A stretch of DNA of 27,948 nucleotides. Origin: a virus. Below, piece by piece: positions 1-27,948 of the stretch. The stretch is taken from IMG/VR virus record IMGVR_UViG_3300002835_000871, positions 1-27,948 of that record; one strand, written 5' to 3'. Within the stretch, counting starts at the first letter, position 1. Every line of letters starts with the position of its first letter. Under the pieces are notes generated by a model. It did no database searches. It worked only from the letters and a program-made list of their open reading frames with translations, and was not told the DNA's origin. A program made the position numbers and the translations under genes.

Positions 1-48
1 ATTAATAAAGAATTATACGAAAAGTATTTGTTACTTTGTGGTAAATAA
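1..48 (+). CDS. C-terminal end of an upstream plus-strand gene (partial)
   Basis: Frame 1 is open from the window edge and ends with a TAA at 46-48, giving a 15-residue C-terminal tail that ends LLLCGK. The stop lies 5 bases before the ATG of the next plus-strand gene, the spacing expected inside an operon. The other two frames carry stops or run into the next gene out of frame. Too little is left to name a product; it is probably another late virion gene. Confidence 0.5.
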   Translation: MNKELYEKYLLLCGK

Positions 49-53
49 AGATT

Positions 54-3000
54 ATGTCACTAGCTTGTCCCAATAAAAATTCCAAAGAATGGAAAATGTT
101 AGTATCTCAAACAGGAGATACCTTAGCTAATCTTGCTTTTGTAGCTAATAATTTTCAGATGCCTGATGTTAGGCCTATTAGCGAAATTAAAAAGGAATTA
201 AAATTTAAACCACAAGTAGAGAACTATGCAGGTTTATCGGCAAGACTACGTAATTACAATGCTAAACACGGTACTTCTCATAGTTTTAAGGCAACTAAAG
301 CTTGGGGCAATACTTTTAATTTAGAATTAAAATACAACTACCTTCCAGTTAACGTTGAAAAACAACGTCAAAGAATGGAAGCTCGTAAAGAGCCTTTGTA
401 TGTAGAAAATTTAAGCACTCAATCTTTTAAAGAAGTTTATCCTTCCCAATCTAAGGGCTCAGAACAATTAAATTTATTTGAAAGTGACGATTTAATTGCA
501 ACTGCTGCTGAACCAATTACGGAAGCAGAACAACGTAGACTTCGTAAATTATACACAGAAGTCAGAAAGCAAAAAGATGCTTTAGCAAAAACTACTGATG
601 TAAACGAAGAGATTAAAATTCTTGCAAATATTTCAGGTCTAAAAGAACTAATTGATATTGCAGAAGGACGTATTATTACATCTCAAAACATTGAGAACTT
701 TGAGAATGTTTTAATGTTTGCTAATACACAGTTAGCTGAAGTAGGCAATTTACTTCGTAATCCTGCTATCAGTGCAGATGATGTATATTACGCAGAAAAG
801 ATATTAAATTTATGGACAAGAGCAGGAGATTTTTCTACTGATCCTACTGAACATATTTTCTTAGACGAATACGAGTTTGATACTCCTGCTATTAGGGAAC
901 AATTTAGATTAGTAGCAGCTAAAGCAGAAGATTTAAGAAGACATATGACTGCTATTAGAGCAGACAATGTAACTAAATTTACTCAACAATATACTTCAGG
1001 TACTCTAAATAAAGAAGAGATTTTTAAACATTTAAAAGATGTTAATAAAGTAGCTTCTATGACTCTTAATTTAGGACGATTAGGAGACCCAATGTTACAA
1101 GCTGTATTCTCTTCAGTTGAACAAGCAGGTATTAATGCGCAAAGAGAAGCTAATGAGATTTGGAAATCTTTGGACGAGTTAACTAAAAAATTCTTAGCAA
1201 AATCTCCTAATGGATATAATATCCTAAAACAAATTACTGAGTCTGGTAATGAGACAGGTAGATTAGTACACAGATTTTCTCCTGAATTTTATGATACACG
1301 AAACAATTTGATGGAGATTGCGTTTAACAGACGTAATACTAAGACAGGAAACATTAAATCTGATCCTGCTTTAATTAGACAATACTTCGAGTGGCTCACT
1401 AAAAACACTATTTCTTTTGACCCTCGTATCCTTTTTGAAGATAGTCTTCCTGAAGATACAGCAGTTCCTGAAGAGTTCTTATATACTAGAGTTAAGTTTA
1501 GTGATTCTGAAAAAGCTAAACACACTCAAGAATTAAAAGCTCAATTAGGAGAAAAAGGTTACGAAGAGTTCTTAGATAGAGCTAAAAGAAAAATAGAGAA
1601 ATTCCAAAAAGAACGTGAGGGAGTTTACGGTAAGATTCAAGTAAATCCTAATTGGAATAAAGCCGAAAAAGATTCACAGTTCTCAATGTGGTTAAGAGAG
1701 AACTCTCCATATTGGGCAATTGATATGAAGGAAAATCCTTCTATGCGCGTTAAGGATGACAATACTTTTTATGCTCCTCAAGGAATGCGTAATTACGTAG
1801 TGCAAGTTCCACGTAGAACTGTAGACGGTCAAGCTACTAAATGGTATGATAAGAATTATGCTAAGATTGAAGCAGATGATGATCTAAAAGCTTACCATGA
1901 TTACGTACTTAGAACTCTTAATCAGTTAAAATATATCCTACCTCCAAGCAAACAAAAGCTAATGGGTATTGGAGTTCTTCCTACAATGGAAAGAACAATG
2001 ATGGATATCTTTAATGAAAAAGGCTTAATGATGGGAGTTACTCCTTTCTGGGATAAATTAAAACAGCTTCAGACTACAACTGACTTTGCTAAAACAGTTT
2101 ACTCAGATGTAGACCCTCTAACAGGTGATATTGAAAAATCTTTACAAGTACAACATATTGTAGATACTAATGCTCAAGCAAAAGAGTTAGTAAAAGAGAT
2201 GTCTATTAAGTACAAACAAGAGACTGGTAAAACTGCAGGCGCAGAAGAACGTAAAAAGTTCAGAGAAGAGGCCTTAGATATCTTGTCAAAAGAGAAATCT
2301 TGGGATGTAAGCAAGATACTAAAAGCTTACTCACTTACTGTTCTTGCACATAAACATAAATCTATAATCGAGCCACAGATTAAGTTGGCCGAGCAAGCAT
2401 TTAAATCACGTAAAGAATTAGTAACCAACAAAGCTGGGCAACCACAAAATAAAGCTAATGGAGAAGAGCTTACGGAAGATGGCCTAACAAGTTACAAAAA
2501 AGCATTAGATTATTTCTTAGATTCTACTTTCTATGGCATTGGATCAAGAAAGGTAGAAGGTGTAACTAATCAAAAAATATATACTAAAGCTGAAGAAACA
2601 CGTAAGAAAGAACTAGAAGCATTATTGGCTAATGAAGAGGATCCAGATTCTAAAGCATTTTTACAAGCACAGATTGATAACCTAGGAGGGTTTCGTACAG
2701 CCAGTGGTACTGGTGATGCTGTATTAAAGTTAATGACTCTAAAAGGATTAGGGTGGAATTTAGCATCTGCATTCTCTAACATTGGTTTTGGTACTATTTC
2801 TAACTACATTGAAGCACTTGATGGTAGGTTATATACAGTAGAAAATCTTAACAGGGCCTACATACTTACAATGAATTCTATTGGAAGAAATCTAAGTGCC
2901 GATGTACTATTCAATGACCCTAATGGTACAGCTACTAAAATTAGAAGTTTAATGGATGATTGGGATATCCTACAAACCTCAGCAAATGAGATGTATGATA

Positions 3001-4064
3001 ATAGCCAAAAATCTAGCTTTTCTAAGCTTAAAAGATTCGGTGCCTATACATTACAACAACGTTCTGAGTACGTCAATCAGGCGCCTTTAATGATTGCTGT
3101 ATTAATGGAATACAAAGCTACTGCCCCCAATGGAGACGAAGTTACTTTATGGGATGCATTTGGAGCTGATGCAAAATTAAAAGAAGGGTATACTACTAAG
3201 GAAGATATTACTGCAATTATCCAAAAGATTCGTCGTATAAATGAGATGAATCACGGTGACTATAACAATAAGTTGATGGTAAAAGAGACTTTTGCAGGTC
3301 GTGCTTTAACACAATTTAGAACTTGGATGTTTGAAGGTTTTGCTACTAGATTTGAAAGTGAAAAAACTGATCATTTATTAAGTTACGGATTAGAAGAAGC
3401 TTATGTACGTAAAGGTCGTTATCGAAGTTATACTAAAGGGCAACTTACTACAACAGGTGCTGCTATAGGAACAGCTGTATTACCAGGTATTGGTACTGCA
3501 ATTGGTGCAGGTGTTGGATATCTGGGCGGTAAATTTTTTGGTATGCAGACGCAAGATAGCGCTCTACAAGATACGTTGTATTCATTGAAACAATTAGCTC
3601 GTAAACTTATGTTTATGAAGACTACTTATGGAGATAAATTTAGCAAAGTAGATGCTGCTAATATGCGTAAAAACATGATGGAACTCCATATTATGTTAGG
3701 TCTTATGGGATTAGCTCTCTTATTTAAAGCTATGGCTGATGATGACGATGAGGACGATATGACAGCAAACTTCTTACTTAATCAAACTATTCGTCTACGT
3801 ACAGATATCGGATTCTACACAAATCCATTAGAAGCTGAAAAATTAACTAAAACTGCTGTACCTATGGCAGGTTTAGTACAAGACATATCTACGGTAACTA
3901 GTGATATTTTTAGATACTTTAATGATAAAGAAGAAGACGATGTATTTGAATCTGGACCATTTAAAGATAGAAGCAAAGCATTAATACATACAGGCGAATT
4001 AGTACCATTAACTGCTCAAGGTATTAGATTATATCGTATGGGTGAAACAGTATTTGATAAATAG
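54..4064 (+). CDS. Large internal virion / ejected protein candidate (1336 aa)
   Basis: This is by far the largest gene here and the only complete long plus-strand one. It begins MSLACPNKNSKEWK, a start style I associate with giant multi-domain proteins of Bacteroidota phages. Most of the protein is charged, helical and Lys/Glu-rich. Around residues 1134-1163 is a Gly/Ala-rich hydrophobic stretch with GxxxG-like spacing, typical of glycine-zipper membrane segments. A second hydrophobic helix lies near 1210-1224, followed directly by an acidic run (ADDDDEDD). Internal virion proteins that are injected and form channels (T7 gp16-like, crAss cargo proteins) show this mix of long helical body and C-terminal membrane segments. 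No catalytic motif is recognised. It is the last gene of the plus-strand block and faces the replication genes tail to tail. The virion role is inference; a polyvalent-protein-type cargo is the main alternative. Confidence 0.8.
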   Translation: MSLACPNKNSKEWKMLVSQTGDTLANLAFVANNFQMPDVRPISEIKKELKFKPQVENYAGLSARLRNYNAKHGTSHSFKATKAWGNTFNLELKYNYLPVNVEKQRQRMEARKEPLYVENLSTQSFKEVYPSQSKGSEQLNLFESDDLIATAAEPITEAEQRRLRKLYTEVRKQKDALAKTTDVNEEIKILANISGLKELIDIAEGRIITSQNIENFENVLMFANTQLAEVGNLLRNPAISADDVYYAEKILNLWTRAGDFSTDPTEHIFLDEYEFDTPAIREQFRLVAAKAEDLRRHMTAIRADNVTKFTQQYTSGTLNKEEIFKHLKDVNKVASMTLNLGRLGDPMLQAVFSSVEQAGINAQREANEIWKSLDELTKKFLAKSPNGYNILKQITESGNETGRLVHRFSPEFYDTRNNLMEIAFNRRNTKTGNIKSDPALIRQYFEWLTKNTISFDPRILFEDSLPEDTAVPEEFLYTRVKFSDSEKAKHTQELKAQLGEKGYEEFLDRAKRKIEKFQKEREGVYGKIQVNPNWNKAEKDSQFSMWLRENSPYWAIDMKENPSMRVKDDNTFYAPQGMRNYVVQVPRRTVDGQATKWYDKNYAKIEADDDLKAYHDYVLRTLNQLKYILPPSKQKLMGIGVLPTMERTMMDIFNEKGLMMGVTPFWDKLKQLQTTTDFAKTVYSDVDPLTGDIEKSLQVQHIVDTNAQAKELVKEMSIKYKQETGKTAGAEERKKFREEALDILSKEKSWDVSKILKAYSLTVLAHKHKSIIEPQIKLAEQAFKSRKELVTNKAGQPQNKANGEELTEDGLTSYKKALDYFLDSTFYGIGSRKVEGVTNQKIYTKAEETRKKELEALLANEEDPDSKAFLQAQIDNLGGFRTASGTGDAVLKLMTLKGLGWNLASAFSNIGFGTISNYIEALDGRLYTVENLNRAYILTMNSIGRNLSADVLFNDPNGTATKIRSLMDDWDILQTSANEMYDNSQKSSFSKLKRFGAYTLQQRSEYVNQAPLMIAVLMEYKATAPNGDEVTLWDAFGADAKLKEGYTTKEDITAIIQKIRRINEMNHGDYNNKLMVKETFAGRALTQFRTWMFEGFATRFESEKTDHLLSYGLEEAYVRKGRYRSYTKGQLTTTGAAIGTAVLPGIGTAIGAGVGYLGGKFFGMQTQDSALQDTLYSLKQLARKLMFMKTTYGDKFSKVDAANMRKNMMELHIMLGLMGLALLFKAMADDDDEDDMTANFLLNQTIRLRTDIGFYTNPLEAEKLTKTAVPMAGLVQDISTVTSDIFRYFNDKEEDDVFESGPFKDRSKALIHTGELVPLTAQGIRLYRMGETVFDK

Positions 4065-4423
4065 AGCATACCCCTTCGCTAAATAATCATTCTTATCAAT
4101 AGCACCTATGGTACTTTTAGTATATAGGTGTGTCGCATATATAGTAGATACTTGCGACATTATTGTGACAAATTTGTCCAGTTTTTTGTCGCATAAACTG
4201 GACGTAATCGGTTTAATGCCGTTTATGCGCATTGTTTTTAGCAATTTATCAGCCTATAGCCTTAAAAACATTAAGTATTTTTCAGCTTATAGCCTTATAA
4301 TTAACCGAATTTCTCTTACATTAAGTATTTTACACCTTATCGGGTATAAATAATTCGATTTGCTTTACATTAGTACCCTTTCAGGTATAAAAAAAGCCTA
4401 TATTTTATACATATATAGGCTTT
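4065..4423. other. Convergent intergenic region with stacked inverted repeats
   Basis: About 360 bases between the plus-strand block and the first minus-strand gene. No convincing gene is present; short open frames exist on both strands but have no coding character. Inverted repeats read directly: CACCTAT/ATAGGTG (4103-4109/4124-4130), TGTCGCA/TGCGACA (4131-4137/4153-4159), palindrome GACAAATTTGTC (4167-4178), and a perfect 9-bp stem GTCCAGTTT/AAACTGGAC (4176-4184/4195-4203) whose loop holds another TGTCGCA. Repeats follow, then a bidirectional terminator. It could be a 3' UTR, a small RNA or a replication/packaging site. Confidence 0.7.
4249..4395. repeat. Imperfect ~50-bp tandem repeats, about 2.5 copies
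   Basis: ACATTAAGTATTTT occurs at 4268 and 4318, and a shorter version ACATTAGTA at 4367, giving periods of 50 and 49 bases. Within the units, CAGCTTATAGCCTTATAA, CACCTTATCGGGTATAA and TTTCAGGTATAA occupy similar positions, and ACCGAATTTCTCTT is matched by ATTCGATTTGCTTT. An extra TCAGCCTATAGCCTTA at 4249-4264 pairs with TCAGCTTATAGCCTTA at 4282-4297. The copies are diverged but clearly related. Confidence 0.6.
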
Positions 4424-4430
4424 TTAATAC
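4388..4430. terminator. Bidirectional intrinsic terminator between convergent blocks
   Basis: Perfect 8-bp stem GCCTATAT/ATATAGGC (4396-4403/4413-4420) with a 9-base loop, preceded by A7 and followed by T5, so it has a U-tract on both strands. It lies between the plus-strand late block and the minus-strand block, where a bidirectional terminator is expected. The minus-strand stop codon of the 45-residue gene lies in its flank. Confidence 0.85.
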
Positions 4431-4561
4431 TTTTCAACTCTAATAAGTTGACCGCAAGAACCACATCTATATTCTAGATTGCCTCCTTTAATAGTTACTT
4501 TCCAAGTTTTAGCATGCAAGCAAAATAATTGCTTAATTCGTTTCCAAATTTTTGATTTCAT
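4424..4561 (-). CDS. Small zinc-ribbon-like protein (45 aa)
   Basis: An ATG at 4559-4561 opens a 45-codon frame ending at TAA 4424-4426, directly before the terminator hairpin. The product is basic at the N-terminus (MKSKIWKRIK) and carries C14-x-H16 and C33-x-x-C36 in the context YRCGSCGQLI, consistent with a single-zinc ribbon. Its start overlaps the end of the upstream gene by about 29 bases. Frame, position at the operon end and the paired Cys/His motifs support a real gene. The role is unknown; such mini-ribbons in phages may bind nucleic acid or host proteins. Confidence 0.6.
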   Translation of the reverse strand: MKSKIWKRIKQLFCLHAKTWKVTIKGGNLEYRCGSCGQLIRVEKY

Positions 4562-4910
4562 CTTCTGATAATTCTACAATTTTACAAGTTGCTAAGTTAA
4601 AGCCTTTTCTTGTAAGTAGAGTTATCGCAGATAGAGAAGTTCCGTCTCCTTGTGCAATTTGTTTACCAATCAGCTCGATAGCATACATCATATCAGCTGC
4701 TTTTTCAGGATCAACTTTCCAAATAGCCTTGTGATTATGGGTATTTTTAAGATTCATCATGTTAATAGCTTCTCTTACTTTTTGCTTAATCTTTCCTTGA
4801 TCGTATACTGTCCCTTCAAGTTCTAACTGGCAATTAAGTACTACTTGAAATGCTGCTAGCATAATAATGTAAGTAATTGATTCTTCTGAAGGTTTAGATT
4901 GGGTTTCCAT
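4533..4910 (-). CDS. Hypothetical protein (125 aa), helical
   Basis: I place the start at the internal Met of METQSKPSEE (4908-4910) rather than an upstream ATG at 4946, because this leaves only a 17-base overlap with the preceding gene and is preceded by AAAGAGAATT. The protein looks all-helical: hydrophobic segment TYIIMLAAFQVVLNCQLELE near the N-terminus, then an amphipathic region with several Lys/Asp pairs and an acidic C-terminus (ELSEDEIKNLE). No family is recognised. It follows the DUF1599-like gene in the same operon. Confidence 0.7.
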   Translation of the reverse strand: METQSKPSEESITYIIMLAAFQVVLNCQLELEGTVYDQGKIKQKVREAINMMNLKNTHNHKAIWKVDPEKAADMMYAIELIGKQIAQGDGTSLSAITLLTRKGFNLATCKIVELSEDEIKNLETN

Positions 4911-5232
4911 AATTCTCTTTGATTTTGTCTTTGATACTTGCCTCACATAGGATCAAATAATTAATTAAATCTCCTATTTTCTCATCTACAGTTTCTACAT
5001 TTGGAAACTTTCCTGCTTCGATATCATCGATCATATCTAAAAAAGATATTTGGTGCTTAAGAGCAAATCCCCAAAGTACTTTTTCTCTAGATTGGCCAGA
5101 TAATTTAGCGCCTCTATTAAAATTATGTAATGGGTCGTTATTTCTTCGGTATTCTTTACCTTTAATTAATAAAGATATTCTAATTTTTCTAAGTCTTTCT
5201 TCTAGAATTTCATCAAAGTGGGCTATTTCCAT
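4894..5232 (-). CDS. DUF1599 / Nmad1-like protein (112 aa)
   Basis: The sequence has the hallmarks I associate with the DUF1599 (nucleotide modification associated domain 1) family: EYRRNNDPLHNFNRGAKLSG near residues 27-46, LWGFALKHQISFLDMIDDI in the middle and DEKIGDLINYLILCEA near the C-terminus. The last motif, acidic residues spaced along a helix, resembles the metal-binding helix of MazG-like all-alpha pyrophosphohydrolases. The family occurs in Bacteroidota and their phages and is linked by context to modified nucleotides, but no reaction is firmly known. A MazG-like gene lies nearby at 5735-6187, supporting a nucleotide-pool theme. Family assignment is by motif memory, not a search. 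Confidence 0.65.
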   Translation of the reverse strand: MEIAHFDEILEERLRKIRISLLIKGKEYRRNNDPLHNFNRGAKLSGQSREKVLWGFALKHQISFLDMIDDIEAGKFPNVETVDEKIGDLINYLILCEASIKDKIKENYGNPI

Positions 5233-5245
5233 AATTTTTAAATTT

Positions 5246-5563
5246 TTAGACTCCTAACAATTCTTCGAGTCCTATTGTTTCTACTTCTTTTTCTGTTGCT
5301 TCATCAGCAGTAAGGTCTAAAGGCTTAAACCTAAATGTACCAAACGCTGGTTCTTGTTCTCGGCCCAATATGTGGATATAAGTAAGAGGGTTTCTAATTT
5401 CTTTTAGTAATATCCCTGGTACTATATCATCATTTGGTAAAATAGCTCTAATAGTATAAACGCTTCCTTCTTCTATCCAATTAGGATAAGCATATCCAAC
5501 GTATGCCAGTTTACCTGGTTTTATAGAAGCATTTATACAAACTACACGATCTCCTACTTTCAT
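5246..5563 (-). CDS. Hypothetical protein (105 aa) with KOW/SH3-like start
   Basis: The protein begins MKVGDRVVCI, a turn-rich beta pattern common in small SH3-like barrels, continues with further beta-type segments (SVYTIRAILP) and ends in an acidic tail (ADEATEKEVETIGLEELLGV). About 105 residues, no Cys clusters, no membrane segment. It overlaps the preceding gene by 53 bases. No function is recognised. The fold remark is inference from sequence pattern only. Confidence 0.65.
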   Translation of the reverse strand: MKVGDRVVCINASIKPGKLAYVGYAYPNWIEEGSVYTIRAILPNDDIVPGILLKEIRNPLTYIHILGREQEPAFGTFRFKPLDLTADEATEKEVETIGLEELLGV

Positions 5564-5732
5564 TGTGTAACTTGTTCATTTGATTAATATAAGTTTGTGC
5601 ACCTTTTCTAGTGCCGTACATAGTAATTCCTCCATCTAAATCACGTACCCATCTCCACTTAAATAGCCCAACACGTTTCTTGATAACATATTTAAGAGCA
5701 AATGGCTTACGGTATTGATAGATTTTGTACAC
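5511..5732 (-). CDS. Small basic protein with GTRKGAQTYIN motif (73 aa), GTG start
   Basis: The frame begins with GTG at 5730-5732, two bases after the TAG of the MazG-like gene. The product is very basic. Its central part contains FKWRWVRDLD and GTRKGAQTYIN. The same pattern, FLPWKYMMD followed by GTKRGAQAYIN, occurs in the 62-residue protein at 23162-23350, so the two are paralogues. The C-terminus extends 53 bases into the next gene. No known family is recognised; the Trp/Arg-rich character would suit a nucleic-acid- or protein-binding peptide. Confidence 0.6.
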   Translation of the reverse strand: MYKIYQYRKPFALKYVIKKRVGLFKWRWVRDLDGGITMYGTRKGAQTYINQMNKLHNESRRSCSLYKCFYKTR

Positions 5733-5734
5733 AG

Positions 5735-6187
5735 CTATAGATTTGGAAACTTAAATTTATGACTTTTTAAAACTTTATGCGTTTCTGCATTATAAGTTAT
5801 CACCATTCCATTGTTAACTTTCTGAAAAGTATCTATGCCTAGCTCTTTATATTTCTCTTTTGTAATCTTACCATCTTCTTCACTGCTATCAGCTTTTGAC
5901 ATGTTAGATTCGTAAATTGCTTCAATAGTACTTACAGGATCAACTCCAAACTCCATCATTGCCCTTACAGTTACCCACAAAAGATCTCCAAGAGCATCTT
6001 TGGTATCTTTAATATCTTTATGGTCTACTGCTTGTACAAGTTCCATAAACTCTTCATCAATTAGATCTAAACATAATTTAGTTCTATACTCTTCAGGAAA
6101 ACTTTCTATTTCTCTAATAGGCAAATTAAAAGTCTTGCTCCAATCTTCAATCATTTTGAAGATATCTTTTGTTTCTTTTTCTTTCAT
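5735..6187 (-). CDS. MazG-like nucleotide pyrophosphohydrolase (150 aa)
   Basis: All-helical MazG/PRA-PH superfamily features are visible: EExxE-type metal site DLIDEEFMELVQA (about residues 41-53) and the second acidic helix DTKDALGDLLWV (61-72), followed by DPVSTIEAIYESNMSKAD, typical of phage MazG-like proteins. The family hydrolyses (d)NTPs to (d)NMP and pyrophosphate. In phages this may clean the nucleotide pool or lower host ppGpp-type signals. The C-terminal ~40 residues look like a small beta extension. It sits upstream of the GTG-start peptide, two bases apart, in the same transcription unit as the DUF1599-like gene. Confidence 0.85.
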   Translation of the reverse strand: MKEKETKDIFKMIEDWSKTFNLPIREIESFPEEYRTKLCLDLIDEEFMELVQAVDHKDIKDTKDALGDLLWVTVRAMMEFGVDPVSTIEAIYESNMSKADSSEEDGKITKEKYKELGIDTFQKVNNGMVITYNAETHKVLKSHKFKFPNL

Positions 6188-6211
6188 ATAACAAATCTAT
6201 TTAATTTATTT

Positions 6212-6454
6212 TTATATCATATTGTGTTTAGTGAAATACTCACCGACTTCTCCTATAGTATCAAATTTAATAATACCAAACTTACTTTCCTCAAAATTAT
6301 ATTGTACCATAGATTTTTTCTTTACAGCTGACTCAAACGTACATATCTTACAGACCCTGTTTTTTCCAAGGTCTGTCTTCAATGTGTAATGTCTTTTGTT
6401 TTCAGTAAAGTTATCTAATGATAGCATCCTTTTACATTTAAAGCATTCTTTCAT
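6212..6454 (-). CDS. Small zinc-finger protein (80 aa)
   Basis: Two Cys pairs, C4-x-x-C7 (MKECFKCKRM) and C35-x-x-C38 (NRVCKICTFE), make a likely four-Cys zinc ribbon, with a conserved-looking LSLDNFTENKRHY between them as in many small phage HNH-like/zinc-ribbon proteins. The remaining C-terminal half (FGIIKFDTIGEVGEYF) is not recognised and no HNH catalytic residues are visible. It overlaps the upstream gene's stop by 4 bases (ATGA), indicating translational coupling. Confidence 0.7.
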   Translation of the reverse strand: MKECFKCKRMLSLDNFTENKRHYTLKTDLGKNRVCKICTFESAVKKKSMVQYNFEESKFGIIKFDTIGEVGEYFTKHNMI

Positions 6455-6642
6455 AATTTATAGATTTCTTCTTTAACTTCATACCAACAATTATTATATC
6501 TTCCAACTAAAGATATTATTTCGTGAACTGCAATCAATGCACATTGTTTAGCTTGTATACTACATTGTATTTCTTCGGTAAATTCTTGACAAATAATATA
6601 GTATTTATCAACTAGTTCTATTGCTTTTTCTTTTGGTGTCAT
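6451..6642 (-). CDS. Hypothetical helical protein (63 aa)
   Basis: Starts MTPKEKAIELVDKY and continues with AKQCALIAVHEIISLVG, then WYEVKEEIYKL. I recall near-identical layouts in small proteins of Bacteroidota phages, always of unknown function. Predicted as two or three helices, with no membrane segment. It is coupled by an ATGA overlap to the downstream zinc-finger gene and follows the 119-residue gene by 4 bases. Confidence 0.7.
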   Translation of the reverse strand: MTPKEKAIELVDKYYIICQEFTEEIQCSIQAKQCALIAVHEIISLVGRYNNCWYEVKEEIYKL

Positions 6643-6646
6643 AGTT

Positions 6647-7006
6647 TTAGAATTTATAATTTAAATAAAAATCTATTTCTACCTGTGATAAACTTTCCCA
6701 TGTATAAGGCTCTTCTTCTAACATTTCCTTCTCTGTTTTAAAATCCCATAAAGTCTTTTTACCTAAGATAAAAGTAGACTGTTTAGGTAATTCTTTTGGT
6801 CTATCTTTTTCTTTAAGATGAATATGTTTTTTAAATATAATATCTAGAGTTTCTCTATCTAGTTTATTCTCTGTTAAAATTTCTGAGAGTAGTTTTCCAT
6901 CAATTATTGCTTGCTCTACTGCTGTGATATCTTCTTGAGTAAATCTTATTTTTTTAATACCTTTTCTCCATTTACCACTGAATTGTAAAATCACTTCCTT
7001 CTCCAT
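6647..7006 (-). CDS. Hypothetical protein (119 aa)
   Basis: The protein is strongly charged, with KIRFTQEDITAVEQAIIDG near the N-terminus resembling a small helix-turn-helix-like or ribbon-helix segment, and a C-terminal WESLSQVEIDFYLNYKF. No family is recognised. It overlaps the end of the UDG-like gene by 35 bases, indicating tight packing in the same operon. Confidence 0.65.
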   Translation of the reverse strand: MEKEVILQFSGKWRKGIKKIRFTQEDITAVEQAIIDGKLLSEILTENKLDRETLDIIFKKHIHLKEKDRPKELPKQSTFILGKKTLWDFKTEKEMLEEEPYTWESLSQVEIDFYLNYKF

Positions 7007-7670
7007 ATAATTTTTTCATTAAGTTATCTGCTTGTTTAAAATTAGGACAATGCCAATCTCTTCCTTCTTTTGCTGCTACACTAGGGCATTCCCATGTAAA
7101 CACATGTTGATTAGTAAGTAAGGGAGAGAATGATTTAGCTTCCTCGCCCCATAGAAAAAATATTAATCCTGGATCATGTTCTACAAAAGATTGTAAAACT
7201 GCAGTAATAAATTTATTCCATGGTCGTAAATGACTACCAGTCTCTTCCCCCATTACAGTAAAACTTGTGTGTAAATGAACAACTCCTTGTAACTCCCAAT
7301 GATCAAAATCATGATCGCATTGCAAATATATGGAAGTATCTTCACAATATTCTCTAGCAATGCAATCATAGATCTTGTGATAAGAGATATTGTGCATACA
7401 GTCGATGTAGTTATCAGCATAAGGTATTGGAAAATTACTAGCGTTAATACCAGGCTCTTTAGTCAGAATTATTATTCTGATTTTTTCAATTGGATTTTGT
7501 TTAAGAGTATTAAAAATATTATTCTGATTAGGATGTACACGTTGCATTGCATACTGCATTGCTAAGAAATTCATTAATTTATCCATATAGGGACTTTTTA
7601 ATGTATCTCTCAACCTCATCGTCCACTCCTCTCCTAACTTATCGACCCAGTATTGTTTTGTGTTGCTCAT
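6972..7670 (-). CDS. Family-1 uracil-DNA glycosylase-fold protein with altered active site (232 aa)
   Basis: I use the Met of MSNTKQYW (7668-7670), just after the upstream stop, as start. The protein aligns along its length with UNG: QGVVHLHTSFTV (128-139) matches the LLLNTVLTV strand, GSHLRPWNKF (145-154) the SHxxxGWxxFT region, GLIFFLWGEEAK (168-179) the VFLLWGSHAQ strand, and the C-terminal HCPNFKQADNLMKK the CNHFxxANxxL helix. The catalytic motifs are changed, however. GQDPYH becomes TKEPGI (70-75, Asp to Glu), the uracil-reading Asn becomes His134, and HPSPLS becomes CPSVAA (195-200, His to Cys). UNG removes uracil from DNA. With these changes this protein may have another base specificity or act only as a binding protein. 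Fold call is confident; activity is not. Confidence 0.8.
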   Translation of the reverse strand: MSNTKQYWVDKLGEEWTMRLRDTLKSPYMDKLMNFLAMQYAMQRVHPNQNNIFNTLKQNPIEKIRIIILTKEPGINASNFPIPYADNYIDCMHNISYHKIYDCIAREYCEDTSIYLQCDHDFDHWELQGVVHLHTSFTVMGEETGSHLRPWNKFITAVLQSFVEHDPGLIFFLWGEEAKSFSPLLTNQHVFTWECPSVAAKEGRDWHCPNFKQADNLMKKLYGEGSDFTIQW

Positions 7671-7672
7671 AT

Positions 7673-8536
7673 TTAAAAAATATAACGTATTGTATTCCAA
7701 GGAATTATCTTCCCATGCATTTCTTTAAATTCTTGAATGTATCTACTTTTTAGATCTCTACGATATCTAACATTTTTGCCGCCGTAAGAAGAAATCTTTC
7801 CTTCCTGATTCTCTGGAGTCCATAGTAATTCTTCGCCAGCAATTCCGTTAGCTAGATTATAATGATGCTTTTGTTCATTATGAGTAAGGAAGATAACCTC
7901 GGATTTAACGAGCTCCTTGTATTCTACATACTGATCCATCATCATAAATAGTTCTTCGTAATCTTCTTGCCATCCGTCGTAAATAACTACAGGTGAATAA
8001 TTAACATGCACATCGTATCCTGCCTCGATAAAGGCATCGATTGCTTTAATTCTATCAATAATTTCTGCAGTATTGGGCTCTAAGATACTAGATATTTTCT
8101 GAGGCATCAAACTAAATCTGATTCTTACTTTATATTTAGGATTAAAACTTAAAAAATTAATAGGAATAATCTTAGTAGCTAAAGTAGCTTTAGCAACAGG
8201 ATGATCTCTAAAGAATTCAAATATCTTTTCCCAAGGATAGTATTTAGAATGCAAGGCAAAATCCTCATTGCATGCTAAATCGTAAGTGATATATGTATCA
8301 TCTGTTTGATTAGGTTTATCTACCTCTGCATAAAAATATGCATGATTATTAATACTAGTTAGGATATCTCCAATATTCTTTGCTACAGATAAACCTTCAG
8401 GTTTGTGCCTCTTCATGTAGCAGTAGCCACATTGCAGTAAGCAGCCGTAGCCGAATGATGGAGTTATATAGTCACTAGATCTACCAGATTCTCTGATAGT
8501 AAAAGTTTTTCTAGTTACTTTTTCTAAAATACTCAT
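7673..8536 (-). CDS. Spore photoproduct lyase-like radical SAM protein (287 aa)
   Basis: Start chosen at ATG 8534-8536 (MSILEKVTRK), because the longer open frame would run back through a terminator hairpin. The radical SAM cluster motif CxxxCxxC is C32, C36, C39 (GCLLQCGYCYMKRHKP). The rest matches the SPL family: ACNEDFAL at 88-95, LATK (119-122), RIRFSLMP (138-145), DRIKAIDAFIEAGYDVHV (161-178), then SPVVIYDGWQEDYEELF. C89 lies 50 residues after the last cluster Cys, close to the spacing of the hydrogen-donor Cys in B. subtilis SPL. Members cleave S-adenosylmethionine to a 5'-deoxyadenosyl radical. SPL repairs the thymine spore photoproduct. In a phage the substrate is unknown; DNA repair or base modification is likely. 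Adjacent to the UDG-fold gene, 2 bases apart. Confidence 0.8.
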   Translation of the reverse strand: MSILEKVTRKTFTIRESGRSSDYITPSFGYGCLLQCGYCYMKRHKPEGLSVAKNIGDILTSINNHAYFYAEVDKPNQTDDTYITYDLACNEDFALHSKYYPWEKIFEFFRDHPVAKATLATKIIPINFLSFNPKYKVRIRFSLMPQKISSILEPNTAEIIDRIKAIDAFIEAGYDVHVNYSPVVIYDGWQEDYEELFMMMDQYVEYKELVKSEVIFLTHNEQKHHYNLANGIAGEELLWTPENQEGKISSYGGKNVRYRRDLKSRYIQEFKEMHGKIIPWNTIRYIF

Positions 8537-8556
8537 AGTGATTAAATTAAATAAAT

Positions 8557-8602
8557 AAAAAAAGGAGAGCAGCCTAAGCCACTCTCCTGTACGGTTTCCC
8601 GC
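8557..8602 (-). terminator. Second tandem terminator / possible short RNA
   Basis: On the minus strand a 10-bp stem (8564-8573/8578-8587) closes a UUAG tetraloop and is followed by U7 (8557-8563). Two of its pairs are G-U on the minus strand and would be A-C mismatches on the plus strand, so the RNA form is the minus one. Just 5' lies CGG-GAAA-CCG (8592-8601), a GNRA-type mini hairpin. It is located between the SPL-like gene and the upstream terminator, so it ends a very short transcript or read-through RNA. Confidence 0.75.
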
Positions 8603-8626
8603 CTTCTTTGTAAAAGATTGTAGATG

Positions 8627-8652
8627 AAAAAAGGGGAGCTTAAAACTCCCCT
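8627..8652 (-). terminator. Intrinsic terminator overlapping the stop codon
   Basis: Minus-strand stem AGGGGAG/CTCCCCT (8632-8638/8646-8652, 7 bp) with a 7-base loop followed by a run of U. The TAA stop of the 206-residue gene lies at the loop boundary (8640-8642). It separates the nuclease group from the SPL/UDG group, with another terminator 40 bases further on. Confidence 0.85.
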
Positions 8653-9260
8653 GTTGGTGATAATTCTCTTTTTGTCGTAATCTTAGACATGATAGAATCA
8701 TTCAATTCTTCATTTTCTGATTCGATAATTGGCCATACTTCTTGATCTTTTAGTTCCGCTGGAGATCCAGGTGTACTTAACCTGTCTTCCCAACTGTTTT
8801 TTAAGGCCTCTGCTTTGTTTAAAATCAACGGAAGGGTAAATGGCTTGCCAGAGAAAAAGTTATTCATTAGAATAGCTTTCTTAGCATCAGCACTTACTTC
8901 TGAATACTTACCGTTTTTAATTAAATCAAAATCTTTTTGGCGTTTTTCTGGAACTTCAAAGATAAAAATACAACAACCTTTGCTATCATAATCATCTACA
9001 TAATTTGGAAATGCTTGAAGAGTTGTATAAAATCTATCAAAGTCTACATCTTGATACGTTTTCACTAATATAAACACATAATCCTTTTCTTCTTCGTTGT
9101 ACTTATTAATACATTTATTTCTGCTAAAAGCATTGATAAATCTATTACTAATCTTAGTACGTCCGAAGACATCTTTGATATTACAATCAAATAGTTTTTT
9201 AGGTATATCCAATAGTGGAAATAAAAAAGTTGCAGTTTTGGTAAATTTTAAATCACTCAT
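8640..9260 (-). CDS. Hypothetical protein (206 aa)
   Basis: No family is recognised. Visible features: mixed alpha/beta with segments such as TATFLFPLLDIPKKLFD, KDYVFILVKTYQDVDFDRF and KGCCIFIFEVPEKRQKDFDL, suggesting a compact cytoplasmic fold; a C-terminal low-complexity part (ESENEELND...SPTGEF). It starts in an ATGA overlap with the PD-(D/E)XK nuclease gene, so the two are translationally coupled and may function together in DNA processing. Confidence 0.75.
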   Translation of the reverse strand: MSDLKFTKTATFLFPLLDIPKKLFDCNIKDVFGRTKISNRFINAFSRNKCINKYNEEEKDYVFILVKTYQDVDFDRFYTTLQAFPNYVDDYDSKGCCIFIFEVPEKRQKDFDLIKNGKYSEVSADAKKAILMNNFFSGKPFTLPLILNKAEALKNSWEDRLSTPGSPAELKDQEVWPIIESENEELNDSIMSKITTKRELSPTGEF

Positions 9261-10276
9261 AATATAATAGGCATTTTTCCGTTTAATTGATAATACTCCA
9301 TGGGATATTCCCAGGCACTGTTTTCGTGAGCATATTTATATCGCAAGATAGCTTGTTCAAAGCCTTCATACTCTCGATTAAATACTTGGCCTCCCTCTAG
9401 TCCTATTTTAAGAACTTCTTCATATACTTCAAATACCATGGGAGAGTTGTATAACTCAGTCTCAACTACAATATATAAGAAATTAAGTAGCTTATATCCT
9501 TTGTCTATTAGCTCTTTAATTTCAGGATGTTTAGTTAAGCCTAGAGTATACACTGCTGCTTGAAAGTCATATCTATATTTCCAGAAATCACTATTAAACA
9601 TGCCAACAGTTTTGCCTGTTGATTTAAAATCAATTGGTTGAATAGTTTGAGTATTATGATCTATAATAACTCTATCTAATTCACCTTTGAAATTTAATAA
9701 TTTATGCTCAAAAGCCACAATAAATTTATCGATAATGTCGATATTTTTACCAGCCTTTTTTACACAATAAGGAGCAGTAAACTTATCTCCTCGTAATGCC
9801 ATTGTGCAATTGGTTGCCTTTGCATAATCAGTATGGCTAATCAATGATTTACCTTCCGACAATTCTCGTATTGCCATATACTGATTACCTGCTTTAATCA
9901 TAGCATCTATTCTAGTATCGTCTTTCCAATTGCCTTGATAGTTTTGAAATTTAACATGCTTTAAGATGATATCTCGTTGAGAATCCCATAGGCCTATTTC
10001 TATTTGTGCTTCCACTAATTCTTCGTAGATATTATCTAGAATAGTTTTAACGGCATCGGTAACTCCCATATCATCTGGTACAATAGCAAACTTGCTATTG
10101 AATTCTTCTCTTGTGCTAGTCAACATTAAGTCAATAGCACTCCCTAAAATAAAATGCTCCTCAGTAGATGCCTCACGAGCCTCCATCTTCTTTACTGCTT
10201 GTAAAAAAGATTGGGGACTTGTAAGGATTTTCTTCAGGGTACTTTGATTTAGAGCTCTTATTTCTCTATAATCCAT
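9257..10276 (-). CDS. PD-(D/E)XK exonuclease, RecB/exoVIII-like (339 aa)
   Basis: The N-terminus carries the LNQSTLKKILTSPQSFLQAV signature and HFILGSAIDLMLTS (41-54) seen in phage RecB-family and exonuclease VIII-like nucleases. The catalytic core is KGELDRVIID (197-206) and PIDFKST (214-220; D216, K218), followed by DFQAAVYTLGL (237-247) with the conserved Gln-Tyr pair. These residues bind Mg2+ and cut the phosphodiester backbone. In phages such nucleases process double-stranded ends for recombination together with a Sak4-like or annealing protein, and a Sak4-like ATPase is present at 16663-17337. It overlaps the RusA-like gene upstream by 11 bases. Length is normal for the family. Confidence 0.88.
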   Translation of the reverse strand: MDYREIRALNQSTLKKILTSPQSFLQAVKKMEAREASTEEHFILGSAIDLMLTSTREEFNSKFAIVPDDMGVTDAVKTILDNIYEELVEAQIEIGLWDSQRDIILKHVKFQNYQGNWKDDTRIDAMIKAGNQYMAIRELSEGKSLISHTDYAKATNCTMALRGDKFTAPYCVKKAGKNIDIIDKFIVAFEHKLLNFKGELDRVIIDHNTQTIQPIDFKSTGKTVGMFNSDFWKYRYDFQAAVYTLGLTKHPEIKELIDKGYKLLNFLYIVVETELYNSPMVFEVYEEVLKIGLEGGQVFNREYEGFEQAILRYKYAHENSAWEYPMEYYQLNGKMPIIL

Positions 10277-10769
10277 TTGTATTTAAAGTTGTTAATTCGT
10301 AAACTAATTTGCGCTCTTTAAGCGTTGCTACAGGTATAAATTCATAAGAAGTTTTTCTAATAAATTCTACTGTGTCATCGGGAAGAATCCCTTTCTTAAT
10401 AATCACATCGTCTAGACACTTAAGCCAGACTAATGCTAAATTGCCTATATCCCAATTTGGTTTATAGCCTACAGGCGCAGGTCTCCAACTTACTTGTCGT
10501 TTACCTGTCTGCTTGTTTTGAATCATTTTCATTGCTCCGTAATTCACTGGCGCATACACAATTAGCTTTGTCTCTATCGGACCCTGAATGGTTAAATTTT
10601 CTGGTATATGTTTCTCTATGTAACCGTGCATAGCAGCCACTAGGGCTGCTCTTGTTGCAAAATGCACGGATGCATGGATTTTATTATAACCAATCTTAAC
10701 CCAAACTTTCTTACTTTGTGGTATATGCGTAATAAATTCTGGAAACTCTAATTGAAGCCTACTCACCAT
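10266..10769 (-). CDS. RusA-like Holliday junction resolvase (167 aa)
   Basis: The C-terminal half has the RusA catalytic layout: KPNWDIGNLALVWLKCLDD (103-121) with D107, N110, K117 and D120, then GILPDDTVEFIRK (127-139) with D131/D132. RusA-family enzymes are homodimeric Mg2+-dependent nucleases that cut four-way junctions symmetrically; in phages they resolve recombination or packaging intermediates. The family is usually ~120 residues; the additional N-terminal part here (LVAAMHGYIEKHIP) looks like the preceding alpha/beta region with an insertion. It overlaps the exonuclease gene, forming a recombination pair. Confidence 0.8.
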   Translation of the reverse strand: MVSRLQLEFPEFITHIPQSKKVWVKIGYNKIHASVHFATRAALVAAMHGYIEKHIPENLTIQGPIETKLIVYAPVNYGAMKMIQNKQTGKRQVSWRPAPVGYKPNWDIGNLALVWLKCLDDVIIKKGILPDDTVEFIRKTSYEFIPVATLKERKLVYELTTLNTNGL

Positions 10770-10787
10770 ATCAACCCTCCTCTTAAA

Positions 10788-11975
10788 TTAAAACCAAGAA
10801 AAATCACTCGATTCCTCTATTATTGGTTCTGTTACTACTGCTGGAGTCTCTTCCTCTTCCAATTCTATTTGTTCTACTGTCTCTACTGGTGCTGGTACAA
10901 AATCTTCCGTAATTTGATTAGAGTAGTTAGTGTTCAACAATTCTAATACTTCTGTACTCATAGTCATAGTTTTTACTCTAAAAAATCTAGTACTCCCATG
11001 TCTACTTAACTCTTCGTTATATCTGTTAATTAATATATCGAGTTTATCTTGAGTTAATACTTTTTTGTTAATTAAAGACTGAACAATATTATCTAGACTA
11101 GTATCAAGATATCTGTAATCTTTGTTTAAATAACTTAGTAAAGATCTAAAGTTGACGTGTTTTTTAGCACTGCAATTAGCAATGTTATAAGAACATTCTT
11201 TAAACAACATTTCTAGATACAACAAGCTATCAGAATAATTACAATTAGCCATAATTTCTAAAGCCAAAGTTGCATTATCATCATCGCTACTTCGTAACAT
11301 AGTTTGCAATTGATCAAATACTATTTCATCAATAATTACTGCATCATCACCATTTACATGTGCCAACAGTCCACTCTCATTATACAAAGTATTTTGAGAA
11401 ATATGATTATATAAATCATCATAATCATTTTTGACAGCAGTAACTCTTACAGAATCATTATGCTGAAATTTTAGGAGATTTTGCTGAAATTTTAAATCAG
11501 TTATACATGGTAAAACATTATCATGCCCTAATAAAACTCGTCTAGTGTTATAATCACAGTAGATATAAGGTAAATCGTAATCAGCAGCTGCTAATAGTAA
11601 TTTACTATAGTCATAAGAATCAATATCATCCTTAGCAATCTGCATAAAATTAGTTAAAGCAATTGTGTCAATTTTGTAGTACCACTGAGTTTCTCCTATC
11701 TTTCCACTTGTAGCTTTACCTGCAAAAATATGAGTAGCATCAGTTATATCCCTAACAGTTTTAATATTGTAGGTAGTAGCTAAATTTTTTAATTTAACTC
11801 TTGGGATATTTACCCCAGGAAGAAAGAATAATTTATCATTCATTCCTGGAGTATAACTTTTTTCTAATACATGGGGCTCAAAATCCTCCGCAAAAATTGT
11901 TTTAAAATTTAAATCTACTCCCATAATTTTAGAAGCATCTCCATTAAGATGGAGCTGTACATATAATATGCGCAT
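10788..11975 (-). CDS. Unknown protein with acidic C-terminal tail ending SDFSWF (395 aa)
   Basis: No known domain is recognised. The N-terminal ~180 residues look alpha/beta (MRILYVQLHLNGDASKIMG), the middle is helical with many Asn, Asp and Tyr (LALEIMANCNYSDSLLYLEM). The last 40 residues are a low-complexity acidic linker rich in E, V, P and T, ending EESSDFSWF. This tail resembles SSB-type acidic tips that recruit replication proteins, and two other proteins in the window end similarly. It lies between the resolvase and the MoxR-type ATPase, with 16 bases to the latter. Confidence 0.75.
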   Translation of the reverse strand: MRILYVQLHLNGDASKIMGVDLNFKTIFAEDFEPHVLEKSYTPGMNDKLFFLPGVNIPRVKLKNLATTYNIKTVRDITDATHIFAGKATSGKIGETQWYYKIDTIALTNFMQIAKDDIDSYDYSKLLLAAADYDLPYIYCDYNTRRVLLGHDNVLPCITDLKFQQNLLKFQHNDSVRVTAVKNDYDDLYNHISQNTLYNESGLLAHVNGDDAVIIDEIVFDQLQTMLRSSDDDNATLALEIMANCNYSDSLLYLEMLFKECSYNIANCSAKKHVNFRSLLSYLNKDYRYLDTSLDNIVQSLINKKVLTQDKLDILINRYNEELSRHGSTRFFRVKTMTMSTEVLELLNTNYSNQITEDFVPAPVETVEQIELEEEETPAVVTEPIIEESSDFSWF

Positions 11976-11991
11976 ATCAAATAATTTAAGG

Positions 11992-13161
11992 TTAACTAAT
12001 AGCCATTTTAACTACTCCAGGATTGAGCATTAATTTAGCAAACTTACTTTTGTTCCCGTTTACAATCTCTTTAACTAAGAAATATCGTAAATCATTAGTA
12101 AATGACTCACAGTCAGTGGTCAATTTGATTAAACGATTAGTGATATCATCAGTAATAGGATTTGTTTTAGAATATACTAATGAGAAATTAGCCAAACGAG
12201 TAGCCATTACACTAGAAATATCTCCACGGAAATCATCTCCTTCACCAACTGCATTACGAAGAGCTGTCAATACATAAGTCTCGTCTTTTGTAAGTGTGTC
12301 AAGAGGACTAATGATTCTGTCTAACTTATTGTTGATGAACATTACAAACAATGCTGCAAAGTCTGCTCCTACAGAGCCCTCACCAATCATTTGAATAAGA
12401 GGTAAGTTATCCTCAAACTTAGGAATAGAACTAATAGCATTAAAGAATGTAGTTACAGATCGTGGATTAATGCGTTGAGTAACACTCTCAGGGTGCATCA
12501 ACATAAAGTTAATACAACGACCATCGATTCCTGCTTGCTCTGCCCATTTAGCCCATACATTTACATCGAATTTAAGCTCTACAGAGATGAAACGAGTTTT
12601 CTGAGCAACGTCTAATGTAGTTACATTATAATCGCCATTGTCAGGATTAGTAGTCAAGATAACGTGCCAATTCTTAGGAAGTTTCCATGATACATACTCT
12701 TGGCGATCTAAGATCTCCATAGTAGCTTGCATAAAACGAGCATCTGCACGAGTATAGTCATCTAAGATTAAGAAACCACCTTCGCCTTTACCCTGAATCC
12801 ATTCAGGAGCAGCATGAGTCATTCTCTTATCTACTACTCTATAACCTTTAGAGTTAGCAGTTTCAATCTCATGCTCAGTAATCCATAAAGTTTTACCTTC
12901 AGAGTTTTTAACTTGAAATTCTTTAATTGGGAAACCGACTAAGTCGCCTAACTCTTCTAATTGAGATAGATTTAACTTTACAGTAGTCATTGATAACTCT
13001 TGGCCCAATTGCATAATAGCAGAAGTTTTACCGAGACCAGCATCACCTTCGATGTTGATTGCTACTGGTACCTTACCTTGTGCTTGGATCAATTGGTTAT
13101 TAGTCACCATATGTTTGATGAAATCTTTTAATTCTTCTACGTTTAATTGTGTTTGATTCAT
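11992..13161 (-). CDS. MoxR-type AAA+ ATPase (389 aa)
   Basis: AAA+ motifs are clear: Walker A GDAGLGKTS (39-47), Walker B GGFLILDDYTRA (128-139), sensor 1 LTTNPD (169-174) and an Arg finger region QKTRFISVEL (187-196). The layout, with HAAPEWIQGKGEGG before Walker B and RFMQATMEILDRQEYVSWKL after it, matches MoxR/RavA-type ATPases. These hexamers remodel or activate partner proteins, typically via a VWA-domain partner encoded next door, which is exactly what follows at 13173-14351. The leader before the ATG is A-rich, without a strong Shine-Dalgarno. The target of this pair in the phage is unknown. Confidence 0.88.
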   Translation of the reverse strand: MNQTQLNVEELKDFIKHMVTNNQLIQAQGKVPVAINIEGDAGLGKTSAIMQLGQELSMTTVKLNLSQLEELGDLVGFPIKEFQVKNSEGKTLWITEHEIETANSKGYRVVDKRMTHAAPEWIQGKGEGGFLILDDYTRADARFMQATMEILDRQEYVSWKLPKNWHVILTTNPDNGDYNVTTLDVAQKTRFISVELKFDVNVWAKWAEQAGIDGRCINFMLMHPESVTQRINPRSVTTFFNAISSIPKFEDNLPLIQMIGEGSVGADFAALFVMFINNKLDRIISPLDTLTKDETYVLTALRNAVGEGDDFRGDISSVMATRLANFSLVYSKTNPITDDITNRLIKLTTDCESFTNDLRYFLVKEIVNGNKSKFAKLMLNPGVVKMAIS

Positions 13162-13172
13162 TTTTTAATTTT

Positions 13173-14351
13173 TTATAATTCTAACTTAATTACTTTCCCA
13201 GGAAGCGATGTGTTTAACGAAGATCTCTCCGATATAACCCACAATACATTTCCTCTAGGTTTAATACTAGCATGTGCTTCACCGTCAGTGAAGTATACTA
13301 GACTTGTAAACTTCTTAAGGTTCTCATTGAAATAATCAAGAACAGGATCAAAATAAGTCCCGCCTCTACCTGATACTTGTAGCTCATGTTTGCCTCGATA
13401 AGGCTCAATTGACCGTATTTCTGTATCACATTGCACAATAGTTATATCTACTCCTGTTTTATAGATATGATGAATTTCGTTCATAAACTCTTTTAATTCA
13501 TCATCGCATACTGAGCCTGAAGTATCGATGGCCAACAACATGTGCTGTTTCATCTTTATCTTAAGACCTGGGTTGTCAGAGAATCTTCTATTCTCTTTTC
13601 TGCGTATCTTCTTAGTAAATACTCTTGTGCTTACTCCAGTAAACCTGCGAATAAATCCCCGCCAATCAAATTTAGGAGGAACAATCTCCTCGATAATAAT
13701 TACCCCATCAATCTCTCCTGGTACTGTGCCTTGACGTTTTACTGTTTGTTCTTTTGCTTGATTAAGGATACGCTGTGTTTGCTTATCTACAAGTTTTCTT
13801 TCCGCCTCGGACAGATCGTCAAATATTTCCCAATCGTGATTTGTAGGATCTTCTCCATTGCCTAATGCATCTAGTAGTTTATCCATACCAGGACTACCAG
13901 AAGTTCCCTTCTCATCTTTATCTTTCTGTGCTTTACGCAAGGCATCGTAGTAATACCTACAGCCTGCTCTTTCGTTAAGATTTAACTCAGGATAGCTATC
14001 TAAAGTAATACCTCCTTCAGGAAGCATATTAGCATCTATGTACTGATTAATTTCCATATCCATAGCCACATTAGCGAGCCTTTTATCGCTAAAGTTGAAA
14101 TGCATAGTAAGATGATTAAAAGCAATATGAAGTAATTCATGCTTAAGGAGACCCATCTTTTTAGGGTCTTCCAATGATATCCAAAATTCTTCATTAATTC
14201 TTAGTTGATAGTTAATACCATTCTTGCCTACACAGGCAGTAGGGATCCTTTGGTCCCAAAATTTATTTAGCATTAAAAGAAAAAAGCCGTAATACGGCTC
14301 CTTTAATAATAACTCTTTGCTGATTTTACTCAGCGACTGTACTTTGTCCAT
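13173..14351 (-). CDS. Metallopeptidase-like plus VWA domain protein, DUF2201 type (392 aa)
   Basis: N-terminal half: HELLHIAFNH (71-80), a zincin-like HExxH with a following His, and AMDMEINQYID (96-106), as in DUF2201_N putative metallopeptidases. C-terminal half: VWA fold with a metal-ion-dependent adhesion site, LLAIDTSGSV (272-281), GRGGTYFDPV (328-337) and LVYFTDGEAH (351-360), with the Asp, Ser and Thr ligands all present. In between is a charged linker (140-215). Such proteins pair with MoxR AAA+ ATPases, 11 bases downstream here. A terminator-like hairpin lies inside the coding region at 14275-14299. The pair may act in chaperone-like assembly or proteolytic activation; the substrate is unknown. 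Confidence 0.85.
   Translation of the reverse strand: MDKVQSLSKISKELLLKEPYYGFFLLMLNKFWDQRIPTACVGKNGINYQLRINEEFWISLEDPKKMGLLKHELLHIAFNHLTMHFNFSDKRLANVAMDMEINQYIDANMLPEGGITLDSYPELNLNERAGCRYYYDALRKAQKDKDEKGTSGSPGMDKLLDALGNGEDPTNHDWEIFDDLSEAERKLVDKQTQRILNQAKEQTVKRQGTVPGEIDGVIIIEEIVPPKFDWRGFIRRFTGVSTRVFTKKIRRKENRRFSDNPGLKIKMKQHMLLAIDTSGSVCDDELKEFMNEIHHIYKTGVDITIVQCDTEIRSIEPYRGKHELQVSGRGGTYFDPVLDYFNENLKKFTSLVYFTDGEAHASIKPRGNVLWVISERSSLNTSLPGKVIKLEL
14275..14299 (-). promoter_or_regulatory. Terminator-like hairpin inside the VWA gene (possible attenuator)
   Basis: On the minus strand AGCCGT-ATT-ACGGCT (14285-14299) is followed directly by TTTTTTCTTTT, the structure of an intrinsic terminator, about 50-75 bases after the ATG of the metallopeptidase-VWA gene and fully within its coding frame (codons for EPYYGFFLL). 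If transcription pauses or stops there when ribosomes lag, it would tie expression of the VWA and MoxR genes to translation. Confidence 0.5.
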
Positions 14352-14354
14352 GTT

Positions 14355-15350
14355 TTAAATTTTCAAATTCTTATAAAATTTAATTGCTTCATCTTTACCT
14401 ATAGCCTTTACAAGATCACTAAAATCTGTAACGCCAGGTAGCTCAGGTACAAAAAAGTGAGGTATGTTATACTTCTCACTAAAATTAGCAGATAACTTTT
14501 TACCTGCTTCGTCATTATCAAATAGACAAATTACTTTCTGAAATCTAGATTTATATTCATCCATCACCGAGTCTTTCATCATCACAGATTCTGACTGTAA
14601 ACCAATAGCACATATGCCTAAGCAATCATGAATACTCATTACATCTTTTAGAGATTTAGTTATAATGAGTAATTCACCATTGTTGGGTAATTGCATATAA
14701 CCTTGATGCACCGTATAATTTGCATTATTGATCCACTTCTTGATTTTAGTCTCAAACGGTTGATAAATCTTATAGCTTGTTCTACCATCTTTAGTCTCCA
14801 CATATGCATAAGCATATTCATGCGATTTTACAGCAGTATCATTATAGAAGACATGGCTTATAGGGAAAACGTTGAATTTAATTAGAGTCTTTTTGTGGAT
14901 ACCAAAGGCTGTCCAATAATCTCTATCCTTTATATTCCATAGACGTAGCTTTACGCCTAGCTCTATGCTCTCCTTACTTACTATTCTTGTATAGTTTACC
15001 TGCTGATTGTTGACATCAACACTTTGATTAGTTAATCCCATATCATACGCAATCTTTCTAATTGCATTCTTATAATCTAGGTTAAACATCTTAGTTACTA
15101 ACACAACAAAATCACCGCAATCATTAGTAGCAAAATCTTTAAACATTAGAATATTTCTATCCAAACGATGAAAATATAATGCAAAAGAAGGTATATTATC
15201 TTTCCTTAATGGACTATGAAATACTCCAAGGCTTCTAATATCCTCTCCTACATAAAAACTATAGATTTCTTCTTGAGTGACATGTTTAAGTATGTCTTCT
15301 CTCGTAATAATACTATTATATACTATTGAATTTAGATTAATTTCGCCCAT
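14355..15350 (-). CDS. DnaG-like primase with Toprim domain, degenerate zinc domain (331 aa)
   Basis: The N-terminal ~100 residues follow the CHC2 pattern (FHSPLRKDNIPSFALYF at 44-60, then MFKDFATNDCGDFVVLV at 69-85), but the zinc-binding Cys/His set is missing; only C78 and H45 remain. The Toprim domain shows LLIITKSLKDVMSI (227-240), AIGLQSES (248-255), VICLFDNDEAGKKLS (273-287) with the DxD-type acidic pair, and TDFSDLV (308-314). The usual Toprim Glu in the first motif is replaced, the segment being TKSLKD. Primases lay RNA primers for DNA synthesis beside the replicative helicase; a DnaB-like helicase is encoded at 17934-19013. Shorter than cellular DnaG because no C-terminal helicase-binding domain is present. 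Confidence 0.82.
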   Translation of the reverse strand: MGEINLNSIVYNSIITREDILKHVTQEEIYSFYVGEDIRSLGVFHSPLRKDNIPSFALYFHRLDRNILMFKDFATNDCGDFVVLVTKMFNLDYKNAIRKIAYDMGLTNQSVDVNNQQVNYTRIVSKESIELGVKLRLWNIKDRDYWTAFGIHKKTLIKFNVFPISHVFYNDTAVKSHEYAYAYVETKDGRTSYKIYQPFETKIKKWINNANYTVHQGYMQLPNNGELLIITKSLKDVMSIHDCLGICAIGLQSESVMMKDSVMDEYKSRFQKVICLFDNDEAGKKLSANFSEKYNIPHFFVPELPGVTDFSDLVKAIGKDEAIKFYKNLKI

Positions 15351-15355
15351 ATAAA

Positions 15356-15385
15356 AGATAAAAAGAGGGCCCGAAAGCCCTCTTC
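15356..15385 (-). terminator. Intrinsic terminator after the SSB-like gene
   Basis: Minus-strand stem AGAGGGC/GCCCTCT (15364-15370/15377-15383, 7 bp) closing a UUUCGG loop, followed by UUUUUAUCUUUU. It sits between the SSB-like gene stop (15402) and the primase start (15350), so the SSB-like transcript can be made in excess of the downstream genes. Confidence 0.85.
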
Positions 15386-15401
15386 AAAGTTAATGATTTT
15401 C

Positions 15402-15998
15402 TCACCAATCATCACCCACTGTTGCAGCTTCCGCAGAAGCGCTTGGTGCTGAAGTAGTTACATTATCTTTATCCAATCGAGCCATAGCGTCGATGTTACT
15501 TACTTTCAAACGAGAGTTAGCTGCATCTACAGACATTGGCTCAACAAATGGAACCCAAGAACGAGGTTGAATATAATTCTTCACAGATTGAGTAGAACCA
15601 TAGTTAGCAAACATTCTGAATTTGTGTCCAGCAGCTGCTCCTTCACGAACCAATTTCATACAACCATCTAGCATTTCTTTTGCAGATTGGAAGTTAGGCA
15701 ATTGGAAGTCTCCGCCATAAATAGCGTGAAGAACGTGTTTAAGGATTGTACCTTGTTTTTTGATTTGCTCCTCTACAGTTGCATAAGAAGTAGCTTGCTC
15801 AACATACCAAAAAGAACTGTTACAAGTAGCTCCTGCTTCATCTGTAAAAGTCAATTTGTACTCAGGAGACCCTTGTTTGTCTTCTGGTTTTCTTTTGTTT
15901 ACAGTCAATGTAACGTTCTCTACTACACCTGCTTTTCCTTCGTTGAAAATAGCTACTCCTGCTTTTGCGTCAAATGCGCTGTCATTTAAATTAATCAT
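15402..15998 (-). CDS. Single-stranded DNA-binding-like protein (198 aa)
   Basis: The beta-rich N-terminal part (VVENVTLTVNKRKPEDKQ, YKLTFTDEAGATCNSSFWYV) looks like an OB-fold, and the long middle region ends with a flexible Ala/Ser/Thr-rich linker and the acidic-aromatic tip ATVGDDW. This linker-plus-tip layout is typical of SSBs that recruit partners through the C-terminus. The gene lies between primase and the second acidic-tailed gene, and has its own terminator, consistent with a protein needed in quantity. The SSB call rests on layout and context rather than a clear family match. Confidence 0.65.
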   Translation of the reverse strand: MINLNDSAFDAKAGVAIFNEGKAGVVENVTLTVNKRKPEDKQGSPEYKLTFTDEAGATCNSSFWYVEQATSYATVEEQIKKQGTILKHVLHAIYGGDFQLPNFQSAKEMLDGCMKLVREGAAAGHKFRMFANYGSTQSVKNYIQPRSWVPFVEPMSVDAANSRLKVSNIDAMARLDKDNVTTSAPSASAEAATVGDDW

Positions 15999-16033
15999 TG
16001 TTTTTCTGTTTTTTATTGTTTATAAATTGTTTC

Positions 16034-16636
16034 TTACCAAACTGATTCTTCTGTAGAATCTTCATCTTCTTCATCAAAAGAAGATACAACTACTGCTTCT
16101 TCTACTTCTTCTTCTTCTGTTGCAGCAGCAATACCAAAACTTTCTGTTGTTGGGATACCACGTAAGTCAGGACCTAAGTCTTCTTCGTCAGAAATTTCAC
16201 CTACATGAGTAGTATTAATTTCAAATACAGGTGTTTCTTCTTCTTTTACAGTACCATATGCTAAAACTGGAGACAAAGTATTTAATCCATTAACTTCAGT
16301 AATCTCAAAATGATTCTCTACTGCTGTGTTTAGACCAAAGATCTTTACCATAAACTCGTAAGTTTTCTTGTCACTAATAGTACAAGCTTGAGTTAAAGGA
16401 AATCCTTGCTCTCCTGTAGCTTTACGAACTGCAGCAAGTTTTTTATCAGTACTAAAACCGAAAGAGATGCGCTCTCCACCAGTAATGTCTAAGTGTTTCT
16501 GCGCAGCTGCATTAAAACTAAATTTACGACCAGCTCCTAACTTTGTAATAGCTGACAACGTAATAACAGGAAACGCAAATTGTTCTTGTTTTCTTTTTCT
16601 TTGTGCGGGAACTTCATCCCAAATTAATCCTTCCAT
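16034..16636 (-). CDS. Acidic-tailed replication-associated protein (200 aa)
   Basis: No certain family. The N-terminal 130 residues look globular and beta-rich (VITLSAITKLGAGRKFSFN, ERISFGFSTDKKLAAVR). Residues ~130-200 are a low-complexity acidic region (EEEEVEEAVVV, DEEDEDSTEESVW) that ends in Trp. The tip resembles those of the SSB-like protein and the 395-residue protein. Sits directly between the SSB-like gene and the Sak4-like ATPase gene. It could be a second ssDNA-binding or annealing-type protein; this is inference. Confidence 0.7.
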   Translation of the reverse strand: MEGLIWDEVPAQRKRKQEQFAFPVITLSAITKLGAGRKFSFNAAAQKHLDITGGERISFGFSTDKKLAAVRKATGEQGFPLTQACTISDKKTYEFMVKIFGLNTAVENHFEITEVNGLNTLSPVLAYGTVKEEETPVFEINTTHVGEISDEEDLGPDLRGIPTTESFGIAAATEEEEVEEAVVVSSFDEEDEDSTEESVW

Positions 16637-16662
16637 TTTTTGTTTTTTAAGGTTTGATTTGT

Positions 16663-17337
16663 TTAAATTGAATAATAATCTCTAATAATTTCGTTGATCT
16701 TCGTCAAATCGTTATCAACTTCTCCTTCTTCGAACATCTCTAAAGGAGTTTTACAAGTATCATTACCAGATGATACAGTGCGGAATACATGGCGATTAGG
16801 TTGACCAGGTGTTTTGATAATCTCTGCATATAACACAATAGTGCTAAATGATTCAGGAACAAAACGCTCCAGCATTTTACCTTGTACGCCGATACGCTCA
16901 GAAGCAAAACCTGCTTCATCATAATGAATTTCAGGATGTGCAATTAAATACACAATCACATCATCTCTCATACTGTCATTAATGAAGTTGATCAAATCAT
17001 ATTGAGCAGCAGCCATTTTAGACCATTTATCAAAACCTTTCTCAGCTCTGAATCCTGGGTTCATAATAGCATCAGTCATAATTCTTGACCAAGTATCAAC
17101 AATAACAGTTTTTACATTAGAAAGCTCATTTACTTTCTTTAGTGTTGCCAATACAATATTAACATCAGAAGTCTTACGATAATTACGCTTTTCTTCGCTA
17201 TAATTAAGTCTAAAATTCTTAAAAGGCAAAGCCTTTTGATCAGTGTTAATAATTACTGTTTCCTCAGGATTTAAGTTCCTTAACGAGGTAGATTTCCCAC
17301 TTCCTGATTTACCAACCAGGAATACTAATTGACCCAT
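16663..17337 (-). CDS. Sak4-like RecA-fold ATPase (AAA_24 type, 224 aa)
   Basis: Walker A is GKSGSGKST (9-17) right at the N-terminus and Walker B KTVIVDTWSR (76-85) with D81. The region after it (FDKWSKMAAAQYDLINFIND, VIVYLIAHPEIHYDE) matches the phage Sak4/AAA_24 group of RecA-like ATPases. Sak4 proteins stimulate single-strand annealing together with the phage SSB, and an SSB-like gene lies just downstream. With the PD-(D/E)XK exonuclease and RusA-like resolvase it gives the phage a plausible complete recombination set. Length is standard for the family. Confidence 0.82.
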   Translation of the reverse strand: MGQLVFLVGKSGSGKSTSLRNLNPEETVIINTDQKALPFKNFRLNYSEEKRNYRKTSDVNIVLATLKKVNELSNVKTVIVDTWSRIMTDAIMNPGFRAEKGFDKWSKMAAAQYDLINFINDSMRDDVIVYLIAHPEIHYDEAGFASERIGVQGKMLERFVPESFSTIVLYAEIIKTPGQPNRHVFRTVSSGNDTCKTPLEMFEEGEVDNDLTKINEIIRDYYSI

Positions 17338-17392
17338 AAAATTTGTTTTTGATTGTTTGAATTACCTAATAAAGATAAGAATTTTTCTTGTA

Positions 17393-17650
17393 TTAAACAA
17401 GTTCTTGTACTACAGTTATTGACACTACATCGTGATTAGTTTTCAACCACTGTTTAGCTTTATCAACATCCTCTTTAGTATGCTGATGTTCTTTAAACAG
17501 TTCAAAAGAACCGCCGTTGTGATGTGCCATAGCCATTTTGTAAAATAAAATTCTCTCTGCTTGTTTTCTCGCTTCATTAATTCTTGTAGATGGAATGCTA
17601 CCTGCTATTCCATCAGGTTTACCCCAATCTTGAAAAGTTTCTAATCTCAT
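17393..17650 (-). CDS. Hypothetical protein (85 aa)
   Basis: Short, charged, mostly helical: RINEARKQAERILFYKMAMAH (23-43) and HTKEDVDKAKQWLKTNHDVV near the C-terminus. No recognised family. It overlaps the upstream 96-residue gene by 4 bases, so it is probably coupled to it. A small inverted repeat spans its stop codon (CTTGT/ACAAG). Confidence 0.7.
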   Translation of the reverse strand: MRLETFQDWGKPDGIAGSIPSTRINEARKQAERILFYKMAMAHHNGGSFELFKEHQHTKEDVDKAKQWLKTNHDVVSITVVQELV

Positions 17651-17937
17651 AAATTAATAATTTCATCCTTAACTTCATCTTGTTTTGTCTTGCGCTGTTT
17701 GTATAGCTTACCTCGTAAATGTGGGTGCTCTTCTTGTATTTTTCTACTCGCTCTGCCAAAAGAATCTATATAAGGAATAGTTCGTGATTCCATATCTTTT
17801 AAAAATTGTCTAATAGGTTGATTGATATCATACCCTATCTCTTTGAGATAAGTATAATACAGTCCTTCATTACTGTCTCTGAATTTTGGGTTCTTCACTA
17901 ATTGATCCTTAACCCAATCTAATTTGTCTACTATCAT
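17647..17937 (-). CDS. Small phage protein next to DnaB helicase (96 aa)
   Basis: The segment SFGRASRKIQEEHPHLRGKL (59-78) is a motif I recall from small replication-region proteins in many phages, always uncharacterised. The N-terminus DKLDWVKDQLVKNPKFRDSN and the middle YYTYLKEIGYDI suggest a helical fold, possibly DNA- or helicase-binding. It overlaps the helicase gene by 4 bases (ATGA), so stoichiometric synthesis with the helicase is likely. A helicase-loader or accessory role is conjecture. Confidence 0.75.
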   Translation of the reverse strand: MIVDKLDWVKDQLVKNPKFRDSNEGLYYTYLKEIGYDINQPIRQFLKDMESRTIPYIDSFGRASRKIQEEHPHLRGKLYKQRKTKQDEVKDEIINL

Positions 17938-19013
17938 ATTGTTTCTGTTCTACTGCGATAATAATCATCGATTTGTTTAAGCATTTCAGGTTTACCCATT
18001 AATTCTTCAGCTTTAGGCAGCTGATAATAACCGCCGAACTCGCCTATAAATAGGAAGCTAGCAAGAAGATTTACATCACCATCGCGATTCTTACATATCT
18101 TAGCTAACCTATAGCGGTTCTTAAATTTGGTAATATCATAACCTAAGCATTTATCAACTCCAAAATAAAAAGGACTTGCCAAGCCTATTGCGGTATTACA
18201 ATCTTCTGCGACATTACCCGTGTTTTTAATATCACTCAGCATAGGCATCCAGCTATCACCCTCACGTCTATCCATCTGCTCGGAGCCTCTGTTAATCTGA
18301 GAAATAACCACGGGACTAAAGTTGAACATGTTTCTAAAGAATACCAGAGTTCTAGAAGCTTTGTCAATTGCTTCCTTTAGATCCTTGTAATTATTATAGT
18401 TGATCAAGCCAATATGGTCAATCACAACTAAAGTAATTAGCCCAGGATTGTTAGGAACGTAATCAACAATAAGCCCTTCCTTACTTCTTACTACTTCTCC
18501 ACGACTCTCTGCATAGGATATAAGATCCTTGTATAGAAAATCAGGATTTAGAGTAGATCGATAATGAAGATACTTATTCTGAATCTCCTGCATTCTATCC
18601 TCATAAAGAGGAATTAATGCCTCAACTTCAGGCCTAATAGCTAAGTCCCCCTTGGATAATATTTCATCCATAGAAGTCATAATACCGTGCTCGCGCCAGA
18701 TTAAACTTGCAATATGTTTAGCTATCTGATGCTCAGGGGGAATCTCTAAAGAATAATAAATAATCTCTATATCATGAATATAACCAGGATTATTTTGTAA
18801 AAATTCTATAGCCCCATAAACATAAGTACTATTCACAAATGCAGTCTTACCGACACTTGTACCTGCAAAAATTAAATCATAACGACCTTGTTGAATATTC
18901 TTAATGTGTTTACTTAAAGTAGTAAAGCCTTGAAAGGGAATACCTGTATTTAAACCTTGTTTACCTCTTTCTATACTTGTTTTTAATCGATCCCAATATT
19001 TAATTTTAGTCAT
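17934..19013 (-). CDS. DnaB-like replicative helicase, RecA domain only (359 aa)
   Basis: Walker A AGTSVGKT (50-57), Walker B TLVVIDHIGL (194-203), and motif H3 VVISQINRGSEQMDRR (235-250) identify a hexameric RecA-type DnaB helicase. DIEIIYYSLEIPPEHQ (81-96) is the H1a motif with its catalytic Glu. Only ~45 residues precede Walker A, so the usual N-terminal primase-interaction domain is missing, as in many phage helicases. It unwinds DNA ahead of the family A polymerase and works with the primase at 14355-15350. DNMP-type linker helices at 15-45 may serve as ring contacts. The small gene downstream is translationally coupled. Confidence 0.9.
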   Translation of the reverse strand: MTKIKYWDRLKTSIERGKQGLNTGIPFQGFTTLSKHIKNIQQGRYDLIFAGTSVGKTAFVNSTYVYGAIEFLQNNPGYIHDIEIIYYSLEIPPEHQIAKHIASLIWREHGIMTSMDEILSKGDLAIRPEVEALIPLYEDRMQEIQNKYLHYRSTLNPDFLYKDLISYAESRGEVVRSKEGLIVDYVPNNPGLITLVVIDHIGLINYNNYKDLKEAIDKASRTLVFFRNMFNFSPVVISQINRGSEQMDRREGDSWMPMLSDIKNTGNVAEDCNTAIGLASPFYFGVDKCLGYDITKFKNRYRLAKICKNRDGDVNLLASFLFIGEFGGYYQLPKAEELMGKPEMLKQIDDYYRSRTETI

Positions 19014-19033
19014 TTGATTAATTATTTAAGGTT

Positions 19034-19594
19034 TTAAATTGAGTCAGTATTCCACTCTTGTTCTTCTGTTCCAACTTCTTGTATAAATACATCCCATTGT
19101 TCCCAAAGATTGTTATTCAATACTGTTTCCATTTGTGGAAGAAATTGCAGACTATTAGTTTGCTTTTTCTTATTCACAAAAGCTTGAAGAGCTTCAATAG
19201 CTCTTGAGTGCTCTTCTTTAGTTTTAACTCTAGCTAGATACTTTTTTTCGTGCTTTAATGCTACCTGTGAAGTAGGCCCTGCGCTCCTTAAAATACGAGA
19301 GCCTACTCTAATAGGATAAGCATTATAAAATTCCCAGAAATTAATATCATCAGATTGAATGCCAAATAGTTTTTCGACATTTTTACTGCTAATAATAGTT
19401 TCAGTAAATTTTCCATCACTATTAAGTATAAAATTAGTTTGAGTTAGCTCTAATCGAAGTGCTAACGCCTTTTCACGACCATAGATACCTATTATATCAT
19501 CAAACTTTTTATGATACATTAGAAACAATAAGGTAGCTTGATCAGGCGACAGATTTGCTTTTTTTAGTCTTTCGAGATTTAGTTTTACTTCCAT
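19034..19594 (-). CDS. Replication initiator/helicase-loader-like protein (186 aa)
   Basis: The C-terminal half has the spacing of phage replication protein O/DnaT-like C-terminal domains: FWEFYNAYPIRVGSR (85-99), repeated basic helices, then a W/L-containing end (TVLNNNLWEQWDVF). In that group, FxxFWxxYPxKxxK...W...TxLNxxxW is typical. The N-terminal part (SPDQATLLFLMYHKKFDDI) looks helical. Its place between the DnaB helicase and the SF2 helicase genes fits a role in loading DnaB at the origin. Residues 100-150 are rich in Lys. The match is a pattern seen by eye and should be treated as moderate. Confidence 0.6.
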   Translation of the reverse strand: MEVKLNLERLKKANLSPDQATLLFLMYHKKFDDIIGIYGREKALALRLELTQTNFILNSDGKFTETIISSKNVEKLFGIQSDDINFWEFYNAYPIRVGSRILRSAGPTSQVALKHEKKYLARVKTKEEHSRAIEALQAFVNKKKQTNSLQFLPQMETVLNNNLWEQWDVFIQEVGTEEQEWNTDSI

Positions 19595-20693
19595 CTTTTA
19601 ATTCTTCAATACTACATTCTTTAATCTTGTTAGACTCAAAGCCTTTAAGTGCAGACCGCATCCATACTTCATCTTGTGTATTTCTTAGATACACAATATA
19701 AATAGTGGCTTTTCTGCCTCCGTCCATATTCATAGCACGCATTGCTTGCTGCACTGCTAAATTCTCGCCGCTCTTAAGCTGGTTGAATACTGCTACTTTT
19801 AGATCAGGAATAGTAATACCCATGGACACCATCGATACTACACTAAGCTTATCAATTGTACCTTCAGAAAATTGTTTTAAGGAATCTTTATCAGATTTAC
19901 TGTGAAAAGAGTTATCTCCCAGTTTGTCTGCTATATCTTGCCTACCTGAAAATATAATACACCTATCAACTAAGGACAATATATCTTCAGTAACTTTCTG
20001 TTTAGACCTTGCATTATAAATAACATCTAATCTCTTAGACATTAAGAATCGTAAAGAACTCCATTTTTGACGCTGTTTTGCTTGCGTATAGGCAGTATCC
20101 CAGTACGCATATGCTTCTGCTTCAGTCTGCAAAAAGGCATTTTCTTTATTTCCTCCTAATACGTATTTATCTTTATAGTCTAAATCACACCCAACACAAA
20201 TAATCTCATAGTCAGCAATAATCTTATCAGCAATAGCTTGCTCTACACTATATGTATATAATACATTTAGTTTAAGCATTGTCTCTAATAAGAATTCTGT
20301 ATCACCATCTAATGTGCCTGTTAGTGCTAATATTCTTGTGCCCTTTAATTGTTCTCTTGATAGAAGATTAAGGACTTTAAGATTATAAGCATGTATCTCA
20401 TCGGCAATAATTAGATTGTAAGCCTTTTTGTTTTTACTTATGCTGTTGCTCCAAAGGAATTCTACTTTAATATTATCTCTGAGATTCCATTTAACCATCT
20501 CTTCTTTCCAACTCTCAAAAATCTCTTTTCTCGGAGCTAATATTAATACGCTAATTTCTTTTTCTACTGTATTTAATGCATCTATAGTAATCTTAGTTTT
20601 ACCTACACGAGGTGCTACTTCAACTACACCAACAAATCTATTGAATACTATAGCATTCGTAGCTGTCGATTGCACTTGGGTTCTTATTTGCAT
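19542..20693 (-). CDS. SF2 DEAD/DEAH-type helicase, UvsW-like (383 aa)
   Basis: Motif I APRVGKTK (27-34), motif Ia VLILAPRKEI (49-58), motif II IADEIHAY (96-103, DEIH), motif III ALTGTLDG (123-130), and in the second RecA domain CIIFSGRQDIADKL (245-258), VSMVSMGITIPDL (286-298) and motif VI QQAMRAMN (315-322). This is the UvsW/RecG-like group of SF2 enzymes used by phages for branch migration and fork remodelling. The last ~20 residues are a Lys/Ser-rich tail (KTKSRKTKKSKS). The N-terminus begins only 26 residues before motif I. It overlaps genes on both sides by ~50 bases, giving strong translational packing. Confidence 0.87.
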   Translation of the reverse strand: MQIRTQVQSTATNAIVFNRFVGVVEVAPRVGKTKITIDALNTVEKEISVLILAPRKEIFESWKEEMVKWNLRDNIKVEFLWSNSISKNKKAYNLIIADEIHAYNLKVLNLLSREQLKGTRILALTGTLDGDTEFLLETMLKLNVLYTYSVEQAIADKIIADYEIICVGCDLDYKDKYVLGGNKENAFLQTEAEAYAYWDTAYTQAKQRQKWSSLRFLMSKRLDVIYNARSKQKVTEDILSLVDRCIIFSGRQDIADKLGDNSFHSKSDKDSLKQFSEGTIDKLSVVSMVSMGITIPDLKVAVFNQLKSGENLAVQQAMRAMNMDGGRKATIYIVYLRNTQDEVWMRSALKGFESNKIKECSIEELKDGSKTKSRKTKKSKSVA

Positions 20694-21108
20694 ATTTGTC
20701 TATTTTTTGTAATGCAAAACGTCTTACATACTTGTTTTTATAAATACTTAACTCATTGTAGTCTCTCCCATTATAAGTTACAGGATAGACGCCGTCTTTC
20801 ATCCATTGTTTGTAAGAAGCTTTAACTGTTTTTACTACATATGGTTGACTTTTTGCTTTAATATTTCTAGATACATTGCAATAGTTAATACCAAACATTC
20901 TGCCCATTTCTGAATAAGAAAATCCTTCTTTGTGCAATCTTTTTGCTGTTATTCTACGCAGTTCAGTCACATAAATATTAACTACATTTCTTAAAGGTTT
21001 AAAATAAAGTTCTAGTTGTTTTAATTCTGTAAGTCTCTCTATCTCTTTATGTAATTGAGATATTCTGTCTTCATAAGAAGTTGTTTCTAATTTTATTGAT
21101 ACTCCCAT
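20638..21108 (-). CDS. DnaA domain-IV-like helix-turn-helix protein (156 aa)
   Basis: A coiled-coil-like N-terminus (YEDRISQLHKEIERLTELK, 12-30) is followed by RRITAKRLHKEGFSYSEMGR and MFGINYCNVSRNIKAK (51-86). That pattern, basic helix then (F/Y)SxxEIGxxFG, then a recognition helix with V and R/H, matches the DNA-binding domain IV of DnaA. No AAA+ motor is present. The C-terminal ~60 residues are basic and Tyr-rich. Such stand-alone DnaA-C-like proteins in Bacteroidota phages may bind the replication origin or act as regulators. Located between polymerase and SF2 helicase. The DnaA relation is by motif only. Confidence 0.7.
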   Translation of the reverse strand: MGVSIKLETTSYEDRISQLHKEIERLTELKQLELYFKPLRNVVNIYVTELRRITAKRLHKEGFSYSEMGRMFGINYCNVSRNIKAKSQPYVVKTVKASYKQWMKDGVYPVTYNGRDYNELSIYKNKYVRRFALQKIDKYANKNPSAIDSYECYSIQ

Positions 21109-21120
21109 AATTTTTTAGTT

Positions 21121-23130
21121 TTAATGTTGCCATTGATGGGTTACCATCGGTTCTGCTTTTAATTTTACTACTGTACAGAATACTTTACCAGCTTCTTCCA
21201 TGCAGTGTTGTAATTGACCCTTGATAACATCGCTCATACTTTCAGGACATTCTACTATCCATTCGTCATGAACGACATTAGGCATTTTCACAGTAAAAAC
21301 TAGATTATTCTTCACAAGATAACGAAAAAAATACACACCTGCAAGCTTTGTGATATCTGCAGAAGTACCTTGAATAGGATAATTCAAAGACATACGCTCG
21401 ATATCACCTTTCTTCATAAAATACTCTCGTACTTTAGGCTTGTAGTAATTAATAAATGTGTCGGTATTTCTTGTTTTATGGTCCTTATAATCATCCCAGA
21501 AACCCTTTGTATTATAGATTTCTTCGTGAAGCTTTTTATATTCTTCAAAATAAGGAATAAAACATTTACGATTACTTACACCATTAAATTGTATATAACC
21601 CAGCTCTAATGCTCGTTTCTTTTCTTGTTTAAAATAATCAGCTAATCCTGGAAAAGCTTTAAAATATGCTGTGTAAACTGCTTCACCTTCTTCTAAAGGT
21701 ATACTCAAGTTTTGCGCAATAGTTATACCTGTACCGCCATAGTTAATAGCGAAACCTGCACTCTTTGCAATTTGTCTCTTGCCTTTATGCTTGTCTTTAA
21801 TTTCATCTAAAGACAATCCTGATAGTTCAGGGAATATCTTAGAAGCAATAAAGCTGTGCATATCTCCTAATCCTTGGCTGTAAAAATACAGTAAGTCAGG
21901 ATCTAAAGATTTGTTAGCAAGTACAATCTGCTCTTGCCCACTATAGTCGCTTACTATTAGTACATTGCCAGGCTCAGATTGAAAGCAACTTCTGGTTCGC
22001 TTGTCGCTGGGTATATTTTGCATGTTAGGTGCTTGAGGAATGCCACGTTTTCTATCACCTTTCTGACCACTAGACAATCTGCCCGTATTCATAATCTGAG
22101 TATAGTTACTATGTATTCTACCTGTTGCTTTATTAATATACTCAAACCAGTTCTCACCATAAGTACTCACAACCTTTTGATGCTCAGTATATTCTATGTA
22201 AGTCCCAATGATAGGATGCTTAGACTTTTGAGGACCTAATACTTTCTTATCTACTGAATCTTTAAATAATCCTGTGTCTTTATCTTTAGTTAAAGTATCT
22301 ACACCTAAAGATTTCATAAAAGGAATTACTTGTTTAGAAGAGGCCCAGTTTAGCTTACATGTAACACCTTCAGAAAATAAACTCAATTGATTGTCTACAA
22401 ACTGAGGATACTTATCAATGTTATCTAAAATAAATTGATCAAGTACTTGCTTTACAGCATCTAAGTCTTTTTGATCTTCTTCACATTTCTTACGCCAGTC
22501 TTCACTATTCATATAGAATCCACAGAATTCTATGTAAGCCAGGACTATAGCAAACTCATTGTCAAGAGTCATAGTTCTAGTAAGATTCAGCTCAGTCAGT
22601 GCCACTTCTTGTTTACGTTTTACTTGATGTAAATACTTCACATCATCAGCAGCATATTTAATTACCCTAGTGGACAAACCTTCTCTATGAATGTGTCCTC
22701 TAACAGTTTTATCAAGTTCAATTTTGCAATACTTATACACTACTGCATCTAACGATCTTCTTGCTGTGTCGATACCTGTAGTCAGGATTCTCTCAGCTAA
22801 GAAACTATCATATACTTTAGTAGGTATAATTCCATAATAGAATAAAAATCTAACGTCAAATTTAGCATTATGCATGATCAGCATCTTACTCTCTAATAGA
22901 TCTTTATAAGCTTTAGGATCTACAGTTGTACAGTCAACAACATATTGTCGTTGCTGATCACCTAATTGCATAGATAATAAAGCTTTAGTGAATGGGTCCA
23001 AGCCCATAGTTTCAGTATCGAAGCCTATAATATCTAGGGTTTCTAAATACTCTAACGATTCTTTAACAGTAGCCAAAGAATAACCAGGCGCCGTGAACAA
23101 CGACGCTTGGTTAGTTACTAAATAAATCAC
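21121..23130 (-). CDS. Family A DNA polymerase with 3'-5' exonuclease (669 aa)
   Basis: The exonuclease domain has D38-T-E40 (IGFDTETMGL), N88xxxD92 (MHNAKFDVRF) and Y159xxxD163 (YAADDVKYL), so proofreading residues are intact. The polymerase domain has motif A VSDYSGQE (393-400), motif B KRQIAKSAGFAINYGG (451-466) and motif C NVVHDEWIV (618-626). It lacks a 5'-3' nuclease, as in other phage Pol A enzymes. The start is GTG at 23128-23130; an in-frame TAA two codons upstream excludes an earlier start. Between thumb and palm an RLSSG…GDRKRGIPQ loop may be an insertion. It copies the phage genome with the DnaB helicase and primase encoded downstream. Confidence 0.95.
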   Translation of the reverse strand: MIYLVTNQASLFTAPGYSLATVKESLEYLETLDIIGFDTETMGLDPFTKALLSMQLGDQQRQYVVDCTTVDPKAYKDLLESKMLIMHNAKFDVRFLFYYGIIPTKVYDSFLAERILTTGIDTARRSLDAVVYKYCKIELDKTVRGHIHREGLSTRVIKYAADDVKYLHQVKRKQEVALTELNLTRTMTLDNEFAIVLAYIEFCGFYMNSEDWRKKCEEDQKDLDAVKQVLDQFILDNIDKYPQFVDNQLSLFSEGVTCKLNWASSKQVIPFMKSLGVDTLTKDKDTGLFKDSVDKKVLGPQKSKHPIIGTYIEYTEHQKVVSTYGENWFEYINKATGRIHSNYTQIMNTGRLSSGQKGDRKRGIPQAPNMQNIPSDKRTRSCFQSEPGNVLIVSDYSGQEQIVLANKSLDPDLLYFYSQGLGDMHSFIASKIFPELSGLSLDEIKDKHKGKRQIAKSAGFAINYGGTGITIAQNLSIPLEEGEAVYTAYFKAFPGLADYFKQEKKRALELGYIQFNGVSNRKCFIPYFEEYKKLHEEIYNTKGFWDDYKDHKTRNTDTFINYYKPKVREYFMKKGDIERMSLNYPIQGTSADITKLAGVYFFRYLVKNNLVFTVKMPNVVHDEWIVECPESMSDVIKGQLQHCMEEAGKVFCTVVKLKAEPMVTHQWQH

Positions 23131-23161
23131 TTCTTATTTAACTTTACAGAATTAAAAATTC

Positions 23162-23350
23162 TCAGTTTTTCTGTTTTTTAACAGAAGATTTTAAGTTAAT
23201 ATAAGCTTGTGCTCCACGTTTTGTACCGCTTTGCCATTTTAATAATGGGTATTTAGGGTCCATCATATATTTCCAAGGAAGAAACCAAAATCTCTTCATC
23301 TTAACATTAAACTTACCATACGCATTCTCTACAATTTTAAACTTTGCCAT
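23162..23350 (-). CDS. Small basic protein with GTKRGAQAYIN motif (62 aa)
   Basis: Basic, Trp/Phe-rich peptide: KMKRFWFLPWKYMMD (17-31) followed by WQSGTKRGAQAYIN (39-52) and a Lys-rich end. It shares a similar order of motifs with the 73-residue protein at 5511-5732 (FKWRWVRDLD, GTRKGAQTYIN), so the two arose by duplication or from a common family. A hairpin AGAATT/AATTCT lies in the short gap before the polymerase gene. Function unknown. Confidence 0.7.
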   Translation of the reverse strand: MAKFKIVENAYGKFNVKMKRFWFLPWKYMMDPKYPLLKWQSGTKRGAQAYINLKSSVKKQKN

Positions 23351-23376
23351 TTTATTTGTTTTTTGTTGTTACTTAA

Positions 23377-23559
23377 TCATTTACTTGGGGAAAGTATTAC
23401 ACCTTCATGTACAATCTTATCTAAAATTTGAGTATGGCCATTAATCACAGTAGGCTCTAATGTATTTTTAGATAGTTGTTCAAGTGCTATTTTCTCTAAG
23501 TCGTTTTCGGGAATGAGCACTAATTTAATAGTTCCATTTAAAATAACCTCTGTTTTCAT
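23377..23559 (-). CDS. Hypothetical protein (60 aa)
   Basis: Starts MKTEVILNGTIKLVLIPENDLEKIALEQL, i.e. two beta strands followed by a helix, a layout I recall from short proteins of unknown role in Bacteroidota phages; the second half is TVINGHTQILDKIVHEGVIL. No motif, no membrane segment. It shares the transcript with the small genes upstream. Confidence 0.6.
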   Translation of the reverse strand: MKTEVILNGTIKLVLIPENDLEKIALEQLSKNTLEPTVINGHTQILDKIVHEGVILSPSK

Positions 23560-23578
23560 AGTTATTATTTTAGTTTAG

Positions 23579-23800
23579 TTAGTTAATACTTAACAATATA
23601 AGCTCCCAAAATCCTATACCAGCAAGGAAATAAATAGCATACCACAACCATTGTGGATAGGCAAATTTTTTCTTAGATAGTTCAGAAGCTAATTTTCTGT
23701 CTTGTTGAGTAATTATCTCACGCATAATTTCTATTGATTGATCCTGTTGAGCTACTATGTCTTCTAAAGTCTTAATAACTCTGTCTTTTGTATCATTCAT
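23579..23800 (-). CDS. Tail-anchored membrane protein with coiled coil (73 aa)
   Basis: Residues 1-45 form a charged heptad-like helix (RVIKTLEDIVAQQDQSIEIM), then WLWYAIYFLAGIGFWELILL (50-69) is one transmembrane segment at the very C-terminus. Such a small tail-anchored coiled coil could oligomerise at the inner membrane, as some phage spanin-like, holin-like or exclusion proteins do. It is next to three lipoprotein genes. No family recognised. Confidence 0.65.
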   Translation of the reverse strand: MNDTKDRVIKTLEDIVAQQDQSIEIMREIITQQDRKLASELSKKKFAYPQWLWYAIYFLAGIGFWELILLSIN

Positions 23801-23822
23801 TTTATTTATAGTTAAAGATTAA

Positions 23823-24047
23823 TTACCAAGAATCTACATTTGTAATGCAATAATCATCACCAGGATGCGCATTCATCCAATCTCCTTCACTTAGGTAGAA
23901 TGTCTTGTTGTTACCTGAGCAACTATTTCTAATCACTACAGAATAATCATTAATGTTATCACTTTGGATTACTCCGCAGTTACAACTTTCTTTTGTGCAA
24001 GATGCCATTCCAATGGCAATTGCTGCTAATACAATTAGTTTTTTCAT
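23823..24047 (-). CDS. Small lipoprotein (74 aa)
   Basis: Signal peptide MKKLIVLAAIAIGMASC with a lipobox MASC and lipidated Cys at residue 17. The mature part is short, hydrophilic and contains four further Cys (ESCNCGV, NSCSG, DYC), which could form disulfides in the periplasm or at the outer membrane. A phage lipoprotein of this type often blocks phage superinfection or alters the host surface, but nothing in the sequence proves that here. First of a run of four exported proteins. Confidence 0.75.
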   Translation of the reverse strand: MKKLIVLAAIAIGMASCTKESCNCGVIQSDNINDYSVVIRNSCSGNNKTFYLSEGDWMNAHPGDDYCITNVDSW

Positions 24048-24063
24048 GTTACTTTTTATTTAA

Positions 24064-24219
24064 TTAATTTCTAGGTTTACTTTGAGCTTTTAATACTTCT
24101 TTGGATACATATACTTTCTTAGTATGACATGTTTTTGCTGTTGAGCAACTTGTTAATGCTAATGATATTCCGTACATAAATAATATTAGTAAGGAAATGT
24201 TAAGTGTTTTCTTTTTCAT
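24064..24219 (-). CDS. Very small lipoprotein (51 aa)
   Basis: ATG at 24217-24219, stop TAA at 24064-24066. MKKKTLNISLLILFMYGISL continues into ALTSCSTAKTCH, so the lipobox is LTSC with the lipidated Cys at residue 25. The mature peptide has only ~27 residues and is Lys-rich (HTKKVYVSKEVLKAQSKPRN). Size and layout resemble small lysis or entry-exclusion lipoproteins (Rz1-like peptides are also this short), though no proline-rich stretch is present. It lies in the gap between its neighbours, within the exported-protein group. Confidence 0.65.
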   Translation of the reverse strand: MKKKTLNISLLILFMYGISLALTSCSTAKTCHTKKVYVSKEVLKAQSKPRN

Positions 24220-24231
24220 TGTTCTTGTTGT

Positions 24232-24681
24232 TTAAGGGGTTTTTTGTACATACTTTAATGCTAGTGTACTACCAGACATATTAAATGTATACATAGTGGT
24301 ATCGCATGTAGTGTCGTTAATTCTGATATTTAATTGTCTACAATCTCTAAAATCTTGATCTGCTACAGACCCTACTAAATCCCAAGTAAAGAATACACAG
24401 TCGTGAGTTTTATTTACTGCACCTGTAAAAGAGTATCTTGAGTAGTCACCATTTATTAAGAAAGCCATGTCAACCATAACTTCCTCATCGCATGTGTATC
24501 CTCCTTGAAGATAGAAAGCAATTTCTCCATCTACATTCTCAAGTTTTAACATAGCATCATTGTTATAATCAGTGTATGCTATACGGTAAGGCTCATCAAA
24601 TCCGTTGTTAACTGTTTTAAATGTCCATTGTGAGTATGCAATAGAATTGCACAATAAGAATAATAATAATAATTTTTTCAT
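24232..24681 (-). CDS. Secreted protein with signal peptide (149 aa)
   Basis: MKKLLLLFLLCNSIAYSQ^WTF is a Sec signal peptide with an AYSQ cleavage region, the form common in Flavobacteria/Bacteroidetes. The mature domain is beta-rich with several Cys that may pair as disulfides (GGYTCDEEVM, THDCVF, RDCRQL, DTTCDTT), typical of small immunoglobulin-like or jelly-roll periplasmic proteins. No family recognised. Its host-like signal and placement between lipoprotein genes suggest an outer-envelope target. Confidence 0.75.
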   Translation of the reverse strand: MKKLLLLFLLCNSIAYSQWTFKTVNNGFDEPYRIAYTDYNNDAMLKLENVDGEIAFYLQGGYTCDEEVMVDMAFLINGDYSRYSFTGAVNKTHDCVFFTWDLVGSVADQDFRDCRQLNIRINDTTCDTTMYTFNMSGSTLALKYVQKTP

Positions 24682-24687
24682 TTTGTT

Positions 24688-24855
24688 TTAGTTTGAAGTG
24701 TTATAAATGTGATCCAGGTAAAGCTTTTTCTTTCCTGATACTGTTGATGACCAATCTTTACTTGTACTCACAGCCTGTACCTTTTCTTTAAGTACAGGTC
24801 TGTAAGTGCAAGCAGTGCAATTGATTAACAACAAAGCTGCTAATAATTTCATCAT
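24688..24855 (-). CDS. Very small lipoprotein (55 aa)
   Basis: Two adjacent ATGs (24850-24855) begin MMKLLAALLLINCTACTYRP, a short signal followed by Cys 13 and Cys 16 (LINC or CTAC lipobox; the exact one is unclear). The rest is VLKEKVQAV...GKKKLYLDHIYNTSN, hydrophilic and basic. The frame is open to TAA at 24688-24690, and it fits tightly between the genes on each side (6 bases on both). Fourth exported protein in this group. Confidence 0.65.
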   Translation of the reverse strand: MMKLLAALLLINCTACTYRPVLKEKVQAVSTSKDWSSTVSGKKKLYLDHIYNTSN

Positions 24856-24861
24856 ATCAGT

Positions 24862-25125
24862 TTAGTATAAACTCAGTCCAGTCACATCATAATATTCTTG
24901 ACGACGGGATTCTAATTCGAAATCTTCATTTAAGATTTCATTATAATGAAATGTTAGTTCTTCATAGTGTTGTATATCTTCTTCAAGACATAGTACACCA
25001 AAGTTTTCAGTGATTAATTGCGCCATCTCTTTATTGTTAGATGGAGAATAATCAAGTTCAATAGCAAATAAGTACATGCCTAATTCATGCATCTGTACTC
25101 TTGGGAGGGTGTTAGTTCGAGACAT
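24862..25125 (-). CDS. Hypothetical acidic protein (87 aa)
   Basis: Begins MSRTNTLPRVQMHELGMYLFAIELDYS and becomes strongly acidic (LCLEEDIQHYEELTFHYNEI, EDFELESRRQEYYD). Helical prediction by eye; acidic small phage proteins often mimic DNA or bind host enzymes (inference). No family recognised. It sits just after the terminator at 25147-25173, so it is probably transcribed from read-through or its own promoter. Confidence 0.65.
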   Translation of the reverse strand: MSRTNTLPRVQMHELGMYLFAIELDYSPSNNKEMAQLITENFGVLCLEEDIQHYEELTFHYNEILNEDFELESRRQEYYDVTGLSLY

Positions 25126-25146
25126 AATAGTTAATTTTTAGGTAAA

Positions 25147-25173
25147 TAAAAAGGGCAGTTGTTACACTGCCCC
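25147..25173 (-). terminator. Intrinsic terminator after the 170-residue gene
   Basis: Minus-strand stem GGGCAGT/ACTGCCC (25153-25159/25166-25172, 7 bp, 6-base loop) followed by TTTTTATTT. It closes the transcript that begins with the long structured leader at 25715 and upstream. Confidence 0.85.
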
Positions 25174-25201
25174 TTAATCAAAAAGTATTTAAATAGATAG
25201 A

Positions 25202-25714
25202 CTATTTAGCTAATGCAGCAGCAATTGCAGATGCTGCAGAAGTCTCAACACGTGTAGTGTCAGTAAGGATAATGTGTTTAGCCTCACCTAATACTACGCT
25301 TGTACGTACATAGATATACATACCATTGTGCATGATGAAGTCACCATCTTTACCTGCTCTTTTAGCAGTTTTCTCAAAGTTTGATACTTCATACTCATTA
25401 CCTTTAGTAGTCTCGTTAATTTGAATATTTAATGGTTGTGCTTCAAATCCAATAAAACGTGGATCAACCATGTCTAATTGTAATTCTTCACCTTCAGCCA
25501 AGCTCAAGTTCAAACCTAATAGTTTGTTAACGTCAGCTGGTTGTGCAGATAACCATGCATAACGAGGCTTAGATTGATTAAAGCGATCGTCAGATGCATT
25601 TAATAAACCTAATACGTTAGTAGGATTGTTACCTGTGTTTACTACTTGAGCGAAAGTTAATTGTACTTTTCCACCTTTTACTCCTTTTGCTGATTCTAAA
25701 ACGATTTTGTTCAT
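25202..25714 (-). CDS. Conserved-looking protein of unknown function (170 aa), probably abundant
   Basis: Start at ATG 25712-25714 (MNKIVLESAKGVKGG); the longer open frame reads through three leader hairpins and has no coding character. The protein is beta-rich and well ordered: VQLTFAQVVNTGNNPTN, RYAWLSAQPADVNKLLG, GEELQLDMVDPRFIGF, then NGMYIYVRTSV. It ends in an Ala-rich helix (SAASAIAAALAK). It is transcribed alone between a structured leader and a strong terminator, the layout of a highly expressed, individually controlled gene, for example an early host-takeover or DNA-binding protein. No family recognised. Confidence 0.75.
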   Translation of the reverse strand: MNKIVLESAKGVKGGKVQLTFAQVVNTGNNPTNVLGLLNASDDRFNQSKPRYAWLSAQPADVNKLLGLNLSLAEGEELQLDMVDPRFIGFEAQPLNIQINETTKGNEYEVSNFEKTAKRAGKDGDFIMHNGMYIYVRTSVVLGEAKHIILTDTTRVETSAASAIAAALAK

Positions 25715-25757
25715 GATAATTGTTTTTAATAATAAATAAATAGATAAATAAATAATA

Positions 25758-25821
25758 GATTTTACTCTAAAATCAGACTTATAAAGTCTTGAAATTAAGC
25801 ATGCTAGAGTGACATGCTTAA
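25758..25821 (-). promoter_or_regulatory. Structured 5' leader: three consecutive hairpins
   Basis: Reading toward the gene: TTAAGCATG/CATGCTTAA (25795-25803/25813-25821, 9 bp), AGACTT/AAGTCT (25775-25780/25784-25789, 6 bp) and GATTTTA/TAAAATC (25758-25764/25768-25774, 7 bp). The last two abut exactly. They occupy the leader of the 170-residue gene, about 45-105 bases before its ATG, and may control stability or translation. Confidence 0.6.
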
Positions 25822-26013
25822 AGTTATCCTTCACTGTATTTTTTCGACGATGCTAACAGTATGGATTAATAAAATGTTTAATGATTAGTTTAAAGACCCT
25901 CATCAAATAACCGTCAAATAAGTGTCCAATTTAAAACGATTGATTATTCAATGAGGGTTTACCTTAAAACATTGCGTAGTCAGGACAGGAATCAACTTAT
26001 CCTGACTATATAA
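25822..26013 (-). promoter_or_regulatory. Upstream part of the intergenic leader, long-range pairing
   Basis: This stretch, together with 25715-25821, forms a 300-base gene-free interval. It holds ACCCTCAT/ATGAGGGT (25896-25903/25951-25958) that could pair over 47 bases, a 9-bp stem TAGTCAGGA/TCCTGACTA (25977-25985/26000-26008) just after the 26014 gene stop, and on the minus strand two TTATTTGA copies. No -33/-7 Bacteroidota promoter is convincing. Confidence 0.4.
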
Positions 26014-26271
26014 TTAAGAATAGTCTTCAGCATATTCATATGCTTTTAATGCTAGACTTAATGTCTTTGATTCAGTGTTGAATACACCAACATGTGCTAC
26101 TGAGTACTTCGTTAGATCAGGTTGTTGGTCAGAGAGATTATCATAGTATTTAAATAATAAATCCTCTTCATTGATAGCATCAGAAAAGATTTTAATCTTT
26201 AATACATGCTTAGGAGTAAGTTCTATTCGCATGTAATATACGTGCATCATAGGGCTATAATGATCTTCCAT
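26014..26271 (-). CDS. Hypothetical protein (85 aa)
   Basis: Start at ATG 26269-26271 (MEDHYSPMM), which lies after the inverted repeat; the longer version would extend into that hairpin. Beta-rich first half (VYYMRIELTPKHVLKIKIF), then acidic segment NEEDLLFKYYDNLSDQQPDL and a helix at the C-terminus (TLSLALKAYEYAEDYS). No known family. Separated from neighbours by hairpins on both sides, suggesting individual control. Confidence 0.65.
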   Translation of the reverse strand: MEDHYSPMMHVYYMRIELTPKHVLKIKIFSDAINEEDLLFKYYDNLSDQQPDLTKYSVAHVGVFNTESKTLSLALKAYEYAEDYS

Positions 26272-26285
26272 AATAATTAGTTTTA

Positions 26286-26325
26286 ATAATCCTCCTTGAG
26301 TATAAAGATACAAAAGGAGGATTAT
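26286..26325 (-). promoter_or_regulatory. 12-bp perfect inverted repeat before the 85-residue gene
   Basis: ATAATCCTCCTT (26286-26297) and AAGGAGGATTAT (26314-26325) are perfect complements separated by 16 bases. On the minus strand AAGGAGG then lies about 20 bases upstream of the ATG at 26271. It could terminate the upstream transcript (only a weak U-run follows) or hold a Shine-Dalgarno-like sequence in a stem. Confidence 0.6.
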
Positions 26326-26331
26326 AATTAA

Positions 26332-26565
26332 CTATTTCTTCTCATTTAACCACTCCCCAGTCTCTACTATGAAAAGAATATATAAGATGATGTTCAGCAC
26401 CCATACTATCTCTGAAGAAGTTACTTCATTGAATGTTATAGGTGTCAGGCTTGATAAGCCTACTGCTACTACAAATGTAATAGTACATACCATGATGAAT
26501 GGTATGATGAATAATGCTAGTACTTTAATAGGTCTAGCTGTTGTTTTTAAGTTTTTAAGTTGCAT
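26332..26565 (-). CDS. Small membrane protein, two TM segments (77 aa)
   Basis: Start at ATG 26563-26565 (MQLKNLKTTARPIK), preferred over an ATG at 26598. Hydrophobic stretches VLALFIIPFIMVCTITFVVA (15-34) and EIVWVLNIILYILFIVE (52-68) are separated by a short polar loop, with positively charged N-terminus and WLNEKK end, so both termini are probably cytoplasmic. Holin-like size and layout, but no evidence of function. Confidence 0.65.
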   Translation of the reverse strand: MQLKNLKTTARPIKVLALFIIPFIMVCTITFVVAVGLSSLTPITFNEVTSSEIVWVLNIILYILFIVETGEWLNEKK

Positions 26566-26613
26566 GATAGTTGTTTTAAGTGTTAGTAAATGATGCAAGT
26601 TATAGCATAATGT

Positions 26614-26775
26614 CTATCTACGTGCTACATCTAGTACAAAGTTGAATAGTAGCCCTACTATAGAGAACCATGTCAACATGATGCCTAAAGTAGGGGCTAA
26701 ACTATAACATAGTGTGATACCTAATCCTAATGTTAGTGCAAGGATGAAGTATATGAAGATAAATACTTGATTCAT
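26614..26775 (-). CDS. Small membrane protein (53 aa)
   Basis: ATG at 26773-26775 overlaps the stop of the upstream 60-residue gene by 4 bases (ATGA), evidence for coupling. Sequence: MNQVFIFIYFILALTLGLGI, then LGIMLTWFSIVGLLFNFVLD, ending ARR; two membrane segments. Too short for the provided length filters of many gene finders. Unknown role. Confidence 0.65.
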   Translation of the reverse strand: MNQVFIFIYFILALTLGLGITLCYSLAPTLGIMLTWFSIVGLLFNFVLDVARR

Positions 26776-26954
26776 AGTCTATGTTGTTTAGATTGATAGT
26801 CATAGTCCAGTACAGCTACTATGCCTAATGCACATGATAGGATAAATGCTATTACTGATGCTGTAGCTTCTTCGCTATTAGTTGAGATTAATAGTGAGTA
26901 AGTACTCATAAGCATGAGTATTACACTTAGGATGATAAAGAATAATTGTTTCAT
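26772..26954 (-). CDS. Small membrane protein, two TM segments (60 aa)
   Basis: MKQLFFIILSVILMLMSTYS (1-20) and ASVIAFILSCALGIVAVLDY (32-51) are two membrane segments, the loop NSEEAT being polar. Ends YQSKQHRL. It is coupled to the 53-residue gene by an ATGA overlap and preceded by a possible 22-residue peptide gene 3 bases upstream. Part of a chain of tiny membrane proteins. Confidence 0.65.
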   Translation of the reverse strand: MKQLFFIILSVILMLMSTYSLLISTNSEEATASVIAFILSCALGIVAVLDYDYQSKQHRL

Positions 26955-26957
26955 AAT

Positions 26958-27026
26958 TTATTGATTTATAATTAAATAGATAGTAAATGATAATATTACT
27001 GCGGATATAATGATGCCTAGTATCAT
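26958..27026 (-). CDS. Possible micro-peptide, single TM (22 aa)
   Basis: ATG at 27024-27026 opens 22 codons, MILGIIISAVILSFTIYLII then NQ and TAA at 26958-26960, three bases before the next ATG. The composition is a single hydrophobic helix, like its neighbours. Very short, so chance cannot be excluded. Confidence 0.4.
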   Translation of the reverse strand: MILGIIISAVILSFTIYLIINQ

Positions 27027-27039
27027 ATGTAGTAGTTTA

Positions 27040-27710
27040 AAGGTTAATAATAAATAAAAGAAAGTGATAGGACCTTACATCTATCAGATTTTATCATACG
27101 TGAGCATATAGTACATTGCCTAGGTAATACTATATTCTAAGAGGGCTAAAGGGATTTCGTTTCGCCTCACTTTACTTTCTTTTACAATATCCCTCTGCAC
27201 TCAGTTGTAATAGAGTTTCTTTAGATGTGTACTAGTAGCGTTCTTAGACTTTTAATCCTTAGACTGAGCTAACACGAGACCCTATTAAGAATATACGTCA
27301 CTATATTCTCTATTACAACTGCTCACCCTTGGGAAGTGAGAATGGTACATTAATAAGCAGTTTGTCTACATGCTCAGGTATACGACGAATATCACGTCCT
27401 TTCGTACTCTCACAAGGTTGCAATCCTTGAATGTAATAGCCTCTACATACTACTATGCTTCATATGCTACTATTATGGTATGATATCCACACGCTCAGCA
27501 TTACTGATTGTGTTTACCTGCTTGGATGAGAGTATTTATATTAAGCCATAGATTATTATATGCTATGGCTTATCACGCATTCTATGCGTTGGTGTTTACT
27601 ACCCAAGATAAGATAGTAACCACACCGTTAACTATGACTAACTTGTTCATACTTAGTGAGTTAAGTGTTAATAATAAGGTTGTATTTGTAGTACTTAGGG
27701 GTTAAAAATA
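27040..27710 (-). ncRNA. Candidate large structured noncoding RNA (~650 nt)
   Basis: No convincing protein gene is present, yet perfect inverted repeats follow each other. Listed by plus coordinates: 27065-27070/27081-27086; 27106-27112/27129-27135 with an additional 3-bp helix inside; 27140-27145/27191-27196; a 14-bp pair 27202-27215/27308-27321 enclosing an 8-bp hairpin 27288-27295/27302-27309; 27322-27326/27336-27340; 27413-27417/27425-27429; a 10-bp hairpin 27542-27551/27563-27572; 27575-27580/27584-27589; and an 11-bp helix with a 2-base bulge 27591-27601/27614-27626. The last three abut. In minus orientation it begins right after the terminator at 27704-27730 and ends with a hairpin followed by CTTTCTTTTATTTATT, like a terminator. 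Not recognised as RNase P, tmRNA, 6S or a group I intron. Strand and RNA nature are inferred. Confidence 0.55.
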
Positions 27711-27730
27711 CCCCCCGAAGGGGGCATTGA
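27704..27730 (-). terminator. Strong UUCG-loop terminator after the right-edge gene
   Basis: Minus-strand CCCCC-UUCG-GGGGG (5 bp, stable UUCG tetraloop; plus coordinates 27711-27724) followed by GUAUUUUUAA. It lies a few bases downstream of the stop codon at 27731-27733, so the right-edge gene is insulated from the region beyond. Confidence 0.85.
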
Positions 27731-27948
27731 TTACCACGCTAACAGCACTCGTTTACCTTTGGCAATCGACCATGGTCCATTAGGTCCATCCTCGCCACTT
27801 GCGTCACGCTGTGCCTCGAACTCACCCGCAGTGAACGTATAGTTTACGTCACTGGTGTCGTGTCCTGCATCGATAGTAGATTGTCTCACTCGGATATAAT
27901 ATCCGTCGATGAGAAACGTTCTATCGTCTACGACTGTTGCATCGGACG
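27731..27948 (-). CDS. C-terminal part of a higher-GC gene (71 aa, partial at edge)
   Basis: Open to the window edge, with TAA at 27731-27733. The visible tail includes DDRTFLIDGYYIRVRQSTID, SDVNYTFTAGEFEAQRDASG and WSIAKGKRVLLAW; beta-rich, polar, no family recognised. It uses CGT, GAC, ACG and GGA codons and is close to 50% GC, against about one-third in the rest of the window. It ends in a GC-rich terminator. It may be an acquired gene or the edge of another genome module. Confidence 0.75.
   Translation of the reverse strand, partial: SDATVVDDRTFLIDGYYIRVRQSTIDAGHDTSDVNYTFTAGEFEAQRDASGEDGPNGPWSIAKGKRVLLAW

Follow-up and report, generated by a model that had tools for sequence, protein, structure and literature searches.

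The window analyzed here (W; the whole stretch of DNA under study) is a 27,948-bp IMG/VR virus record that comes from an environmental metagenome and belongs to a crAss-like phage; its DNA polymerase was closest to those of a Leptolyngbya phage and many crAss-like phages (35-48% amino acid identity). Close to the end of this record, the minus strand carries, in order, a terminator, a 22-codon micro-ORF, two hairpins, module A, module C, module B and a 3' module. The intrinsic terminator (CCCCC-UUC-GGGGG followed by a U-rich stretch; 27704-27725, minus strand) lies behind the upstream ORF at 27731-27946 and forms the border of the region, which confirmed the strong upstream terminator noted in a preliminary description of this DNA; it is GC-rich, and similar terminators were present in relatives. 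The micro-ORF (MNKLVIVNGVVTILSWVVNTNA; 27582-27650, minus strand) had 10 distinct homologues, which showed 130 synonymous and 247 non-synonymous codon differences in its frame, compared with 58/336 and 31/367 in the other two frames. Because the synonymous excess appeared in one frame only, we took 27582-27650 as a conserved ORF. Thus, the region was not gene-free as first described, and the 11-bp bulged stem that had been counted among its RNA helices sits inside this coding frame. Homologues of the micro-ORF were observed in L002-L011, L045 and L051, with the pattern M-x3-[IV]-[IV]-[IV]-[DN]-G-V-[VIL]-T...W-[VI]-V-N-[TP]-N-A, and its position was between the terminator on one side and the RNA modules on the other. 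Directly 3' of the micro-ORF are two hairpins (27542-27589, minus strand), one at 27575-27589 that overlaps its stop codon and one at 27542-27572 that had been recognized before and was recovered here; comparable hairpins occur in relatives. A 65-codon plus-strand ORF (27508-27705) is antisense to the micro-ORF and the hairpins.

The remainder of the region is made up of four minus-strand modules: module A (128 nt; 27406-27533), module C (50 nt; 27355-27404), which contains the small hairpins ACG-UGAUAUU-CGU and GAGCA..UGCUU and was present in 17 of the regions of 133 relatives, module B (160 nt; 27190-27349) and the 3' module (27052-27184). The last of these has an 11-bp perfect terminal helix (27055-27065/27174-27184) and a U-rich end, in agreement with the downstream hairpin and U-rich tail proposed previously, and its interior partly resembled that of three other loci. 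Folding of the 696-nt minus strand yielded -186.5 kcal/mol (z -4.5), whereas its 20 shuffles averaged -155 and none of them was as low. The plus strand (z -3.6) was also below every shuffle, which showed that the region folds beyond chance. Module A adopted the same shape when folded alone or within the whole region. Instead of the single multi-branch fold suggested in the preliminary description, we found separable modules with their own borders: in relatives, A, B, C and other modules were independently gained, lost and rearranged, were set among small genes and, in most cases, continued with no intervening terminator into the leader of the gene that follows. An Rfam search, which had been proposed together with the shuffle test, detected no family at its threshold, and no relative of A or B was found there at threshold either. 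Several candidate identities were also rejected. The sarcin-ricin-like string AGTACGAAAGGAC at the A/C border occurred, among the first loci, only in W and L002, and was judged a chance match since it consists of the end of the closing helix of A and the start of C. The tRNA D-arm-like string TAGCTCAGT in the B insert was negative by both ARAGORN and shape search, and an rsmX match at 27705-27813 (24.8 bits, with a cut-off of 56) lay mostly inside the upstream ORF.

To obtain relatives, the neighboring 210-residue gene was used as an entry, which led to 12 viral loci, most of them with the same RNA region; comparison of these loci revealed that the ends were constant and the middles differed. 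Pattern scans of the module ends in IMG/VR detected at least 119 stretches with A and at least 119 with B, in phages of up to 123 kb. The B end was present in 18 of 24 large contigs, with one or two copies in a single place, and in large contigs A and B modules formed one cluster per genome. The idea that carriers are only PolA-type crAss relatives was not retained: that polymerase type, which the window has, was found in 4 of 24 large contigs, and a terminase related to that of crAss001 in 24 of 25 (some only 22-26% identical). A scan of bacterial genomes from 84,980 species gave two matches, neither of which was a clear chromosomal member of the families. L244, a chromosomal stretch of Herpetosiphon, lacked the rest of B and was judged a chance match; L245, a 4.6-kb MAG contig in which B is cut by the contig end, is probably phage. 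No convincing match to the modules was found in GenBank phages and plasmids, and a limited literature search revealed no description of A and B or of the tRNA-shaped RNAs discussed below.

We then compared the structures of A and B across the family. In the window, module A consists of the closing helix ACUCUCA/UGAGAGU, the strand CCAAGCAGG, a variable insert and the hairpin CAAGG-AUUGCAA-CCUUG, with GCA (27519-27521) able to pair with the loop UGC (27420-27422); the family has the same closing helix, the strand CCAA(UU)GCAGG, the insert and the hairpin CAAGG-RUUGCAA-CCUUG. Both-sided changes in the closing helix (P1) exceeded those of all 2000 shuffles and were far above slid controls. The predicted pseudoknot, in which the 5' strand pairs with the loop of the hairpin, was paired in 92% of cells at three pairs, and five cells showed both-sided changes (shuffled mean 1.0; reached by 2 of 2000 shuffles), for example UUGUA with UACAG and UA with UAGAA.

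Module B of the window comprises P1 (UGUAC/GUGCA), P2 (CUCAC-UUCCCAAGG-GUGAG) and a third stem, P3, around the variable insert. P3 is the 14-bp helix noted in the preliminary description, whose arms (27202-27215/27308-27321) do exist and are 100% complementary. The tail is GAGGGA, of which GGGA is able to pair with UCCC in the loop as a pseudoknot. The order of the family is P1 (UGCAC/GUGCA), P2 with the loop UUCCCAAGG, a C, P3 (AGUUGUAAU/AUUACAACU, which holds the insert), GA, P1' and, last, the tail GAGGG. Across the 95 distinct cores, pairing was observed in 97-100% of cells for P1, for P2 and for pairs 1-7 of P3. The cells with both-sided changes numbered 18, 105 and 43 for P1, P2 and P3, compared with shuffled means of 2.3, 27 and 4.6, respectively; none of the 2000 shuffles reached these counts, and pairing was lost when the partner was slid. 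A second covariation run, on 20 full B elements, agreed with this result for P1-P3. A covariance model of B assigned 80.5 bits to the window, which was among its 20 training sequences, and detected divergent copies as low as 28 bits. Since the loop and tail of B are almost invariant, ordinary covariation is silent for the pseudoknot, and rare variants are informative. The loop UUCAC co-occurred with the tail GAGUG (L223, L369) and the loop UUUUA with the tail AAUGG (L008), pairs being kept in each case; in L009, UUCCU and GGGA occur together in a shifted register. The loop has been lost in L201 and L268, and in these two the 5' flank becomes the partner of the tail (6-7 pairs), a pairing with 0 pairs in 127 of 134 normal B elements.

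An R-scape-style tree-based null found no significant pair in A or B (best E 0.09); its power was low, since the positions of P2 change together and the 59 columns under test also supplied the tree. Covariation was observed against shuffled and slid controls and not under the tree null, and the structural case for A and B draws on three lines: the shuffled controls, the slid controls and the rare variants with compensation. It is well supported that A and B are two new RNA families, each with a closing helix, a pseudoknotted hairpin loop and a variable insert. The original proposal of a new conserved structured phage RNA was therefore borne out, with compensatory changes and no Rfam match, and that of a single large ornate RNA was not.

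The inserts were highly diverse. Among the matches listed, the 111 distinct A inserts fell into 44 clusters and the 141 distinct B inserts into 112 sequence clusters. Folded alone, they gained only modestly over shuffles (mean z -1.1 for A and -0.9 for B), so some inserts could be neutral extensions. On the other hand, two A insert families each showed both-sided changes at 5 of 14 predicted pairs, suggesting that at least those inserts are selected structures. L006 and L007, read by eye, were very similar around the modules and had unrelated B inserts. Empty sites, in which relatives with the same flanks had the module present or absent at identical borders, were found for both B (L102 and L080 versus L044; L098 versus L138; L043 versus L079; L009 versus L007) and A (L080 versus L079; L056 versus L007). 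The A modules of the window and of L109 shared 94.5% identity over 128 nt, and the terminases of the phages of L002 (a close relative of the window) and L109 were 24.7% identical. We take this match across distant phages as apparent module exchange, the alternative being an extreme conservation of that insert type. Movement of the same insert between frames was considered and not adopted: the copies checked of one A insert type were all in frame A, and apparent matches between A and B inserts were mostly overlapping elements.

Several other recurrent motifs besides A, B and C were observed in the spacers of 133 non-redundant intervals: CTATCCAGTAAG; ACCACAAGGTTTCAGGCATAA followed by GGTTGACTTGTGGT, immediately 5' of A; CTTATAGAAACTT, after B; and TTTATATAGCTAAC, upstream of A. 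In addition, hatchet ribozymes (82 bits) were detected upstream of module A in the same intervals at L102:10327-10463 and L098:2899-3036 (minus strand), which provides a natural phage context for this ribozyme class. They were found in 2 of 12 loci, and none reached the gathering threshold in 12 other loci. Although hatchets share these intervals, A and B do not match the hatchet model (RF02678), which had no match in the window or in the compact A and B of L069.

Based on these observations, the minus strand is best explained as a series of RNA modules that fold autonomously and occupy the spacers of a phage gene cluster, in which each A or B frame surrounds one exchangeable, often structured insert. 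The modules would be transcribed together with the flanking genes, and the frames might stabilize or release the inserts. The inserts could bind a fast-changing host partner, such as a defence protein, a nuclease or an RNA, and the array might then serve as a swappable set of RNA decoys or inhibitors. As regards structure and evolution, this explanation appears very likely to be correct. A decoy or binder role, although the most likely function of the inserts, is proposed only tentatively; it is suggested by four features that together resemble those of host-conflict genes: the frame is constant, the structured insert changes, each genome has a single locus and lineages swap the modules. The explanation as a whole, with exchangeable folding modules and a decoy repertoire, is our preferred one and is offered with caution. 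The position of the modules suggests that the RNA is carried on operon mRNA: 131 of 159 intervals were flanked by same-strand ORFs, and the closeness of B to start codons and the scarcity of terminators after it, described below, point the same way. In 65 of 73 loci with at least two elements, all elements shared a strand; weak A matches, considered noise, are among the eight exceptions.

Almost as likely as the decoy function, and itself a tentative reading, is a role in cis, in which the frames would punctuate or protect the mRNA as roadblocks, processing sites or leader caps and the inserts would be tolerated extensions. In 58 of 137 cases, no more than 90 nt separated the end of B from an ATG; B was often located 30-60 nt 5' of the ATG, with varied downstream genes. 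A terminator was present within 120 nt after B in 5% of cases, compared with 18% after long ORFs, so transcripts do not usually end at B; this scarcity fits cis-acting elements as well as trans-acting RNAs. The hatchets upstream of A in the same intervals of L102 and L098 would also agree with such a role. However, it leaves unexplained why the inserts are hypervariable yet internally structured, and why the modules are confined to one locus per genome.

It is rather unlikely that A and B are domains, some of them optional, of a single large ornate RNA of the GOLLD/ROOL type. GOLLD and ROOL often lie near tRNA islands and form a homo-oligomeric RNA cage; here, a tRNA was found within 400 nt of only 3 of 262 A/B elements. 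Neither Rfam model gave a hit at the gathering threshold, nor, over 26600-27948, one at E<=5. In GOLLD, the 3' part is conserved and the 5' part less so, and tRNAs are sometimes present in its linker (PMC12286853). A and B resemble these RNAs in being structured phage noncoding RNAs, but differ from them in that the modules can be separated, measure about 50-250 nt and carry hypervariable inserts; regarding contiguity, judged here from sequence, the modules are independent and lie among small ORFs. A large RNA would be consistent with the usual location of A 5' of B (53 of 84 neighboring pairs), with gene-free intervals of 962 nt in median (counting ORFs of at least 80 codons; smaller genes occur inside) and with the single locus per genome, whereas small ORFs between the modules, the absence, repetition or reversed order of either module and the lack of a common end or terminator argue against it.

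Two further possibilities were considered. Selfish mobile elements (non-autonomous transposons or mobile ribozymes, with the conserved ends serving insertion) could account for the precise empty sites in AT-rich linkers and the three copies in a row in L008, but are very unlikely, given the single locus per genome without dispersed copies, the lack of a constant target-site duplication in the listed empty sites and the compensatory changes that indicate selection on RNA structure. Small ribozymes typically combine conserved unpaired loops, pseudoknots and free variation in one stem, as A and B do, and hatchets share the intervals at two loci; even so, new self-cleaving ribozymes with variable stems are highly improbable, as neither module resembled any Rfam ribozyme model, no cleavage site could be recognized from sequence and other loci had no hatchet at the gathering threshold. 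Among other known classes, ARAGORN found no tRNA or tmRNA in the window and the shape search was negative in the region; group I/II introns had no Rfam match in the window or 24 relatives, the modules being located in spacers; and riboswitches had no Rfam match, with downstream genes belonging to many unrelated clusters.

Two partial analogies remain. The exonuclease-resistant RNA of flaviviruses is built on a three-way junction in which a hairpin loop pairs with the strand that directly follows the closing helix. B resembles it in the junction and the loop pairing (at the sequence level, compared via Rfam only), but its looped hairpin is the first branch and not the second. Engineered tRNA scaffolds for RNA display use a rigid constant frame to present an arbitrary RNA insert; A and B likewise combine a constant frame with an insert, but are natural and not tRNA-shaped. 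Separately, we observed tRNA-shaped RNAs in which a variable insert takes the place of the anticodon arm, in other phages of up to 270 kb and in a few A/B phages. Those with an AGTCAGG-type acceptor numbered 113 in 88 loci, with 111 distinct inserts (e.g. L242:6157-6266, minus strand; L130:10463-10572 and 10703-10797, plus strand; L009 at 7859; L264; L270; and about 80 more loci). They have the acceptor AGTCAGG/CCTGACT, a Leu-like D arm and a normal T arm followed by AC, not an encoded CCA, are 77-276 nt in total length and occur up to eight times per genome. The motif was present in only 2 of 25 large A/B contigs, and these RNAs thus form a separate class, possibly a more striking one than A and B. 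Their occurrence suggests a wider use of the design in which a constant frame carries a variable insert. The broadest version of our preferred explanation, a somewhat doubtful one at present, would be a natural RNA display, in which pseudoknotted frames are swapped as cassettes and their inserts bind or inhibit host factors in trans, with a parallel tRNA-shaped frame elsewhere.

If the modules are RNA effectors, a large and fast-evolving class would have been overlooked, since gene callers and Rfam are blind to such RNAs; phage counter-defence has been studied mostly via proteins. Even as cis elements, A and B would represent two RNA families that are both new and abundant, and their well-defined pseudoknots and naturally occurring sequence swaps would suit them to structural work and to tests of RNA-domain exchange among phages.
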